From positions 186,001 to 250,000 of the forward strand of contig NZ_JANDBC010000002.1 of the NCBI RefSeq assembly GCF_024320785.1: DNA of 64,000 nt, in the 5' to 3' direction. A program made the translations under genes and the position numbers. Position 1 is the first letter of the stretch. Every line of letters begins with the position of its first letter. Under the pieces are notes generated by a model. It worked only from the letters and a program-made list of their open reading frames with translations, was not told where the DNA came from and did no database searches. Shown piece after piece: positions 1 to 64,000 of this stretch. Source of the DNA: Gracilimonas sediminicola (GTDB lineage: Bacteria > Bacteroidota > Rhodothermia > Balneolales > Balneolaceae).

Positions 1-107
1 TTATTCTGTTAACCAATCGAACATTTCCGTACCGGTCGTATGGAAAGCGAATTAGTGAAATCAGGGCTAAAGTTGCAGATGCAGCCTTTTCCGCAATAAC
101 CAATTAG
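1..107 (+). CDS. Serine hydrolase (beta-lactamase family), C-terminal end only
   Basis: An open frame starting at base 3 ends in TAG at 105-107 and encodes about 34 residues. It contains a LLTNRTFP stretch followed by ISEIRAKVADAAF. A Leu-Thr-Asn-Arg strand followed by a final helix of the form RxxVxDAA is characteristic of the end of class C beta-lactamase/esterase-like serine hydrolases, including those fused to NagZ glycosidases. The catalytic part lies outside the window, so activity cannot be judged. The next gene starts one base after this stop, which suggests co-transcription with the cytidine deaminase. The family call is an inference from a short tail. Confidence 0.5.
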   Translation, partial: ILLTNRTFPYRSYGKRISEIRAKVADAAFSAITN

Positions 108-108
108 T

Positions 109-813
109 ATGAGCTGGAATCCACTTTACGAACAATCTTATGTACCCTACTCTTCGAACAAACACGCATGTGTGGTAGAAAGCAAATCCGGGAAATGTTA
201 CGCCGGGGTGAGAATTGAGAATATTTCATACCCACTCACTATTCCGGCAGCCCAGGCTGCTTGTGCCATCTGCCTTAGTGAAGGTGAGATTCCTGCTAAA
301 ATCTATACTGAAGATCCTTCATCTGAACAGCTGGATTACTGGGGCAAAGAGTTTGAGCTGGAAGTCATAGAAACCAACAACCCATCACAGGATAAACTGG
401 AAGATCTCTTCCATCCCTCAAAAAAAGATTTTGAAGTACTGCCCAGATTAAAAACACTGCTGGACAATGCCGTTACTCCCAACTCCGACTTCCCGGTTTC
501 TGCGATTTTATTTACAGAAGATGGATATTTCGAAGGCGTGAACGTGGAAGTAAGTGCATGGACACACGGCATCTGCGCAGAAAGAGTAGCTATTTCCAAG
601 GCTTTTGCTGCAGGACGTACCGAGTTTACCCGTCTGGAAGTGCACACCCGAAAGGGAGAAATCAGCAGTCCATGTGGGGCCTGCCGCCAGGTAATCTCCG
701 AGCTGCTTCCCTATCATGACATCGTTCTTCATCATTCTGATGGAACACAGTCGGAGCACCTTTCCCTCGACCTTCTACCCTTTAGCTTCAAGTCTTCTGC
801 TCTCAAGAAATAA
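109..813 (+). CDS. cdd: Two-domain cytidine deaminase, catalytic site in the C-terminal half
   Basis: Hydrolyses cytidine/deoxycytidine to (deoxy)uridine in pyrimidine salvage, using a zinc-bound water. The 234 residues contain two deaminase folds. The C-terminal one has the zinc and proton-shuttle motif CAE at 156-158 and the PCGAC motif (Cys189, Cys192). The N-terminal one (about residues 15-85) keeps the ENISYPLTI strand, but PAA replaces CAE around residues 46-48 and no PCxxC motif follows. This is the reverse of the E. coli enzyme, where the N-terminal domain is active and the C-terminal one degenerate. The gene starts one base after the preceding stop. The deaminase call is secure; substrate preference is inferred. 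Confidence 0.9.
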   Translation: MSWNPLYEQSYVPYSSNKHACVVESKSGKCYAGVRIENISYPLTIPAAQAACAICLSEGEIPAKIYTEDPSSEQLDYWGKEFELEVIETNNPSQDKLEDLFHPSKKDFEVLPRLKTLLDNAVTPNSDFPVSAILFTEDGYFEGVNVEVSAWTHGICAERVAISKAFAAGRTEFTRLEVHTRKGEISSPCGACRQVISELLPYHDIVLHHSDGTQSEHLSLDLLPFSFKSSALKK

Positions 814-902
814 CGGCAGTCCGTAAATGGAAATCAGATGAAATAGGTTAGTCATCAACAGAATGAATAGCTAATTTCAAGCTTTTATAATCAATCGCAT
901 AT

Positions 903-1547
903 ATGTCCATAAACTTTATCGCTGTACTCGACCACGAACATTTGGAGAATTCTGTTTTCCTGACGGCTTTTGCCAAGTCGCTGGCCAAGCTTGGCGACCG
1001 TAAGGGGCTCGTAGTACATGGTGACAGCCCCTACACCGACCGGCTCATACAAACAGGCATGATGAGAGAGGACGCCCGGCTCAGAGCCATTAAAGACCTC
1101 AACAAACGGCTGGTGGGATTATTTGCAGACCAGGGAATTCCCACTATAGGTATTCATGGATTTCAAAAGGGATTAATCACCAAACAGGAAGATGCAATCA
1201 GCCTGAACAAGAAAGCATTAGATGCTCATCATGCAGCCCCCAATTTGTTGATTTCAAGTCTTGTAGAGCAAAACGGAGGTCCTCAGCATGTTCCATTACC
1301 TCAATTCAGCCGGTCTTTATCCATTGAACTGAATAATGCAGATATCCTTTTGTTTTCAAAAAACGAGAAAGATGAAATCCTGATTTCAGAATCCAAAGAA
1401 AAGCTCTCATGGGGCAATTTACCGGCCGGATTCGCAGAAACCACCCTTCCCGATGAGTTTCGGAATTTTGATTATCCTGTAAAACTGACCACCGCTACTG
1501 ATTTTACCAACTGGCCATCACTGAATAAAGTGACAAAAATCGAGTGA
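903..1547 (+). CDS. Acetylglutamate kinase-like (amino acid kinase fold) protein, degenerate
   Basis: A 214-residue protein whose first 110 residues resemble the amino acid kinase fold. LVVHGDSPYTDRL stands where N-acetylglutamate kinases have a VxHGGG substrate loop, and LNKRLVGLFADQGIPTIGIHGFQKGLI matches the helix-strand segment ending in a GxDGGLI-like turn. The glycine-rich loop is changed (HGDSP), and the protein is shorter than the roughly 260-300 residues of ArgB. No clear nucleotide-binding segment is visible in the C-terminal third. It may be a divergent kinase or a non-catalytic relative. No arginine biosynthesis gene is adjacent, although an ArgD-like aminotransferase lies at 31.1 kb. 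Moderate confidence in the fold, low in activity. Confidence 0.5.
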   Translation: MSINFIAVLDHEHLENSVFLTAFAKSLAKLGDRKGLVVHGDSPYTDRLIQTGMMREDARLRAIKDLNKRLVGLFADQGIPTIGIHGFQKGLITKQEDAISLNKKALDAHHAAPNLLISSLVEQNGGPQHVPLPQFSRSLSIELNNADILLFSKNEKDEILISESKEKLSWGNLPAGFAETTLPDEFRNFDYPVKLTTATDFTNWPSLNKVTKIE

Positions 1548-1679
1548 CACGAAAAAAGTTTAAAATTTATACTAAAAAAGCACTTTTTAATTTGACTCAA
1601 TATCCCCGATTGAATAGCTTCAACGCACTTTCTGAAAACAGAAAATTTTAACTAATTAATAATTTAACGGAGCTACATA

Positions 1680-1856
1680 ATGAGTAGAGTTGAAGAAATC
1701 AAAAATCTCGTAGAAGAAACCACAGTAGAAATGGAAAAATTCTACGACAAGGGCAACAAAGCAGCGGGTACACGTGCGCGTAAGGGCCTTCAGGAATTAA
1801 AAAAATTAGCTCAGGAGATCCGTCTTGAGATTCAGGACATCAAAAACAAAGACTGA
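1680..1856 (+). CDS. Histone H1-like (Hc1-type) small nucleoid protein
   Basis: A 58-residue protein beginning MSRVEEIKNLVEE and ending in a lysine- and glutamate-rich helix (QEIRLEIQDIKNKD). A short basic patch AGTRARKGLQELKKLAQ lies in the middle. This matches the short histone H1-like Hc1 family of Bacteroidota, thought to bind DNA non-specifically and help compact the nucleoid. A Shine-Dalgarno GGAG at 1669-1672, 7 bases before the ATG, supports the start. A strong intrinsic terminator follows 25 bases after the stop, so it is probably a monocistronic, highly expressed gene. Family assignment is by pattern and length. Confidence 0.8.
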   Translation: MSRVEEIKNLVEETTVEMEKFYDKGNKAAGTRARKGLQELKKLAQEIRLEIQDIKNKD

Positions 1857-1880
1857 TTTTTTACAGCTCTAAGTTTTTAC

Positions 1881-1909
1881 AAAAGCCGCTTACACAAGCG
1901 GCTTTTTTT
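1881..1909 (+). terminator. Intrinsic terminator of the histone-like gene
   Basis: A perfect 10-bp stem, AAAAGCCGCT paired with AGCGGCTTTT around a 6-base loop, is followed by a run of T. It lies 25 bases after the stop of the histone-like gene and reads on the + strand. Confidence 0.9.
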
Positions 1910-1961
1910 ATATCCGAACATTCTGTATCTACCTCCTTATCATTAAAAATAAACGCCTAAA

Positions 1962-2858
1962 ATGCGATCTCTGTCTTTCTTACTGCTTTTTTGTTTCCTC
2001 ATTTCCTGTTCCTCCCCTCAACATCCTGAAACCCTCCCCGAACTGGAAAACCTCATTAACTCAAGGGTTTCTGAAATTGAAGGTACCTTCGGGATATCCT
2101 TTAAAAGTCTTCAGGATCCTGATTTTGTGATTAGCATCAATGAAGATGAACGCTTTCATGCCGCAAGTACCATGAAAACACCGGTTATTATGGAGTTGTA
2201 CCGCCAGGCTGAGCAAGGACGGTTCTCGGTACAAGATTCAATCACCGTGCAAAATGAATTTGTAAGCATTGTTGATAGTTCCACTTTCACGATGTCTGTT
2301 TCGGAAGACAGCGAGCAGGATTTGTACTCCCTTTTGGGTAAAAAAACTTCCCTCTATCATCTCGCATATGAAATGATTACCCGAAGCAGTAATCTTGCCA
2401 CCAACATTTTAATCGATTTTCTGGATGCTAAAAAAGTGACCGCCGCCATGCGTGAAATCGGGGCCGACAGTATTGAAGTTCTTCGCGGGGTTGAAGATAT
2501 CAAAGCCTATGAGGCTGGCTTGAGCAACACGACCACCCCAAAAGATCTTCGAATTATGTTTGAGGAGCTTGCCAAAGGAGACTTACTGACGAAAGAATCT
2601 AAGCAAGAGATACTTTCCATACTGAAGCAGCAAAAGTATAACGACATGTTCCCAGTAAAGCTTCCTGAAGACACACCGATAGCGCATAAAACCGGATGGA
2701 TTACCAATGTTCATCACGACTCGGGTATAATCTACATGCCGGATGGAGATGCATTCGTTCTCGTTTTCCTCTCAAAAAATGCCCCTGATCGAGAGGCGGT
2801 ACTCGAAGCCTCCGCTGATATTGCCCGTTACTGCTACGATTTTATGAACAACCGGTGA
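1962..2858 (+). CDS. Class A beta-lactamase-like serine hydrolase, lipoprotein
   Basis: A 298-residue class A beta-lactamase-fold enzyme. A lipoprotein signal ends in LISC with the lipid-bearing Cys16, so it should be membrane-anchored. The SxxK nucleophile motif is Ser69-Thr-Met-Lys72, an SxN-like motif is Ser142-Ser-Asn144, and the KTG motif is Lys243-Thr-Gly245. A glutamate-containing stretch (RGVEDIKAYE, about residues 176-184) precedes NTTTP where the omega loop with Glu166 is expected. All active-site elements are present, so it should be a working acyl-serine enzyme, either a beta-lactamase or a peptidoglycan D,D-peptidase. Which of the two cannot be decided from sequence. It has its own leader after the upstream terminator. 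Confidence 0.85.
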   Translation: MRSLSFLLLFCFLISCSSPQHPETLPELENLINSRVSEIEGTFGISFKSLQDPDFVISINEDERFHAASTMKTPVIMELYRQAEQGRFSVQDSITVQNEFVSIVDSSTFTMSVSEDSEQDLYSLLGKKTSLYHLAYEMITRSSNLATNILIDFLDAKKVTAAMREIGADSIEVLRGVEDIKAYEAGLSNTTTPKDLRIMFEELAKGDLLTKESKQEILSILKQQKYNDMFPVKLPEDTPIAHKTGWITNVHHDSGIIYMPDGDAFVLVFLSKNAPDREAVLEASADIARYCYDFMNNR

Positions 2859-2944
2859 GTATGAGTTCGATTAATAATGAGTCGAAAAGTAACGTACTTA
2901 TGCTTTGCTTGAGTTCTTCAACATAATAATTCTATTAGCAAGCT

Positions 2945-3056
2945 TTGAGTGTCGGTCTGACGACTTAAAGTCCGTCTGACCGTTGTGATTTAGATTATCA
3001 GGCTCATTCGGGCCATCCATCAGACGGGCAACCCGTCAGATGGATCTCATAACCTG
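2945..3056. repeat. Cluster of imperfect palindromes in a 316-bp gene-free gap
   Basis: The gap 2859-3174 holds no gene that I can support. It contains two hairpin-like elements with a shared GTCTGACG core. One is CGGTCTGACGAC / GTCCGTCTGACCG around 2953-2982. The other is CCATCAGACGGG / CCCGTCAGATGG around 3016-3042, mismatched at a single pair. Both resemble REP-type palindromes and could act as a terminator for the upstream + strand gene, although no T-run follows. Their function is unknown. Confidence 0.55.
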
Positions 3057-3174
3057 GTGAGTTTACGGTTTGAGGCTTTCCTTATCTCGAAATCAGGTTA
3101 ATTAAGATTTCCACTTCGAAACATTCTTTGGGTTAAGCTTGTTGAAAGAATGAATATGAACAACTAATCCGGAT

Positions 3175-3477
3175 ATGTACAACGATTTAGCCGACGCGGT
3201 AGAATCACTGAAAGAAAAAGGATTTGATCATACCTTTGAACTTGGAAACGACTGCATTACCTGTAAAGAACTGGATGTAGAATACTCCACCGATGATCTC
3301 TCCATTAATGAAACCCACAAATTTGATCAGGGAACCGATCCCGGCAGCGAATCCACCGTTTATGCTATCGAATCTGACAGCGGCGTTAAAGGCACGCTTA
3401 TCATGTCGTACGGTAAATATGTGGACCCGGAGAAAGCCGAACTTATCGACCGGCTTCTCAAATCTCATGAAGCCTGA
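3175..3477 (+). CDS. Small conserved protein often annotated as phosphoribosylpyrophosphate synthetase
   Basis: A 100-residue acidic cytoplasmic protein. From memory, the family is widespread in Bacteroidota and carries the database name phosphoribosylpyrophosphate synthetase, but it has no PRPP-synthetase motif and is about one third of that enzyme's length. Visible conserved elements are CITCKELDVEY (two cysteines, residues 23 and 26) and VYAIESDSGVKGTLIMSYG. No catalytic function should be assumed. The stop codon abuts that of the convergent gene, with no bases between them. Confidence 0.75.
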   Translation: MYNDLADAVESLKEKGFDHTFELGNDCITCKELDVEYSTDDLSINETHKFDQGTDPGSESTVYAIESDSGVKGTLIMSYGKYVDPEKAELIDRLLKSHEA

Positions 3478-4005
3478 TTACATACCGCTGTACTTTTCGG
3501 GGATGGGATTGAACTCCGATTCGTGCGCCCAATAAATAGTAACCACCCACCAGCGATCTCCGTCATCAAAAAGCTGAATGCTGTTTATACCTTTGTTAAA
3601 AGGCTCAGCATCCGACTCACTGCGCTTAGATCCGTAGGTGCTAAACAGGTGCACTACTCGCCCATAATGGTGCTCTTCCCGATGGATTTCATATTCATAA
3701 AATCCATTCTCCACAAAATAAGGGTCCGTATTTTCGATGAATTCTTCAGGCGTCATCACCTGGTATACGTTTTTACCCTGCTGATTTCTTCCGGTGGGAA
3801 TAAGTCTTGCCTCCGGAATCACTAAATTCCTGAAACGGTCCCAGTCTCTGGGTTCCCCCTTCTCCCCGGAAATAGATGCATACAGAGCTACCACAAGGTT
3901 ATCGATGCTTTCCACATCTTTAGCGCGCTGCTCTTCACTTACCTGTGCAACAGCAAATTGCACTCCAAACAGTACTATGAGTAGTATGGTATATAGTTTT
4001 TTCAT
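3478..4005 (-). CDS. Secreted NTF2-fold (SnoaL/DUF4440-like) protein
   Basis: A 175-residue protein with an N-terminal signal peptide ending around AVAQ at residue 21, so it should be exported to the periplasm. The body reads as an NTF2-like cone: an initial helix (IDNLVVALYASISGEKGEPRDWDRF), a middle segment with an FIENTDPYF helix, and final strands (INSIQLFDDGDRWWVVTIYW). Such domains are used both as enzymes and as ligand-binding proteins, and no catalytic residues can be named. The next gene upstream on the same strand encodes a second secreted NTF2-like protein, so the two are probably co-transcribed. Confidence 0.7.
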   Translation of the reverse strand: MKKLYTILLIVLFGVQFAVAQVSEEQRAKDVESIDNLVVALYASISGEKGEPRDWDRFRNLVIPEARLIPTGRNQQGKNVYQVMTPEEFIENTDPYFVENGFYEYEIHREEHHYGRVVHLFSTYGSKRSESDAEPFNKGINSIQLFDDGDRWWVVTIYWAHESEFNPIPEKYSGM

Positions 4006-4062
4006 GATGTTTTTTTTAAAGTGTTCAGGCGTCAGCTTTCAGATCTTAGAATCTGACAGCTA

Positions 4063-4533
4063 TTATGATTCTACACAATTTGACTGACGGCTGGTATCAA
4101 CAATAAAGAATATTTTCCAGTCCCCTTCTTTCTTCACGAGCTGAAATGAATTCACCCCGCAGTGCGAGAACTTATCTCCTATATAAAATTCGAAAGGCGT
4201 CCATACCGTTGCAAGGTTTCCGTCAATATTAATATCGTAGCTGCCAATTCGTTCGTCCCATACCTGTTCTTTTGGGGAACCGATAGCATTTAAAAATGAG
4301 TCGAGATTGCCGGTGTTCACCATCACCTCTCCTTCCTGATTAGTTGCCACCCTCTTCATAATTGCATCTTTAGTGAAAGCATCGGCCACCATTGCGCTGT
4401 CACTTGCTCTCATTCCATCAAAAAGTTGTTCAATGGTCGCCCGGACATCTTTCACATCTTGGGTTTGGGCATTCACTGATTCAGGGACAGTAAACAGAAG
4501 GGCTGCAGCTATTAAAAGTAAAAAGTGCTTCAT
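4063..4533 (-). CDS. Secreted NTF2-fold (putative lumazine-binding-like) protein
   Basis: A 156-residue protein with a signal peptide (hydrophobic core LLLIAAALLFTVP, cleavage near VNAQ at residue 23). The remainder is a single NTF2-like domain: VRATIEQLFDGMRASDSAMVADAF, then a LATVWTPFEFYIGDKFSHCGVNSFQLVKK strand pair, then GDWKIFFIVDTSR. This order is typical of the nuclear transport factor 2 family group that includes Lumazine_bd_2. It lies 57 bases upstream of the second NTF2-like gene on the same strand and is a distant paralogue of it. Function unknown. Confidence 0.7.
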   Translation of the reverse strand: MKHFLLLIAAALLFTVPESVNAQTQDVKDVRATIEQLFDGMRASDSAMVADAFTKDAIMKRVATNQEGEVMVNTGNLDSFLNAIGSPKEQVWDERIGSYDINIDGNLATVWTPFEFYIGDKFSHCGVNSFQLVKKEGDWKIFFIVDTSRQSNCVES

Positions 4534-4627
4534 CGTAAATCGGTTTGGTTAAGGGTTGAACCGAATTACGGAATAATTTCTGACAAGTTTGTATAAAAAT
4601 GTAATTCCCGGATAGAGCGAAAACAAA

Positions 4628-4655
4628 AAAGCCTTGATCTCACGACCAAGGCTTT
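4628..4655 (-). terminator. Intrinsic terminator of the pyruvate dehydrogenase operon
   Basis: A perfect 9-bp stem, AAAGCCTTG / CAAGGCTTT, with a 10-base loop. Read on the minus strand it is followed by a T-run (the A-run at 4621-4630). It lies 30 bases after the E2 stop codon. Confidence 0.85.
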
Positions 4656-4684
4656 CTCTTCTAAATATAAAATTTAAAACTTAC

Positions 4685-5944
4685 TTACAGCAGCATGGAG
4701 AGTGGATTCTCCAACAGATTCTTCACTGTATTCAGGAATTCCGCTGCTTTAGCTCCATCCACAATTCGGTGATCACTGGAAAGTGTCACTTTCATACGCT
4801 TACCGGGAACTACTTCTCCATTTTCAACCACAGGTACATCACGGATAGCACCCACAGCTAAAATACAGGCATTTGGCGGGTTGATGATTGCGGTGAATTC
4901 CTCAATCCCAAACATGCCCAAATTACTGATGGTGAAGGTACTGCCTTCCATTTGCTCAGGCTGTAGCTTACGTTCGCGTGCCAGTCCGGCCAGTTCTTTG
5001 GTTTCTGATGAAATTTGTGCCAGACCTTTTTGGTCGGTATGACGGATAACCGGAGTCATCAATCCTTCATCAATAGCTACGGCAACGGCTACGTGAACAT
5101 CACCGTGTTCTTTGATTACATCGCCATGCCATGAGCTGTTTACCGCCTGGTGACGTGTAAGAGCAATTGAGCAAGCTTTAACCACAATATCATTGAAGCT
5201 GATTTTAACTTCATTTGCTTCATTCATGGATGAACGAGCAGCCATTGCTGCCTTCATATCAATGTCGATAGTCTCGTAGAAATGCGGGTTGCTGAACTTG
5301 CTTTCGGACAAGCGGCGGGCAATGGTTTTTCTCATTTGAGATACCTTCACTTCACGGCTTTCAAGGCTCTTGAATGATGGAGCCGATGCGGATGCAGCAG
5401 CAGGCTGTGCAGATTCTTTAAAGTTCTCAATATCAGCCTTGATAATTCTGCCACCGGGACCGGAACCATCCACTCTGCCTAAATCAATTCCCCGGTCTTC
5501 AGCCATATTCCGGGCCAAAGGAGATGCCTTAATTCTTCCGTTATCGGAAGTTGAGTCTGTTGCAGGCTCAGATTTTGGCGAAGTCAAACCGGATGAACTT
5601 TCCGATGTAGTTTCTTTTTTCTCTTCAGAGGCCGTTTCTTTTACCTCCTCTTTGGAAGATGAAGAATCACTTCCTGCACCGTCAAGGATGTCTGAAATGT
5701 CTTCTCCTTCCTCACCCAGAACAGCCATCAGTCCACCCAGTGGAACGGCATCGCCTTCACCAACCAGAATTTTGAGAACGGTACCTTCATCAAAGGCTTC
5801 CACTTCCATGGTGGCTTTGTCGGTTTCTACTTCAGCAATAATATCGCCGGCCTGTACTTTATCTCCTTCGCTTACATTCCACGAGGCGATCACCCCTTCT
5901 TCCATGGTATCGCTGAGCTTCGGCATTTCAATCTTAATCGCCAT
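4685..5944 (-). CDS. pdhC: Pyruvate dehydrogenase E2, dihydrolipoamide acetyltransferase
   Basis: The 419-residue core subunit of the pyruvate dehydrogenase complex, which moves the acetyl group from E1-bound thiamine to CoA. Domain order: one lipoyl domain (residues 1-75) with the lipoylated Lys43 in DKA; an acidic, Ser-rich linker (about 80-135); a peripheral-subunit-binding domain (about 138-175, ASPLARNMAEDRGIDLGRV); a second linker; and the catalytic domain with the HRxxDG signature (His392) near the C-terminus. It is the last gene of the operon after E1alpha and E1beta and is followed by a terminator. No E3 gene is nearby, so lipoamide dehydrogenase must be encoded elsewhere. Confidence 0.95.
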   Translation of the reverse strand: MAIKIEMPKLSDTMEEGVIASWNVSEGDKVQAGDIIAEVETDKATMEVEAFDEGTVLKILVGEGDAVPLGGLMAVLGEEGEDISDILDGAGSDSSSSKEEVKETASEEKKETTSESSSGLTSPKSEPATDSTSDNGRIKASPLARNMAEDRGIDLGRVDGSGPGGRIIKADIENFKESAQPAAASASAPSFKSLESREVKVSQMRKTIARRLSESKFSNPHFYETIDIDMKAAMAARSSMNEANEVKISFNDIVVKACSIALTRHQAVNSSWHGDVIKEHGDVHVAVAVAIDEGLMTPVIRHTDQKGLAQISSETKELAGLARERKLQPEQMEGSTFTISNLGMFGIEEFTAIINPPNACILAVGAIRDVPVVENGEVVPGKRMKVTLSSDHRIVDGAKAAEFLNTVKNLLENPLSMLL

Positions 5945-6023
5945 AATTCTTCTAATCTAAACTGTTGAGTGAGTTGTTATTCGTATTTAAGCTTAATTCA
6001 ATGTAATGGGTGTAAAAGTAAAA

Positions 6024-6089
6024 AGGCAAAAGGGAAAGGTGAAAAGTAAGTTGTATCCACTTTTCATCTTTCACTTTTTACTTTTGCCT
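6024..6089. repeat. Imperfect inverted repeat between pdhB and pdhC
   Basis: A purine-rich arm (AGGCAAAAGGGAAAGGTG, followed by AAAAGT) and a pyrimidine-rich arm (ACTTTTCATCTTTCAC, then TTTTTACTTTTGCCT) form a long imperfect hairpin that overlaps the pdhB stop. It may stabilise mRNA ends or partly attenuate transcription into the E2 gene. No clear T-run follows, so I do not call it a terminator. Confidence 0.6.
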
Positions 6090-7071
6090 AATTCCTGTAA
6101 GTAACCTGATTCACTGCCTCAATAACCTGCTTCGCATCCGGCAGCCACGCATCAAACAAAGGCTTGGAGAACGGAGCATTCACATCCGGCAGGGTAACAC
6201 GCTGAACCGGAGCGTCTAAATAATCAAATGCCTCGCGCTGAATCAAGAAACCAATTTCGGCTGCAAATCCAGCAAACGGATGGGCTTCATCCACAACCAC
6301 ACATCGGTTGGTTTTTTTGATGGATTCAATAATCAAAGGCAGATCGAGTGGTTTAACGGTACGCGGATCTATGATTTCTACTTCCACTCCGTCTTTCTCA
6401 AGCTGGGCGGCTGCCTGTTTGGCTACGTGATACATCTTTCCGTGAGCCACAACCGTCACATCGCTTCCTTCTCGCTTAATTTTTCCTTTTCCAATGGGAA
6501 TGGTGAAGTCGTCTTCATCAGAAACTTCTCCCTTCAGTCCATACATCTGCTCTGATTCCATGAACAATACCGGATTGTCATCACGGATCGCAGATTTAAG
6601 CAGCCCCTTGGCATCACCCGGCTCGGAAGTATAAATAACTTTCAACCCCGGGAAGTGGGCGTACATTGAATCGTAAGCCACAGAGTGTGTTGCACCTAAC
6701 TGACCGGCAGAGGCGTTAGGACCACGGAATACAATCGGCATGGAAATCTGCCCACCCGTCATATACCCTGCTTTGGAAGCATGGTTTATGATTTGGTCAG
6801 CAGCAAGCACTGCGAAGTTAAAGGTCATGAACTCCACAATCGGGCGAAGGCCGTTCATTGCCGCGCCCACTCCAATCCCCGCAAAACCAAGCTCTGAGAT
6901 AGGAGTATCGATAACCCTTTTGTAGCCGTATTTATCTAAAAGTCCTTCGGTAGCTTTGTAGGCTCCGTTGTATTCGGCAACTTCCTCACCCATAATGAAG
7001 ACTTTCTCTTCACGGGCCATTTCCTCGTCAATTGCCTCTTTTATTGCTTCTCTAAATTGTAATTCAGCCAT
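6088..7071 (-). CDS. pdhB: Pyruvate dehydrogenase E1 component, beta subunit
   Basis: A 327-residue transketolase-like subunit that pairs with E1alpha to decarboxylate pyruvate on thiamine diphosphate. It starts MAELQFREAIKEAIDEEM and shows MGEEVAEYNGAYKATEGL (thiamine-contacting Glu), DTPISELGFAGIGVGAA, and the C-terminal transketolase domain with EIIDPRTVKPLD and VVVDEAHPFAGFAAEI. Length and order match the alpha2beta2 type of E1. It lies 25 bases after E1alpha on the same strand, so translation and stoichiometry are probably coupled. The adjacent E2 makes pyruvate the likely substrate, but a branched-chain 2-oxoacid role cannot be fully excluded by sequence. Confidence 0.95.
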   Translation of the reverse strand: MAELQFREAIKEAIDEEMAREEKVFIMGEEVAEYNGAYKATEGLLDKYGYKRVIDTPISELGFAGIGVGAAMNGLRPIVEFMTFNFAVLAADQIINHASKAGYMTGGQISMPIVFRGPNASAGQLGATHSVAYDSMYAHFPGLKVIYTSEPGDAKGLLKSAIRDDNPVLFMESEQMYGLKGEVSDEDDFTIPIGKGKIKREGSDVTVVAHGKMYHVAKQAAAQLEKDGVEVEIIDPRTVKPLDLPLIIESIKKTNRCVVVDEAHPFAGFAAEIGFLIQREAFDYLDAPVQRVTLPDVNAPFSKPLFDAWLPDAKQVIEAVNQVTYRN

Positions 7072-7096
7072 TACTTTATGTAGTCAGTTTTTAAAA

Positions 7097-8197
7097 TTAT
7101 TTGTGGAAATAAGGATCGTCTTCAGCAAACATGTCGTCGTAGAGTTCAGACTCTTCCGGGAAATCGGCATTGTCCGCAAAATCAACAGCTTCCAATACCT
7201 CGTCTTCCACTTTGTCCTCTATTTCCTGAATCTCATCATCACTCAGAATTTTTTCATCCTTCAGGTACGTCTTCAAACGCTCGATGGGATCCACCTTTTG
7301 ATATTCTTCCAGCTCTTCCTTGGTTCGGTACTTCTGTGGATCCGACATGGAATGTCCGCGGTAGCGATACGTTCGAATTTCAAGGAAATAAGGCTCTGAA
7401 GTCTCGCGTACTTCTTCAGCAACCTCTTTCATGGCTTCATACACAGAAAATACATCCATGCCATTTACCACTTTCGCTTTCATTCCGTAGGCTTTGGCCC
7501 GGTCCACAATTTCAGTAACTGTATGACGGCGGGCCGCAGTACCCATGGAGTACCCGTTATTCTCTACCGCAAAAATGGCCGGCAGCTTCCACAGATTGGC
7601 AATATTAAAAGTCTCGTGCAGCGCCCCTTGATCTACAGCACCATCCCCAAAAAAGGTCGCAGAAATACGCCCATTCTGATTGTACTTGTTGGCGAATGCA
7701 AGTCCGCCACCAATTGGGATATGACCACCTACAATTCCGTAGCCACCCCAAAAGTGATTTTCTGTTTTGGCAAAGTGCATGGATCCGCCTTTTCCTTTGG
7801 AGCATCCTGCAGCTTTACCGAATAGTTCTGCCATGCCTTCTTTAGGAGTGATTCCCCGGCACAGTCCCCAGCCGTGATCACGATAGGCTGTTATAATATC
7901 GTCGTCATCATTCAGCGCATAAACCGTTCCGGTAGAGATGGCTTCCTGACCTATGTACAGGTGAAGAAATCCACCAAATTTTCCTTTCTGATACTGCTGC
8001 ATGGCACGCTCTTCAAATCGTCGCTGAAGATACATTTGCTCATACATGGCCTTGAGGTTGTCTTCGCTCAAGCCAAGGGATTTGTGTTTCTTTTTAGTCG
8101 GGGATGGAAGGTCTACGCCTTTTTGGACGGCACCGTCTTTTTCATCTCCAATCCCCCGCGGGGCAAAATTTACTTCGTCTGTTTTCTTCTTAGCCAT
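7097..8197 (-). CDS. pdhA: Pyruvate dehydrogenase E1 component, alpha subunit
   Basis: The 366-residue thiamine-diphosphate-binding subunit. The TPP motif is complete: GDGAVDQGALHETFNIANLWKLP followed by ENNGYS. The RYRGHSMSDP segment is the conserved loop of E1alpha. The first 40 residues are a charged extension (KKKTDEVNFAPRG and SPTKKKHKSLGLS) beyond the usual start, which may contact E2. The final 60 residues are very acidic. It is the first gene of the operon; its promoter should lie in the 324-bp gap upstream. Confidence 0.95.
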   Translation of the reverse strand: MAKKKTDEVNFAPRGIGDEKDGAVQKGVDLPSPTKKKHKSLGLSEDNLKAMYEQMYLQRRFEERAMQQYQKGKFGGFLHLYIGQEAISTGTVYALNDDDDIITAYRDHGWGLCRGITPKEGMAELFGKAAGCSKGKGGSMHFAKTENHFWGGYGIVGGHIPIGGGLAFANKYNQNGRISATFFGDGAVDQGALHETFNIANLWKLPAIFAVENNGYSMGTAARRHTVTEIVDRAKAYGMKAKVVNGMDVFSVYEAMKEVAEEVRETSEPYFLEIRTYRYRGHSMSDPQKYRTKEELEEYQKVDPIERLKTYLKDEKILSDDEIQEIEDKVEDEVLEAVDFADNADFPEESELYDDMFAEDDPYFHK

Positions 8198-8521
8198 AAT
8201 TAGTTTTAGTGATAACAGGATTCTTCAAAAGGTTGGAAATATATCCAATTTTTATGAAGATTTCGTGATTTGATTCTGCTTGAATAATTACATTCTGATT
8301 GAACGCGGATAACACTGATGTTTGGGATAATCACTGATCTGTAACTTGCACCTTAAAAATAGTTCAAGCGTCCGCTTGCACTTTGTAAACAACATCAATA
8401 CTTAAATACAACACCGCACCAGCGTCTCGTTTGTAAGATAATCATGAAAACATATCCGCGATGATCCGTCCAATCCAACTCATCCGTGTTCCATTTCTTT
8501 GCACGTAATACAGATAACCAA
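8198..8521. other. Gene-free gap between alaS and pdhA with degenerate ACGGAT-type repeats
   Basis: I see no gene here. The pdh leader and promoter should lie nearest 8198-8300 on the minus strand; TATATTTC there is a one-mismatch version of a TAnnTTTG box. The rest contains degenerate copies of a dispersed motif: GCGGATAACACTGAT near 8306, and GATCCGTCCAATCC followed by CATCCGTGTTC near 8463-8491. The same motif recurs near 32.3 and 41.85 kb. Confidence 0.45.
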
Positions 8522-11191
8522 TCAGGAAATGGAATCGGTGATTATTTCATTCACTTTTTCCAAAGCTTCGCCCAATTTTTCAGGCTGGCGGCCTCCGGCT
8601 GTTGCCAGGTTAGGCTGACCACCACCACCTCCGCCTACGAGCCTTCCAAGCTGACCCACAATTGCGCCTGCTTTCAGACCTTTTTCCTTAATGAGATCTT
8701 CTGAAAGTGCTACCATCAGGTACACCTTCCCTTCTTCATCATCTTTTGATCCCAATACGATTGCGGTGTTTTTCTTTGTTTTCTGAAGACCATCGTACCC
8801 AAGCTGCTTGAGGACGTCCATATCGGCGCCGGCAATTTCACCTTTCACAAGTTTAATATCTGAATCCAGAGAACCGGCATTTTGAATCAGCTCGTCCAGT
8901 TTAGCTCCGGTATTCTGGAGCTGCATTTGTTCGAGCTCTTTTTCCAGCGATTTCTTTTCTTCGATGAGCTTCATTACATCAGCTGCCAGATCCTGTGATT
9001 GGCCAATCGCTCCTTTAACCTGCTTAAGCAGTCGTTTTTCATCACGGAGCAGACTATCTGCCCGCGTTCCGCAAACAGCCTCAATTCGACGGATGCCGGC
9101 GGCAACAGAAGTTTCCTGTGTAAACCGAAAATAGCCGATTTCACCGGTGGCACCCACATGCGTTCCACCGCAAAGCTCGACCGAATAATTTTCATCAAAG
9201 GTGATCACCCGAACGGTTTCTCCATACTTCTCACCGAACAACATCATCGCACCGCGATCTTTGGCCTCTTCAATCGGAACGTTTCGTTCTTCCTGCAACG
9301 GGATGTTTTCCTGAATTTTCTCATTCACCAACTGTTCAACTTCATCCAGCTGTTCATCCGTCATCGCCTCAAAATGGGAGAAGTCGAACCGAAGGTGGTT
9401 TTCATCCACCAACGATCCCTTCTGAGCCACATGATCGCCCAGAATTCCGCGTAGCGCAGCATGAACCAAATGGGTTGCTGAGTGATGTTTTTGAATTTCA
9501 ATCCGGCGGTCTAAATCTATGCTTGCCTTCCAGCTTCCGCTCAGGTCTTCAGGAAGTTTATCTACATAGTGAATAAATTGTCCGTTCGACTTCTGCACAT
9601 CCAGCACCTTGAGGTACTCATCGCCATTGGTGATGAGCCCCGTATCAGCAACCTGACCACCGCTTTCGGCATAAAAAGGAGTTTTATTCAACTGAATGGC
9701 AAACCGATCTCCCTCCTTGCGATAGGCAATAATATTCACTTCCGCTTCCGCATCGTCATATCCCACAAACTCAAATTCATCGGTTTCTTCAACCACATTC
9801 CATGATTTCGAGTCAGATTGATCCACCGAAAATTTCCCGGCAGCACGAGCACGTTCTTTCTGCTCTTTCATATGCTTGTTGAAGCCTTCCACATCCACTT
9901 CAACACCTTGTTCTCTGGCCATCAGTTCTGTAAGGTCGATCGGAAAACCATAAGTGTCGTGCAGCTTGAAAGCATCCCCACCGGAAAGCTTGTCTTTCCC
10001 TTCCACCATTTCGTTGAACAGCTCGATGCCTTGTCCCAATGTTTTCAGAAAGCTCTTTTCTTCCGAGCGTATCACATTCACGATGTATTCTTTTTGAGCC
10101 AGAATTTCCGGGAACACATCCTTGAATTGCTCCGCCAATACATCTACTAATTTGTAGAAAAACGGTTCTTTGAAATCCAATACATCCCAGCCGTAACGGA
10201 TTGCACGACGCAAAATCCGGCGGATGACATACCCCCGGCCATCATTACCCGGAGAAGCTCCGTCAGCTATCGAGAAAGTTACCGCCCGGATGTGATCAGC
10301 TATCACACGCATGGCAATGTCTTTCTCTTCATCGTTGCCGTATTTCAGTCCGGCCATGTCTGCAATTTCATTAATAATCGGGGTGAAGACATCGGTGTCG
10401 TAGTTGGATGTCTTGCCCTGCAAAACGGCACAAATTCGCTCAAAACCCATTCCGGTATCCACATGCTGGGCAGGGAGTTTTTCAAGGGAGGCATCCGGCT
10501 TCCGGTTAAATTGAATGAATACCAAATTCCAGATCTCCATCACTCTTGGGTCATCCATATTCACCAAATCACGACCGGGCTTATTCTTTCGTTCTTCATC
10601 TGAACGCAGATCGATATGAACTTCCGAGCACGGGCCACAGGGACCTGTTTCCCCCATCTCCCAGAAATTGTCTTTTTTGCCGCACTTCAGAATGTGATCG
10701 TGATCTATGCTTGTCTCGCTTTTCCAAAGCTCGATGGCTTCATCATCAACAGGGAGTCCGTCTTCTTCGTCACCACCAAATACGGTAGCGTATAAACGAT
10801 CGGGTTCCAGTCCCCACTCATCCACCAACAGCTCCCAGGCCCAGGCAATAGCTTCTTTCTTGAAATAATCGCCAAACGACCAGTTCCCCAGCATCTCAAA
10901 TAGCGTGTGATGATAGGTGTCGTGACCTACTTCCTCCAGGTCGTTGTGCTTTCCGCTCACACGAATACATTTCTGGGTGTCGGCTGCGCGATTCCAGGTT
11001 TTCCCTTCATGCTTAAGGACTTCCTCTTCCCCAAGAAAAATGGCTTTAAACTGGTTCATCCCCGCATTAGTGAACAACAGGGTTGGGTCGTTTTTAGGTA
11101 CAACAGGAGCACTATCAACAATAGCGTGATCTTTTTCAGCAAAGAAATCAAAAAATTCCTGACGAATCTGGGCAGAAGTCTTGTGCGACAT
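8522..11191 (-). CDS. alaS: Alanine-tRNA ligase
   Basis: Charges tRNA-Ala and edits mischarged Ser/Gly. With the start at 11191 (MSHKTSAQIRQEFFDFF) it has 889 residues, the normal AlaRS length. A further 36 in-frame codons upstream give an unusual extension and are best ignored. Class II catalytic motifs lie in the first 250 residues (FTNAGMNQFKAIFLG, NDLEEVGHDTYHHTLFEMLGNWSFGDYFK, ETGPCGPCSE). The editing domain carries HHSATHLVHAAL and CGGTH. A coiled coil and a C-Ala domain with a six-glycine run (VGGGGGGQPNLA) end the protein. It is on the same strand upstream of pdh but separated by 324 bases. Confidence 0.97.
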   Translation of the reverse strand: MSHKTSAQIRQEFFDFFAEKDHAIVDSAPVVPKNDPTLLFTNAGMNQFKAIFLGEEEVLKHEGKTWNRAADTQKCIRVSGKHNDLEEVGHDTYHHTLFEMLGNWSFGDYFKKEAIAWAWELLVDEWGLEPDRLYATVFGGDEEDGLPVDDEAIELWKSETSIDHDHILKCGKKDNFWEMGETGPCGPCSEVHIDLRSDEERKNKPGRDLVNMDDPRVMEIWNLVFIQFNRKPDASLEKLPAQHVDTGMGFERICAVLQGKTSNYDTDVFTPIINEIADMAGLKYGNDEEKDIAMRVIADHIRAVTFSIADGASPGNDGRGYVIRRILRRAIRYGWDVLDFKEPFFYKLVDVLAEQFKDVFPEILAQKEYIVNVIRSEEKSFLKTLGQGIELFNEMVEGKDKLSGGDAFKLHDTYGFPIDLTELMAREQGVEVDVEGFNKHMKEQKERARAAGKFSVDQSDSKSWNVVEETDEFEFVGYDDAEAEVNIIAYRKEGDRFAIQLNKTPFYAESGGQVADTGLITNGDEYLKVLDVQKSNGQFIHYVDKLPEDLSGSWKASIDLDRRIEIQKHHSATHLVHAALRGILGDHVAQKGSLVDENHLRFDFSHFEAMTDEQLDEVEQLVNEKIQENIPLQEERNVPIEEAKDRGAMMLFGEKYGETVRVITFDENYSVELCGGTHVGATGEIGYFRFTQETSVAAGIRRIEAVCGTRADSLLRDEKRLLKQVKGAIGQSQDLAADVMKLIEEKKSLEKELEQMQLQNTGAKLDELIQNAGSLDSDIKLVKGEIAGADMDVLKQLGYDGLQKTKKNTAIVLGSKDDEEGKVYLMVALSEDLIKEKGLKAGAIVGQLGRLVGGGGGGQPNLATAGGRQPEKLGEALEKVNEIITDSIS

Positions 11192-11402
11192 TAATTTTGA
11201 TGTGTGAGTGTTGGATTTTACAGAGCCTTGAAGATAGGAAAAATATGATTTGAACTCATGTGTGGTTTGAGATTCGTTATTCTGTTCATGGCTGATCAAA
11301 ACTTCTGCATTGAATGTTCTTTATTCAATGTTCCTCTCCGGTTCTGCACATCTTTCGGGATTTACCGTTAGATTCAGGAAAAGCTAATATTATCTGCCGA
11401 TT

Positions 11403-11975
11403 ATGAAAACAATCCTGAATTACTTCTTCCGCGGAATGCTGGTCATTTTGCCCGTTAGCGCAACTGCCTATTTGGTTTACGCAACCCTGGTCTGGATTAA
11501 TGATATTTTCAACAACCTGTTCTACAGCTGGTTTGATCTGGAGATACCCGGCTTAGGAATCGTTACCGGCTTCATTGCCATCACCCTTATTGGATTTGTA
11601 CTTACCCAGACTTTTGTGAGACCCATCCTTCACCTGTTTGAAAAACTGCTCACAAAAACTCCTTTCGTCAACATTGTATATAATTCACTGAAGGATCTCA
11701 CGGAAGCTTTTGTAGGAGATAAAAAGAAGTTTACCAAGCCGGTGAGTGTGGAATTCAGTGAACCGGTTGGCATGAAGCGATTTGGGTTCATCACCGAAGA
11801 GTCCCTGATACACTTTGGACTGGAAGATGAAGTGGCTGTCTATTGTCCTCACTCCTATAATTTCTCAGGTAATCTATATATCGTACCGAAAGATAAAGTC
11901 ACCCCAATTAAAACCGACCCAACCAACTTTATGCGGTTTATCGTATCAGGCGGGGTGACTAAAATTCATTCTTAA
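11403..11975 (+). CDS. DUF502 family inner-membrane protein
   Basis: A 190-residue protein with two hydrophobic helices near residues 8-30 and 48-70, followed by a soluble domain. The first helix (RGMLVILPVSATAYLVYATLVWI), the link LGIVTGFIAITLIGFVL, and the following KTPFVNIVYNSLKDLTEAFVGDKKKF are the signature of DUF502, a family of unknown function found across many phyla. It is divergently oriented from alaS, and the 211-bp gap presumably holds both promoters. Confidence 0.88.
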   Translation: MKTILNYFFRGMLVILPVSATAYLVYATLVWINDIFNNLFYSWFDLEIPGLGIVTGFIAITLIGFVLTQTFVRPILHLFEKLLTKTPFVNIVYNSLKDLTEAFVGDKKKFTKPVSVEFSEPVGMKRFGFITEESLIHFGLEDEVAVYCPHSYNFSGNLYIVPKDKVTPIKTDPTNFMRFIVSGGVTKIHS

Positions 11976-12027
11976 TCGACCGACCTTGTCAGTTTCAGAA
12001 TGGCTACAACCAAATTTATGCCTGTAA

Positions 12028-12951
12028 TTAATATACTTCTTCGAAGGTGCGGTCGCCGGGTTTAACGTTACGCTTCATTTCATCCCAGTCCCAATCGGCA
12101 GGATCCATATCGGCGTAGTCGCCCTTTAATACGAGGTAATCTTTAAAGCCTTTCTTGGCCAGCATCTTGTAGATTCCGGCTTCCATACCCTTGATTCCAC
12201 AAATATAAATCAATGTGTTTTCTTGGCTTAGGATGGGATCCAGAATCTTTTCCTCATCTTCGATGGCTGTTTGTACATAATACTTCGAGCCGTCCGGGCG
12301 GCGGTCTTCCCGCGAAATTTTAGCGATATAGTGGAAATTATCGTTCTCCTTTTCCGTCTCCATAAAGTAATCGGGGTAAATCAGGTCGGTCCGATAAGCT
12401 GCACCGAAAACAAGGGCAATTTGATTCTGCATCCCCGCTTCCAGCATTTCCATAATCATCCCCCTGAATGGAGCGATGCCGGTTCCCGTAGCAAAAAATA
12501 CATAATTGAAATCCTCCGGATTATCAGGCAGTAAAAAACGCTTTCCGGATGGACCGGTTGCTTTTACTTTATCTCCGGGCTTTAAGTCAGCCAGGTAATT
12601 GGAGCAAATTCCGGTATAGAGTTTTCCATCCAGTTCTTCGATTGTTCGCTTTACCGTTGTGGAAACCAGGTTAGATTTACCACCCTCTCCTTTTGTAGGA
12701 GAAGAAACCGAATATAGACGAAGCTTATGCGGGCGCCCTTTCTCATTTTCTCCCGGTGGCAGAATACCAATCGACTGTCCGATCCGAACCCGGCCTTCCA
12801 GTTCCGTGCCTGACACGTCAAAGGTGATATGCCTTACAAAATTCGGGCTGCTCTCTTTGGTACATACATAGTTCTCAACTACGGTAATCTCGGTGGGATC
12901 TTTGGGTGAGTAAATGTTTAATTCAACTTCAGGTAGTACGATTTCCGGCAT
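12028..12951 (-). CDS. Plant-type ferredoxin-NADP+ reductase
   Basis: A 307-residue FAD enzyme exchanging electrons between ferredoxin and NADP(H). The FAD-binding motif is RLYSVSS, with GICSNYLADLKPGD just after it (the cyanobacterial and plant form has GxCSNFL). The NADP domain begins GTGIAPFRGMI, YICGIKGMEAGI binds the nucleotide, and the chain ends in Glu-Glu-Val-Tyr, so the terminal Tyr that stacks on the flavin in plant-type FNRs is present. It is monocistronic with its own terminator upstream and no ferredoxin gene beside it. The plant-type call is firm; its redox partner is unknown. Confidence 0.88.
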   Translation of the reverse strand: MPEIVLPEVELNIYSPKDPTEITVVENYVCTKESSPNFVRHITFDVSGTELEGRVRIGQSIGILPPGENEKGRPHKLRLYSVSSPTKGEGGKSNLVSTTVKRTIEELDGKLYTGICSNYLADLKPGDKVKATGPSGKRFLLPDNPEDFNYVFFATGTGIAPFRGMIMEMLEAGMQNQIALVFGAAYRTDLIYPDYFMETEKENDNFHYIAKISREDRRPDGSKYYVQTAIEDEEKILDPILSQENTLIYICGIKGMEAGIYKMLAKKGFKDYLVLKGDYADMDPADWDWDEMKRNVKPGDRTFEEVY

Positions 12952-13002
12952 ATTTCTGATTTCGGTAAGAGTAAGTAAGGTTCATTATGGATTAAACAAA
13001 AA

Positions 13003-13029
13003 AATCCCGCACCGGTTAAGTGCGGGATT
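13003..13029 (-). terminator. Intrinsic terminator of the outer-membrane barrel gene
   Basis: A 10-bp perfect stem, AATCCCGCAC / GTGCGGGATT, with a 7-base loop. On the minus strand it is followed by a T-run (the A-run at 12996-13004). It lies 22 bases after the stop of the gene at 13052. Confidence 0.9.
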
Positions 13030-13051
13030 CGTAAAATAGGACTTTTTTAGA

Positions 13052-13621
13052 TTAGAAATAAAACGTGAGTCCTGCTGAAATCACATTACCGCTGAATTCT
13101 TTATTAGACAAATCATCGCTTCCATCTAAGAACAGATAACGGTAATCAACATTCAATGCTGCCGATTCGGAAAGTGCTACATCAGCACCAAAGCCCAAAT
13201 GATATCCTATTTTCACTTCAGCATCATCACCCGGGTTTACAAAACCACCGTCATAATCATAGAAGGTGTAGTAAGCACCCAGTCCGGCTAATCCATAAGG
13301 AGCCAAGTTCTCTGCCAATGGGGCAAATACTAATAAAGAACCGGTTACCGGTACCTGGCGAACGGTTAGCTCGCTTCCGCCTGTGGTTGTATAGCTTTGC
13401 TCTCCTCTGTACTCCAGAGAAAATTCAGCACCTACATATTTCCCTTTTGTTCGGGACTGAAGGCCGATAAACATAGTTCCGTCTTCAGCATCAGGGGCTT
13501 TATAAAAACCAATCTTGGGTCCAATACCGGAAGAGTTTTCGATTAGATATTGCTGAGCCGTAGCTTGTGTAAGCAGTGTTGAAATTATTATTAAAGAAAA
13601 AAGTGATAGTAATTTTTTCAT
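13052..13621 (-). CDS. Outer-membrane beta-barrel protein
   Basis: A 189-residue protein with a signal peptide (LLSLFSLIIISTLLTQATAQ). The remainder consists of alternating amphipathic strands: GPKIGFYKAP, TMFIGLQSRTKG, YVGAEFSLEYRG, QVPVTGSLLVFAP, NLAPYGLAGLGAYYTF, VKIGYHLGFGADV, ALNVDYRYLFLDG. It ends on an aromatic residue (GLTFYF), the usual signal for barrel insertion. Size and pattern fit an OmpW/OprF-like eight-stranded barrel. Its ligand or structural role is unknown. Confidence 0.75.
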   Translation of the reverse strand: MKKLLSLFSLIIISTLLTQATAQQYLIENSSGIGPKIGFYKAPDAEDGTMFIGLQSRTKGKYVGAEFSLEYRGEQSYTTTGGSELTVRQVPVTGSLLVFAPLAENLAPYGLAGLGAYYTFYDYDGGFVNPGDDAEVKIGYHLGFGADVALSESAALNVDYRYLFLDGSDDLSNKEFSGNVISAGLTFYF

Positions 13622-13698
13622 TACAAGTTGTTTAGTTGTTTCTATTCACTACCTGTAAAGAAAATTAAGAAGAAAATGTTCCCTTAAAACCTTCTTAC

Positions 13699-14388
13699 TT
13701 ATTGATTACTAATGCGATAGCGGATCAGTTCATCAACGGTGGGTAGAGCTCCCCGTTCTTCCGTCAATCTCTCAGCGAGTGTGTGGGTGACCCCGATGTT
13801 TCTCATCCGGATCAGGTTTTCCTGGGTAAGTTCTTCCATCGTATATCCTAAATCCATCATGTTGCTGGTAAAGAATGCTGTTACATCAGCACGACGCAGA
13901 TCTATTAAATCCTGAACCGTGAGTTCATAACCCAGCTCGGCCATCATACTGGTAAAGGTGCTGCTTACATCAGCATCTTGTAGTTCCACCAACTGCTCCA
14001 GCGTTACCTCAGGATAACCGGCATCTCTGATTTGCGAAGTATAGGTAGCCGTAACTCCTTCAGCCCTCAGGGCGATGAGTTCCTCATGCGTAAGGGTTCC
14101 GTAGCCCATTTCCTCCATCCAGGCCCCCATTCTATTCAATAAATCTTCATTGGGCTGGTTAAATTCCTGAACAATATTATCCAGCGGATTTAAATCTATG
14201 CCTGAAGAATTAAACTGCGAGCCGGCATAAAAAGTGAGGGTCGCTATAAATGCGAAAAGCAGTATATAATTGGCAATTTTTGAACTTGATTTGCTGCCGG
14301 ATGAAGAGGAGGTTTCATCAATATCAAATTGCCCGTCTTGTTCCAGATCTTCTAAATCGTTTCGAAGGTTTTTGAATTTTGTACTCAT
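13699..14388 (-). CDS. Membrane-anchored protein with a 28-30-residue helical repeat
   Basis: A 229-residue protein with an acidic cytoplasmic start (residues 1-38), one transmembrane helix at about 39-57, and an extracytoplasmic part made of tandem repeats. The units are approximately 99-127, 128-155, 156-186, 187-216 and a partial 217-229. Each reads LTxxxLIxLRxxGVTxxxTSxxxxxGY, with the conserved xLIxLR and (G/A)(V)(T/S) positions obvious by eye. Similar short repeats occur in proteins associated with BlaR1-like M56 peptidases (recalled, not searched). No enzyme motif is seen. It lies 68 bases downstream of a response-regulator gene on the same strand. Confidence 0.6.
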   Translation of the reverse strand: MSTKFKNLRNDLEDLEQDGQFDIDETSSSSGSKSSSKIANYILLFAFIATLTFYAGSQFNSSGIDLNPLDNIVQEFNQPNEDLLNRMGAWMEEMGYGTLTHEELIALRAEGVTATYTSQIRDAGYPEVTLEQLVELQDADVSSTFTSMMAELGYELTVQDLIDLRRADVTAFFTSNMMDLGYTMEELTQENLIRMRNIGVTHTLAERLTEERGALPTVDELIRYRISNQ

Positions 14389-14456
14389 AGTATTTGCCCA
14401 TCTTTATTTCGGAATAACCTACGATAAAATCCCCGAAAAGATGCACAAAAAAGTTA

Positions 14457-14867
14457 TCAGGGAACCAACTCTAAAGACCGGGTCAATTCACCAATCGTAA
14501 AGGGCTTGGAGATAAGATCCACACATTCGGTTGCTTTGGCGCGCTCGTAATTTACCTTATCGGAGTTTCCGGTCAGGTAGATCACTTCCGTGGTGATGTG
14601 CTCTTTGATTTGAGTGACGGCTTCAATGCCATCCATTTCTCCTTTAAGGCGAATGTCCATCAACACAATATCCGGTTGATGCTCTTTGGCTAACTCAATG
14701 GCTTCATCTCCGGAGGCAGCCTTGCCCACCAACGTATGGCCAAGTTTCTTGATCATGTTCTCAACGACCAATGAGATAATCATGTCGTCTTCTACAATAA
14801 GTATTTTCTTATTTGCCGATTCAGTCAATGTTTCGTCCTTTGTGCTTTTTGTATAGTCATTGCTCAT
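14457..14867 (-). CDS. Receiver-only (CheY-like) response regulator
   Basis: A 136-residue single receiver domain with no output domain. The acidic pocket is at ILIVEDDMI, the phospho-acceptor Asp is in DIVLMDIRLKGEMDG, the switch Thr is in VIYLTGNSD, and the conserved Lys is in LISKPF. The first 20 residues are a polar extension. Signals probably pass by protein-protein contact or a phosphorelay. No kinase is adjacent; the TPR kinase at 48.9 kb is one candidate partner in this window, but that is a guess. Confidence 0.9.
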   Translation of the reverse strand: MSNDYTKSTKDETLTESANKKILIVEDDMIISLVVENMIKKLGHTLVGKAASGDEAIELAKEHQPDIVLMDIRLKGEMDGIEAVTQIKEHITTEVIYLTGNSDKVNYERAKATECVDLISKPFTIGELTRSLELVP

Positions 14868-14961
14868 AAAGTTAAGAGTAATGAGATTAACAAATGTTAC
14901 TAATCTTAATAATCCGATATCGTAAAGAAATTTATATCCTTCGTGATACCAAATTTCTGAA

Positions 14962-15819
14962 CTAACGGGCTCTCATATCTACCAGGAATCCTTCTTCTAT
15001 ATCCACATACGCTATCCAGCCGTTAAAGGCTGAATTTCCGCTGTATGAAACAGGGATTGCCCAGCATGTACGAATTTCCAGTTGTTGTTCACTCTCATTT
15101 TCTATCGGCAGGTACACCCGCTCGGGCTTCCCGCTGATATCATTTTCCTGCACTGTATAAATTGCTTCCTCTCCGGTAAAACGACGCATATCAATCTGCC
15201 ATCCTACCATTCCGGATTGTACTTCTTCATATCCAAAGTTCACAAAATCAGGGCTTTCAAAATCGGAATACCAATTTCCCCAAATTCTGCTTACTCCCTC
15301 TGCATCTGTAACAACCGTGATATCGGTTCCAACTACTTTATTTGAATCTATCGTCTGCTCAGCAAAAGTGATTTTCAACTCTATCGGTACATTGTTAAGA
15401 CCGGGGCCTTCACAGATGGTACATCCACTTATCGGCAATAATTCTGTAATCATAAGTTTTGAGGTATCATTTACCCCGGTATAAGTGCTATTTTTTAGCA
15501 AAGCTGCTTTTGCCGCCGCAATAAGGGAGTCAGTTTGATGAATTTCAACCCGCACAACATCCCGGTTTGCACACGGACTTTCTCCATTCTCAAAAAATAT
15601 TTCACTATATCCGGTGAACCCATACTTGTTGAGCGTTGAACAAATGTGGCCGTCATTAGCGGCTTGGTATTCCTGATTCATCTTGTCAAGTTCAGAAAAC
15701 TCAATAGCCGGAAAGGTGGTGGGATAGTCGGAAGCTTCTTCATCCACGGTGAGCAAATTGCAGGACACCATGCTCATAAAAAGAACAGTGAATAAAACTG
15801 ATGATATTGTTTTTTGCAC
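14962..15819 (-). CDS. Lipoprotein of unknown function
   Basis: A protein of about 285 residues when started at the GTG at 15819, giving VQKTISSVLFTVLFMSMVSC with a lipobox ending SMVSC. A longer reading begins at a TTG at 15855, but that codon overlaps a TAATTTTG promoter box (minus strand, 15853-15860), so it would lie upstream of the transcript start. Features include ICSTLNKYGFTGYSEI near residue 45, a CTICEGPG segment, and a C-terminal region rich in strands (WIAYVDIEEGFLVDMRAR). I recognise no family. It is divergently transcribed from the FAD oxidase gene. Confidence 0.6.
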   Translation of the reverse strand: MQKTISSVLFTVLFMSMVSCNLLTVDEEASDYPTTFPAIEFSELDKMNQEYQAANDGHICSTLNKYGFTGYSEIFFENGESPCANRDVVRVEIHQTDSLIAAAKAALLKNSTYTGVNDTSKLMITELLPISGCTICEGPGLNNVPIELKITFAEQTIDSNKVVGTDITVVTDAEGVSRIWGNWYSDFESPDFVNFGYEEVQSGMVGWQIDMRRFTGEEAIYTVQENDISGKPERVYLPIENESEQQLEIRTCWAIPVSYSGNSAFNGWIAYVDIEEGFLVDMRAR

Positions 15820-15852
15820 GTAAAAAGCCTGTCTGTTGATAATTAAAATTAC

Positions 15853-15860
15853 CAAAATTA
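15853..15860 (-). promoter_or_regulatory. Candidate Bacteroidota-type -7 box (TAATTTTG)
   Basis: TAATTTTG on the minus strand matches the TAnnTTTG -7 consensus of Bacteroidota vegetative promoters. It lies 33 bases before the GTG start of the lipoprotein gene. No convincing -33 TTTG is visible at the right distance. Confidence 0.4.
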
Positions 15861-15931
15861 GATACTTGAAACAACATATTAGCCGGGCTGAAAATTAATT
15901 TATTCCAACTTTAAAGCCTTTATATTTTGGC

Positions 15932-17044
15932 ATGAGTAAAAAAAGAAACGTCTGTATTATTGGTTGTGGAGTAAGCGGATTAAGCGTTGCCAAACTTCTG
16001 CAACAACACAATTGGAAGGTCACAATACTATCTGAATCTGATCCAAGAATAGCCCGGAACGACCCTACCTTCAGCAGCCTGTTTCCGGCTGCTTCGGTGA
16101 TTCCACGCAGCGTCAATTCCGGAGAAATTGATTCCATATTCAAAGAAAGCCTCTCCCATTTTGATGTACTATATGAACGGCAATTCCCCGGGTTGAAAGT
16201 TCACGAACACTTCGAGCTTTTTGCTTTCGGGAAAGACTGCCCCGGCTACGCCCAACACATGGACGGCTTCTCTTCTCTTGAAGAATTTCGGGATTCTTTT
16301 CACCCTACACATTCCGGAATTACCATTCAGGCCGGCTGGAAATTCAACTGCTATTTCTGCGATTGGTCGCTCTACTACCCGGCCCTTTTGAATTCGGTAC
16401 TTAAGGCCGGAGCCGAGCTTCAAATTCAATCACTGGGAAAAGAAGATTTAAAGGATCTTCCTTTCGATATCGTTATAAATTGTTCCGGGCTTGGGTCTGT
16501 AGAACTTTTTGATGACCCCAATGGACTTCTATATCGCGGGCATCTTCTTCAAATTTTAGACGCTCCCATTTTGAAGAATCCCAATGGAGATATCGTTTCG
16601 TATAACTTTTCTCCTGGAACAGAAATCTACCATACGGAATCAGGGAATGCGCAGGATGTTTACTTCTATCCCAGAAGCGATGGTTGGATTTTGGGGGGAA
16701 GTCGACAGGAAGGACGGTTGGACGAACATGGAAAATGGATCGGAGAACAAACCATCACCCCAAATAAGAGAATTGACGGCACCGTAATTCCCGAACAGAT
16801 GTACACTCTTCATAAAGATATTTTGCAGGAAAGCTTTGGGATGGAAATCGACCGATTCACCAAAAGAAAGGTAAAGATTGGCTACCGGTATCTTCGCAAA
16901 AATGAAGATGGATTACGACTTGAAGCCGAACAAATGCACAACAGGCTTTTTATCCATAACTACGGGCATGGAGGCGCCGGGGTAACCCTAAGCTGGGGGT
17001 GTGCAGAAAAAGTTCTGAAATTGCTTCTGGAGCATGTCAGCTGA
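15932..17044 (+). CDS. FAD-dependent amino-acid oxidase (DAO/DASPO-like)
   Basis: A 370-residue flavoprotein. The dinucleotide-binding GxGxxG loop is at the start (VCIIGCGVSGLSVAKLL). The C-terminus has NYGHGGAGVTLSWGCAEKV, the FAD-binding signature of the D-amino-acid oxidase family. The substrate domain holds YFYPRSDGWILGGSRQEG. These enzymes oxidise D-amino acids, or D-aspartate/glycine relatives, to imino acids and H2O2. Some DAO-family members instead serve thiamine synthesis (ThiO), and no thi genes are nearby. Its last 8 bases overlap the end of the convergent merC-like gene. Confidence 0.85.
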   Translation: MSKKRNVCIIGCGVSGLSVAKLLQQHNWKVTILSESDPRIARNDPTFSSLFPAASVIPRSVNSGEIDSIFKESLSHFDVLYERQFPGLKVHEHFELFAFGKDCPGYAQHMDGFSSLEEFRDSFHPTHSGITIQAGWKFNCYFCDWSLYYPALLNSVLKAGAELQIQSLGKEDLKDLPFDIVINCSGLGSVELFDDPNGLLYRGHLLQILDAPILKNPNGDIVSYNFSPGTEIYHTESGNAQDVYFYPRSDGWILGGSRQEGRLDEHGKWIGEQTITPNKRIDGTVIPEQMYTLHKDILQESFGMEIDRFTKRKVKIGYRYLRKNEDGLRLEAEQMHNRLFIHNYGHGGAGVTLSWGCAEKVLKLLLEHVS

Positions 17045-17450
17045 TACTTTTGGTTTTATAATTCATCCAATGTCCTCGTATCAACAGCAAGCTGCCCACC
17101 AATGTAACTGCGGCTTCACCGTAATCTCCAAGCTGGTGATTAAAAAACCAGGCTACAAATATGATGGCAAGCCCCACGAATAAATATCCGGAGATAGATT
17201 TAAGGTTCTTACGGTTTTTGACAGACAAAATGACCGCCGGAGCTATTGCCAGAAAAAACACCAGGTGCGTGTATTCGTGAAAGTTATCCAGGGTAGGCCA
17301 CAGAGGAATCAGCGAAACGAAAACCGGCACCAGCAAGCAATGAATGGCACATAAACCGGACAAACCTATACCTAACCGATCCCAGAACCCTTTTGATAAA
17401 TTTATGATTTTCTTCTGCATGAAATACTTTTCCTGAGTCACATTAGGCAC
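17037..17450 (-). CDS. MerC-domain inner-membrane metal protein
   Basis: A 137-residue protein with about four transmembrane helices. The MerC hallmark CAIHC lies in the first helix (GIGLSGLCAIHCLLVPVFVSLIPLWP), and MerC proteins use this cysteine pair to handle mercury or other soft metals. It overlaps the Fur-family regulator gene by 8 bases, so the two are translationally coupled. In this setting zinc or another metal is more likely than mercury, because no mercuric reductase is present. That substrate inference is weak. Confidence 0.82.
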   Translation of the reverse strand: MPNVTQEKYFMQKKIINLSKGFWDRLGIGLSGLCAIHCLLVPVFVSLIPLWPTLDNFHEYTHLVFFLAIAPAVILSVKNRKNLKSISGYLFVGLAIIFVAWFFNHQLGDYGEAAVTLVGSLLLIRGHWMNYKTKSIS

Positions 17451-17817
17451 AACCAGAACAATAGCCGGAAACCATTCCGTTGAAATTTTCGGCCCTGTAA
17501 CCCTCGGGCAGCTTAATCTGAATTTCCCGGGTCAGGCATTCTACCTTCCCACAGTTCTTGCACCGAAAATGGAAATGATCGTGGCTGTGATCGTTCACCT
17601 CACAGTTTTCACATAAAGCGAAATACTGTTTCCCGTTTTCCCCAATTACACGGTGTACCAACCCGTCTTCATAAAACCGGTTTAATACACGGTATATCGT
17701 AGCCCGGTCCACGTCGATGCTCAGTGCTTCTTCGATCATTTGATGACTCATGGCCGAATCGGCTGCCTTCAACGTTGATAAGATTTCCGTACTTGATTGT
17801 GTTTTTCTTCTCGGCAT
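17443..17817 (-). CDS. Fur-family metal-responsive transcriptional regulator
   Basis: A 124-residue regulator. The winged helix covers residues 1-75 (IEEALSIDVDRATIYRVLNRFYEDGLVHRV). The dimer and metal domain has a His-rich loop HSHDHFHF, a CKNC pair and a C-terminal CSGC pair, the paired CxxC zinc site of Fur/Zur proteins. Its short length and His-rich centre favour a Zur-like role. It is the first gene of a two-gene unit with the MerC-domain protein, and a near-perfect palindrome lies just upstream, implying autoregulation. Confidence 0.9.
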   Translation of the reverse strand: MPRRKTQSSTEILSTLKAADSAMSHQMIEEALSIDVDRATIYRVLNRFYEDGLVHRVIGENGKQYFALCENCEVNDHSHDHFHFRCKNCGKVECLTREIQIKLPEGYRAENFNGMVSGYCSGCA

Positions 17818-17824
17818 ATTTCTT

Positions 17825-17845
17825 TATTGCGACTAAGTTGCAATA
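17825..17845. promoter_or_regulatory. Candidate Fur/Zur-family operator, 21-bp palindrome
   Basis: Half-sites TATTGCGACT and AGTTGCAATA are arranged about a central A at 17835. Nine of ten base pairs are symmetric; the one mismatch is position 17831 against 17839. It begins 8 bases upstream of the Fur-family ATG, where a repressor would block the promoter or start of its own gene. Confidence 0.7.
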
Positions 17846-18034
17846 ATACGGTTTATTCCACTTCCAGGCAACAGAACAGTTTGTGCCTCTTCAGGTTATT
17901 TGAATATGAACGAGCAATCATTCATACTTTCATGGTGATAAATGAAGTAAAAGAATGTTTGTGCTTCTTCCTATCATCCCTTTGATGTAATACCATCCAA
18001 ATTCAATGTTAGCTGATAACAATACCTCCAAGCT

Positions 18035-19444
18035 ATGAAGACCTCCCTATTTTCTGCTTTTTTACTCACATTCATTTTACTGAATGCCTGCACTTCTAAA
18101 AACCAATCCGAACAGCTTCTTCTAACCGGCCTCCATGTTATTGATATTGAAACCGGTGATATCGCTGAAAATCATTCCATACTTATTGAAGGAAACACCA
18201 TTAAGGACATTTTTGAAGATGGAAGTAAAAATACGGAGGGTGCGAGATCGGTCTCCATGAAAGGTAAATTTGCCATTCCGGGCTTGTGGGATATGCACAT
18301 TCATTTACGCGGTGGGCAGGACCTTATCGGTTCAAACAAAAAAATGCTGCCTCTTTACATTGCCAACGGAGTAACTACTGTTCGGGATGCCGGTGGTGAC
18401 TTAACCTCCACTATTTTTGGATGGCGATCTGAAATTAAGACTGATTCACTGACCGGTCCCTATATCTATACATCCGGGCCAAAAATTGACGGCCCCGATC
18501 CAACCTGGGAAGGCTCTATTGAAGTGCAGAGTAGTGAGGATATCACCCAAGCTCTCGACTCTCTCCAATCCATAGGTGTCGATTATGTAAAGATTTATGA
18601 GAGCACGTTAAGCGGGGAGGCTTACCTGGAAATTATTCGTCAGGCTGAAGAACGCGGGCTTACCGTTACCGGACACATGCCTATGAGCATTTTTATTGAT
18701 GATGCTATTACAGCTGGGTTGGATGGAATTGAACACCTCTATTATGTCTTAAAGGGTACTTCGGATCGGGAAGGAGAAATCACCAGTAAGGTGTATAATG
18801 GTCAGCTTGGGTTTTGGGATGCCGTAGCTGAATTGAATGACAGTTATAATGAAGATACCGCCCGTGTTTTTTATCAGACATTAGCCGATGAAAATGTATA
18901 TGTGGTACCTACACTTCATATTGATGATGTTCTGAGCTTTCTTCATGAAGAAGATCACTCGGGGGATGAGTACTTGCAATATATTCCTGACGACATCCGA
19001 CAAACGTATCAGCGCCGGGTTCGCTCAGCGCAGCGTAGAGATGCGGATGCCATTCAGTTTGAGAAAGAGCTGAATGATCTTTTCAAAAAAGTAACCCGCG
19101 ATATGCAACAAGCAGGCGTGAAGTTATTGGCAGGCTCGGATGCGGGAGCTTATAATTCGTATGTATATCCGGGAATATCGCTCCACCGTGAATTGGCAGC
19201 TTTTGTGAAATCAGGAATAACTCCGTTGCAAGCCCTTCAGGCCTCTTCATATAATGGTGCTCATTTCTTTGGGGATTACAGCCGGGTTGGAAGTATCGAT
19301 GCCGGCAAAAAAGCAGATTTGGTTATTCTGAATTCTAATCCATTATCCGATATACGCAACACTGTGAATATTCACGCTGTTATTGCCAATGGAGAGCTGT
19401 TGACATCCGAATCTTTGAACGAGTTGCCTCAAACTCAAGACTAA
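18035..19444 (+). CDS. Amidohydrolase-family lipoprotein
   Basis: A 469-residue metal-dependent hydrolase of the imidazolonepropionase-like amidohydrolase group. The signal ends in a lipobox (LNAC), so the enzyme should sit in the envelope. The first metal site is GLWDMHIHLRGG (HxH), further ligands are in VTGHMP and GIEHLYY, and the catalytic Asp is in LLAGSDAGAY. The flanking small beta domain is split between the N-terminus (LLLTGLHVIDIETGD) and C-terminus (KADLVILNSNPLSD). The substrate may be a dipeptide, an amide or a cyclic compound; sequence alone does not tell. Confidence 0.87.
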   Translation: MKTSLFSAFLLTFILLNACTSKNQSEQLLLTGLHVIDIETGDIAENHSILIEGNTIKDIFEDGSKNTEGARSVSMKGKFAIPGLWDMHIHLRGGQDLIGSNKKMLPLYIANGVTTVRDAGGDLTSTIFGWRSEIKTDSLTGPYIYTSGPKIDGPDPTWEGSIEVQSSEDITQALDSLQSIGVDYVKIYESTLSGEAYLEIIRQAEERGLTVTGHMPMSIFIDDAITAGLDGIEHLYYVLKGTSDREGEITSKVYNGQLGFWDAVAELNDSYNEDTARVFYQTLADENVYVVPTLHIDDVLSFLHEEDHSGDEYLQYIPDDIRQTYQRRVRSAQRRDADAIQFEKELNDLFKKVTRDMQQAGVKLLAGSDAGAYNSYVYPGISLHRELAAFVKSGITPLQALQASSYNGAHFFGDYSRVGSIDAGKKADLVILNSNPLSDIRNTVNIHAVIANGELLTSESLNELPQTQD

Positions 19445-19457
19445 CCATCACCTTTTA

Positions 19458-19712
19458 CTAATACTGATTGGGGCTCACGAACCGATTAACATCCTCTTTG
19501 CGTTTTTTGCGGTGTTTGGTATCTCTACCGGAGACTCGTTCTCTCCACATTTTAAAGCTGGAGCGCTTCATTTCGGAGCGCATCAGCTCAATGGTTTCAT
19601 CTTCGGTAAGCCCAAACTGAAACTCGATAGCATCAAAGGGAGTTCGGTCTTCCCATGCCATTTCTATTATTCTGCTTTTGTCGGATTGAGATAGGTTGCT
19701 GAAGTTTGCCAT
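19458..19712 (-). CDS. TIGR03643 (DUF2805) family protein
   Basis: An 84-residue basic protein with the conserved core IIEMAWEDRTPFDAIEFQFGLTEDETIELMRSEMK and the tail SSFKMWRERVSGRDTKH. This is the pattern of the short TIGR03643 family, found in marine Bacteroidota, cyanobacteria and proteobacteria, function unknown. The helix-turn-helix-like middle suggests nucleic-acid binding, but this is only an impression. It lies 14 bases from the convergent amidohydrolase stop. Confidence 0.85.
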   Translation of the reverse strand: MANFSNLSQSDKSRIIEMAWEDRTPFDAIEFQFGLTEDETIELMRSEMKRSSFKMWRERVSGRDTKHRKKRKEDVNRFVSPNQY

Positions 19713-19884
19713 GGTTTATGCTTTTGTCAGCAATACAATTTAGCTGGTCATTTCAATCCATATTTAAGCAAGATATTCTCTGGGTTAAGAAATCGACTTC
19801 GTGGTTTCCAATATCAACTGCTGTTCCATACTTTTGAGCTCAACGTTCTGCGATTAACAATGTAACCCTTACTCCTTATTAAAG

Positions 19885-20649
19885 ATGATCAGACCATACA
19901 TTTTAGCTGAGACCAACTGGAAGAACCTGAAAGATGCCGACTTCGAGCTCGCTATCCTTCCCTGGGGCGCAACCGAGGCACATAATTACCATCTACCCTA
20001 CGCTACTGATGTCATTGAAGCAGATCATATCGCTGCAGAATCAGCCCGAATCGCCTGGGAAGAGGGTTCCAAAGTCATCGTTCTGCCAACTATCCCTTTT
20101 GGGGTGAATACCGGGCAACCCGATATTTACCTTGATATGAACCTAAACCCAAGCACCCAGTTTGCCATTCTTAAAGATGTGATCACGGTATTAAACCGTC
20201 AGGGAATTCATAAACTTCTGATCTTCAACAGCCATGGAGGAAATAACTTCAAACCGATAGTAAGGGAACTTGGGCTGGAATTTCCCGACATGTTTCTTTG
20301 CGTAGCCGATTGGTTTAAATCGCTCGACAAAAAGCAGTTTTTTGATGAAGATGGAGATCATGCGGATGAACTTGAAACCAGTTTACTCTTACATCTAAGG
20401 CCCGATTTGGTTTTACCACTCGATGAAGCAGGTCCGGGCAGTGAACGAAAGAGCAAAATAAAAGCACTGACAGAAGACTGGGCATGGGCTGAACGGCCAT
20501 GGTCTCAGGTAACCGACGATACCGGAATAGGTAATCCAAAAAAAGCTTCTGCCGAAAAGGGCGAAAAGTATTTCAAAGCGGTGACCCAAAAAATGGCCAG
20601 GTTCATGATTGAGCTCGCCCGGGCAGATAAAGACGATTTATATGAATAA
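19885..20649 (+). CDS. Creatininase-family amidohydrolase
   Basis: A 254-residue metal-dependent amidohydrolase. The conserved ligands are visible: Glu and His in LPWGATEAHNYHLPYATD, the FNSHGGNN loop, and GDHADELETSLLLHL. The family includes creatinine amidohydrolase, mycofactocin MftE and the riboflavin-pathway enzyme ArfB. No mycofactocin or riboflavin genes are adjacent, so the substrate is unknown. The gene ends 2 bases before the convergent BI-1 gene. Confidence 0.88.
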   Translation: MIRPYILAETNWKNLKDADFELAILPWGATEAHNYHLPYATDVIEADHIAAESARIAWEEGSKVIVLPTIPFGVNTGQPDIYLDMNLNPSTQFAILKDVITVLNRQGIHKLLIFNSHGGNNFKPIVRELGLEFPDMFLCVADWFKSLDKKQFFDEDGDHADELETSLLLHLRPDLVLPLDEAGPGSERKSKIKALTEDWAWAERPWSQVTDDTGIGNPKKASAEKGEKYFKAVTQKMARFMIELARADKDDLYE

Positions 20650-20651
20650 AA

Positions 20652-21344
20652 TTACCGCCGGTCTCCGAAAATTCGCAACAAGAAAATAAACATGTTAATG
20701 AAGTCGAGGTATAAGGCAAGGGCTCCCATAATAGCGCCTTTGCTTCCCTCCTCGGATTCTACATCCACTTCCAGGCTCATCTTTTTCATCTTCTGTGTAT
20801 CGTAGGCAGTCAATCCCACAAAAACCAGCACACCTATGTAGGTTATGCCCCAGTAGAGCATTTCACTATGAACGAATATATTCACAACGGTGGCAATGAT
20901 AATCCCAATCAGCCCCATAAAGGCAATGTTACCAATGCTGGAAAGGTCCTTTTTGGTGAAATACCCGTAGGCGCTCGTCACCCCGAATGTACCGGCCGTT
21001 ATAAAAAACGTTGAAGCAATAGAAGCCGAGGTATAAACCAGAAATAAAATAGAGAATGTGAGCCCATTTAGTGCCGAGTACAACAAGAAAAGCCCGATGG
21101 CCATGCTTGCATTCATGCTGTTGATTCTTCCTGACAGCCAAACTACCAGACCGAGTTCAGCTATAATAATGCCAAAAAATAAAATCTGGTTTTGAGCCAT
21201 AGTCTCCACAAAACCGGAATCGACCACACGCAGAGCCACAAAGCCGGTAATGGCAAGGGCAAGGGCCATCCAGCCATAAACTTTATTGATGAAACCGGAC
21301 TGTATTGATTTTACCTGTTCTGCTGTAAGATGCTGTGTATTCAT
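20652..21344 (-). CDS. Bax inhibitor-1/YccA family membrane protein
   Basis: A 230-residue integral membrane protein with about seven helices, beginning IQSGFINKVYGWMALALAITGFVAL. It includes FGVTSAYGYFTKKDLSSIG and AYDTQKMKKM, and ends with LYLDFINMFIFLLRIFGDRR, the family's C-terminal signature. BI-1 proteins form calcium-leak channels in some bacteria, and YccA modulates the FtsH protease in E. coli. Which role applies here is not visible. Confidence 0.92.
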   Translation of the reverse strand: MNTQHLTAEQVKSIQSGFINKVYGWMALALAITGFVALRVVDSGFVETMAQNQILFFGIIIAELGLVVWLSGRINSMNASMAIGLFLLYSALNGLTFSILFLVYTSASIASTFFITAGTFGVTSAYGYFTKKDLSSIGNIAFMGLIGIIIATVVNIFVHSEMLYWGITYIGVLVFVGLTAYDTQKMKKMSLEVDVESEEGSKGAIMGALALYLDFINMFIFLLRIFGDRR

Positions 21345-21539
21345 TGCTGCTTTTAATAAAGAATTAGTTCAGTTACTATTCACCTGTGATAACAAGTTCA
21401 CAAAACCTTCAAAAATAAATTTTATTGTGCGGTTGAAAATACTAAAACTTCTTGCCGTTTGTGTACTCTGTATACTAATAATTGCAGGTTTAGTTTTTCT
21501 ATTTGAATGGATTATCTAACAAAAAAAACTGAGGTTACT

Positions 21540-21749
21540 ATGAAAAAGAATATGGGTTCTGCTGATAAAATTATACGCTTTGTTTTAGCGATTATATTTG
21601 TTGCTCTTTACTTCACAGGAACGGTTACCGGTACATTAGGCATCGTATTATTGGTACTGGCCGGAGTATTTGTGCTTACAAGCCTGGTAAGCTTCTGCCC
21701 CCTGTATGCACCATTTGGGCTGAAGACATGTAAGACATCGGTGGAGTAA
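21540..21749 (+). CDS. DUF2892 (YgaP-like transmembrane) protein
   Basis: A protein of about 69 residues with two transmembrane helices and the ending SFCPLYAPFGLKTCKTS, which is typical of DUF2892. The ATG at 21540 with GAGG at 21531-21534 is preferred over an in-frame ATG at 21507, because the family begins with MKKNMGSADKIIRF. The paired cysteines (FCPLY and KTC) are conserved in the family, whose larger relatives carry rhodanese domains. A bidirectional terminator follows. Confidence 0.85.
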   Translation: MKKNMGSADKIIRFVLAIIFVALYFTGTVTGTLGIVLLVLAGVFVLTSLVSFCPLYAPFGLKTCKTSVE

Positions 21750-21789
21750 AACAATTACGATCACCTGAACTGATTTTAATCAGTATAAA

Positions 21790-21813
21790 AAAGGGCGCAC
21801 TATTGCGCCCTTT
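21790..21813. terminator. Bidirectional intrinsic terminator
   Basis: A 10-bp perfect stem, AAAGGGCGCA / TGCGCCCTTT, with loop CTAT and A/T runs on both sides. It lies between the convergent DUF2892 and DUF5916 genes and can serve both. Confidence 0.85.
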
Positions 21814-21845
21814 CTGATATATCTATGTATACATGAATAAGGTTA

Positions 21846-24560
21846 TCAGGTACCGAACCAGTAGCTCAGTTTCACGAGAAATACATTGGTTGGTTTGGCA
21901 CTGAAGAGGCCATCCAGATCTCTGCCGAGATCGAAATTACCCATTCTAACAAAGTCATCCCGTTGTTGCTGCCACACAAGAAACAGAGTCGATCCCGGGG
22001 CATATTCCCATCGGAATACCGCGTTACCTTGTACTGAACGGAAGTTAAAATCCGGATCACGGAAATTAAAAGCCGGCGAACCTCCTGCTCCATCGGGATC
22101 TACGGAGTACTCGTCTCCTGCTTTGCTGATGGTTCCCTTATCTTCCCCGTATCGGTCAAAATTATAAGTTCGCGGTTCAGCAAATTCCTTAAAGTGCGTG
22201 TATTCACCGCTGGCTATAAACGGACGCACATAAGTTTGCAAACTCATGGTTGGTGAGAAGGTCCAGTTTACCCTTACGCTGGTCATAAACCTTCGCTGCT
22301 TTATATCCGCAAATACATACCGGTTGCCATAGGTGTCGGTAGCGTTGGCATCTTGAACTTTGGTCACGTACTGATCCGTGTCCCGCTGATAACCAAACTC
22401 CGGGGAAACTGATATTTGAATAAATGTGGTAGGCAGAAAGGTAACCCCCATCCAAATATTATTATCAAATTCACCGGAAACATCCTGTCGCTGAAAAGTG
22501 CCAAAATGAAACGACACATCTTTATTTTGATTGGTACTCAGGTTCAGATTAAAATTCCAGTCCCTCGGCCGCTCCATTACAGGGCCACCACGGGTGGTGC
22601 GATCCATTAACTGATCACCGGATACATTTGCGTTGTAGTTGAAAGTCCAGAGGTTATCAAAGCGCATGAAGCCACCGGTTCCATACCAGTTGTTGATCAT
22701 ATCTCCATCATAATTCCATGCATTCCCTTTAAATAACCATGTCTCAAAGTATTGTAACAGCTTAGGGTCAGTCTCCCGGAAAATCAGCCCTCCGTTTATA
22801 GATCTGTAATCGGCTCTGTTTTGGAAGCCGATGTCATTCGTCTCATATCCGGGAGAAACATCCGAATAGGTTAAAGAAGTCATCCAGTTATCATCTCCCC
22901 CTCTTTTCTGGATACTTATTTCTGTCGCAAAACCGGACAAGCTTGTTTTATTTGGATTTACCGAAAGCTGATCCGAATCTACGCGGTCATAATGCCTGAC
23001 CGGTGAAGTTTGGGCTCGCTGAATAGCTTCTTTTGAACCGTTTATCACACTATAGGAAAAAGCACCGCTTGTAATCCAGTTGCGGTCGTTGAAACTATGT
23101 TCAAAATCCACACCACCCAGATAGGCGGATGAGCGAAGGAAGTCCTCGAAGTAGGTTCCATCAATACTGCGGTTTACAGCGCTGGCGAAACCCCCGAAGT
23201 AGGTGTTGCCTGAATTAAAATCTTTCTTGGTTCGTGCCACCATATAGTTGGTGGCCGGTTCAACAGCAAAAGAGCTTTCATTTCCGGAAGGTGCCGTATA
23301 TAGGGCTTCCTCTTCTAAAGTATAAGCGTCAAGAAAACCAATAGACCATCCGTTTTGGGTTTTTCCGCTCACTTTGGCGGCCGCTGCAATGGTCGTCAAA
23401 TCCGGACGATCTACATAATCCGCATTAACTCCTGCCCTGTTTGGTGTCCCCTGGGGTGCTCTTCCAATCCTCCTGGAATAAAAGGTAACGGGATTTCCAA
23501 AGCGGCTGAATGTCTTGGTATTGCCGAATTGAAAGATATCATTCCCTTCAAGGAAAAAAGGCCTGCGTTCGGAGAAAAAGTTTTCGTTGGCCGTTAAATT
23601 AATCACTGCCGGATCAGCCTCAACTTGTCCAAAATCCGGGTTTATTGTCGCTGTCAGGGTGAGATCGGAGGTAAGGCCGTACTTAATATCGCCTCCGACT
23701 CCCGCTCCCAATTCATTCCGGCTGTAATAAGGATTATCTGTACTTATAGATGGAACACGGGTTAAATCAGCCGACACATAAGGAATAACTTCCAATCGGC
23801 GTGGCTCTTTCAGGTTCTGAATTCCATTAAGTCTTCCAAACTTGGAAACAATACCGGTTTCGTTCTGTGAGGTAGGTGCCCAAAAGGATATTTCGCCATT
23901 ACGGGCAATCCTTCTCTGAAAATTAACCCCCCACGATTGCTCTTCATCATTGGAGCTGAAGCGCAACTGTGAAAGGGGAATTTTCATCTCTGCTGACCAG
24001 CCGTTTTCTAAAATTTTTGTTTCTGCCTGCCAAACAGCATCCCAAAGCTGATCTTCATCAGTATCATCATAAAGCAGGATATCTTTTTGCACACCCCGTG
24101 GATTTATTGCAAAGGTAAAAGCCGTTCTTTTGTCGTTGTAGCTGTCAAACAGTACATACACCCAGTCGCTGGCCTCATCACCATCACGCCGAAAAAGTGG
24201 GGCATTAATGGAATCCGGAGCCGAGTCGTAGGCCATTATTCCTACAAATATATATTCATTGGTATATAGCAGCTGAACCTCTGTATTTTCAGAAGCCGCA
24301 CTGCCATCGTCCGGCGCGCGCTGCGTGAATTGAGTTGCAATCGGGACGTTCTTCCAAATAGACTCATTTAAAAGTCCGTCTAACACAATTTCATTTTCAC
24401 CATCAATCCTGATGGCCTGCATGGCGGGATTATCCGCCGTTCCTCTTCTTACATCATCTGTTTTAATGGCAATAGTGTCTGTTTGTTTTTGATAGGAAGT
24501 CTGTGCAAACAAGTTGACACAAAGACATACCATTGCCATAGTAGTATATACGCGCTTCAT
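21846..24560 (-). CDS. DUF5916 outer-membrane protein with N-terminal CBM9-like domain
   Basis: A 904-residue exported protein (signal peptide MKRVYTTMAMVCLCVNLFAQ). Residues about 45-250 form a carbohydrate-binding family 9-like beta sandwich (AIRIDGENEIVLDGLLNESIWKNVPIATQF, IFVGIMAYDS, GWSAEMKIPLSQLRF). The rest is a long beta barrel of alternating strands ending in WFGT (FLVKLSYWFGT). From memory the family is common in Bacteroidota and Rhodothermota and has no proven function; transport or a surface hydrolase role has been guessed. It sits just downstream of the DUF4097 operon and has its own candidate ECF promoter resembling that of the sigma operon. Confidence 0.85.
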   Translation of the reverse strand: MKRVYTTMAMVCLCVNLFAQTSYQKQTDTIAIKTDDVRRGTADNPAMQAIRIDGENEIVLDGLLNESIWKNVPIATQFTQRAPDDGSAASENTEVQLLYTNEYIFVGIMAYDSAPDSINAPLFRRDGDEASDWVYVLFDSYNDKRTAFTFAINPRGVQKDILLYDDTDEDQLWDAVWQAETKILENGWSAEMKIPLSQLRFSSNDEEQSWGVNFQRRIARNGEISFWAPTSQNETGIVSKFGRLNGIQNLKEPRRLEVIPYVSADLTRVPSISTDNPYYSRNELGAGVGGDIKYGLTSDLTLTATINPDFGQVEADPAVINLTANENFFSERRPFFLEGNDIFQFGNTKTFSRFGNPVTFYSRRIGRAPQGTPNRAGVNADYVDRPDLTTIAAAAKVSGKTQNGWSIGFLDAYTLEEEALYTAPSGNESSFAVEPATNYMVARTKKDFNSGNTYFGGFASAVNRSIDGTYFEDFLRSSAYLGGVDFEHSFNDRNWITSGAFSYSVINGSKEAIQRAQTSPVRHYDRVDSDQLSVNPNKTSLSGFATEISIQKRGGDDNWMTSLTYSDVSPGYETNDIGFQNRADYRSINGGLIFRETDPKLLQYFETWLFKGNAWNYDGDMINNWYGTGGFMRFDNLWTFNYNANVSGDQLMDRTTRGGPVMERPRDWNFNLNLSTNQNKDVSFHFGTFQRQDVSGEFDNNIWMGVTFLPTTFIQISVSPEFGYQRDTDQYVTKVQDANATDTYGNRYVFADIKQRRFMTSVRVNWTFSPTMSLQTYVRPFIASGEYTHFKEFAEPRTYNFDRYGEDKGTISKAGDEYSVDPDGAGGSPAFNFRDPDFNFRSVQGNAVFRWEYAPGSTLFLVWQQQRDDFVRMGNFDLGRDLDGLFSAKPTNVFLVKLSYWFGT

Positions 24561-24634
24561 AGTTTTGGGGATTTTTAAAGAGGAGTCCTATCCCTGCAAG
24601 CCTCTTGGCTTAAATGGCTTACAGCTCCAGTTAT

Positions 24635-24673
24635 GGTTTCAACCTTTAGACGATTTGATTCTAAAAAGGTTGC
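24635..24673 (-). promoter_or_regulatory. Candidate ECF-sigma promoter or palindromic operator upstream of DUF5916
   Basis: On the minus strand: AACCTTTTT, 11 bases, then GTCTAAAGGTTGAAACC. The arrangement and wording match the site at 27768-27808 in front of the ECF sigma gene. CAACCTTT and AAAGGTTG also form an 8-bp perfect inverted repeat, so a dimeric regulator could bind instead. It lies 75-113 bases before the DUF5916 start. Confidence 0.55.
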
Positions 24674-24682
24674 TGTAAAAAA

Positions 24683-25489
24683 TTATTTTTTACGAATTGA
24701 AATATCTCCATGCAATGTTTTGAACAGAAATTCGGGTCCGCCTCCATTCACTTTTCCAAATATCCATTTGTTCACGGCCACACGGTACTCTCCATCTTTG
24801 GTATTCACTTCCGGTTTAGAAGAAGTCCGGTCGATCTCCATATCGAAATTGGTGTACACATCGCCCCACTCCGTTTTCATTTTTGCGGTGAATTTGGCAT
24901 CCGCCGGAAAGGATACTTCGATATCTCCATTCACCCCGGTAAAAGACATGGGTGCGTTTGCGGTAATCTCATTGAAATCAATTTCAATATCTCCGTTTAC
25001 ACTATTAACCAACACCGTACCGGAGATATCACTTAGCTCTACATCACCATTTACAGCACTAATTTCCAACTCACCCGAAAGGCCGGATACCGTTACATCA
25101 CCCTGTACCGTGTTCAGCTTAAGAGAGAAGTTTCGTGGAACGTAGATAATCATTTCCAGGTCATCGTTCGGCATGGGGCCGGTGTTTACCCGTACCTCGT
25201 TATTGTCTTCGGTTACCTCAATACCTACGCCTCCGCCTGAAATTCGACGCATACCGTTTCTTATGGAATCTCTTTCGTCATCGGCATTATCACTGTCATA
25301 ATTCACAATTACATTATTCTTGTCGTGTGCTCTGATCTCAACTTCATCGGAGAAGTTCGCCGCCACAATCAGTTTTCCGGGTTCACCGGGATTCGATAGC
25401 GGTATTTCCAGGTTATTCTGAGCAAGGGCCGGGATGGAAATCAGGCCAACAGTAAGGATGAAAAGCAATTTTTTAAATGATCTATACAT
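24683..25489 (-). CDS. DUF4097 beta-helix/adhesin-like exported protein
   Basis: A 268-residue protein with a signal peptide ending at IPALAQ. The mature part is a run of short strands with the DUF4097 pattern: LKLNTVQGDVTVSGLSGELEISAVNGDVELSDISGTVLVNSVNGDIEIDF, each unit placing NGD or QGD at a turn. Such right-handed beta stacks are frequent behind ECF sigma/anti-sigma pairs in Bacteroidota. It is the last gene of the four-gene operon, 11 bases after the paralogue at 25501. Probable envelope role; no enzyme motif. Confidence 0.85.
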   Translation of the reverse strand: MYRSFKKLLFILTVGLISIPALAQNNLEIPLSNPGEPGKLIVAANFSDEVEIRAHDKNNVIVNYDSDNADDERDSIRNGMRRISGGGVGIEVTEDNNEVRVNTGPMPNDDLEMIIYVPRNFSLKLNTVQGDVTVSGLSGELEISAVNGDVELSDISGTVLVNSVNGDIEIDFNEITANAPMSFTGVNGDIEVSFPADAKFTAKMKTEWGDVYTNFDMEIDRTSSKPEVNTKDGEYRVAVNKWIFGKVNGGGPEFLFKTLHGDISIRKK

Positions 25490-25500
25490 GATTTTTCTCT

Positions 25501-26391
25501 TTATGATTTTCTTTGTTTGATATAAGCGTTTCCATTTAAAAGGCGGAACCGCAGTTCAGGACCGCCTTCGCCAATTTGAATAGGAGATGTTTGCTCGATG
25601 CTGTACCGGATTGTCCCATCCTGACTTTTATTTACCCGGTTAGGCAAGTATTCAATATTGTTGAAGTCGGTATATAGTTCACCGTGTAAACTTTTGAAGG
25701 TTACAACAGCAGACAAATTTTTTGGTGCGTACACTTCGATGGTACCATTCACTGTATGAAATTCAGAATCTTGTTCGGGGGCCTCAGCAAATTCAACCCG
25801 GATATTACCGTTCACGGTGTTGGCATCCACTTTTCCGGCCGCATCATTCACAAAAACACTTCCGTTTACATTATTCGCTTTTACCCCCGTAGTCATACCG
25901 GAAACTACAACCTCCCCGCCGTTGATGGTTGAAATCTCTGACATGAGATAATGCGGAATTTTAAGCTGAAGATTGAATTCAAAATTCAGCCGATCATCAT
26001 CTCCATACCTGTTTTTCTTTCTTCTTTGGTAATTGTAATGGAGTTTATCCCCCTCGATTTTTACTTCCATTCCGGGCTGACGTACAAATATGAAAATACT
26101 GTTGTTCCCATCAAGCCGGTCCAGGTAAATCTCATCCGGATTAAAATCACCGATTAACCTCGGCTTACTTGTAACTATTTTTGTTCCTGTGATAATGATT
26201 TCATCTCCATCATACCCTTCGGCATTTAAATCCCCGTTAATATTCTTCATATGAAAGAAGGTCTCTGCATTAAACTCTGAGGCCGGTATTCTGATTTCAA
26301 CATCCTCCTGCGCCCGTTGGGATGAAACCGATGTCTGGGCTTCAGCTGAAGTGCTCACCAAAAATATCCCAAGTAACAATATTGTCTTCAT
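25501..26391 (-). CDS. DUF4097-family exported protein (paralogue)
   Basis: A protein of about 296 residues with signal peptide MKTILLLGIFLVSTSAEAQ. The ATG at 26391 is preferred over the in-frame GTG at 26403, because a GAGAG ribosome-binding sequence precedes it at the right distance and the signal peptide then starts normally. The body carries INGDLNAEGYDGDEIIITG, INGGEVVVSGMTTGVKANNVNGSVFVNDAAGKVDANTVNGNIRVEF, the same strand-turn repeats as its neighbour. It begins 8 bases after the anti-sigma stop, so the genes are co-transcribed. Confidence 0.85.
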   Translation of the reverse strand: MKTILLLGIFLVSTSAEAQTSVSSQRAQEDVEIRIPASEFNAETFFHMKNINGDLNAEGYDGDEIIITGTKIVTSKPRLIGDFNPDEIYLDRLDGNNSIFIFVRQPGMEVKIEGDKLHYNYQRRKKNRYGDDDRLNFEFNLQLKIPHYLMSEISTINGGEVVVSGMTTGVKANNVNGSVFVNDAAGKVDANTVNGNIRVEFAEAPEQDSEFHTVNGTIEVYAPKNLSAVVTFKSLHGELYTDFNNIEYLPNRVNKSQDGTIRYSIEQTSPIQIGEGGPELRFRLLNGNAYIKQRKS

Positions 26392-26399
26392 AATCTCTC

Positions 26400-27188
26400 T
26401 CACATCAGTGCAGCAATGCTGCTTTCCAGTTTTTGTTGAACCGTAAAATCAAGGTCACGTTCTTCGATCAGGCGTCTGAATTCAGGGGCGGAATTTCTCA
26501 GTTCCAGCTCCAGCATAGCATCGGCGAGTTCTGTAATCACAATGGGTGATTGTTGTTTAGCTATGGCCTTCACCAATCCTTCCCTCACCCGTTCATTACC
26601 ACCCCATCTCTTTAAAGCTTCAATAGCCTGAACCCGAACATTAATGCTTGGGTCGTTATTCAGCGTAAATAGCAATGCATGAATAGCCTCTGTATCAACA
26701 GAAGTCATTTCACTGCTGATGGAAACCGCTTTAAGCCGGTCGGCAGCCGAAGCTCCTTCCAGCATATTCACCATCATCATTTCGCGCATATCCTCCACCT
26801 GCTGGCTGAGCTGTTCAATTTCAGAGTCACTGCTATTGAGTTGTGAACCGATGAAACCGCCCATAATCAGCAACACTACCCCGTACGCCAGTCGTGGCAT
26901 GGTAAGCTCTGCGATAAATTGCTGAATCTGATTCTGTGCCATCTTCAACCAGGGCTCTTTAACGGATTGCTTTTCCTTCTCCAACATTGCGTAGAACTTC
27001 GAGCTCATTTCTTTTCCGGGAGCCGGAGCCGATATAGAACCCAGATCTTCGTGCAGTTTCTCGAGCTCACGAAACTCCATAAAGTCGATAGTGCCGTTGG
27101 CAATCAGCTCTTCCACCTGTGTCTTGCCGGCATCATCCAGATTCCCGGCCAGGTAGTCGGCTATTAATTGTTCGTGTTGTTCATTCAT
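26400..27188 (-). CDS. Membrane anti-sigma factor with HEAT-repeat C-terminus
   Basis: A protein of about 262 residues starting MNEQHEQLIADYLAGNLDD, a typical anti-sigma cytoplasmic helix bundle without the zinc-finger HxxxCxxC motif. One transmembrane helix (about residues 99-118, LAYGVVLLIMGGFIGSQL) is followed by a coiled coil (EIEQLSQQVEDMREMM). HEAT-like repeats in the exported part include LLFTLNNDPSINVRVQAIEALKRWGG and GLVKAIAKQQSPIVITELADAMLEL. The ATG at 27188 overlaps the sigma stop by 8 bases, implying translational coupling and sigma-antisigma pairing. Confidence 0.8.
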   Translation of the reverse strand: MNEQHEQLIADYLAGNLDDAGKTQVEELIANGTIDFMEFRELEKLHEDLGSISAPAPGKEMSSKFYAMLEKEKQSVKEPWLKMAQNQIQQFIAELTMPRLAYGVVLLIMGGFIGSQLNSSDSEIEQLSQQVEDMREMMMVNMLEGASAADRLKAVSISSEMTSVDTEAIHALLFTLNNDPSINVRVQAIEALKRWGGNERVREGLVKAIAKQQSPIVITELADAMLELELRNSAPEFRRLIEERDLDFTVQQKLESSIAALM

Positions 27189-27744
27189 GGCTGCATTCCT
27201 CATTTAAGGTATTTACCAAATCTTTTAATTCTTTCATGGCCCTAAACATTTTTACTTTAATCGCCCCTTCGGTAGTATCCAGAATATCGGCGATTTCTTT
27301 GTACTTCAAGCCTTCAAAACGGCTCAATACAATAATCTCTCTTTTATCTTCATCAAGCCGGCTCAGTGCAATTTCAAGCAGTTCCTTTTTCTCTTTTTTA
27401 TTGACCACTGCCTTCGCTTCTTCCTCATCCACTTCCAGTCGTTCTTCATCAATTTCTACCGGAATTCCTTCCCGCTGCTGCTTTCTGTAATGATCGATGT
27501 GAGCGTTCCGGGCAATACTGAACATCCAGGTGGTGAACTTACCGTCGCCGGTATAAGTGTCCCGATATTTTAACATGCGCTCAAAAACAGACTGAACCAG
27601 GTCTTCACAAAGCTCCGCTTCTTTACACATCCGGTAGAAAAAACTGAATAGCGGTCGATTATATCGCTCAAACAACAGACCCAACTTATCCAGGTCGCCG
27701 TTCTTTACTTTCATCATCAATGCCTTATCCGAAGTTGAATCCAC
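27181..27744 (-). CDS. ECF RNA polymerase sigma factor
   Basis: A 187-residue sigma-70 of the extracytoplasmic-function class. Region 2 is around residues 20-90 (LFERYNRPLFSFFYRMCKEAELCEDLVQSVFERMLKY, then GKFTTWMFSIARNAHIDHYRK). Region 4 is LSRFEGLKYKEIADILDTTEGAIKVKMFRAMKELKDL. A charged, Glu-rich linker joins them. It heads an operon with its anti-sigma factor and two DUF4097 proteins. The motif upstream at 27768-27808 recurs before the DUF5916 gene, suggesting autoregulation and a small envelope regulon. Confidence 0.93.
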   Translation of the reverse strand: MDSTSDKALMMKVKNGDLDKLGLLFERYNRPLFSFFYRMCKEAELCEDLVQSVFERMLKYRDTYTGDGKFTTWMFSIARNAHIDHYRKQQREGIPVEIDEERLEVDEEEAKAVVNKKEKKELLEIALSRLDEDKREIIVLSRFEGLKYKEIADILDTTEGAIKVKMFRAMKELKDLVNTLNEECSHE

Positions 27745-27767
27745 CGTGTAAATTTCCCGAGCTTTAT

Positions 27768-27808
27768 GTTTTCAACCTTATACACTGATGATAATAGAAA
27801 AGGTTACA
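27768..27808 (-). promoter_or_regulatory. Candidate autoregulated ECF promoter of the sigma operon
   Basis: On the minus strand: TGTAACCTTTTC, 11 bases, then GTGTATAAGGTTGAAAAC, ending 24 bases before the sigma ATG. AAC in a -35 element followed by a GTATAA-like -10 is usual for ECF promoters. The spacing and both halves match the site at 24635-24673. Confidence 0.55.
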
Positions 27809-27813
27809 TATTT

Positions 27814-27904
27814 ATTTTCGTTATTCGGAAATCGTTATTCGTTCTTGGTCGCTCTCTCGATTGGAAGTTTGGATATAGATTCAGCAAATAACGATTGACG
27901 AAAA
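27814..27904. repeat. Imperfect inverted repeat in the sigma/tex intergenic region
   Basis: ATTTTCGTTATTC with ATCGTTATTCG at 27814-27841 faces CAAATAACGATTGACGAAAAT at 27884-27904. The left arm also holds a direct duplication of CGTTATTCG. It lies between the divergent sigma and tex genes. It is one of several low-complexity inverted repeats in the window's gaps; no function is evident. Confidence 0.45.
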
Positions 27905-27980
27905 TTTCATCATTTAAAATTCATAATTCTAAAGCCGAGTTCTTATTTTCAGCTTCCTAATTTTGAAACGAATATCATCA

Positions 27981-30161
27981 ATGAGCGATACTTCTATTTT
28001 TAGTTTTTTAGCGAAGCAACTGAATTTTTCACCTAAGCAAATCAGTACTGTAGCCAAGTTTTTGGATGAAGGAGCTACGGTTCCTTTTCTGGCTCGTTAC
28101 CGTAAAGAAGCCACCGATGGACTGGATGAGGAACAAATCCGCGCTATCCGAGATGGCTTAGAAACCCAGCGGACCTTGGAAGCCCGTAAAGAAACGGTTC
28201 TTAAATCTATCAAAGAGCAGGATAAACTAACGCCTGAGCTGGAAGAGCAAATTAAGGCCTGTACGGATTTGACTACTCTGGAAGACATCTACCTTCCCTA
28301 TAAACAAAAGCGTAAAACCCGGGGCGATAAAGCCAAGGAAAAAGGATTAGAGCCATTGGCTCAGCTTATCTGGGATCAGAAAATTGAGAAAGGTGATCCG
28401 GTTGAATACGCCAGGGAATACATCGATAAAGAAAAAGAAGTAGAGACAGTTGAAGATGCCTTCGGCGGAGCTACCGACATCGTAGCGGAATGGATCAACG
28501 AAAGCCTGGAAGTGCGGGAAATGCTGCGAAAGGTATTCGCCGAGCATGCTAATATCGTGACTAAGAAAAACCCGGCCGTCAAAGACCGAACGAATTACGA
28601 AGATTATTACGAGTTCTCTTACCGTGCCAGCAAAATGAAGCCTTACCAGATTCTGGCTATCAACCGCGGCGAAAAGGAAAATGTCCTGTTCGTAAACGTG
28701 GAACTTTGGGAAGAACGAACGCTCGAGAATATTGACGACCTGGTGATCAACAACGACCTGAGTATTTTCACGGAATACCTGCAGGATGCTGTAGAAGATG
28801 CTTACAAACGCCTGTTGTTCCCATCACTGGAACGGGAACTCAGAAGTGACCTTACCGACAAAGCCGATGAACATGCTATCGAAACCTTTGCGACCAACCT
28901 CGGCAACCTGCTTATGCAGCCCCCACTCGACAAAAAAGTAGTAATGGGCATTGATCCCGCTTTCCGAAGCGGTTGTAAAGTCGCTGTAGTGGATGAGCAT
29001 GGAAAATACATGGAAGGAACCACCACCTACCCAACTCCTCCACAGAAAAAAGTAGCAGAAGCAGAAGCTGTTTTCGAAAAGCTGATTGATAAGTACGGGG
29101 TGAGCCTGATCGCCATCGGTAATGGAACTGCCAGTCGTGAGACCGAGCAGATTGTGGCCGACTTCCTCCAAAAACGAAAAGAGAAACACCCTGATGAAGA
29201 ACTTCACTACCTGATTGTGAATGAAGCGGGAGCATCGGTCTATTCGGCCTCTAAAGTTGCCCGGGAGGAATTCCCCGAGCTGGATGCTGCACAACGTGGA
29301 AACATCTCCATTGCCCGACGGGTTCAGGATCCATTGGCGGAGTTGGTAAAAATTGATCCAAAATCGATTGGGGTCGGTTTATACCAGCATGATGTGAATC
29401 AGAATCAGCTGGCAGGTAAACTGGACGATGTGGTTGAAAGCTGTGTGAATGAAGTTGGGGTGAACCTGAACACGGCATCTGCTCCTTTGCTGTCTCACAT
29501 CTCCGGATTAAGCAAACGGGTGGCTACCAACATCGTGAAACATCGGGAGGAAACGGGGATTTTTATGGACCGCGAGCAAATTCGTAGTATTGACGGTGTG
29601 GGCGATTTCCGTTTCCAGCAGGCGGCCGGATTCATGCGTATTCCTGAATCCAAGAACCCATTGGACAACACCGCCATTCACCCCGAAAGTTATGAGGCTG
29701 CTGAGAAGCTTTGTAATCTGTTTGGCATCAATCTCGAAAACCTTTCTTCAGAGAAGGATAAGATTGCATCCAAATTCAAAAATGTGAACCTCGGAGAAAC
29801 AGCTGAACAAATCGGCGTTGGGGTTCCTACCCTGGAGCTGATTATAGAAAACTTACAGAAACCGGGACGTGACCCTCGTGAAAACCTTCAAAAGCCGTTA
29901 CTTCGCACCGATGTGATGAAGATGGAAGACCTTAAAGCAGGTCAGAAACTGGAAGGTACCGTTCGGAACGTAGTTGATTTCGGAGCGTTTGTAGATATCG
30001 GAGTTAAACAAGACGGACTGCTTCACATCTCCAACATGGCCGAAAACAAGAAGATTGAAGACCCTCATGATGTGGTAAGTGTTGGAGATATTCTGAGTCT
30101 TGAAATCATTACTTTGGACCTGGAACGAGGTCGGATTGGGCTAAAACTCGTTAATGGTTAA
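27981..30161 (+). CDS. tex: Tex family RNA-binding transcription accessory protein
   Basis: A protein of about 726 residues starting MSDTSIFSFLAKQLNFSPKQI; an in-frame TTG at 27963 is less likely. Order: N-terminal helical Tex domain (VPFLARYRKEATDGLDEEQIRAI), a YqgF/RNase H-like domain with GIDPAFRSGCKVAVVDEHGK, helix-hairpin-helix motifs (VGVNLNTASAPLLSHISGL and IRSIDGVGDFRF), and a C-terminal S1 domain (VRNVVDFGAFVDIGVKQDG). Tex binds single-stranded nucleic acid and affects transcription and stress tolerance. It stands alone, divergent from the sigma operon. Confidence 0.96.
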   Translation: MSDTSIFSFLAKQLNFSPKQISTVAKFLDEGATVPFLARYRKEATDGLDEEQIRAIRDGLETQRTLEARKETVLKSIKEQDKLTPELEEQIKACTDLTTLEDIYLPYKQKRKTRGDKAKEKGLEPLAQLIWDQKIEKGDPVEYAREYIDKEKEVETVEDAFGGATDIVAEWINESLEVREMLRKVFAEHANIVTKKNPAVKDRTNYEDYYEFSYRASKMKPYQILAINRGEKENVLFVNVELWEERTLENIDDLVINNDLSIFTEYLQDAVEDAYKRLLFPSLERELRSDLTDKADEHAIETFATNLGNLLMQPPLDKKVVMGIDPAFRSGCKVAVVDEHGKYMEGTTTYPTPPQKKVAEAEAVFEKLIDKYGVSLIAIGNGTASRETEQIVADFLQKRKEKHPDEELHYLIVNEAGASVYSASKVAREEFPELDAAQRGNISIARRVQDPLAELVKIDPKSIGVGLYQHDVNQNQLAGKLDDVVESCVNEVGVNLNTASAPLLSHISGLSKRVATNIVKHREETGIFMDREQIRSIDGVGDFRFQQAAGFMRIPESKNPLDNTAIHPESYEAAEKLCNLFGINLENLSSEKDKIASKFKNVNLGETAEQIGVGVPTLELIIENLQKPGRDPRENLQKPLLRTDVMKMEDLKAGQKLEGTVRNVVDFGAFVDIGVKQDGLLHISNMAENKKIEDPHDVVSVGDILSLEIITLDLERGRIGLKLVNG

Positions 30162-30171
30162 ATCGTTAGTA

Positions 30172-30280
30172 GAACCGGAGGTTCAGGCAGGTGTTCCAAA
30201 CCAGAGGTTGGGAACGAGAATATTGTATCACTCTCGTTCCGAACGTTCCGTTCGGAATGCATGCCGGTACCTCTGGTTCC
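30172..30280. repeat. Left REP-like palindromic element flanking the RAYT gene
   Basis: A 109-bp block packed with inverted repeats: GAACC(GGA)GGTTC at 30172-30184; GGAACGAGA / TCTCGTTCC; TTCCGAAC / GTTCGGAA; and a final CTCTGGTTCC. It aligns in direct orientation with the block at 30918-31057, sharing GGTTGGGAACGAGAAT and the outer GAACC and TGGTTCC ends. Confidence 0.85.
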
Positions 30281-30296
30281 AAATAGCGAATTAAAG

Positions 30297-30833
30297 CTAC
30301 CCCGCATAAATGGTTACAGGAATTAACCCCGTTTGCCCCAAATAATTTCTGGCTGATGAATACCGCCAATATTCAGGTCTGTCAATGAAACCACGCTTTA
30401 CCGGATTGAAATGAATGTAATCCAATTTCTGAGCTACCATTTCATTATTCAATAGCTGCTTCGGATGAAACCCTTCTTCCCATACTTGGTAATCAGATTT
30501 AAGCTTATGCTTTAGTTTTCTGAATTCTATTTGAGCCAATAACTTAGAATTCCCATCTGCTTTCAAACAATCAATCATTCGTCTTGCCATAAATGACTTT
30601 GCGAGTCTTAATTTTTTAGCCAAATCTTCTCCCTCAACAATAGCATGAAAATGATTTTCCATGATTACGTATCCGTAAATAATTACCTTTCTTTCACTCT
30701 GAAGGAAAAGAAAGCCATCTAAAACAATCTGAGATAATTTAGGTTTTGAGAGCAATGGCAATCCATCTTTTATCATGCTGGTAATAAAGTATGGATAATG
30801 TTCTTCGTATATTTTGTATCGGCTTCGCCCCAT
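30297..30833 (-). CDS. REP-associated tyrosine transposase (Y1/HUH family)
   Basis: A 178-residue single-domain HUH nuclease. It begins GRSRYKIYEEHYPYFITSMIKDGLPLLS, typical of RAYTs. The metal-binding HUH motif is His-Phe-His in VIMENHFHAIVEG. The candidate nucleophilic tyrosine is in the helix QKLDYIHFNPVKRGF, a strong family signature. The C-terminal WRYSSARNYLG is also conserved. These proteins nick and rejoin single-stranded palindromes such as those on either side of this gene. The full-length frame shows no stop or shift. Confidence 0.93.
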   Translation of the reverse strand: MGRSRYKIYEEHYPYFITSMIKDGLPLLSKPKLSQIVLDGFLFLQSERKVIIYGYVIMENHFHAIVEGEDLAKKLRLAKSFMARRMIDCLKADGNSKLLAQIEFRKLKHKLKSDYQVWEEGFHPKQLLNNEMVAQKLDYIHFNPVKRGFIDRPEYWRYSSARNYLGQTGLIPVTIYAG

Positions 30834-30917
30834 GATTTTCTCTTTACTTTTTTCCAGTAAGAGTAATTTCGGGACGATTCCTTACAGAATTTTTAATGAG
30901 CCCTTATTAATCATGTT

Positions 30918-31057
30918 GAACCAGAGGTTCTGGCATGCATTCCCAACCGCCGGTTGGGAACGAGAATTCTCATTTGAGAATTCTTTTTTAGTAGTTGTTA
31001 CTCATGACACTCGTTACGAACGGCCCGTTCGTAACACATGGCGGAACCACTGGTTCC
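30918..31057. repeat. Right REP-like palindromic element flanking the RAYT gene
   Basis: A 140-bp block containing GAACC(AGA)GGTTC, CCCAACCG(C)CGGTTGGG, GAATTCTCA(TT)TGAGAATTC, GTTACGAACGG(C)CCGTTCGTAAC and GGAACCA(C)TGGTTCC. All are perfect or near-perfect palindromes, and several pairs look co-varied relative to the left copy at 30172-30280. The block occupies most of the 271-bp gap before the aminotransferase gene. Confidence 0.85.
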
Positions 31058-31104
31058 ATTCTGTTGACATTAATAACAAATAAAAATAAATCATCACCTC
31101 ACGC

Positions 31105-32283
31105 ATGGACAAAGCACAGCAGCTCGAAAAACAATACCACTTCCAGGTGTACAACCGCCTGCCGGTTACCCTCTCTCATGGAAAAGGAGCATTACTTTGG
31201 GATACCGAGGGAAACGAATACCTGGATGCTTTTGGCGGATTGGCTGTGAATAACCTCGGGCATGCTCACCCCAAAATAGTTGCTGCCATTAAAGAACAGG
31301 CTGACAAGCTGCTGCACGCCTCCAATTTCTTTTACAATGAGCCTCAGAGTCTGTTGGCTGAAAAACTGGCAACATTGTCCGGTTTAGACCGGGTTTTCTT
31401 TTGTAACAGTGGTGTAGAAGCCATGGAAGCCTGTGTAAAAATGGCTCGAAAGTGGGGTAAGAAAAACGGAAAGTCCGGAAATGTAATCACACTCAGTGAA
31501 GGATTTCATGGACGATCAGTAACAACCATTGCAATGGGCATGCCGAGCTATCGGGAGGGATTTGACCCCATGCCCACCGGATTTGATCAGGTTCCATTTA
31601 ATGATTTTGAAGCCCTGAAAGCAAAAGTAGATGAAGATACCATTGCTATAGGATTTGAAACCATACAAGGCTCCGGCGGGGTAAATGTAATTGACGGTGA
31701 ATTCCTAAAAAAAACCCGGCAGCTTTGCGATGAACTTAACATCCTTATGATTATAGATGAGGTACAATGTGGGATCGGTCGCTCCGGGAAGTTTTACGCC
31801 TACCAGCATTTTGATGTAATGCCTGATATTGTTGCTACTGCAAAAGCATTGGCAGGTGGAATTCCCATCGGAGCCGTTTTGGCAAAAGAAGAAGTGGCTT
31901 CAGCACTGGGATTCAGTGATCATGGCACCACATTTGGTGGAAATCCATTTGCCTGTCATGTCGCCAATGCAGCACTGGATGCCATTGAAGAAGAAGGACT
32001 CACCGAACAAGCAGCAGAAAAAGGAGCATTTATGATGAAGCTGCTCAGAGAAAGGTTATCCGGTTATCCCTCTGTTAAAGATATACGCGGACTCGGGCTT
32101 ATGTTAGGGGTGGAACTCGATCGCCCCGCCCGGCCTGTAATAGATAAAATGTTTGAGCATAATATTCTGGGCAATGCCGCTCATGGAACCGTTGTAAGGT
32201 TCCTTCCTCCTTTGGTCATCACCAAAGAACAAATTGAGCGTATTGTGGATGAACTGGTTTGGGCATTGAATCAAACTGAATAA
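31105..32283 (+). CDS. Class III PLP aminotransferase, acetylornithine/succinyl-DAP aminotransferase-like
   Basis: A 392-residue PLP enzyme of the ArgD/LysJ/GabT group. Visible landmarks are the substrate loop GLAVNNLGHAHPKI, the phosphate-binding FFCNSGVEAMEACVKMA, EGFHGRSVTTIAM, the cofactor Asp in MIIDEVQCGIGRSG, and the PLP lysine in TAKALAGGIPIGA. Length and loops suit acetylornithine aminotransferase, which often doubles as N-succinyl-DAP aminotransferase. With dapD, dapA, dapB and lysC only 5-9 kb away and no arg cluster here, a lysine role is plausible but unproven. Confidence 0.88.
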   Translation: MDKAQQLEKQYHFQVYNRLPVTLSHGKGALLWDTEGNEYLDAFGGLAVNNLGHAHPKIVAAIKEQADKLLHASNFFYNEPQSLLAEKLATLSGLDRVFFCNSGVEAMEACVKMARKWGKKNGKSGNVITLSEGFHGRSVTTIAMGMPSYREGFDPMPTGFDQVPFNDFEALKAKVDEDTIAIGFETIQGSGGVNVIDGEFLKKTRQLCDELNILMIIDEVQCGIGRSGKFYAYQHFDVMPDIVATAKALAGGIPIGAVLAKEEVASALGFSDHGTTFGGNPFACHVANAALDAIEEEGLTEQAAEKGAFMMKLLRERLSGYPSVKDIRGLGLMLGVELDRPARPVIDKMFEHNILGNAAHGTVVRFLPPLVITKEQIERIVDELVWALNQTE

Positions 32284-32407
32284 TAGAACACGGATTAAGC
32301 GGAAAGAAGTTATTAATGGGTTTCCCTTTTCTTGCAAATATGTACCCGCCTGGTACTACCATCTAATAACATTTGTGTCGTAAAAGCTGTTAATGAATTT
32401 CAGCCCT

Positions 32408-32415
32408 TATTTTTG
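32408..32415 (+). promoter_or_regulatory. Candidate -7 box (TATTTTTG) of the DUF433/DUF5615 pair
   Basis: TATTTTTG matches TAnnTTTG and lies 33 bases before the ATG at 32448. An AGGAG ribosome-binding site at 32437-32441 follows. No clear -33 element is seen. Confidence 0.4.
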
Positions 32416-32447
32416 TACTATTATTCAGATCATTTCAGGAGATTGTC

Positions 32448-32678
32448 ATGAAAGAAATTCAATCCAATCCTAATATTTTAGGCGGAACACCGGTTTTTAA
32501 AGGCACACGCGTTCCTATAGAAATCCTTTTTGATTACCTCGAAGAAGGCGCTTCCATTGATACCTTTCTGAACGACTATCCTACAGTGGAAAAGAAACAA
32601 GCTATCGCTGTTTTAGATATTGCCGGCAAAGTAGTTTCCTCTCAGGATTTTAAGTCAAAGTATGAAGCTACTTCTTGA
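32448..32678 (+). CDS. DUF433 antitoxin
   Basis: A 76-residue DUF433 protein, starting with IQSNPNILGGTPVFKGTRVPIEILFDYLEEGASIDTFLNDYPTV, the near-invariant family signature. DUF433 has a winged-helix DNA-binding fold and is the usual antitoxin partner of DUF5615 PIN-like toxins. The strong AGGAG ribosome-binding site at 32437 fixes the start. It overlaps the toxin gene by 17 bases, a typical antitoxin-first arrangement. Confidence 0.9.
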   Translation: MKEIQSNPNILGGTPVFKGTRVPIEILFDYLEEGASIDTFLNDYPTVEKKQAIAVLDIAGKVVSSQDFKSKYEATS

Positions 32679-32988
32679 CGAAAATATCCCTCACCCTTTA
32701 AAGAAAGACCTTTCACAGCATGAGGTATTCACCGTGCAGGATATGGGCTGGCAGGGAAAAGAAAATGGGGCATTGTTAAAATTGATGCTGGCTAATGGTT
32801 TTGATGCTTTCATAACAGCGGATAAAAATCTTCAGAATCAACAAAACTTTATTAACTACTCTATCCCGGTTTTAGTTTTGAGCGTAAATCGTTTAACCTA
32901 TCAGAACATTTCTAAGTTGCTAAAAAAGCTGATTGCTATCCTGAATTCCAAATTACCTAAGGGAGCAACTATAATTGAGCTTGAATAG
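32662..32988 (+). CDS. DUF5615 PIN-like toxin
   Basis: A 108-residue protein with the DUF5615/Mut7-C PIN-like pattern. It has the start MKLLLDENIPHPLKKDLS (Asp-Glu-Asn metal site), then VQDMGWQGKENGALLKLMLANGFDAFITADKNLQNQQN with a second acidic cluster (ITADK). PIN-fold proteins cleave RNA with these acidic residues, so it is the likely ribonuclease toxin of a VapBC-like pair with the preceding DUF433 protein. The 17-base overlap implies tight coupling. RNA target unknown. Confidence 0.87.
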   Translation: MKLLLDENIPHPLKKDLSQHEVFTVQDMGWQGKENGALLKLMLANGFDAFITADKNLQNQQNFINYSIPVLVLSVNRLTYQNISKLLKKLIAILNSKLPKGATIIELE

Positions 32989-33068
32989 TATTGTTTCAGC
33001 GAATCATGTACACCTAAATCCGGGTAATCCGAAAATCATGCAAATCAGGGTTCTCAAAACAATGATTT

Positions 33069-34250
33069 TCACCCCGGCAGACTAATCTTCCCTAAATGAA
33101 TTTTTTCTTCCGTAACCCCCGGAATAGAAAATCCTTCCCCGGTCACTAACTCATTGGCAAAAAAGGCCATCATGGCAGCTTCTTTGGCATCGGCTGAAAT
33201 TCCCAGATCTTCTATATCTTTGTATGTGGCATTGGGGTTTCGCTCTTTCAGATCATTCATCAACGTTCTGTTGTGAATGCCACCGCCACTTACAAAACAC
33301 TCAAACTCCTGATCACCGACTATCTCATCAAAAGCCCGGCTGATACTTTGCGATGTAACCGCCGTTAGTGAAGCCACAAGGTCTTCCTTCTTCGCAAGCT
33401 CAATGCCATGCCCTTCCATCAGATTTTCGATGAATTCCAGCCTGAAATCTTCCTGACCTGTTGTCTTTGAAAATGCTTTTCTAAAATAAGGTTCAAGCAA
33501 AATATACCTAACCAGTTCAGAGTGAACCGTTCCTGAAGCCGCTACTTCGCCCTGATCGTCAAAAGGCTGATCGAAATATTTTTGCATGGCCTCATTGATG
33601 AGTGTGTTGGCCGGGCCGGTATCGCTGGTCAAAATTGGTTCTCCGGTTTTATGGGACGGCAACCAGGTAAAATTGGCGATTCCACCCAAATTCAGCAAAA
33701 GCCGGTGCTTCTCCTGATGTCGAAAAAGCACTTCATCAAATATTCCGGCCAGTGGTGCGCCTTCTCCCCCAACAGCAGTATGTTTTTGCCGGAAATCAAA
33801 AATAGTGATAATTCCTGACTTTTGAGCAATATGATCTCCATCTACAATCTGAAGGGTGGCGTGCTCTTCTTCCTCAAGTTGAGCAGGAGCATGGTAGATG
33901 GTTTGGCCGTGGCTGGCTATCAGGTCAACTTTGTCGGGATCAATACCCCAGTCATTCAGAGAGTCCAAAATCCAGGAAGCATATCTCCCGGCAAGTTCCG
34001 TATGCAGAATGGTTAATTCCCGGGCACGTACCTGTTCCTTTGATTGAATAGCACGAATTCGATCTCGCAAAGGGGTTGAATATTCCTTCGTTGTGAACTT
34101 TATCACTTCAATCTTTGAGTTATTTCCCGATCCGGACACCTTACACAAGCATATATCCAGTCCGTCCAGTGAAGTGCCGGACATCAACCCTACAATAAGC
34201 CGTTCCGGTTTCCGGGAAATTTCCCACAGTTTTGCCAAATAATTATTCAT
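33069..34250 (-). CDS. anmK: Anhydro-N-acetylmuramic acid kinase
   Basis: A 393-residue sugar kinase that converts 1,6-anhydroMurNAc and ATP to MurNAc-6-phosphate in cell-wall recycling. Signatures are VGLMSGTSLDGLDICL (phosphate loop), IASHGQTIYH, HTAVGGEGAPLAGIFD with the catalytic Asp, LLNLGGIANFTWL, TSDTGPANTLINEAMQKYF and VSGGGIHNRTLM. Length is normal. It stands alone, divergent from the small gene at 34289. The NamZ muramidase at 55.3 kb would supply related amino sugars. Confidence 0.95.
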   Translation of the reverse strand: MNNYLAKLWEISRKPERLIVGLMSGTSLDGLDICLCKVSGSGNNSKIEVIKFTTKEYSTPLRDRIRAIQSKEQVRARELTILHTELAGRYASWILDSLNDWGIDPDKVDLIASHGQTIYHAPAQLEEEEHATLQIVDGDHIAQKSGIITIFDFRQKHTAVGGEGAPLAGIFDEVLFRHQEKHRLLLNLGGIANFTWLPSHKTGEPILTSDTGPANTLINEAMQKYFDQPFDDQGEVAASGTVHSELVRYILLEPYFRKAFSKTTGQEDFRLEFIENLMEGHGIELAKKEDLVASLTAVTSQSISRAFDEIVGDQEFECFVSGGGIHNRTLMNDLKERNPNATYKDIEDLGISADAKEAAMMAFFANELVTGEGFSIPGVTEEKIHLGKISLPG

Positions 34251-34288
34251 AGATTTAGGCTGAATTTATAAGCAAGAACCTACGGAAA

Positions 34289-34534
34289 ATGAGCGAACCT
34301 ACCGAAGACGAAATTAAAGCTTTTATTGAGGATGTGGAATTCCTTATTCAAACCCTGAAAGACAGTTTTGAGTCGACCGATTCACAGTTTTTCATCGACG
34401 AGCACAACGATATTCTATATGTGAAGCTGGAAGGATTGAATGACTACGAAGAGCATGAAATTGAAGAAATTGCAGCTCCGGTTTTAAGTGAATTGGACCT
34501 GGATTTTGAAGAAATTATTATACTGCCATTGTAA
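34289..34534 (+). CDS. Small acidic protein of unknown function
   Basis: An 81-residue, strongly acidic cytoplasmic protein (MSEPTEDEIKAFIEDVEFLIQTLKDSF, then VKLEGLNDYEEHEIEEIAAPVLSELDLDFEEIIILPL). No signal peptide, membrane helix or known motif. It is probably a real gene because it fills the gap between divergent anmK and the threonine synthase gene with a good ATG and normal codon pattern. It lies 87 bases before the threonine synthase-like gene. I do not recognise a family. Confidence 0.6.
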   Translation: MSEPTEDEIKAFIEDVEFLIQTLKDSFESTDSQFFIDEHNDILYVKLEGLNDYEEHEIEEIAAPVLSELDLDFEEIIILPL

Positions 34535-34621
34535 TCAGAACGGCTGAAAAAGCGCTTTTTTCTTAATTTTTTGATACCTTCCAAAACAGTTTATTTGCGA
34601 CAATCCCAATAGCATTATCCC

Positions 34622-36328
34622 ATGAAATCAAGCAATTCTGGATATACCATGAGCTGCATTATGTGTGGCCGTGAAAATGACGAGAGAGAAACCAGCACCT
34701 ATTGCACGTATTGCGGAGGAGTTCTGGATATTGAGTACAACAAATCCGAGAAGCACATTCAGTATCCGCTGAAAGAGATTTTACCAGATCCTCTCAAAAA
34801 TCATTATTCATCGCTGAAGAAGCTCGATCGTCTTTCCGAGAAATATGATGCTGAACTGTACGCCAAGCTTGAATTTGAACATCCCACCGGATGCTTTAAG
34901 GACCGGGGAAGTTATATAGAAGTGCAAAAAGCCCTGGAACTGGGTGCTGATGCTATTTGCCTGGCTTCTACCGGAAATATGGCTGCATCAGTGGCTGCCT
35001 ATGCCTGTTATTTTAAAATTCCTTGTTTCGTGTTTGTGCCGGAAAAAACACCGGAAGTAAAACTGGCACAGGCTACCATTTATGATGCCACCATCATAAA
35101 GATTAAAGGTGATTTTATGGCATGTGAGAAACTGTGTCGTGAGTTTGCCAAATCCGGAAATTACTACCTTGCCGGAGATTATGTTTTCCGTCAGGAAGGA
35201 CAAAAATCATTCTCCTATGAGTTATATGAGCAGGGTGACACCGAATTCGATTACATCTTTGTACCCATTGGTGCCGGAACCAACTTCGCTGCCATCTATA
35301 AAGGCTACAAAGAGATGAAGGCAGCCGGGATGATTGATAAGATCCCAAGCTTTGTAGCAGTTCAACCCGAACAAAGTTCACCGGTGGTGGAAGGGATTTT
35401 TAAGAAGGATAAAATCGTCAAAGAGCAGGTAAATACCATGGCGGATGCGGTTGCCGTAGCCGATCCGCTTGATTTCTATAAAGTATTCCGCGGAATTGAG
35501 GAAACGGACGGACTTGCCTTTACCGCAACCGAGAATGAATTGCTCGAATCGATGCAGGAAATGACCGTTGAGGAAGGTTATTTCACTGAACCGGCTTGTG
35601 CCATTCCGCTTGCCACCTTCAAAAACAACCTGGATCAATTTAAAGGAAAGAAATGCCTGTTCGTGCTCACAGGTACCGGGCTCAAGAGTTCACATATCGT
35701 GGCCAAATACTCTCTCTCCTCTCCGGTACTCCCACCAAACCTCGAACGCATTCAGCAATATATTGAGTCCGGATTTATTGACATGCAAAAGAACAGCTGG
35801 GGTCAATCACGTAACACCGGCTTTGAGAACGTCAATATGGACGAGGGACATACCAAGCTGTATGATGAGTATGTGAATAACATCAACCGAAAAGGGAAAA
35901 CCCTAAAAGAGGAAGAGATTAAGGTACTTCGTTCATTGGTTTATAATGAGGATGCAGATCTCGAATACCCTGTTGAGGTAGTGGATTACAAGCTTACCAT
36001 GCGTAAACACGGACTGGTAAGTGCAGCCGTGAAGCTGAAAATTGAAGACAAAGACGAAATCATCTCCCTCGATCAGGGTGTTGGACCCATTGATGCCATT
36101 CTTACTGCTATCAAATCAGAAACGGATGGCTTCCTCCCGCTTGAAGTCATAAATCACGAAGTGGAAATCCTGAGTCCCGATACCGACTCATTGGTTATTG
36201 TAACCCTAACCCTTGAGAAAGAGGGACATCGCTTTACCTCTAAGGGCGCTTCACCTGACACCCTTGAGGCCGTAATTCAGGCGTTTGTGAAAGGATTGGC
36301 AATAGCTAACAAGGCTCTGGCAGTCTGA
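34622..36328 (+). CDS. Threonine synthase-like PLP enzyme fused to a LeuA-type regulatory domain
   Basis: A 568-residue fusion. Residues 12-31 form a zinc ribbon (Cys12, Cys15, Cys28, Cys31). Residues about 50-400 are a fold-type II PLP enzyme with the cofactor lysine Lys93 in HPTGCFKDRGS, the STGNMAASVAAYA loop and PIGAGTNFAAIYKG. These match threonine synthase, which makes threonine from phosphohomoserine. Residues about 430-568 match the alpha-isopropylmalate synthase regulatory (LeuA dimer) domain: LRSLVYNEDADLEYPVEVVDYKL, ISLDQGVGPIDAILTAI and FTSKGASPDTLEAVIQAFVKGLA. In LeuA this domain binds leucine, so allosteric control by a branched-chain amino acid is likely. An in-frame ATG at 34649 is an alternative start. 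Confidence 0.85.
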   Translation: MKSSNSGYTMSCIMCGRENDERETSTYCTYCGGVLDIEYNKSEKHIQYPLKEILPDPLKNHYSSLKKLDRLSEKYDAELYAKLEFEHPTGCFKDRGSYIEVQKALELGADAICLASTGNMAASVAAYACYFKIPCFVFVPEKTPEVKLAQATIYDATIIKIKGDFMACEKLCREFAKSGNYYLAGDYVFRQEGQKSFSYELYEQGDTEFDYIFVPIGAGTNFAAIYKGYKEMKAAGMIDKIPSFVAVQPEQSSPVVEGIFKKDKIVKEQVNTMADAVAVADPLDFYKVFRGIEETDGLAFTATENELLESMQEMTVEEGYFTEPACAIPLATFKNNLDQFKGKKCLFVLTGTGLKSSHIVAKYSLSSPVLPPNLERIQQYIESGFIDMQKNSWGQSRNTGFENVNMDEGHTKLYDEYVNNINRKGKTLKEEEIKVLRSLVYNEDADLEYPVEVVDYKLTMRKHGLVSAAVKLKIEDKDEIISLDQGVGPIDAILTAIKSETDGFLPLEVINHEVEILSPDTDSLVIVTLTLEKEGHRFTSKGASPDTLEAVIQAFVKGLAIANKALAV

Positions 36329-36339
36329 AAAGTGTTAAA

Positions 36340-36410
36340 GTGTTTACGTGTTAAAGTGCTGGGTTTTAAAGTAATTGGGTGTTTATCTATAAACGTTAAC
36401 ACGTAAACAC
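36340..36410. repeat. Long inverted repeat between convergent threonine synthase and dapD
   Basis: A 15-bp perfect inverted repeat, GTGTTTACGTGTTAA (36340-36354) and TTAACACGTAAACAC (36396-36410), sits within longer imperfect arms, with 41 bases between. A shorter AAAGTG-type period is seen in the left arm. It could end transcription from both sides but lacks a T-run. Confidence 0.65.
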
Positions 36411-36422
36411 GTTATCACATGA

Positions 36423-37169
36423 CTACCGAAGAGCTTCTTCTAATTCCAGCGAAGCATTACTTCCTTCATCTCTGTATTTCACAATAATCGGGCAGGACAT
36501 GCTGAGTCCATTTTCTTTAGCCCAATCGTTACTCACAGGACGGGTTCCGGGAATAACTACTGCATTTTCAGGAATAGCTGAACCGCGCTCCAGAACTTTC
36601 TCATTCACCGTATCATAAACAGGAACGGCTTTGGAAAGCGTAACTCCGGGTGCAATAACAGCTCCTTTCTTCACAAGAATTCCTTCCACAATTACAGATC
36701 CGGCCCCGATAAAGCAATCGTCCTCGATGATCACCGGATTCATCCCAACAGGCTCTAATACTCCACCTATCTGCACTCCGGCTGAAAGGTGTACATTCTT
36801 CCCAATCTGGGCACAAGAACCCACGAGAGCATGGCTATCAACCATTGAACCTTCATCCACATAAGCACCAACATTGATATAAGCCGGCGGCATAATGATT
36901 ACACCGGATGAAACAAAAGCCCCTCTGCGAACGGATGAACCACCCGGAACCAAACGCACACCGTCCTCAGGACCAAAATACCGGGGAGGCAGGTTGTGTT
37001 TATCTACGAAACCCTCATAAATGCCTTCATAGGAAGTATTTTCACCATCTTTAAAGGAGGCCAGAATAGCTTCTTTCACTTCTACATTTGCCTCCCAGCC
37101 ATTTTCGGTTTTGTTGGCTGCTCTTACGGTTCCTTCTTCCAGTTGATCTAAAATATCTTCGTAACTCAT
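36423..37169 (-). CDS. dapD: 2,3,4,5-tetrahydropyridine-2,6-dicarboxylate N-succinyltransferase
   Basis: A 248-residue left-handed beta-helix acyltransferase of the succinylase branch of DAP/lysine synthesis. Hexapeptide repeats are plain: VRRGAFVSSGVIIMPPAYINVGAYVDEGSMVDSHALVGSCAQIGKNVHLSAGVQIGGVLEP, then IEDDCFIGAGSVIVEGILVKKGAVIAPGV. The N-terminal helical domain is shorter than in E. coli (about 274 residues). It is the last of lysC-dapB-dapA-dapD, with a 116-base gap before it, and implies that a DapC-type aminotransferase is needed (candidate at 31.1 kb). Confidence 0.93.
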   Translation of the reverse strand: MSYEDILDQLEEGTVRAANKTENGWEANVEVKEAILASFKDGENTSYEGIYEGFVDKHNLPPRYFGPEDGVRLVPGGSSVRRGAFVSSGVIIMPPAYINVGAYVDEGSMVDSHALVGSCAQIGKNVHLSAGVQIGGVLEPVGMNPVIIEDDCFIGAGSVIVEGILVKKGAVIAPGVTLSKAVPVYDTVNEKVLERGSAIPENAVVIPGTRPVSNDWAKENGLSMSCPIIVKYRDEGSNASLELEEALR

Positions 37170-37285
37170 TCTATAGTTTTGTTTATTGAATTCATTGATT
37201 GTGACATTCCAAGCAGTCTTTAAGATCTTCGCTAACCAAACTTTTGAAGATTCTTCACTTGGCTCAGAATGACTAAATACTAATT

Positions 37286-38170
37286 TTATTGCTTAGCAAG
37301 CCACGCTGCTATATCCTCATCCGCTTGCGCCAGGTTGGCTTCCACTTCTTCAGAAATATCACCCAGCGACAATGGCAACCTAACAGTATCAGTAGCTATC
37401 CAGTTCTTTTTGCCAAGCAGAACTTTTACCGGAACCGGATTCGGGGCTTTAAATAAGGCGTCCGTTGCATTCTTCCATAAAGGGAATAATCCTTCCGTTT
37501 CTCCTTTCAGGCAAAGTTCCACATATTTGTGAGTAGCTTTAGGCCATACATTTGAAGCTACGGAAACCAAGCCTATACCGCCTTCTTTACTAAAAGCCGG
37601 AGTCATGCCGTCATCACCGCTGTAGAATTTAACATCGGGTGCTTCGCGGCGGAAAGCCTTGAACTCTTCTACACTTCCGCTGGCTTCTTTCACTCCCATC
37701 AGGTGATCAAATTCTTTACTGAGGCGGGCGGGAACACTCGGATGCATTTTTACCCCCGTTCGGGAAGGTACATTGTAAAGCATACAGGGAACATCCGTCT
37801 CAGCCATCAATTCACTGAACCACTCAAACTGACCTTCAGCTCCCGGTTTTGCATAAAGAGGTGTTACCAATAGTAATGCATCAGGTTTTATTTCATTGCA
37901 AAAGTGGATGAAATCGACCTGAGCAGGAAGGTTAAAGCCACCAACTCCAATCATAACCGGAACATCCAGATTCAGATCCTTGGTGAACTCGACAACCTCT
38001 CTTTTTTCTTCTTCATTCAGGTTCAGCCCTTCTCCGGTACTGCCCAAAATCAATACGCCATTGCCGGCCTCCTCCTGTTTTCTGAGAAGCTGTTCAAAGC
38101 TGTCATAGTCCACACTCCCGTCTGTGTTCATCGGAGTGACAATAGCCGTCCACAGTGGAAAATTTTCCAT
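37286..38170 (-). CDS. dapA: 4-hydroxy-tetrahydrodipicolinate synthase
   Basis: A 294-residue Schiff-base aldolase condensing pyruvate with aspartate semialdehyde. The active-site lysine is in MGVKEASGS, the tyrosine in CMLYNVPSRTG, and the LGSTGEGLNLNEEEK loop holds the catalytic Thr. Its ATG shares one base with the dapB stop (TAATG), so translation is coupled. Length is normal. Confidence 0.95.
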   Translation of the reverse strand: MENFPLWTAIVTPMNTDGSVDYDSFEQLLRKQEEAGNGVLILGSTGEGLNLNEEEKREVVEFTKDLNLDVPVMIGVGGFNLPAQVDFIHFCNEIKPDALLLVTPLYAKPGAEGQFEWFSELMAETDVPCMLYNVPSRTGVKMHPSVPARLSKEFDHLMGVKEASGSVEEFKAFRREAPDVKFYSGDDGMTPAFSKEGGIGLVSVASNVWPKATHKYVELCLKGETEGLFPLWKNATDALFKAPNPVPVKVLLGKKNWIATDTVRLPLSLGDISEEVEANLAQADEDIAAWLAKQ

Positions 38171-38847
38171 TATTTTTGTTCCTCCATTACTTGATCAAAT
38201 AACTGCCCAAAGGTACGAATTCCTGCTTCCATCTTCGAATGGTTAACCAGTTGCTTTGCGGCCCAAATCGCCCCTTCTGCAAATAAAGCACGGTCTAAGG
38301 CCTTATGTTTTAGGGTGATTTCTTCTGTTTCTGTTTTCAGGGTCAGTTCATGAATTCCTTTAACATCACCTTCCCGGGCTGAGGTTACTTCTGCTTCCTT
38401 ATCCAACCACTCCTTCCAGGACAGTGCCGTTCCGCTGGGGGCATCTTTTTTATGAACGTGATGCACTTCGTGAATATAAAATTCCGGGTCTTTCAAAATG
38501 TTTGATCCCGCCGAAATAGCCTCGATGCTTTTACGGATTACATTCATTCCCAGGCTAAAATTGGAAGCCATAATCCATTTCGCATTCTTGGCTTTTACCT
38601 GCTCCTCCAAATCGTTTGGCCACTCACAACCGGTACTTCCCCATGCGGCCGGGATGCCGGCCTCAATCACTGTGTCCAGTACATCGGGTACGGCATCTCC
38701 CGGCACAAAAATGATAACCGCATCTGCTACTTGAAGTTTCTCTACGGTGGGGGGATTCGATGAGTCAAAAGCTTCGGATAGTTCATCTCCCAAAAGCTCC
38801 ACCACTTTTCCACCGGTCTTTCCTGTTCCAATAACTGCAATTTTCAT
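38170..38847 (-). CDS. dapB: 4-hydroxy-tetrahydrodipicolinate reductase, short form
   Basis: A 225-residue NAD(P)H reductase. The nucleotide loop is AVIGTGKTGGKV, and the catalytic core IHEVHHVHKKDAPSGTALS is intact, with the paired His and Lys. It is some 45 residues shorter than E. coli DapB. The missing part lies between the nucleotide loop and VADAVIIFVPGDAV, where the cofactor-discriminating loop normally sits. The second gene of the operon, 11 bases after lysC, overlapping dapA by one base. Confidence 0.92.
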   Translation of the reverse strand: MKIAVIGTGKTGGKVVELLGDELSEAFDSSNPPTVEKLQVADAVIIFVPGDAVPDVLDTVIEAGIPAAWGSTGCEWPNDLEEQVKAKNAKWIMASNFSLGMNVIRKSIEAISAGSNILKDPEFYIHEVHHVHKKDAPSGTALSWKEWLDKEAEVTSAREGDVKGIHELTLKTETEEITLKHKALDRALFAEGAIWAAKQLVNHSKMEAGIRTFGQLFDQVMEEQK

Positions 38848-38858
38848 AAATCTGATTC

Positions 38859-40187
38859 TTATTCAGTGATAAATTTCCCGTGCAACATCCGCACGATATC
38901 TTCAGCTTGTTTCTGCTCAACCAAAAAACAAAGATTATTCGGGCTGGCCCCATGACAAATTAACCGGACGTTATACTCTTCCAGGGCAGTAAATAGCGGG
39001 CCGCCAATTCCGGAGGTTTTCTGTAAGTCATTCCCTATCAGAGCAATCAATGCAAGCTCCTCTTCCACGATGACTTCCGCAAACCGGCCGAGTTCTTCCA
39101 GCACATCCTCATTTAACTCTACCTTGTTGGCCGCATTTACAGCCGTATCCAGGGTGAGCGCCACGCTTACCTCACTGGTACTTACCAGGTCAACCGAAAT
39201 TTTATGCTCTGCCAGCACCTTAAACAAATGTGCCAGAAATCCATGCTGGTGAAGCATCTCCAAACTGTTTACCGTCAGTAAGGTCTGATCTTTACGAAGA
39301 GAAATTGCCCGAATAGGTGGCTTTTTCTCCGCATCTTTAACGATGTATGTACCGGGATTTTCGGGATCGGAGCTGGAAGCTACCCGCACGTTTACCCCTG
39401 CTCTCATTGCCGGTTTTAAGGTTGCCGGGTGCAGCACTTTCCCGCCAAAAACCGAAAGCTCAGCTGCCTCATCAAACGTGATCTCGTTAATCGGAAAGGC
39501 ATCGGGCACAATGCGGGGGTCGGTGGTGAATACGCCGGCTACATCTGTCCAGATCTCCAAGGTGTCGGCACCTACGGTTTCGGCAAACAAAGAGGCTGAA
39601 AAATCGCTCCCGCCCCGGCCAAGTGTGGTTGTATTCCCAAATACATCCGAACCAATAAAGCCTTGGGTCAGATAAGTTTTCCCTACCTGAATATGTTTAT
39701 CGGCCTTCTTTTTAATGGATGCGAGAATGGGCTCTGCATTCCCAAAGGTGGAATCGGTTTTCATCACATTGCGGGCATCCAGCCACTTGGCATCCACTCC
39801 GTTTTCTCTAAGTACTTCAACAAAAATCCGTGTGGACATCAACTCACCGAAAGCGTACAAGGCATCTTTCCAGCGCTTATCACGTCCTACAAAATCAAGA
39901 TGTTCGCGCAGCCCGGAAAACTCGGTATAAAATGCATCTCTGAGCTTCTCTTCCTCTTTACATTGCTCAATAATGGCAAGATGGCGCTTCTCTATACTGC
40001 CAAGAAGTTCTTCCCGCTGGGTAGAATCTAACTGGCTTGCTGAAAGGGCTACTAAGTCGTTGGTGGTGCCGGAAGTCGCACTAATTACAATAAGCCGGCG
40101 GTCCGGATCAGACGCAACGATTTTGGCACTGCGCTGCATGGCATCGAACGTGCCTACACTGGTGCCTCCGAATTTGGATACAATCAT
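38859..40187 (-). CDS. lysC: Aspartate kinase (monofunctional)
   Basis: A 442-residue aspartokinase starting the aspartate pathway. The kinase signature KFGGTSVGTFDAM is at the start, TLGRGGSDFSASLFAE and VFTTDPRIVPDAFPINEITFDEAAELSVFGGKVLHP follow, and two ACT domains form the last 150 residues (LLTVNSLEMLHQHGFLAHLFKVLAEHKISVDLVSTSEVSVALTLD, and ELALIALIGNDL). Feedback inhibition by lysine and/or threonine is expected. No homoserine dehydrogenase fusion is present. It heads the lysC-dapB-dapA-dapD cluster. I see no recognisable lysine riboswitch in the 185-bp leader. Confidence 0.95.
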   Translation of the reverse strand: MIVSKFGGTSVGTFDAMQRSAKIVASDPDRRLIVISATSGTTNDLVALSASQLDSTQREELLGSIEKRHLAIIEQCKEEEKLRDAFYTEFSGLREHLDFVGRDKRWKDALYAFGELMSTRIFVEVLRENGVDAKWLDARNVMKTDSTFGNAEPILASIKKKADKHIQVGKTYLTQGFIGSDVFGNTTTLGRGGSDFSASLFAETVGADTLEIWTDVAGVFTTDPRIVPDAFPINEITFDEAAELSVFGGKVLHPATLKPAMRAGVNVRVASSSDPENPGTYIVKDAEKKPPIRAISLRKDQTLLTVNSLEMLHQHGFLAHLFKVLAEHKISVDLVSTSEVSVALTLDTAVNAANKVELNEDVLEELGRFAEVIVEEELALIALIGNDLQKTSGIGGPLFTALEEYNVRLICHGASPNNLCFLVEQKQAEDIVRMLHGKFITE

Positions 40188-40372
40188 TAATTCTAGAAAG
40201 TTTATTGATGAATGAGTGAGCGCAGAAAATAAAGACTCTTTACCCCAATCCCCTATAGAAAAGCTCTATTTAACCATTTTTTTACGGTTTTTAAGGGATG
40301 AATGAGTACATGCCTCATTCCCAAGAATTTTGTATCCTCACTCGACATTAAATTCAGAACAAATTTTACTTC

Positions 40373-41620
40373 ATGGATTCAGCACTAATCACCAGCGATG
40401 CGGTTACCTTTGGACTATTGATGGCTATACTGGCCGGAATTTTCATTACCTCTCACAGTGATAATCCCAAATGGCAGAAATTCTACAAGTTTGTGCCTTC
40501 GCTGCTCTTGTGCTACTTCATCCCTTCGCTGCTGACTACTTTTGGGGTAGTTTCTGAAGCCGATTCCAATCTCTATTATGTAGCTTCCCGATATCTACTG
40601 CCGGCAAGTTTGGTACTGCTCACCCTGAGTATAGATCTCAAAGGAATTATGAACCTTGGGCCAAAAGCAGTCATTATGTTTTTGGCTGGAACCGGAAGTA
40701 TCATGATTGGCGGCCCCATTGCCCTGCTTATTGTGGGAACCATCAGTCCTGAAATTGTAGGCGGAACCGGGCCTGATGCCGTTTGGCGCGGACTTGCAAC
40801 CGTGGCCGGAAGCTGGATTGGCGGCGGGGCGAACCAAACCGCCATGCTGGAAGTGTTTGAGCCGAGTACCGATCTTTTCGGCGCTATGGTTACGGTGGAT
40901 ATCATCGTAGCCAACATCTGGATGGCTTTTCTGCTCTACGGTGCCGGCATATCCGAGCAGGTGGATAAGTGGTTTAAAGCCGATGCTTCTGCTATCGATG
41001 AACTGAAACACAACATCGCTGAATATCAGGCCAACATTGCCCGGGTTCCAACCCTGGTGGATTTCACTAAAATAATTGCAGTGGCTTTCGTGATCGTGGC
41101 TCTTGGCCACCTTGCAGGTGACACCATCGCTCCTTGGATTGATGAAAATGCACCGGCTCTGGCTGATTTAAGCCTGAACTCTTCCTTCTTTTGGATTGTA
41201 GTAGTAGCTACTACCGGCGGACTTATCCTGTCGTTTACCAAAGTTCGAAATCTTGAAGGTGCGGGAGCTTCTAAACTGGGAAGCCTGTTTCTGTACATCC
41301 TGGTAATGACCATCGGGATGAAAATGAACATTGCATCCATGCTGGATGCACCCGGTTTCTTTGTAATCGGTGCCGTGTGGATCCTGATCCACGTAGCCGT
41401 ATTGTTGACGGTTGGAAAGCTCATTAAAGCGCCTTTCTTCTTTGTTGCCGTTGGAAGTCAGGCTAACGTAGGGGGAGCAGCATCCGCTCCTATTGTAGCT
41501 TCGGCCTTCCATTCAGCGTTAGCCCCGGTTGGTGTATTACTCGCCGTTCTGGGTTATGCTTTAGGTACCTATGGAGCTTACTTGTGTGCCATTATGATGC
41601 AGGCTATTGCGGGAATGTGA
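40373..41620 (+). CDS. DUF819 family integral membrane protein
   Basis: A 415-residue protein with about eleven transmembrane helices (for example FGLLMAILAGIFITSH, FIPSLLTTFGVV, AVIMFLAGTGSIMIGGPIALLIVG, LFLYILVMTIGMKMNIASML, AVLLTVGKLIKAPFFFVAVGSQANVGGAASAPIVA). The conserved GGGANQTAML and QANVGGAASAP loops are the DUF819 signature. The family resembles secondary transporters and is of unknown substrate. It is divergent from lysC, so a link with amino-acid export is possible but unsupported. Confidence 0.88.
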   Translation: MDSALITSDAVTFGLLMAILAGIFITSHSDNPKWQKFYKFVPSLLLCYFIPSLLTTFGVVSEADSNLYYVASRYLLPASLVLLTLSIDLKGIMNLGPKAVIMFLAGTGSIMIGGPIALLIVGTISPEIVGGTGPDAVWRGLATVAGSWIGGGANQTAMLEVFEPSTDLFGAMVTVDIIVANIWMAFLLYGAGISEQVDKWFKADASAIDELKHNIAEYQANIARVPTLVDFTKIIAVAFVIVALGHLAGDTIAPWIDENAPALADLSLNSSFFWIVVVATTGGLILSFTKVRNLEGAGASKLGSLFLYILVMTIGMKMNIASMLDAPGFFVIGAVWILIHVAVLLTVGKLIKAPFFFVAVGSQANVGGAASAPIVASAFHSALAPVGVLLAVLGYALGTYGAYLCAIMMQAIAGM

Positions 41621-41969
41621 TTCAGGAATTTCAGGACTGAACCTGGATTAGAAGTCCTTCTCCTTAATAAGAAGAAGACAGAAGAGGTCCGTTTTTGTTG
41701 ATATACGCCGAATCGATCCTGTCCCAGAGTATGTAAATCTGATACACCACCGCACAAGTGGACACTTGCCCTATTGCGGGCTATTGCAGTTGAATGAGGT
41801 GGGAGGTTTTGGAAGGCTAATTCCAGGTTTTCTAATCCATAATAATCCGCTTCATCCGTGTTCGGTTTGGTAGTTTGAACAAGAAAGAATTCCTTTCAAA
41901 ATTCAAGATAAGCTTTACTCTTCTTCGTATCTTTAGAGCTAATATTAATCCGACTAAATACCCTGTTTC
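41621..41969. other. Gene-free gap with a degenerate ACGGAT-type repeat
   Basis: I find no coding region in these 349 bases. A degenerate dispersed repeat lies at 41833-41870 (CTAATCCATAATAATCCGC, then TTCATCCGTGTTCGG). It resembles reverse-complement wording near 32284 (GAACACGGATTAAGCGG) and the gap at 8.3-8.5 kb. The promoter of the following operon must lie in the last 100 bases. Confidence 0.4.
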
Positions 41970-43139
41970 TTGAAGAGAGCACTTAAGTTCCTGTTCACCT
42001 TTCTGGCTGCGGCCGCCTTAGTATTTGCTTTGGTCATAGGCCTCAATTATTCCGGCTTTGAAACCCTTTTTGAAAACGAAGAAGGAATGGCTGAAGGCAG
42101 CCAGTATATCGAGAATACCTACTCCCTTGCCGGTTTGGCAGAGTTTATAGGCGAGCATCCGGAGTGGGTTTCCATTACTTCATACAATGTTAACGACCCC
42201 GATTCCGGGATTTTTTATCAGGAGGATATTCCCCGCGCCCTTGGTGCCACCTCGAACCTGTTCCTGCTAATGGAATACGAACGGCAGGTTGCTGAAGGAC
42301 TTCTGGATCCTGATGAAACCATAAGCCTGAAAGAAATTGAGAAATTTGCCCTGCCCGAGATCAGTGAGAACAATCACAATAAGCTAATTGAAGAATTTGA
42401 AGGCGGTACGGCCCCACTTGATGATGTGGTTCTGGCCATGCTCCAAAACAGCGACCTGGTTTCAGCGGATTATCTTTGGTTCCGACTCGGTGAAGAAAAT
42501 ATCAGAACCCTGATTGACACAGTAGGAATGCCTGAAACGACGCTGCCTCTTCCCTTCAGTGGTATGTATATGCGCATCAACCCGTCTCTGAATGATACAG
42601 CAGCATTGAGCAGCATGAGCTTTTCAGATTTTGCTGAACAATCCATTTCTGAAGCTAAAAAATTAAGGGATGATGAAGAATATAATCAGCAGGTGAAAAA
42701 TCAGTTTAATGATGACCGGCTTTCTCTCACCTTTATGCAGGAACGGGATGCACTGGCATACTTTCCGCAGGCTACCACCAGGCAACTGGCGGATTTGATG
42801 ACCCGACTCATAGAGAACCGGGTTCTATCTGAAGAAGTGTCTGAAGCCGTTAAAGAGAAACTCCGCTGGCCGATGGGGTCCGAACCTATTTCCCGCAGTT
42901 TCGAAGACTATGGCGCTATTTACGACAACCGGATGGGTCTGCTGGGAGGTATCGATTTTGGAACCTCAATTTATGATGGGCACACCTCGGTACAAGCGGT
43001 ATTTTTTGATCAGCTTCCTGTTGGGTTCTGGGTGCATATGAGCGCCAACCACATGCAGGAAGATTACCAGCAAAGGCTGATTTGGGACCCTGCTCTCTAC
43101 GAAACTACACAAAATGAAATGGCCGCAAACGATGAATAA
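41970..43139 (+). CDS. Beta-lactamase-fold pseudoenzyme, membrane-anchored
   Basis: A 389-residue protein with an uncleaved-looking N-terminal helix (LKFLFTFLAAAALVFALVIGL) and a body resembling class A beta-lactamase-like proteins, but with the active site lost. Aligned to the intact homologue at 1962, the Ser-x-x-Lys motif is replaced by ATSN (residues 93-96). The segment expected to hold KTG reads NRMGLLGG. NSDLVSADYLWFRL corresponds to the SSNLATNIL helix. It starts at TTG; the next in-frame ATG is residue 40, past the membrane helix. It overlaps the next gene by 8 bases. It probably binds peptidoglycan or a partner rather than cutting it. Confidence 0.65.
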   Translation: MKRALKFLFTFLAAAALVFALVIGLNYSGFETLFENEEGMAEGSQYIENTYSLAGLAEFIGEHPEWVSITSYNVNDPDSGIFYQEDIPRALGATSNLFLLMEYERQVAEGLLDPDETISLKEIEKFALPEISENNHNKLIEEFEGGTAPLDDVVLAMLQNSDLVSADYLWFRLGEENIRTLIDTVGMPETTLPLPFSGMYMRINPSLNDTAALSSMSFSDFAEQSISEAKKLRDDEEYNQQVKNQFNDDRLSLTFMQERDALAYFPQATTRQLADLMTRLIENRVLSEEVSEAVKEKLRWPMGSEPISRSFEDYGAIYDNRMGLLGGIDFGTSIYDGHTSVQAVFFDQLPVGFWVHMSANHMQEDYQQRLIWDPALYETTQNEMAANDE

Positions 43140-43614
43140 TTACCGACTCCTGTACTTCTTTTGGGCTGTTCCGGCTTATCTTTTATTTCTGGTTATTCAG
43201 CAAGGGCTGGTTTACCAAAGCTCCATTGATACCTATGAAAATGGAACCACCTATCTTGCCGAAGTCACTGACTTTGATATCAAACAGATTGCGGCTCAAA
43301 GTAATGGGTATGTTGATATTCGCTTCGAAACCGAGGATGAGTTGATTGAGCGGCGGCTTTCTCTGTCTGTACAAATGGCGCAGGAACTCATGAAGACCAA
43401 TAACATCCCTATCCGTTATCAAAAAGGAGCCTTCCAGGAAATTGTGCTTTATCCCACTTTCAATATTCAAAAAAGCACATCACTTTTTAATATGAGTGTT
43501 GCATTCATCGGTTTGGTAGTGACGGTTATTTCCGGTTTTTTTGTAAACCGATATGTGCGCAGAAAAGTCGCAGACGAAAATGATGAGAAATTTGAAATCG
43601 AACGGGTAGATTAA
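43132..43614 (+). CDS. Two-helix membrane protein of unknown function
   Basis: About 160 residues from the ATG at 43132. A membrane helix lies near residues 5-22 (LLYFFWAVPAYLLFLVIQQ) and another near 120-143 (MSVAFIGLVVTVISGFFV), with a 95-residue extracytoplasmic beta-rich domain between (AEVTDFDIKQIAAQSNGYVDIRFETEDELIERRLSL). The layout resembles DUF3592-type proteins, but I cannot confirm that. It is embedded between the pseudoenzyme and a methylase gene with overlaps of 8 and 1 bases, so it is part of the same operon. Confidence 0.7.
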   Translation: MNNYRLLYFFWAVPAYLLFLVIQQGLVYQSSIDTYENGTTYLAEVTDFDIKQIAAQSNGYVDIRFETEDELIERRLSLSVQMAQELMKTNNIPIRYQKGAFQEIVLYPTFNIQKSTSLFNMSVAFIGLVVTVISGFFVNRYVRRKVADENDEKFEIERVD

Positions 43615-44330
43615 TGAATACCGGCACGCTTTATCTGATCCCTTCCACCTTAGGCAAAACTCCGGGAAACAATACCATCCCAGAGTACACGCTGGAGGTC
43701 TTAAGAAAACTCGATGTATTGATGGTGGAAAACCTGAAAACCGCCACTTCTTTCCTTCAATGGGTTGGAGATACCGTTCCGGAGTACGAGATAGATTTCT
43801 ATCCCCTCAATAAAAACACACCCGAACAAGAAATACACTCGTTTCTAAAACCTCTGCTCAATGGCCGGGATGCCGGAATTCTTTCCGAAGCCGGAGCACC
43901 CGGAGTTGCTGACCCCGGAGCGCGATTGGTGAAACTGGCACATCAGTATCAGATAAATGTGGTTCCTCTTGTGGGGCCTTCTTCTATCCTGCTTGCCCTT
44001 ATGGCTTCGGGATTCAACGGCCAGCAATTCTCCTTTCACGGTTACCTGCCAATGGATCAGAAAAAAAGGAAGTCGATGATTACCCAGCTGGAAGGTGAAT
44101 CCAGGCGGCACGACCGCACCCAGATTTTTATGGAAGCTCCTTACCGAAATAACGAGCTTCTTAAAGATGCTATTTCCGTTTGTTCACCGGCCACCCGGCT
44201 TTGCACTGCCACTGATATCACACTTCCTTCGGAGGAAATTATTTCGAAGCATATTTCTGAGTGGGAATCTATGAAGCTACCGGATCTGGATAAGCGGCCA
44301 ACTATCTTTTTGCTTTACGCTAAAGAATAA
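43614..44330 (+). CDS. RsmI-like SAM-dependent methyltransferase
   Basis: A 238-residue tetrapyrrole-methylase-fold protein. GTLYLIPSTLG at the N-terminus, DAGILSEAGAPGVADPGARLVKLAHQ and VVPLVGPSSILLALMASGFNGQQFSFHGYLP are characteristic of the RsmI branch, which 2'-O-methylates C1402 of 16S rRNA. From memory, Bacteroidota often carry this divergent copy alongside a canonical RsmI, so the target is not certain. The start codon shares one base with the preceding stop; an intrinsic terminator follows. Confidence 0.85.
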   Translation: MNTGTLYLIPSTLGKTPGNNTIPEYTLEVLRKLDVLMVENLKTATSFLQWVGDTVPEYEIDFYPLNKNTPEQEIHSFLKPLLNGRDAGILSEAGAPGVADPGARLVKLAHQYQINVVPLVGPSSILLALMASGFNGQQFSFHGYLPMDQKKRKSMITQLEGESRRHDRTQIFMEAPYRNNELLKDAISVCSPATRLCTATDITLPSEEIISKHISEWESMKLPDLDKRPTIFLLYAKE

Positions 44331-44333
44331 AAT

Positions 44334-44364
44334 AAAAGCTCCAACGAATTTCGATGGAGCTTTT
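44334..44364. terminator. Bidirectional intrinsic terminator
   Basis: A 10-bp perfect stem, AAAAGCTCCA / TGGAGCTTTT, with an inner CGAA / TTCG pairing. It lies 4 bases after the RsmI-like stop and 30 bases from the convergent ankyrin gene end. Confidence 0.88.
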
Positions 44365-44393
44365 AATAATGATTGCTACTGTTCGTTTTCCGG

Positions 44394-44777
44394 TTAATGA
44401 GCTCCGGCTTCATTTAATAAATTTACAACGCCATCATGGTGATGCGTTATAGCTTGGTCTTTAGCTGACCATCCGCGGTCATCGTGAACATCCACATCTC
44501 CGCTGTTCTCAATTAATAATTGTACAATATCATAATGTCCGTTCGTCGAAGCCCAATACAAAGCCGACGTTCCCCTGTTGTCACGGTGATCGATTTCAGC
44601 ACCGTTCTTAATTAAAAGCTCAACTATATTCATATGCCCGTGCTTGGCGGCTTTCAACAGGGCGGTTCGTTCATGGTTGTCTTTAGTGTTCACGTTTATA
44701 CCATCTTGAAGAAGTGATTGGATGGTTTTAATATCGCCGCTTTCTGCGGCATCGAGAAATGCTGTCTCTTCATTCAT
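44394..44777 (-). CDS. Ankyrin-repeat protein
   Basis: About 127 residues, made almost wholly of four ankyrin repeats: AESGDIKTIQSLLQDGINVNTKDNHERTALLKAAKHGHMNIVELLIKNGAEIDHRDNRGTSALYWASTNGHYDIVQLLIENSGDVDVHDDRGWSAKDQAI. The ATG at 44777 is chosen because an excellent AGAGGAGG ribosome-binding site sits just before it; an upstream in-frame start at 44840 gives a non-conserved extension. A cytoplasmic protein-binding module without signal peptide; partner unknown. Confidence 0.88.
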   Translation of the reverse strand: MNEETAFLDAAESGDIKTIQSLLQDGINVNTKDNHERTALLKAAKHGHMNIVELLIKNGAEIDHRDNRGTSALYWASTNGHYDIVQLLIENSGDVDVHDDRGWSAKDQAITHHHDGVVNLLNEAGAH

Positions 44778-44862
44778 AACGTATCCTCCTCTTATGAGAG
44801 TTTTAGATTGGCTCCTGAATTGTAATTTCCAGGTAGTCAAATGTCAAATTAGAAATACGGTA

Positions 44863-44870
44863 CAAATTTA
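44863..44870 (-). promoter_or_regulatory. Candidate -7 box (TAAATTTG) of the ankyrin gene
   Basis: TAAATTTG on the minus strand matches TAnnTTTG, 86 bases before the ATG at 44777. A clear -33 element is not seen. Confidence 0.4.
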
Positions 44871-44910
44871 AAGATTGGATGAATTACCGCTTTATCAGGA
44901 AAGAAAAAAA

Positions 44911-44989
44911 CCCGATATCTGTTTTGAGGGCTAATATGTTGAAAAAGCTACTTTTCTAAAGGTTTCGCTCTCGTTATTAAGATATCGGG
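44911..44989. repeat. Spaced inverted repeat CCCGATATCT / AGATATCGGG
   Basis: Perfect 10-bp arms at 44911-44920 and 44980-44989 enclose 59 bases. AAAAAGCTACTT occurs inside (from 44943) and again just after (from 44996). It lies in the gap between the ankyrin and radical SAM genes. It could be a stable RNA hairpin or 3' end structure; no gene is seen in the gap 44778-45074. Confidence 0.5.
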
Positions 44990-45074
44990 CTTATAAAAAG
45001 CTACTTAACACAGTATTAAGACGAAGAAAATTCCTAATAGTTTCTTTTTTTCTGTTAAATAATTGTAATGCTAC

Positions 45075-46133
45075 TTAAAACAACTTCAGTTGTGTGCCTG
45101 TGCTTTTTTTAAAATGATCTGTGGAGAGATATCGTTTCTTCTCATTGAGCCCCAACCTTTTAGTCTGCACTTTAAACAGATCGGAAATTTGTTTTGAAAA
45201 ATTCCCCTTCCCTTTCATTCGTTCTTTCCATTCATAGCTGTTTAGTTTTCCATCGCGAATATCCAAAATCTTGCGCAGCACCTTCCTCTTTCTCTCCGGA
45301 TAGTGCTGCCCCAACCATTCCTGGAACATGTCCTTCACTTTGTAGGGCAGCCGTAGAATGATATAATTTGCAAATGATGCCCCTGCTGCCGATGCTTTTT
45401 CCAGAATCTCCGCACACTCGTGATCGGTTAGTCCCGGGATGATCGGAGCCACGTTTACGCCAACAGGTATCCCCGCATCCGCCAGCTGACGAATGGCATC
45501 CAACCGGCGGTTCGGTCGTGAAGTCCTTGGCTCCATCACACCGGTCAAATCTTTATCCAGCGTAGTAACTGATATCGTCACGCTCACGCAGTTGTAATCA
45601 TTCAACTCACAAAGAATATCGATGTCGCGGGTTATCAAATGATTTTTGGTGATTAGTCCTGCCGGATTTCGAAACTCAGCCATTACTTCCAGACAACCTC
45701 TTGTCAATTCCAGCTTTCGTTCCAAAGGTTGATATACATCCGTTACACCGCTCATAGCAATTACCTGGGGATTCCATTTTGGGGAACTCAGTTCTTTTCT
45801 GAGTAACTCGGGAGCGTCGTACTTCACCACAATCTTGGATTCAAAATCCAACCCGGATGAATACCCCAAGTATTCGTGAAAAGGCCGCGCATAACAATAG
45901 ATACACCCATGCTCACACCCGCGATAGGGATTAATGCTGGCATTGAAACTGATGTCTTCACTCTTGTTGTAGGTGATTATAGTTTTAGTGTCATCCCTGA
46001 TGAGCTGTGTTTTTGGGGATGGCTTTTCGCCCGTTTCTTCATCCACATCATAATCAATATAATTTCCTTCAAAACGATTGACGGGATTGTCGGATGCTCC
46101 TCTCCCCCTTAACGGATTTTGTTTGCCTTCCAT
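45075..46133 (-). CDS. PA0069-family radical SAM protein
   Basis: A 352-residue radical SAM enzyme related to spore photoproduct lyase. The iron-sulfur cluster motif is CEHGCIYCYARP (Cys-x3-Cys-x2-Cys), preceded by NPYRGC. Further conserved parts are AMSGVTDVYQPLERKLELTRGCLEV, TKNHLITRDIDIL, VSVTTLDKDLTGVMEPRTSRPNRRLDAI and GVNVAPIIPGLTD. The N-terminal MEGKQNPLRGRGASDNPVNRFE is also typical of the family. Substrate unknown. No cryptochrome or photolyase partner lies beside it. Confidence 0.92.
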   Translation of the reverse strand: MEGKQNPLRGRGASDNPVNRFEGNYIDYDVDEETGEKPSPKTQLIRDDTKTIITYNKSEDISFNASINPYRGCEHGCIYCYARPFHEYLGYSSGLDFESKIVVKYDAPELLRKELSSPKWNPQVIAMSGVTDVYQPLERKLELTRGCLEVMAEFRNPAGLITKNHLITRDIDILCELNDYNCVSVTISVTTLDKDLTGVMEPRTSRPNRRLDAIRQLADAGIPVGVNVAPIIPGLTDHECAEILEKASAAGASFANYIILRLPYKVKDMFQEWLGQHYPERKRKVLRKILDIRDGKLNSYEWKERMKGKGNFSKQISDLFKVQTKRLGLNEKKRYLSTDHFKKSTGTQLKLF

Positions 46134-46205
46134 AAATGCCTCCTGAATAATTATTACATATATTGTACATATAATATATGGTTTCAGAAGTTCTTATAAA
46201 ACAAA

Positions 46206-46233
46206 AAGCCTCGTCCAATTAAAGACGAGGCTT
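46206..46233 (-). terminator. Intrinsic terminator of the lipoprotein gene
   Basis: A 10-bp stem, AAGCCTCGTC / GACGAGGCTT, with an 8-base loop. On the minus strand it is followed by TTT-rich sequence. It lies 32 bases after the stop of the gene at 46266. Confidence 0.88.
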
Positions 46234-46265
46234 AAACTATTTCTTTGAAGATCTATAAACGGCTG

Positions 46266-47057
46266 TTAACTGCTACAGGTTGTGTTGTTGAGATTCTCAT
46301 CCCAGCAAGATTTCGCGCCTTCATTATAATTAGGTGAAATAATGAAACCGGTCATAGTTTCAGTGTTGTAGCTGATGGTTGTGGTTTCATCTTCTGAAAC
46401 GTCCACAAACACAACGGTCTTTACGGTTCCGTCAAACTCATAGCTGATGGAATCGCCAAGGTTATCATTGCGGTCGCTTTTAACTTCCAGTTCAACCGAA
46501 GTTTCACTTTCAGTGCGCTCCCATGTTACTACCGATACTTCCCGACCCGATTCCAAATCGAAATAAGTCCAGCTGCCTGAAGTGGCATCAAAATCTGAAG
46601 TTCCGGTAAAGAACAACTGATTGTCGTATCCCAGTTCAGAATTGGTAACATAGAAATTCCACGTTACTTCTTCGGTAGATTCCACACTGGCTGTTAACCG
46701 AACTCCGTAATTCTCACCGTTGGCAGCCGTGGTGTAGCTCCACTCCCACTCATTGCCATTTACGGCTTCAGCTGATTTGTTTTGAGCGGCTGTCATCAAA
46801 GCCCTCGGAACGGCCAGGTTCGCTTCTAAAATAACTTTAGCTACTCCGGCGGCAAATAGTGCTGTATTGAAATTAGATTCAGCCGCTTTTGAAACTGCTT
46901 TGTTAGAAGCCGATTCCATCTCTGACATATCAACTTTCATTGACTCAGGCGGTGGCATTTCCGGTGGGTTTTTGTCGCTGTTGGTGGTATTACACGAAAA
47001 CAGAAACAGGGAAACAGAAAGCAACAAACAAGTAAATGTGGTTATTCTATACTTCAT
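46266..47057 (-). CDS. Lipoprotein of unknown function
   Basis: A 263-residue protein with a lipoprotein signal (CLLLSVSLFLFSC, lipid Cys22). A Glu/Ser/Met-rich stretch is followed by a helix (NTALFAAGVAKVILEANLAVPRALMTAAQ) and then a strand-rich C-terminus (EWSYTTAANGENYGVRLTASVESTEEVTWNFYVTNSE, GFIISPNYNEGAKSCWDENLN). Two late cysteines (CWDENLNNTTC) could form a disulfide. Its layout suggests a periplasmic beta-sandwich. I recognise no named family. Confidence 0.65.
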   Translation of the reverse strand: MKYRITTFTCLLLSVSLFLFSCNTTNSDKNPPEMPPPESMKVDMSEMESASNKAVSKAAESNFNTALFAAGVAKVILEANLAVPRALMTAAQNKSAEAVNGNEWEWSYTTAANGENYGVRLTASVESTEEVTWNFYVTNSELGYDNQLFFTGTSDFDATSGSWTYFDLESGREVSVVTWERTESETSVELEVKSDRNDNLGDSISYEFDGTVKTVVFVDVSEDETTTISYNTETMTGFIISPNYNEGAKSCWDENLNNTTCSS

Positions 47058-47118
47058 AAATATTGATTTTTTAGATGTTCATTACCTTAAACCGGCTTCT
47101 AAAACTGATGTTCCCAAT

Positions 47119-48777
47119 TTAATCAATCTGCTTGGAATATACCTTTTCGCCGGCAACCCAGGTCTCCAGAACATCTACCTTGTAAATATCCCTCGCCGGT
47201 ACCTCAAAGTAATCCTGATCGATAACTACAAAATCGGCCCACTTTCCCTCTTCAATGGAGCCAAGTACTTCTTCCTGGTGAGCTGCATAGGCTGCATCAA
47301 TAGTAAAAGCTTTGAGAGCTTGCGCTCTGCTCAGAGATTCATCCGGATACCAGCCGCCCGGAGGGTTCCCGTCATGATCCATTCTCGTTACAGATGAATA
47401 AAGGCCCCAAAATGGGTTAGATGGCTCAACGGGAAAGTCAGAACCGGCAGCTACAATAGTGCCCTGATCCAGAAATGTCTGCCAGGCATATCCGCCTTCA
47501 ATACGTTCTTCACCCACACGATCAACAGCCATGTTCTTGTCGCTGGTGGCATGGCGGGGTTGCATGGAAGCTATGATATCCAACTCTGCAAATCGCGGAA
47601 TGTCTTCAAGTGCTACAATTTGTGCATGTTCAATTCTGTGACGAAGTCCCTGGTTGCCAAGCTCATCGCGTACATGTTCAAAAGCATTCAGAATCACACG
47701 ATTTGCCCGGTCCCCAATGGCATGTACGTTGGTTTGAAATCCGGCTGAAGCCGTGGTCATCATGGTTTCGTTAAATTCTTGTTGATCAGCAAAGAGCAAG
47801 CCCCGATTTCCGGGATCATCGGAATAAGGTTCAATCATGGCAGCTCCACGACTTCCGAGGGCACCGTCCGAATAGAGCTTCACGCTTCTGAGGGCTAACC
47901 GGTCGTTCGCATACGAATCAACCGGCCCGTTTTGAGAAAGCTCTTCAAAAGCGGTCATCCCACCAATCATGGCATAAATACGGGTTGTCATTTTTCCCTG
48001 ACCGGCAAACTCTTTATAAATCTCCCAGTTCGTTGCGCTTACTCCGGCATCATGAACAGAGGTTAATCCCATGCTGGCCATTTGTTCCAAAGCCTCCTCC
48101 AGCGCACGCTTTCTTTCAACTTCAGTGGGGTCGGGAATAATTTCCATGATGTAGTTTTCAGCCGCATCCACAAAAACACCGGTTGCTTCCCCGTTTCCAT
48201 CCCGAATGATTTTACCGCCCTGTGGATCCGGAGTGTCTTTACTTATTTGAGCCAGTTCCAAGGCTTTGCTGTTCACCCAACCTGCATGACCATCCACTCT
48301 GGAAAGGTACACCGGTCGGTCTGGAACTACGCGATCCAGATCTTCAGCGGTTGGAAATTCATTTTCCTCCCACAGAGTTTGATTCCAGCCACGTCCCTGA
48401 ATCCAGTCCAGCTCCGGGTTTGCCTCTGCATATGCTTTGATGGTATCAAGTGTAGCTTCCAGTGACTCAATTCCGGCTACATTCACATTCAGCTCCTGAA
48501 ACCCAAGCCCCATTACGTGTCCATGGGCGTCAATCAAACCGGGCAGTACCGTCTTTCCGGCTAAATCAATAATCTCTCCGCTGGCACCATCTGACAATTC
48601 TTGTCCACCCACCTTTTTAATTTTTCCGTCTTCGATAATCATGGTTGTGAAGGTGACCAGAGAATCATCGGAGAATGTGTAACCGTTGGCATTTACAAAA
48701 GTTTTTACATCCCCCGTATTTGTACAGGCACTGATTGAAATTCCGAGAGCAAAAAGTAGAATGAATAGCTTCTTCAT
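47119..48777 (-). CDS. YtcJ-like amidohydrolase, lipoprotein
   Basis: About 552 residues from the ATG at 48777 (MKKLFILLFALGISISAC, lipobox Cys18). An in-frame start at 48843 would bury the signal. It is an Amidohydro_3 enzyme: VLPGLIDAHGHVMGLG (HxH metal site), DGHAGWVNSKAL, TSVHDAGVS, VKLYSDGALGSRGAAM, FQTNVHAIGDRANR, HRIEHAQIV and ASDFPVEPSNPFWGLYSSVTR. Such enzymes hydrolyse amides or cyclic compounds outside the cytoplasm. It is the window's second envelope amidohydrolase, from a different subfamily than the gene at 18035. Confidence 0.9.
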   Translation of the reverse strand: MKKLFILLFALGISISACTNTGDVKTFVNANGYTFSDDSLVTFTTMIIEDGKIKKVGGQELSDGASGEIIDLAGKTVLPGLIDAHGHVMGLGFQELNVNVAGIESLEATLDTIKAYAEANPELDWIQGRGWNQTLWEENEFPTAEDLDRVVPDRPVYLSRVDGHAGWVNSKALELAQISKDTPDPQGGKIIRDGNGEATGVFVDAAENYIMEIIPDPTEVERKRALEEALEQMASMGLTSVHDAGVSATNWEIYKEFAGQGKMTTRIYAMIGGMTAFEELSQNGPVDSYANDRLALRSVKLYSDGALGSRGAAMIEPYSDDPGNRGLLFADQQEFNETMMTTASAGFQTNVHAIGDRANRVILNAFEHVRDELGNQGLRHRIEHAQIVALEDIPRFAELDIIASMQPRHATSDKNMAVDRVGEERIEGGYAWQTFLDQGTIVAAGSDFPVEPSNPFWGLYSSVTRMDHDGNPPGGWYPDESLSRAQALKAFTIDAAYAAHQEEVLGSIEEGKWADFVVIDQDYFEVPARDIYKVDVLETWVAGEKVYSKQID

Positions 48778-48947
48778 GTTTATATGTTGGTTAGAATTTC
48801 TTGAATATAAGGAAAGAAGCGGGCTTTGATAAGCGTTTTGCAAGCTTTGATGTTTTTCGGATTAAGGTTGTATAATTTTCGTTATTAGCTGTTGATAATC
48901 ATTTTGAATAGAATTATTTAGGTCACAACTAATGAGACGTAGTTCTA

Positions 48948-50981
48948 TTGAATCATCTGCAACTTACATATGGCTTTTTCTTCTGGCTGATACTTTGTGC
49001 CACCGATTTAGGGTTTGCTCAATCCGACCGGGCAGACAGTCTCCGAAATGTTGTTAATGCCTCATTGGAAGATACCACCCTGGTTAATTCACTCATAGAG
49101 TTAGCTACTTTCTATCGTTTTTCGGATATGGATAGCACGCTGAAGTATGCTGACCAAGCAGCAATGAAAGCCGAAGAGGCTGATTTCGTCAAGGGTAAAT
49201 TAAATGCCCGGTATTTACAGGCTATCGTTCATTACAACCGCGGCGATTACCAGAGAACGGCAGAGATAGCCCGTCAGTCATTACAAGAAGCGGGTAACGA
49301 AAAATTTCAACGCGAACGAGCTCAGCTCAACCAGCTTATTGGAATTTCATATTCCGCACGAGGAAGTTATCAGCCCGGACTCAGTTATTTCCTTGAAGCC
49401 TACAACCTTTTTAAGGAACTGGGAAATGATTTGGGCATCTTTCAGAACCTGAACAATATTGGAGTAAGTTACCTTAAACTGGAAGACTACCGGGAGGCTC
49501 TGAAGATCTTTTCTGAACTTGATTCCCTTCGTGCACTGGAGTCTTCCACCATTTCCATTCCTGTAAATCTTGGCTTCATCTATTATGAGCTGGATCAATT
49601 AGAGGAGGCTGAGCAGCAACTTATGCGGGTTATACTTTTTGAGGGTGCAGACTTTGACCAGCGTGCGATTGGCCTGTCTACTTTTAAGCTGGGTGAAATT
49701 CATCTTAGGTGGGGAAATTATTCCACAGCTCTGGATTATTTCAACCGGTCGATAAACAAATATGAAGAACTGGGAAATGAACTCGAAAAGGTTCAATCAT
49801 TAAATGGTATTGCCAAAACCTATTTACAGCAAAGTGAATTTGATAAAGCTTTACGCTTTGGAAAGCAAGCCTTTGATATTGCCAGCGAACAAGGCGGACT
49901 TCCTGAAAAAAACATATCGGCCGAAACACTGTACCAAATTCATAACGCTGCAGGCAACTACCAAGATGCCCTTCATTTCCATGAAATGCACAAGAATCTT
50001 TCCGACAGCCTGAATAATGATGAGATAAACCGCGAGGTTGGTCGACTGGAAGCGGAATACGAATTCCGTGAAAAAGAACTTCAAATGAGAGAAGCGCAGC
50101 AGCTGCAAAACATAGAGAATGCAAGCCAGGTAGCAAACAGAAATACATTGATTCGTATTAGCCTGTCGCTTTTATTTATTGCTGTTGTTGTTGCTTACGC
50201 ACAGTATCGAAACTCCCGGCTTCGTAAAAAAGCGAATGACTTACTCAGGGTAAAAAACGATCAGATTGAACTTCAGTCTAAACGCCTGGAGGAAATGAAC
50301 GACATAAAGATGCATCTTTTCTCCATTATAGCGCATGATCTAAGAGTCCCGCTAAGTTCGCTTTATGGTTTTATCACCCTAAACCAAATGGATGAACTTT
50401 CTAAAGAAAGGATACAAGAGCTAATCCCCGAACTGGATGACAAATTCCGATATACTTCCAACCTGCTCAACAATTTATTGAACTGGGCAAGAAGTCAGCT
50501 CGAAGGTTACAAAGTTATTCCTGAGCCATTCAACCTAAAAGAACTGGTAGTAGAAAACGAGAAACTGCTGGCATCACAAGCCGAAGAAAAGCAGATTGGG
50601 ATTCAAAATAATCTTAAAGATATCAGCGTATTTGCAGATAAGAATATGATTGGACTGGTGGTGTTAAACCTGCTCTCAAATGCCATAAAATTTACCGCGG
50701 AAAAAGGGAAAATTACCCTTTGGGCAGAACAGAACGACACTTTCATTCAATTTAACATCAAAGATTCCGGAATAGGCATTCCTGAAGATAAGCTTAACCT
50801 GCTGTTTGAAGAATCAAGTTTTTATACCACGGATGGGACTAATGCAGAGAAAGGTACCGGCCTTGGGCTGATGCTATGCAAAGACTTTATCAGAAAAAAT
50901 AATGGAGCGTTTTGGGCTGTCAGTCAGGTTGGAGAAGGCAGCACATTCAGCTTTACAGTCCCCAAGAATAAACCCGCTTAG
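48948..50981 (+). CDS. TPR-containing sensor histidine kinase
   Basis: A 677-residue membrane kinase. It starts at TTG (48948) with signal sequence TYGFFFWLILCATDLGFAQ. TPR units fill about residues 50-350 (for example NARYLQAIVHYNRGDYQRTAEIARQSL, QNLNNIGVSYLKLEDYREALKIF, VQSLNGIAKTYLQQSEFDKALRFGKQAF). A coiled coil precedes a transmembrane helix (IRISLSLLFIAVVVAYAQY). The H-box SIIAHDLRVPLSSLYGF carries the phospho-His, and the ATPase has NLLSNAIKFT, DSGIGIPEDKL and GTGLGLMLCKDFI. No regulator is adjacent. It overlaps the convergent NUDIX gene by 4 bases. Confidence 0.92.
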   Translation: MNHLQLTYGFFFWLILCATDLGFAQSDRADSLRNVVNASLEDTTLVNSLIELATFYRFSDMDSTLKYADQAAMKAEEADFVKGKLNARYLQAIVHYNRGDYQRTAEIARQSLQEAGNEKFQRERAQLNQLIGISYSARGSYQPGLSYFLEAYNLFKELGNDLGIFQNLNNIGVSYLKLEDYREALKIFSELDSLRALESSTISIPVNLGFIYYELDQLEEAEQQLMRVILFEGADFDQRAIGLSTFKLGEIHLRWGNYSTALDYFNRSINKYEELGNELEKVQSLNGIAKTYLQQSEFDKALRFGKQAFDIASEQGGLPEKNISAETLYQIHNAAGNYQDALHFHEMHKNLSDSLNNDEINREVGRLEAEYEFREKELQMREAQQLQNIENASQVANRNTLIRISLSLLFIAVVVAYAQYRNSRLRKKANDLLRVKNDQIELQSKRLEEMNDIKMHLFSIIAHDLRVPLSSLYGFITLNQMDELSKERIQELIPELDDKFRYTSNLLNNLLNWARSQLEGYKVIPEPFNLKELVVENEKLLASQAEEKQIGIQNNLKDISVFADKNMIGLVVLNLLSNAIKFTAEKGKITLWAEQNDTFIQFNIKDSGIGIPEDKLNLLFEESSFYTTDGTNAEKGTGLGLMLCKDFIRKNNGAFWAVSQVGEGSTFSFTVPKNKPA

Positions 50982-51415
50982 AGATTCCGCTCTTCCCAGA
51001 AAGCTGATTTAATATAATCCGGAGCCATGGTCATCTCTTCAATTTCCTGCCGGTCAAAAAACCCGATATTCCTTATTATCTGCTTTTCAGGATCCAGTTC
51101 AGGGTCATTACCAAGTACCAGCTCACCGCCCTTCTGATTCACTCTATGGTAGAACTCAATGGCGTGAATAGATCCGTGGATTACTTCATTGACATGAACC
51201 TGCTTACCAACAGATATTTGGATTCCGGTCTCTTCCTCAAATTCGCGGATAAGAGCATCTTCAAGCGACTCTCCAAATTCAACTCCGCCACCCGGTGGAA
51301 TCCAGGTCCATTCGTTGGTAACCGGAGACATCAGTTCTACGAGCAGCAGTTTTTCGTCTTTCAGCAATAACCCACAAGATCGTACGCGCACCCGATTCGT
51401 GTAGGAAGCAGACAT
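50978..51415 (-). CDS. NUDIX hydrolase
   Basis: A protein of about 145 residues with a complete Nudix box, GGGVEFGESLEDALIREFEEETGI, so it should hydrolyse a nucleoside-diphosphate-linked substrate with Mg2+. The ATG at 51415 is chosen over the in-frame TTG at 51421 that overlaps the pyrG stop. The gene lies 2 bases after pyrG on the same strand and is certainly co-transcribed, so a house-cleaning role on nucleotides would be consistent. Exact substrate unknown. Confidence 0.92.
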   Translation of the reverse strand: MSASYTNRVRVRSCGLLLKDEKLLLVELMSPVTNEWTWIPPGGGVEFGESLEDALIREFEEETGIQISVGKQVHVNEVIHGSIHAIEFYHRVNQKGGELVLGNDPELDPEKQIIRNIGFFDRQEIEEMTMAPDYIKSAFWEERNL

Positions 51416-51417
51416 TA

Positions 51418-53118
<1,701 letters not shown>

Positions 53119-53151
53119 CTACCCCCATTCAATGCAGAATGGCAAGAAAAG

Positions 53152-54015
53152 CTACTTTGTTTTCCACATGTTATCCACAACCCGCCTCAACAGGTCCGGC
53201 TTATCGGAGAAAATACCGCTTACTCCCCGTTTAATCATTTTTTCCATCTGCCTTTCTTTATTCACGGTATACACAAAAACAGGAATATTATGCCTTTGGG
53301 TATCTTCTGCCCATCTTTTTGTGAACTGACGCCTGCTGCAATTAAAAGCATCGGCCGTATAATCCTCAACCAATTCGGAAGGAAGCCGGCGAGTCGATTG
53401 CTTCTTTTCGTAGAGCAATGCTACTGAGATGTCCACATCCAGCTGTTTAAGGTGACTTATAGCCCGGTAATCAAAACTGGAGTACAAAACATAGTCCTCC
53501 ATTTCATATTTCTTAACCAGATTCAGCGCCTTCTCTTCAATGCCCTCAAGGTAATCATCCGTCACGGCTTCGGTTTTAATTTCGATGTTGAGCGCTATTT
53601 TACCTTTGGCAAATTGAAGCACTTCTTCAAGGGTGGGAATGTGCTCGCCGGCATGTTCTCTACCAAACCAAAGTCCGGCGTCAAGTTTTCGTAGCTCTGT
53701 CAATGTATAGTCTGCTACAAGTCCGGTACCGTTTGTAGTACGGTCTAAGGTTTCATCATGAATAACAACCGGAACACTATCCTTGCTCAGCAAAATATCG
53801 AGCTCTATCATTTCGGCTCCCATCTCATACGCAGCACGAAAAGCAGCCATGGTATTCTCCGGGTAATAAGCGCTGGCTCCCCGATGGCCGATGATCACAA
53901 AATTGTCTTCGGAGCCGGAGTATAATTTCACAGGTAAGTTCACTGATGAGGGCTGGGAATTGATGGTTGTATGTACCAGCAATAATAAGGGGATTAAAGA
54001 AAAAAGAAATCTCAA
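53152..54015 (-). CDS. Glycerophosphodiester phosphodiesterase, exported
   Basis: A 287-residue enzyme releasing glycerol-3-phosphate from deacylated phospholipids. The signal peptide is MRFLFSLIPLLLLVHTTINSQ, so it acts in the periplasm. The GDPD motifs are VIIGHRGASAYYPENTMAAFRAA, ELDILLSKDSVPVVIHDETLDRTTNGTG and ALNIEIKTE. YTVNKERQMEKMIKRGVSGIFSDKPDLL closes the TIM barrel. It precedes pyrG by 78 bases on the same strand and may be co-transcribed. Confidence 0.93.
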   Translation of the reverse strand: MRFLFSLIPLLLLVHTTINSQPSSVNLPVKLYSGSEDNFVIIGHRGASAYYPENTMAAFRAAYEMGAEMIELDILLSKDSVPVVIHDETLDRTTNGTGLVADYTLTELRKLDAGLWFGREHAGEHIPTLEEVLQFAKGKIALNIEIKTEAVTDDYLEGIEEKALNLVKKYEMEDYVLYSSFDYRAISHLKQLDVDISVALLYEKKQSTRRLPSELVEDYTADAFNCSRRQFTKRWAEDTQRHNIPVFVYTVNKERQMEKMIKRGVSGIFSDKPDLLRRVVDNMWKTK

Positions 54016-54101
54016 ATTAACAGAGGGTTTTTGAAATGCGCAGATTACCCCATGATAACAAGGTGAGTTGTTACTATCGTTAAAAAATTATTAACAATGA
54101 A

Positions 54102-54452
54102 TTAATTTTGCGAGCTTATTACACGCTTTATGGCTTTATGCAAAAGCGAATCGAATGCACCTGAGTGAGTAATAATACTATACATGAAATATAAACCTAC
54201 CATGGTGGTAATACTTCCAAACACCGTCATAATGGTAGCTAACCAAAATGGCTGAATACTATTGATTAATGAAAGCGCTACCACAGACGTCCCTAAAAAA
54301 ATCTGAGTTATGGCCGACACAAAATGCAGTCCGTTTATGGAATGCACACGATCCATGAAATCAGAGATGCCTGTAGCTTTACGGTTGGTTATATTTAACT
54401 GTTCTAAACCATCGCTAACTAATGGGTTTTTATGTTTCTCTTCTTCAAACAT
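54102..54452 (-). CDS. Small two-helix membrane protein of unknown function
   Basis: A 116-residue protein with two transmembrane helices at about 42-64 (HFVSAITQIFLGTSVVALSLI) and 70-94 (FWLATIMTVFGSITTMVGLYFMYSII). Short charged cytoplasmic ends carry EEEKHKNPLVSDGLEQLN and LLHKAIKRVISS. No known motif. It lies 86 bases upstream of the GDPD gene on the same strand. Probably real because of start-codon position and regular membrane topology. Confidence 0.65.
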   Translation of the reverse strand: MFEEEKHKNPLVSDGLEQLNITNRKATGISDFMDRVHSINGLHFVSAITQIFLGTSVVALSLINSIQPFWLATIMTVFGSITTMVGLYFMYSIITHSGAFDSLLHKAIKRVISSQN

Positions 54453-54528
54453 GTCCTTTATTTTTTAGCTAACCTGTCTTCTGACACTCATTTATTATAA
54501 TGAAACTAAAACGACTTTAAAATTTTTT

Positions 54529-55284
54529 ATGGCGAAATCAGAAAACTTTTTCATCTATGGGCGCAACCCGGTAGAGGAAGCACTCCAAAATCAACCAGCA
54601 GAAATTGATAAAATTTACGTCAAGAATAATATCAAGCCTTCTTCCTATCAAAATATATCTGAGCTTGCAAGTACCAACGATGTCCCTTTGGTGAAGGTTC
54701 CCGGCCCGAAAATTTTCAGCCTTGTTGGCAAGGTAAACGATCAGGGCTTTGTTGCTCAAATGAGTACCGTAGCTTACACCCCTTTCTTCGACTGGGTGGA
54801 AACACTGATCATGTCGAACAACCCGGCCGTTTTACTTTTACACGGAATTGAAGACCCGCACAACTTTGGGGCTATATTACGCTCCGCTGCTGCTTCCGGG
54901 ATGGATGCTGTCATCATTCCGATGCAAAATCAGGCGCCGGTTAATGCCACCGTGTTTAAAACGTCAGCCGGTACTGCGGGAAGAATTCCCGTCATCCGAA
55001 TTCACGACATCAACCAGGGCATTAAAGATCTTACCGCAACCGGCTTTTCTATTGTTGGGCTGGATGGGTCAGGCAAGAAATCATTGTGGGAAGCCGACTT
55101 TCATAAACCCGTGGCTTTTTTGGTGGGAAGTGAGGGCGAAGGAATTCACCCCGAAAACTTAAAGCGATGCGATGAGGTGATACACATCCCCATGCAAAAT
55201 AATGTCGAATCGCTGAACGCCTCGGTGAGTGCTGCTCTTGTCAGTTACGAATGGATGCGCCAAAACCCTGCAACTGATTCATAA
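54529..55284 (+). CDS. rlmB: 23S rRNA (guanosine-2'-O-)-methyltransferase, TrmH/RlmB family
   Basis: A 251-residue SPOUT methyltransferase. The N-terminal substrate-binding domain starts FFIYGRNPVEEALQNQPAEIDKIYVKNN, and the SPOUT domain has the three knot motifs LLLHGIEDPHNFGAILRSAAASGMDAVIIP, VAFLVGSEGEGIHP and IPMQNNVESLNASVSAALVSYEW. RlmB methylates G2251 of 23S rRNA. Assignment within the TrmH group rests on overall length and the N-terminal domain. Only 2 bases separate it from the convergent namZ. Confidence 0.93.
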   Translation: MAKSENFFIYGRNPVEEALQNQPAEIDKIYVKNNIKPSSYQNISELASTNDVPLVKVPGPKIFSLVGKVNDQGFVAQMSTVAYTPFFDWVETLIMSNNPAVLLLHGIEDPHNFGAILRSAAASGMDAVIIPMQNQAPVNATVFKTSAGTAGRIPVIRIHDINQGIKDLTATGFSIVGLDGSGKKSLWEADFHKPVAFLVGSEGEGIHPENLKRCDEVIHIPMQNNVESLNASVSAALVSYEWMRQNPATDS

Positions 55285-55286
55285 CA

Positions 55287-56507
55287 TCAGTACAACAGGT
55301 ATGGGGTCCGTTGCTCTTTGAATGCTTCGACCTCGGCTTGCCAGGAAGGGATCTCTTCCTTGTTTTCGATGATTGATTTCAGATCAATGCCATAGAGTTT
55401 ATTGGCAAAGGCCTTCATCTCAAAGTTGGGGGTGTGAGCCTGAGCAAACTTCAGCAAGTCCAGCCCTAATCGTACCGGGTCTGTTTTATCGTAATTCCCC
55501 TGAAATGAAATCCGAATTCCGGTGCACTCCTGCCCTTCATGCTTGGGGTGTATAGCTTTTCCGGGAATGGATTGAGGTGTGAAAGTTACCGGGTCTAACC
55601 CTACAGAATGTTTTACCTCCAGCTCTTCGAGTTCCTCCGGCTTGAAACCAAAACCGGGGGCTCCGATGGTGAGAAACGGGTCTGCTGTTCCCCGCCCTTC
55701 CGAAAGGTTTGTTCCTTCAAAAATTACCGTGCCGGGGTAAACAAATGCATGTTCAAAAGCAGGCAGGTTTGGAGAAGGAGCAAACCACGGCAGTCCGGTA
55801 TCGGGCCAACGCATGTCGCGCTTCCAGCCGGATGTTTTTATTACTTTGTAGTTTGGCTCGGCAGGTAAATCCAGCCACTGCTCTCCCACTGCCATTCGGG
55901 CTATTTCCCCCATCGTCATCCCATAGGCAATAGGCATAGGATATGAGCCCACGAAAGATTTATACTCCTCCCGAAGAATCCATCCGGCCACATAATTTCC
56001 TCCCAGCGGATTCGGACGGTCCAGAATCCACAGCTCTTTATCGTTTTCCGCTATGGACTCCATCACCAAGCCCATCGTAGAGTTGTAGGTGTAAAACCGA
56101 ACGCCCATGTCGGGCAAATCAAACAACAAAAGATCGACACCTTGCAGCATTTCAAGGGTTGGTTTTTTGGTGGAACCATACAGCGAAAATACCGGCAACC
56201 CGGTTTCCTGATCTACTCCGTCCCTAATTTGTTCACCCGCACCGGCTTCTCCACGAAAACCATGTTCGGCCGCAAACAAAGCGGTGACATTCACCCCAAG
56301 GCTCAACAGGGTATCCACCATATGAACCCCATCAACCCGGGAAGTCGGGTTCATCACCAACCCGATTCTCTTCCCCGCTAACTCAGTCAGGTGTTCATCC
56401 AGTAACACTTCGGCACCGGTTTTCACGGTTCTGACCGTTTGCGGCTGTTGGGAATAACAACCGAGCAAAATCAGGCTTAGGAAAATCAAAAAGTAGTTAT
56501 TCTTCAT
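55287..56507 (-). CDS. namZ: DUF1343 exo-beta-N-acetylmuramidase (NamZ family), lipoprotein
   Basis: A 406-residue envelope protein with lipobox LLGC (Cys17). The DUF1343/NamZ pattern is clear: GKRIGLVMNPTSRVDGVHMVDTLLSLGVNVTALFAAEHGFRGEAGAGEQIRDGVDQETGLPVFSLYG, then LLFDLPDMGVRFYTYNSTM, LDRPNPLGGNYVAGWIL and VIFEGTNLSEGRGTADPF. NamZ removes terminal MurNAc from peptidoglycan chains, which suits a cell that also encodes AnmK and several serine hydrolases. Catalytic residues are not assigned here. Confidence 0.9.
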   Translation of the reverse strand: MKNNYFLIFLSLILLGCYSQQPQTVRTVKTGAEVLLDEHLTELAGKRIGLVMNPTSRVDGVHMVDTLLSLGVNVTALFAAEHGFRGEAGAGEQIRDGVDQETGLPVFSLYGSTKKPTLEMLQGVDLLLFDLPDMGVRFYTYNSTMGLVMESIAENDKELWILDRPNPLGGNYVAGWILREEYKSFVGSYPMPIAYGMTMGEIARMAVGEQWLDLPAEPNYKVIKTSGWKRDMRWPDTGLPWFAPSPNLPAFEHAFVYPGTVIFEGTNLSEGRGTADPFLTIGAPGFGFKPEELEELEVKHSVGLDPVTFTPQSIPGKAIHPKHEGQECTGIRISFQGNYDKTDPVRLGLDLLKFAQAHTPNFEMKAFANKLYGIDLKSIIENKEEIPSWQAEVEAFKEQRTPYLLY

Positions 56508-56532
56508 TGGTAGAATGTACTTGGAAATAAAA

Positions 56533-56559
56533 AAGCCTCTCAGAAAATCTGAGAGGCTT
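56533..56559 (-). terminator. Intrinsic terminator of ndk
   Basis: A perfect 12-bp stem, AAGCCTCTCAGA / TCTGAGAGGCTT, with loop AAA. On the minus strand it is followed by TTTTTTA. It lies 26 bases after the ndk stop codon. Confidence 0.92.
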
Positions 56560-56585
56560 GAATGTAGTATGAATGCAGGAATTAA

Positions 56586-57017
56586 TTAAGCTTGATTTGC
56601 CACTACTTCAGATTCCGCGAAGAAGTAAGCGCCTTCAATTTTTCCGTTTTCTACAGAGTCGGAACCGTGAATGATATTTTCTCCAACGCTGTCGGCGAAG
56701 TCGGCACGAATGGTACCTTCATCAGCTTCAGCAGGGTTAGTAGCACCTATCAATTCACGGAAGTCAGCAATTGCGTTTTCTTTTTCGAGGATCATTGGCA
56801 CACAAGCGCCGCTGCTCATGAATTCGCAAAGCTCATCATAAAAAGGTCGCTCTTTGTGAACCGCGTAGAAACCGCCGGCTGTGTCTTTGGTAAGCCGTGT
56901 CATTTTCATTGCCAGGATAGAAAATCCGGCCTCTTGAATTCGTTTTGTTACTTCTCCGATCAGTCCTTTTCGTACGCAATCGGGTTTGAGAATAGTCAGT
57001 GTTCGTTCTTTTGCCAT
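56586..57017 (-). CDS. ndk: Nucleoside diphosphate kinase
   Basis: A 143-residue kinase that equalises nucleoside triphosphates. It begins [20 protein letters not shown]. The phospho-His is in [20 protein letters not shown], and [34 protein letters not shown] is typical. Length is normal. Monocistronic with its own terminator. Confidence 0.97.
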
Positions 57018-57142
57018 TATTATTGTCTATTAAAATTTTGTAACATTTAACTTTACAGAAACTCTATTTAGTAACGATAAAGATACGGGTTCATCCATCA
57101 AGTTTCGAACCTTTATATTAATAGAGTTATTCGGTTAGTTAA

Positions 57143-58990
57143 ATGAAAGAAGGACAACAGCAATTTTATCACTGGCAATTTAGCCTGTCGGCGTCACCGG
57201 CAAAGCTGTGGCCTTACGTTTCGGATACCAACCGGATATTCCGAATATTAGGTGCCACCCCCGTCAGCGAAACCTCTCTTTCCCGAAGCACCCCCAAAGG
57301 TTCGTTAGAACTCAGTCACAACAAGCTCAAATCGTATGTAAGCTGGCGTCAAACTCCTTATATCTGGGAGTACCCTTACCGTTTTGGGGTGAGCCGTCAC
57401 TATAAACTTGGAATCCTGAAAGAGCTCCGGTTTTCAACTGAATTTATTTCTTTGGATCATGAAACCCGGGTCAGTATCAAGATTTGGATACAGCCTACCA
57501 ATCCCCTGTTTTCCTTCATCATAAAAGCATACGTCGAATATATAATTAAGCGACGGTTAGCCAAGTATCTGCAGCAGGTTGACGAAAGCATTTCCAAAAA
57601 TCTGAGGCCCTACGAAATTTCAAAACCCAAAAAACTGGTCCGTGGTGCTGAGCGTAAAATTAAAACGATTAAAGCACAGCTAATTGAAAACAGCAAACGA
57701 AAACGTATTGTAAACCGGCTGTTTGATCTCATTCAACTTGCCGATGATGAAGAGCTGGAACGCATTCACCCCTATTCCCTTGCCGAGTATTGGGGAGAGA
57801 AAAAATACTCCGTGCTGAATGTTTTCCTTCATGCCGCTAAGCTGGACTTATTGGATTTCAGCTGGGATGTATGCTGCCCAAAATGTAAATCGCCCAAGCA
57901 TACCTTTCGTAAGATGCGGGAAGCCCGGGTTCATCTGTATTGCAACGACTGTGAATCCGATTACATGATGGACTTCAACCGGAACACCCACCTGGTGTTC
58001 ACTCCTCATCCGCTGATCCGTAAAATCACCGATAAAAAGTATTCTCTGGGTGGACCTCAATCCAAACCGCACCGTGTAACCCAGCAAAGTATTGATATAG
58101 GGAGCGAAAGGTATCCGCAAATACAACTGGAAGAAGGCACCTACCTGTTCCGGACCCATAATCATGAAGGCCACCTGATTTTGCACGTGCGGGAAGAAGG
58201 AGCCGACAATATCACCGTTTTTATTACGGATGAGGAACTGGACGGACAGGAAATCACCATTTCTACCAATCCCAACCTGATTATCAGTAACCGTTCTTCC
58301 AAGAAAGCCGTCTGTTTTATTGATAAACTGAATTGGAAAGAAGAAGCCATTTACGCCAGCGAGGTCAGTTCTTCGCACGATTTCAGAGAGTTATTCTCCC
58401 GCGAAACCCTGAAAGAAACGAGCAAGGTGAAGGCTTCGGAAGTAACCATGTTGTTCACGGATTTAATGAATTCTACCGAACTCTACGTTCAGGAAGGCGA
58501 TGAATCAGCTATTGGCCGCGTGATGGGGCATTTTAAGATTATACAACAGATTGTAGCTGAGGAACGCGGGGGTATTGTAAAGACCATCGGGGATTCGGTG
58601 ATGGCTGTTTTTTGGGAGCCGGTTTCAGCTCTTAAAGCCGTACAGCGCATCCAGCAGATATTTACGACCTCCACCTCTATGGGCGATGCCTTCAAAATCA
58701 AGGCCGGTGTCCATTTTGGGGATTGTACCGCTGTAAACCTGAACGGACGCATCGACTATTTTGGAACTACGGTCAACATTGCCTCCCGCCTGGTCGATAT
58801 TGCCTCTGAAAAAGAAATCATGGTTTCGGAAGCGGTCTTCAATCACCCCGATGTGCAGCTGTATCTCGACAAACACTCCGACACCTTCTTCGTGAAAGAA
58901 AGCATGAAAGAGCTCAAAGGCTTTGACGACGAAGAATTCAAGGTGAAGCAGATCCGCCTGGAGCGCCCGCCGATGCGACTGGTTATTTAG
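57143..58990 (+). CDS. DUF5939 family class III nucleotide cyclase
   Basis: A 615-residue cytoplasmic protein. Residues 1-160 look like an SRPBCC (START-like) lipid/ligand-binding domain (FSLSASPAKLWPYVSDTNRIFRILG, ELRFSTEFISLDHETRVSIKIWIQ). Then comes the DUF5939 region with a zinc ribbon (CCPKCKSPKHTFRKMREARVHLYCNDCESDY) and a beta domain to about 420. The C-terminal cyclase domain has metal Asp residues in MLFTDLMNSTELY and IGDSVMAVFWEP, and FGTTVNIASRLVDIA near the end. It should make cAMP or cGMP in response to a bound ligand; specificity cannot be fixed by eye. Confidence 0.88.
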   Translation: MKEGQQQFYHWQFSLSASPAKLWPYVSDTNRIFRILGATPVSETSLSRSTPKGSLELSHNKLKSYVSWRQTPYIWEYPYRFGVSRHYKLGILKELRFSTEFISLDHETRVSIKIWIQPTNPLFSFIIKAYVEYIIKRRLAKYLQQVDESISKNLRPYEISKPKKLVRGAERKIKTIKAQLIENSKRKRIVNRLFDLIQLADDEELERIHPYSLAEYWGEKKYSVLNVFLHAAKLDLLDFSWDVCCPKCKSPKHTFRKMREARVHLYCNDCESDYMMDFNRNTHLVFTPHPLIRKITDKKYSLGGPQSKPHRVTQQSIDIGSERYPQIQLEEGTYLFRTHNHEGHLILHVREEGADNITVFITDEELDGQEITISTNPNLIISNRSSKKAVCFIDKLNWKEEAIYASEVSSSHDFRELFSRETLKETSKVKASEVTMLFTDLMNSTELYVQEGDESAIGRVMGHFKIIQQIVAEERGGIVKTIGDSVMAVFWEPVSALKAVQRIQQIFTTSTSMGDAFKIKAGVHFGDCTAVNLNGRIDYFGTTVNIASRLVDIASEKEIMVSEAVFNHPDVQLYLDKHSDTFFVKESMKELKGFDDEEFKVKQIRLERPPMRLVI

Positions 58991-59038
58991 GTTTGAGGCG
59001 GAGTTTCGTTGATATAATTATATGTTAGGTAAACGAAG

Positions 59039-59428
59039 CTATTTTCTTTCTTTCGCATTCTCCTCTAAGAATTTTACTAACTCTTCTTTTTCGAGATTCC
59101 CATTTGCTAAATCAATCATTACAGCATACAACCCCTTTTTCTCAGCTTGCAGGCGATAGCCATTAACGTACAGAAAAGTATAAATCGCCACCAAAGCTGT
59201 TCTCTTGTTTCCATCGAAGAATGGGTGATTCTTACAAATGTGAAATCCATAGGCAGCTGCCATCTCAAAAATGTTGCTATGAACATACTCCCCTCCATAA
59301 CTTGCTTGTGGTTGGGCGAGTGCAGATTCCAACAAACCTTCATCTCGAATCCCCTGCTTGCCGCCGTATGTTTTAACCAGATCACTATGAAAAGCCAGAA
59401 TAGTTTCTTTATCCAAGAATTTTATCAT
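59039..59428 (-). CDS. doc: Doc-type (Fic-fold) toxin
   Basis: A 129-residue Doc/Fic protein. The motif HPFFDGNKRTAL has Asp-Gly-Asn-Lys-Arg, not the Glu-Gly-Asn-Gly-Arg of AMP-transferring Fic. The Lys variant is the Doc form, which phosphorylates elongation factor Tu. It begins FLDKETILAFHSDLVKTYGGKQGIRDEGLLESALAQPQ, the usual Doc start. It overlaps the AbrB-type antitoxin gene by 4 bases (ATGA). The pair lies at the edge of the accessory island and is on the opposite strand to the island genes. Confidence 0.93.
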   Translation of the reverse strand: MIKFLDKETILAFHSDLVKTYGGKQGIRDEGLLESALAQPQASYGGEYVHSNIFEMAAAYGFHICKNHPFFDGNKRTALVAIYTFLYVNGYRLQAEKKGLYAVMIDLANGNLEKEELVKFLEENAKERK

Positions 59429-59646
59429 TTCGCCAGTTCTTTCAACACTTCTTTATAATCAGTGTTTGCCTGGCGATAGGCTTCTGCCCACTCTTCAAAC
59501 TCGGGGTCTATTGGTTTGAGTTCTAAATTAGCACCTTTTTTTTCTATGGTTAATTTGTCACCACTTTTGAGATGAAGTTCATCTATCAATTGCTTTGGAA
59601 GCGTTACTCCTAAGCTATTTCCAATTTTTCTGATCTTTGTTTCCAT
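59425..59646 (-). CDS. AbrB/MazE-type antitoxin paired with Doc
   Basis: A 73-residue protein with a swapped-hairpin AbrB domain (METKIRKIGNSLGVTLPKQLIDELHLKSGDKLTIEKKGANLELKPI) and a short acidic C-terminal tail (EEWAEAYRQANTDYKEVLKELAK) that probably wraps the toxin. Doc toxins usually pair with Phd; AbrB-type partners are an alternative known arrangement. Overlapping palindromes just upstream of its ATG are likely its operator. Confidence 0.92.
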   Translation of the reverse strand: METKIRKIGNSLGVTLPKQLIDELHLKSGDKLTIEKKGANLELKPIDPEFEEWAEAYRQANTDYKEVLKELAK

Positions 59647-59668
59647 AATTATAACCGTTAACCATTAA

Positions 59669-59688
59669 TTGTTATAACAATGTTATAA
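59669..59688. promoter_or_regulatory. Overlapping palindromes, candidate antitoxin operator
   Basis: TTGTTATAACAA (59669-59680) and TTATAACAATGTTATAA (59672-59688) are both perfect palindromes and overlap. They begin 23 bases upstream of the antitoxin ATG. A tandem array of TTATAAC half-sites is what cooperative autoregulation by a toxin-antitoxin complex would need. Confidence 0.7.
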
Positions 59689-59804
59689 TTTATTTCGTAA
59701 TAATTCAACGCCAAAGTTCATTAAATAGTAACGTTTCGGACTCGCTTAAGGTACGGAACTTTAATAATTAAACGCAGATTCACCACTTAAACGCTGAGAC
59801 GTTA

Positions 59805-59901
59805 TACCGGGCGCAATGGAACTTGATTGCCAGGAATTAATTTTGCTACTTCAACCAATTAATAATCCCTAGGCCGTTTAAACGCTAGGTCGTTAGGTGT
59901 A
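59805..59901. repeat. attC-like structured repeat, copy 1
   Basis: Contains GGGCGCA, then AACTTGATTGC, AATTAATTTTGCTACTTCAA (59835-59854), then CCTAGGCCGTTTAAACGC and a final GTTAGGTGTA (59892-59901). It is homologous to 61112-61245 (the 20-base core is identical). GTTAGGT fits the integron GTTRRRY core. The complementary TACACCTAAC follows the next gene. Confidence 0.55.
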
Positions 59902-59916
59902 TTTAACCATAGTTAC

Positions 59917-60429
59917 ATGAATAAACTCATCCTTATCATTTTGTTTTTTTTACCACAAGCTCTATTAGCTCAAGAGCTATCCAGAAAAGATTATCAAGCA
60001 GGAGAATATAGAACTGGCTTAACACTTGATTCTATTCTAGTACTTAAAGGTGAACCATTAGATCTAAAAGAATCTGATTGTAAACGATGCTATGAACCAG
60101 CAAAGAATACTATCGTACGATACGATGGAATGGAGCTTTGGTTCTCACAATCCGGGAAATCTGATAAGGCTTACTTGTATCTGTTTTCACTTACTAAAGA
60201 TTCGCTATCAACACCCAGGAATATCTCGATTGGAAGTACAAAGGAAGAGATTGTTGCTGCTTATGGTGAACCTATTGATGAACTCTGGCATTGGTTTAAA
60301 TTAAGTTGTGACAACATAGTCTCATATTACGAATCAGGTAAATTTGGGGATTATACGACAACAGGTATTTCTTTCTGTTTACAAAGAAATAAGGTCGTAG
60401 AAATTATGCTGGGGCAAGGCAGTCCTTAG
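59917..60429 (+). CDS. Exported protein of unknown function in the accessory island
   Basis: A 170-residue protein with signal peptide MNKLILIILFFLPQALLAQ. The mature part has a CKRC pair (SDCKRCYEP), then LYLFSLTKDSLSTPRNISIGSTKEEIVAAYGEP and a C-terminal DYTTTGISFCLQRNKVVEIMLGQG. The segment RNISIGSTKEEIVAAYGEP is like the BLIP/DUF-type beta-alpha motif of periplasmic inhibitor-like proteins. That is only resemblance. It is AT-richer than the core genes. The gene is tightly bracketed by complementary cores GTTAGGTGTA (15 bases before) and TACACCTAAC (directly after the stop). Confidence 0.65.
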   Translation: MNKLILIILFFLPQALLAQELSRKDYQAGEYRTGLTLDSILVLKGEPLDLKESDCKRCYEPAKNTIVRYDGMELWFSQSGKSDKAYLYLFSLTKDSLSTPRNISIGSTKEEIVAAYGEPIDELWHWFKLSCDNIVSYYESGKFGDYTTTGISFCLQRNKVVEIMLGQGSP

Positions 60430-60500
60430 TACACCTAACCGCAGGCCGTTATTCCTTTACAAAACAATTTCGTTGCATGGATACCGTTAATCCATTAATT
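60430..60500. repeat. attC-like element between the exported protein and higB
   Basis: Starts TACACCTAAC at the stop codon, the exact reverse complement of GTTAGGTGTA at 59892-59901, followed by CGCAGGCCGTT. AGGCCGTT is shared with copy 1. A second GTTRRRY core is not clean here; GTTAATC near 60486 is closest. I therefore rate this lower than copies 1 and 2. Confidence 0.4.
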
Positions 60501-60506
60501 TAAAGA

Positions 60507-60797
60507 ATGATCAAATCATTTGGAGATAAAGCAACATCAGATCTGTTTCATGGAAATTCGAGCAGTAAAGTTCGAAAGTTACCTACTCAAATCCTTGATT
60601 CAGCCATTTACAAACTGGATATACTGAATGCGGCTACCTCTTTAGATGATTTAAGATCACCTCCGGGTAACAGATTAGAAGCATTACGCGGAGAGTATAA
60701 AGGATATTACAGTATTCGAATTAATGCCCAATGGAGAATCGTTTTTCGTTGGGAAGATTCCAGTGCTTTTGATGTAGCCATTATCGATTATCATTAG
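60507..60797 (+). CDS. higB: HigB-type toxin (RelE/ParE superfamily)
   Basis: A 96-residue ribosome-dependent mRNA interferase-like toxin. It has the start MIKSFGDKATSDLFHGNSS, then LDSAIYKLDILNAATSLDDLRSPPGNRLEALRGEYKGYYSIRINAQWRIVFRWEDSSAFDVAIIDYH. DLRSPPGNRLEAL and INAQWRIVFRW are the HigB family hallmarks. It precedes its antitoxin, the reversed order typical of higBA, with 15 bases between. This module is a classic integron cassette cargo. Confidence 0.93.
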   Translation: MIKSFGDKATSDLFHGNSSSKVRKLPTQILDSAIYKLDILNAATSLDDLRSPPGNRLEALRGEYKGYYSIRINAQWRIVFRWEDSSAFDVAIIDYH

Positions 60798-60812
60798 AAA
60801 AAGGTGAAGCCC

Positions 60813-61103
60813 ATGATTCCACAAAACAGAACAACTACACATCCCGGTACAATTTTACTGAGAGAGTACTTGGAACCAATGGAATTAACGCAGAAGGAAT
60901 TAGCTGACCATCTGGGTGTTCCCATCCAACGAATTAATGAAATTGTTCGGGGAAAAAGAGGCATATCTTCGGATACAGCTTGGCTGCTATCAAAAGCGTT
61001 AAATACCTCCCCTGAATTTTGGTTAAATCTACAAGCTATGCATGATTTATCCTCACACCGTCCAAGCAAAGAAATTACTCCAATTAAGGCTGCTCAGGCA
61101 TAA
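60813..61103 (+). CDS. higA: HigA-type antitoxin
   Basis: A 96-residue HTH_3 protein. The XRE helix-turn-helix is MELTQKELADHLGVPIQRINEIVRGKRGISSDTAWLLSKALNTSPEFWLNLQ. The ATG at 60813 with AAGGTG upstream is preferred over an in-frame GTG at 60804. TTHPGTILLREYLEP before the HTH is the typical HigA start. It binds and silences HigB and represses the operon. Confidence 0.93.
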   Translation: MIPQNRTTTHPGTILLREYLEPMELTQKELADHLGVPIQRINEIVRGKRGISSDTAWLLSKALNTSPEFWLNLQAMHDLSSHRPSKEITPIKAAQA

Positions 61104-61111
61104 AAAGGTGT

Positions 61112-61245
61112 TTTGAATCGGGCGCACCGAATAATCGGAACATATGGACGAGGTATTATGGAAACTTGATTGCAAAAAATTAATTTTGCTACTTCAATCA
61201 TATCATAATCCCCGTGCCGTTTAAGTGCTGGGGTATTAGTGCAAC
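61112..61245. repeat. attC-like structured repeat, copy 2
   Basis: This gap, from just after higA, can fold into a long imperfect hairpin. GCAC near 61124 pairs with GTGC near 61214, GGTATTATG with CATAATCCC, TTGA with TCAA, and GCAAAA with TTTTGC around AATTAA. It shares the 20-base AATTAATTTTGCTACTTCAA core (61178-61197) with copy 1 and ends TTAGTGCA (61236-61243). The complement TGCACTAA follows the next gene. Confidence 0.55.
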
Positions 61246-61259
61246 AAAATAAATAGAAT

Positions 61260-61934
61260 ATGCCCAACGGATTTTTAAAGAAGAACATGAAAGAAAAAAA
61301 TGACGAGCAATTACGTCATGTACTTCAAAATCCAAATCAATTCAGTTCTGAAGAAATAACTAATGCCGAAGAAATTTTAGAAGAGCGAACAGCCCATCCT
61401 GTTTCCTTGAATATAACCAACAAAGAAAACGGTAAGCCCTCCAGGTCCTATCGGGAAAAACCAATAAGTCCTAATTTTTCACTCAGAGCAATAGCAGTCT
61501 ATCAATTATTGTCTTCCATTCTAATTTTGCCTCAAATGTTTTCAGTGACATTGGAACTTAATATTATTCAATGGGGAGTATTCATAGTAATTGTTCTTCT
61601 TTACCTGGCAACTTTGGTTTCTGCAATATTAATTTTTCAAAAAAAGCAATTAGGACTTTTGATAGGGTTAGTTACTGCTCTGCTCCAATCGCTCCAAATA
61701 CATATTGGGGGCTTTATTTATTATGCAACTGGATTTATCTATGTATTCTTTTCAATTGGTAATTATACCGGATTTTCAGCAGGTATTATCCCTTCCTTTC
61801 TTGCCAGTTTTGAAGCCCAAACAGAATTAGCATTTGTTGGAATTAATATAGTTTCTGTAGTCGCATTTTACTTGCTTTACAAAGCATCAACATATTGTGA
61901 TGAAAACGATGAATTTCCATTGCATTTGTATTAG
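61260..61934 (+). CDS. Four-helix membrane protein of unknown function
   Basis: A 224-residue protein (about 215 from an alternative ATG at 61287). A soluble start (NDEQLRHVLQNPNQFSSEEITNAEEILEERT) resembles the degenerate N-terminal repeat of some Bacteroidota membrane proteins. Four or five membrane helices follow (AIAVYQLLSSILILPQMFSV, WGVFIVIVLLYLATLVSAILIF, LLIGLVTALLQSLQIHIGGFIY, FVGINIVSVVAFYLLYKAS). The ATG at 61260 lies in a GCCCAAC sequence that fits a cassette core, so the downstream start is plausible. Function unknown. Confidence 0.6.
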   Translation: MPNGFLKKNMKEKNDEQLRHVLQNPNQFSSEEITNAEEILEERTAHPVSLNITNKENGKPSRSYREKPISPNFSLRAIAVYQLLSSILILPQMFSVTLELNIIQWGVFIVIVLLYLATLVSAILIFQKKQLGLLIGLVTALLQSLQIHIGGFIYYATGFIYVFFSIGNYTGFSAGIIPSFLASFEAQTELAFVGINIVSVVAFYLLYKASTYCDENDEFPLHLY

Positions 61935-61935
61935 G

Positions 61936-61966
61936 TGCACTAACAAGACGTTTTACGCTAAAACCA
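61936..61966. repeat. attC-like core and hairpin after the membrane-protein gene
   Basis: TGCACTAAC (61936-61944) is complementary to TTAGTGCA at 61236-61243. It is followed by a perfect hairpin GTTTTA-CGC-TAAAAC (61951-61965), just 8 bases before the next gene. It is shorter than copies 1 and 2. Confidence 0.45.
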
Positions 61967-61972
61967 ATAGTC

Positions 61973-62596
61973 ATGAAGAGAATTACAACAGCTTTATTAA
62001 TTTTATTTCTAACAACCGCACAATTTAGTTGTTCAGACAATCCAGCTGATTCTTCCGAGAATGAATTTTATACAAAAACCATTGAAAGAATTGCTGAGAA
62101 TGAATTTGAAGAAGAACTTATTGAAAAAGCGGAAACAGAATACCCTCCCCGAGATAGTGTATTAGCCGCTGTTTCTCCCTGGCAACAAGAGTTGGTTCCT
62201 GAAACAGAGTATTGGTGGTATTCAAGATATGAGGGTGTGTATTTACCCTTTGCCTTAACTATTGATGCAATTGAATACTATGAAAGTTTTATTGATTCCC
62301 TTGCTGCTGAAGAACAAGACGATTATTATAAAACAGCAGAATTAGAATATGAAGCCAAAGTTAGTTTTCATGATTCTTTTAAGATTTATGAACAAGGATA
62401 TACGAATCCAACACCTGACCAATTACTTGGTTCTTTTGAGGAAGTCTATGTTGTGGAAATGACTTTGGGATTTCGTTTTGAATGTTTTGTTCATTGTCTA
62501 TTGGGTGCCAGTAAAAGTCGAGTTGCTGTATTCAATAAAGAAGGAAATCTGCTTGAAATATTTCATGATGGTGCGACCCCACAAATTGTAGCATAA
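61973..62596 (+). CDS. Lipoprotein of unknown function in the accessory island
   Basis: A 207-residue protein with a lipoprotein signal (ITTALLILFLTTAQFSC, lipid Cys20). The mature part is acidic and helical (ERIAENEFEEELIEKAETEYPPRDSVLAAVSPWQQELVPETEYWWYSRYEGVYLPF). A conserved-looking C-terminal strand segment follows (EVYVVEMTLGFRFECFVHCLLGASKSRVAVFNKEGNLLEIFHDG), with two cysteines. No recognised family. It is AT-rich in the third codon position like the other island genes. It ends the run of five co-oriented accessory genes. Confidence 0.6.
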   Translation: MKRITTALLILFLTTAQFSCSDNPADSSENEFYTKTIERIAENEFEEELIEKAETEYPPRDSVLAAVSPWQQELVPETEYWWYSRYEGVYLPFALTIDAIEYYESFIDSLAAEEQDDYYKTAELEYEAKVSFHDSFKIYEQGYTNPTPDQLLGSFEEVYVVEMTLGFRFECFVHCLLGASKSRVAVFNKEGNLLEIFHDGATPQIVA

Positions 62597-62788
62597 ATTC
62601 CAAAATACATTAGCATATATCGAAGGCGTTTTAAATCGGGACGGGGTGTGATAGAAACTGGAACTTAGCAGAGAGATTCAAAAAATTAAAAGCGTTTCCA
62701 ACCTCCTTTCCCTCCTAAACCGTTTTTATAATTGCCCATCACTTCGCATCTTTGAGTAATACATACTCACTCAACTCAACATCTTCTT
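62597..62788. other. Right boundary gap of the island, degenerate repeat copy
   Basis: No gene seen. It holds GGCGTTTTAAATCGGGACG (from 62625) and AGAAACTGGAACTT further on, which resemble copy 2 (GTGTTTTGAATCGGGCGC and GGAAACTTGATT). It looks like a partial or decayed attC-like element. The last 60 bases should carry the mgsA promoter. Confidence 0.4.
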
Positions 62789-63280
62789 ATGTCTGCAAAG
62801 CAATTACATCCATCCATTGCGGATAGTGTTCAGCCCATGAAACCCAAAAAGAATATTGCGCTGATTGCCCACGATCACCGTAAAGCGGATTTACTGGACT
62901 GGGCCGAATACAACCGCGATCACCTTTCCGAACATAACCTGTTTGGTACCGGAACTACCGGTTCACTGGTCTCTGATAAATTAGACCTGCCGGTTTTTAC
63001 TTTTAAAAGTGGCCCTCTCGGGGGCGACCTTCAGATTGGTACTGCTATCGTTCAGAATGAAATTGATGTCATGATCTTTTTCTGGGACCCGCTGCAGGCC
63101 CAACCGCACGATGTGGATGTAAAGGCCCTCCAGCGTATCAGTATTGTGTATAACATCCCGATGGCCTGTAACCGGTCTTCGGCCGACTTCCTTATCACTT
63201 CACCCCTAATGAAAACGAAATACGATCGATTTATCGTTGACTACAGTCAGCGATTCAAAAAAGATTATCATGCCGAATAA
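62789..63280 (+). CDS. mgsA: Methylglyoxal synthase
   Basis: A 163-residue enzyme converting dihydroxyacetone phosphate to methylglyoxal and phosphate, a glycolytic bypass. Signatures are [18 protein letters not shown] (catalytic His), [10 protein letters not shown] (phosphate loop), [15 protein letters not shown] with the catalytic Asp, and [19 protein letters not shown] start at 62837 (MKPKKNIAL) would also give a full enzyme. It overlaps the next gene by 11 bases. Confidence 0.96.
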
Positions 63281-64000
63281 ACTCAAAGACGAGAAAAGCC
63301 CGTACCTTAAACAACATGCTGACAATCCTGTGGATTGGTATCCCTGGGGTGAGGAAGCCTTCCAAAAAGCCAAAGAAGAGAATAAGCCCGTCTTTCTTTC
63401 CATCGGGTATGCCACCTGCCACTGGTGCCACGTAATGGCTCACGAGAGTTTTGAAGACCCGGACATTGCCGAGCTCATGAACGAGGCGTTCATCAATGTG
63501 AAAGTGGACCGGGAAGAACGGCCGGATATTGACAGCACCTATATGACGGTGTGCCAGATGCTTACCGGACAAGGCGGCTGGCCTTTGACTATTATTATGA
63601 CGCCGGATAAAGAACCGTTTTTTGCCGGCACCTACATCCCAAAAGAAGCACGGTACGACAGAATTGGCCTCCGACAGCTTATTCCCGGAGTGAAGGGTAT
63701 GTGGAAGAACGAGCCCAAAAGAGTGGAGAAAGCCACGGCTAAAATCCGGGAAGGATTTACCCGATCTCAGGAGTTTGAAAGTGGAAAATTCCCCGGAACC
63801 GAAGCTGCCGACTTTGCGGCCGAGCAGTTAGCCCAACGATATGATGGCGAACATGGCGGCTTTGGATCGGCCCCGAAATTTCCCAGTCCCCACAACCTGA
63901 TGTTTATGCTTCGGCAGTGGAAGCTGACCGGAAAAGACCGGTTCCTGGATATGGTAACGGATACACTGGAGAAAATGCGCCTGGGCGGAATCTGGGATCA
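63270..64000 (+). CDS. Thioredoxin-like DUF255 (YyaL/SSP411) protein, 3' end beyond the window
   Basis: The first 243 codons of a normally ~680-residue protein. It starts [27 protein letters not shown], the diagnostic opening of DUF255. The thioredoxin-fold active site CHWC is in [18 protein letters not shown], followed by [16 protein letters not shown] and [25 protein letters not shown]. The remainder, expected to be an (alpha/alpha)6 barrel, begins at about residue 185 ([24 protein letters not shown]). Its role is unknown. The ATG lies inside mgsA (11-base overlap), so the two are translated together. Confidence 0.93.

Follow-up and report, generated by a model that had tools for sequence, protein, structure and literature searches.

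A probable RAYT transposon with two-hairpin inverted ends in Gracilimonas sediminicola

Within a 64,000-nucleotide stretch of the Gracilimonas sediminicola genome, here called the window, a RAYT gene lies between inverted ends that each carry two hairpins and a four-letter foot. We read the arrangement, in the order CTCG, hairpin 2, hairpin 1, RAYT, hairpin 1, hairpin 2, CGAG, as a RAYT-type single-strand transposon, with a probability of roughly three in four. As read from the sequence, the features behind this are that the ends have a two-hairpin form and flank the gene in inverted order, and that similarity between copies in relatives breaks off at the foot, together with what appear to be dispersed gene-less end pairs and presence or absence of the element at matching sites. 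The anatomy is thereby explicit: the ends are defined and come in a left and a right type, there are derivatives without the gene, sites are polymorphic, and a variable recognition sequence is partly common to the two hairpins. This makes two ideas directly testable, in a group that spans several phyla, namely that REPs arose from a RAYT transposon by internal deletion and how RAYTs recognise REPs.

The RAYT gene and its flanking repeats

The gene occupies 30297-30833 on the minus strand. Its frame, described as intact in the original prediction, is indeed so and encodes 178 amino acids with the motifs NHFH (H61, H63) and YIHFNP (Y139). The assignment as a RAYT, a TnpA-REP-like HUH/Y1 transposase, also held: the curated NCBIfam RAYT model NF047646 gives 94.4 bits against a cut-off of 80, and a profile of 29 homologues finds E. 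coli TnpA-REP (PDB 4er8) at E 1.3e-10, with E 0.2 or worse for the remaining four chains listed. The top fold match of the AlphaFold model (pLDDT 91) is again 4er8 (E 8e-9), followed by the ISDra2 and IS608 transposases, and H61, H63, Y139, N143 and P144 are invariant across the 29 aligned homologues. Pfam returned no match to the window protein at 0.001; at 0.1 Y1_Tnp matches 28 of the 29 homologues, the sole exception being the window protein, and PHROGs gave an unnamed family only. The neighbours on either side, both on the plus strand and used as synteny anchors, are a gene at 27963-30161 that we take to be tex and one at 31105-32283 that is presumably aminotransferase-like.

The gene is bracketed by a left block of 109 nt (30172-30280) and a right block of 140 nt (30918-31057), coordinates and lengths that were correct as first reported. 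Aligned with each other, the blocks form direct repeats over 55 nt (80%) and 53 nt (81%); each block is also self-complementary, as an inverted repeat (48 nt at 75% and 47 nt at 74%). Folded as single-stranded DNA they reach z-scores of -6.7 and -9.1 relative to shuffles, none of 200 shuffles being equally good. An Rfam search of 29500-31800 returned nothing up to E 1.

Each block is made of one unit of about 48 nt, present twice in inverted orientation and consisting of hairpin 1, a spacer, hairpin 2 and the foot CGAG (CTCG on the other strand). In alignment the four units follow one common plan, with hairpin 1 close to GAACCnnnGGTTC, a spacer close to GGCATG, hairpin 2 close to TTCCNAACSnnnSGTTNGGAA, and then CGAG. 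Their order across the window is plus, minus, RAYT, plus, minus, with the gene inside an inverted pair, an arrangement also seen in its relatives. The inner left unit (30233-30280, minus strand) forms the left end of the element, with its foot CTCG at 30233-30236, hairpin 2 at 30237-30257 and hairpin 1 at 30266-30280, and the inner right unit (30917-30964, plus strand) forms the right end, with hairpin 1 at 30918-30930, hairpin 2 at 30940-30960 and the foot CGAG at 30961-30964. The whole mobile element as defined here, RAYT included, therefore measures 732 nt from the CTCG foot to the CGAG foot (30233-30964, minus strand), with bounds that we infer from copy pairs in two relatives, G058 and G002. 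Outside it lie an outer left unit (30171-30218, plus strand; hairpin 1 30172-30184, hairpin 2 30194-30214, foot 30215-30218), probably a leftover right end, and an outer right unit (31010-31057, minus strand; foot 31010-31013, hairpin 2 31014-31034, hairpin 1 31043-31057), probably a leftover left end.

The compensatory change proposed between the blocks is real, the named example being one base pair that is C-G in one and A-T in the other of the inner left and outer right units. Two further base pairs are swapped in the inner right unit, and one of these is an A-G mismatch in the outer left unit. Five hairpins had been counted in the right block; the count is right, but the middle one is a separate A+T-rich palindrome with a T run, lying between the two right units (30963-30984) and outside the repeat unit, and is weakly terminator-like on the plus strand. 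The repeats are, as had been suggested, more complex than a simple REP, in that each unit has two hairpins and its foot is not GTAG.

Two-hairpin units at RAYT loci of relatives

We scanned 58 family RAYT loci, excluding the distant or partial matches L040-L048, for two-hairpin units with stems alone as the criterion. Exact CGAG is present in 58 of 88 gene-proximal units whose foot faces away from the gene, with 17 more one letter off on a lenient count, and in 4 of 66 hits of the opposite orientation. More than 200 nt from the gene it occurs in 12 of 223 hits and in 11 of the 45 well-formed ones, as would follow if there are dispersed units, too, in the neighbourhood of RAYT genes. When flanks were chosen by position alone, 70 of 113 reached a well-formed unit (score 13); in 75 of 113 no shuffle of 40 matched the score, which leaves about one third without a clear unit.

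For alignment, 8 of 77 CGAG units were dropped with scores under 12.5, and 2 of the 67 distinct units were omitted from alignment A2. Loops of 3 and 4 nt fell out of register when MAFFT aligned the remaining 65, and both the counts and the model were therefore based on 31 units with a length of exactly 48 nt. Among these, 94.9% of cells are paired, a figure that is overstated and partly built in because the units were picked by their stems. The stems do covary across relatives, 11 of 14 pairs having changed on both sides, with 75 both-side-changed cells against 19.7 after shuffling and at most 20 with slid partners. Compensated changes can also be seen by eye, free of any stem-based choice, among the four window units and the units at matching sites in G000, G001, G005 and G009; these same units carry some mismatches as well. 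The element ends in G000, G001 and G005 are asymmetric, with hairpin 2 reading AACG on the left and AACC on the right.

Copy pairs point to the feet as ends of the mobile unit

Twelve pairs of copies were compared, and five of them are bounded by the element without similar flanks. Two RAYT copies at unrelated places in G058 are 98.5% identical over 726 nt (98.75% over 720), the similarity starting at CTCG with a few letters to its left and ending at CGAG or 6 nt past it, depending on the BLAST setting. The two copies in G002 lie about 2 kb apart and are 90% identical, with similarity ending within 1 nt of the feet; one of them holds about 50 nt extra inside. Two Methylobacter records share a similarity bounded by CCAG feet within 2 nt, and in L034/L064 and L062/L064 the bounds fall within 5-8 nt of the feet. 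Four pairs (L034/L062, L061/L063, L007/L087 and L007/L029) have their flanks in common, as orthologues should, and in L060/L078 and L032/L071 the feet were not recognised. The pair L072/L073 is a misfit, in which similarity begins 69 nt outside one foot and ends 36 nt inside the other. Since the RAYT pairs of G058 and G002 are similar only from foot to foot, we take the feet to be the ends of the mobile unit, and it looks from these pairs as if the element moves its own gene besides REP-like repeats. The gene beside the G058 copy L081 was also located in seven congeners of G058, with no RAYT in the fetched stretch.

Presence and absence at the tex site

RAYT follows tex in three of ten congeneric genomes, those of the window, G005 and G001 (Gracilimonas amylolytica, of the same GTDB genus; a G001 contig end equals the record of that species over 1512 nt), and is absent within 1.5 kb downstream of tex in the other seven. 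The G005 orthologue, at the same site, is 76% identical, and that of G001 is interrupted, being split over two contig ends with 720 nt in common, probably by an inserted repeat. In G007, the closest sampled relative, 70 nt stand at the site, with gene and repeats absent and flanks 97.4% and 94.4% identical. G004 and G006 have 65 and 108 nt there and no blocks, and G009 has the right-hand unit pair alone, one unit damaged, next to tex without the RAYT gene. No RAYT was found in G002, G003 and G008 in the fetched stretch, from which the aminotransferase is absent. The G008 site retains an apparent piece of a unit.

It is possible to ask from these data whether the gene still moves. A domesticated, vertically inherited RAYT would serve the host and amplify REP units in trans while the gene itself was now immobile. 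The G005 orthologue at the same site and the interrupted one in G001 are consistent with such a history, as are the 23 of 36 family genomes with exactly one match among those matching at E<=1e-40, and co-evolution of RAYTs and REPs is described in passages of PMC2817692. The foot-bounded copy pairs of G058 (98.5%) and G002 (90%) and the seven congeners lacking RAYT downstream of tex argue against it, however, and we regard domestication as rather unlikely.

The outer units can be understood from the same comparison. The segment 30172-30231, comprising the outer left unit and its flank, matches the right end of the G005 element and its flank at 85.5% over 62 columns, which leads us to read the outer units as probable leftover ends of neighbouring copies and the blocks as right-end/left-end junctions. 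The blocks would then be direct repeats because the outer units are such leftovers. The original prediction of two direct repeats bracketing the gene stands as far as the alignment goes, and is better replaced by four units, the element's ends and the leftover neighbouring ends.

A dispersed pair elsewhere in the window's genome (C1:1942091-1942222, 132 nt) is found in G007 but not in G005, where the net shortfall of about 155 nt exceeds the pair's own length and the gap is not foot-exact. At the tex site, too, the intergenic stretches of G007 and G004 differ from the window beyond the element and the gap is not foot-exact. On these alignments the gene-less sites at both places would fit loss as well as gain.

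Could the palindromes simply be transcription terminators or mRNA stabilisers, independent of the transposase? The left block sits between convergent gene ends, the palindrome at 30962-30985 has a T tail, and the right-hand pair of G009 stands next to tex without a RAYT gene. Yet unit orientation and foot track the RAYT gene in relatives, presence and absence is seen at the DNA level, the blocks are missing at the tex site in G004, G006 and G007, and terminator-like sites number 2 where 0.9 (sd 1.2) are expected. As the main explanation this is very improbable, although the palindromes may have a secondary terminator or stabiliser role.

Dispersed units in the Gracilimonas genome

Further copies had been expected from a 16-mer, GGTTGGGAACGAGAAT, but exact matches lie at the window locus only. 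Allowing up to two mismatches gave five places, the two exact ones included, against three for the reversed control. As this was near the control level, the search was replaced by a structure model, and it is only with the structure model that copies beyond the window locus emerge. The covariance model was built from the 31 units, which are mostly non-AACC, and with 150 of 722 candidates scored it gave at least 34 matches in this genome at E<=1e-5 and at least 44 at E<=0.05. With one half-unit dropped there are at least 43 units at E<=0.05, of which 36 are more than 1 kb away from any of the three close RAYT genes. Of 40 loci inspected, the window's four units included, an ORF proxy places 38 between genes, in line with the intergenic position that was to be checked. 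Nine genomes, this one included, have from at least 14 to at least 107 unit matches each (150 candidates scored per genome). In G008 the sole RAYT match is distant (E 2.3e-6), yet at least 14 unit matches are present.

The 16-mer result is the sole point in favour of chance palindromes around a degenerate element, an explanation that is refuted by the fold z-scores, the foot orientation counts, the covariation and the genome-wide model matches.

Eight neighbouring pairs of units occur away from the window gene. Seven have their feet outward, with 18-80 nt between the units, which is the layout of the pair that brackets the gene, and one is direct. Two dispersed AACC pairs carry the hairpin-2 code AACG in the left unit and AACC in the right (by eye), as in the ends of the RAYT element. 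Given the feet-outward layout and this left/right difference, the dispersed pairs look like elements minus the gene. Against the transposon reading, dispersed single units are unexplained by the moving of whole end pairs, and by eye the AACC code of the window is carried by only 10 of the 30 best matches, of which four belong to the window locus itself; the other codes are GAGGC (12), GAAGC (6) and GGACC (2). A copy number of at least 43 is also low for REPs, which usually exceed 100 copies according to PMC2817692. The GAGGC and GAAGC units make up 18 of the 30 best matches, and a RAYT with a GAGGC or GAAGC end was not noticed in passing in this genome; they are possibly orphan REPs after RAYT loss.

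Range of feet and a code common to both hairpins

Gracilimonas is a member of the Balneolota. RAYT matches were found in 26 of 57 genomes at E<=0.001 and in 36 of 92 family genomes at E<=1e-40, the window's own included in each. Scanning named genomes yielded 557 RAYT loci, of which the best 80 were taken; by record titles these come from Cyanobacteria, Planctomycetes, Pseudomonadota, Chloroflexi, Verrucomicrobia, Balneolota and others. At least one two-hairpin CGAG unit is present at 37 of the 80 loci and one on both sides at 12, in a scan that preferred CGAG; 30 of the 160 flanks have no unit. Many other loci have CGAT (Pseudomonas, Methylobacter) or CCAG feet. In a wider set of 137 loci and 274 flanks, from which L141 was left out as a second copy of L071, 187 units were picked blind to the foot, after L138 and L148 had been dropped from the count as copies of L052 and L066. 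Their feet are CGAG in 97, CGAT in 32, CCAG in 19 and CAAG in 8, and none of the 187 has a GT[AG]G foot (complement).

The three loop-proximal bases of hairpin 1 agree with those of hairpin 2 at 80.4% in 184 units, against 58.4% when shuffled (0 of 2000 reach this level), and over 57 distinct code pairs the agreement is 59.6% against 44.4%. The four-letter codes are identical in 76 of the 184 units and the inner three letters in 110. Exceptions in this genome include L100, L106 and L116, where by eye hairpin 1 has GAAGC and hairpin 2 GAACG. A tree test of co-variation between the hairpins, which left out 20 of 96 RAYTs that had no unit with any of seven listed feet, found three independent pairs at one position, with 2.9 on average in the same direction (median p 0.25), and two pairs at another, with 1.1 in the same direction and 0.9 showing no difference; with too few independent switches the test is underpowered. 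We therefore treat a code common to both hairpins of a unit as a supported lead with many exceptions and not as a result.

Beyond the foot, conservation is at most 0.31 bits at positions +1 to +4 in 67 family units, for which the foot letters were themselves a selection criterion. Position +5 beyond CGAG reaches 0.74 bits, with A in 49 of the 67, perhaps a target or cleavage preference.

A possible mechanism can be drawn from the biochemistry of TnpA-REP in E. coli, Stenotrophomonas and Marinomonas (passages of PMC8266576). By analogy, the HUH/tyrosine enzyme would bind each end as folded single-stranded DNA, reading the loop-proximal stem of both hairpins together with the foot. The foot would serve as a guide, the role proposed for GTAG in the known systems, and tyrosine-mediated cutting would take place at the feet. 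The unit moved would be either the whole element or a gene-less end pair (REPIN/MITE). What is new in this proposal is that each end would have two hairpins and that both would be read. More tentatively still, there may be a broadly spread class of RAYT elements with CTCG, ATCG or CTGG feet, each end carrying the same loop-proximal code in both of its hairpins; a RAYT dimer, or a single RAYT with two surfaces, would read that code twice. Such elements would copy their own gene in foot-bounded form, amplify gene-less pairs and be living intermediates between IS200/IS605 and REPtrons.

Comparison with known systems

The closest known systems are REPtrons and REPINs, the 'atypical' subclass 2.6 and TIRtrons. 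The element appears, from its sequence, to be a variant within the RAYT/REP kind. A literature search by foot or stem letters, with figures and supplements outside its scope, had none on these repeats among the results listed.

RAYTs with inverted REPs are described in passages of PMC2817692. With the REPtrons and REPINs of E. coli, Pseudomonas and Stenotrophomonas the element shares an HUH/Y1 enzyme of the same fold, a gene between inverted repeats, dispersed intergenic singles and inverted pairs, and repeat letters that vary from RAYT to RAYT. Unlike them it has CTCG, ATCG or CTGG feet in place of GT[AG]G, two hairpins per unit where theirs have one, copies of its own gene, bounded by the feet, in related genomes, and tens of copies rather than hundreds.

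TnpA-REP subclass 2.6, which corresponds to RAYT group 5, is described in passages of PMC6006769 as mostly from Bacteroidetes, with atypical flanking structures that lack GT[AG]G. It resembles the present family in this, in a median length of 179 amino acids, in the motif YIH[QN]NP and in having copies elsewhere in the genome. The same passages list NH[LIV]H, WQ and YIH[QN]NP, whereas the window protein has NHFH, WE and YIHFNP; the consensus of homologue alignment A4 has WQ, as subclass 2.6 does. The structures of subclass 2.6 are called weaker, a comparison that stands at the level of text description only.

TIRtrons (TIRYTs), in passages of PMC3733652, likewise have a RAYT-like gene flanked by long inverted repeats that bear no relation to GTAG; some of these repeats are 'double palindromic', and some occur as repeat families in dimers. 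The motif GGGGWSAS, a feature of some TIRs only, is absent from 30150-31080 on both strands, and 20 of 26 TIRYTs were later placed in subclass 2.1, with an HTH tail (passages of PMC6006769). TnpA-Y1 class 3 is similar in its non-GTAG foot (CnGA) and atypical structures and is described as lying between IS and REPtron, but it has a Y....Q-type motif where YIHxNP is found here.

An ordinary IS200/IS605 insertion sequence such as IS608 or ISDra2 would account for the HUH/Y1 fold, for hairpins near defined, asymmetric ends (AACG left, AACC right in hairpin 2) and for copies of the whole element, a trait seen in G058 and G002 and not in the window's genome. The protein motif is nevertheless Y-I-H-x-N-P and not the class 1 Y...Q (PMC6006769), the curated RAYT model is passed above its cut-off, each end has two hairpins, and this genome, with a single copy of the gene, holds seven pairs that lack it and carry several codes. 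An ordinary insertion sequence is therefore improbable, and the RAYT-type transposon remains our preferred reading.

Further RAYT-like genes in the genome

The window RAYT is single-copy in its genome, its nearest paralogues being 56% and 48% identical, which counts against the transposon reading. The family has 12 matches there in all, some of them pieces, and several of the further RAYT-like genes listed adjoin different palindromes. Two distant ones have unlike palindromic neighbours, AACCTTTCCAAAGTT/AACTTTGGAAAGGTT at L016 (G000:C1:1931388) and CATCACCCCGTTTC/GAGCCGGGTGATGG at L017 (G000:C3:297714).
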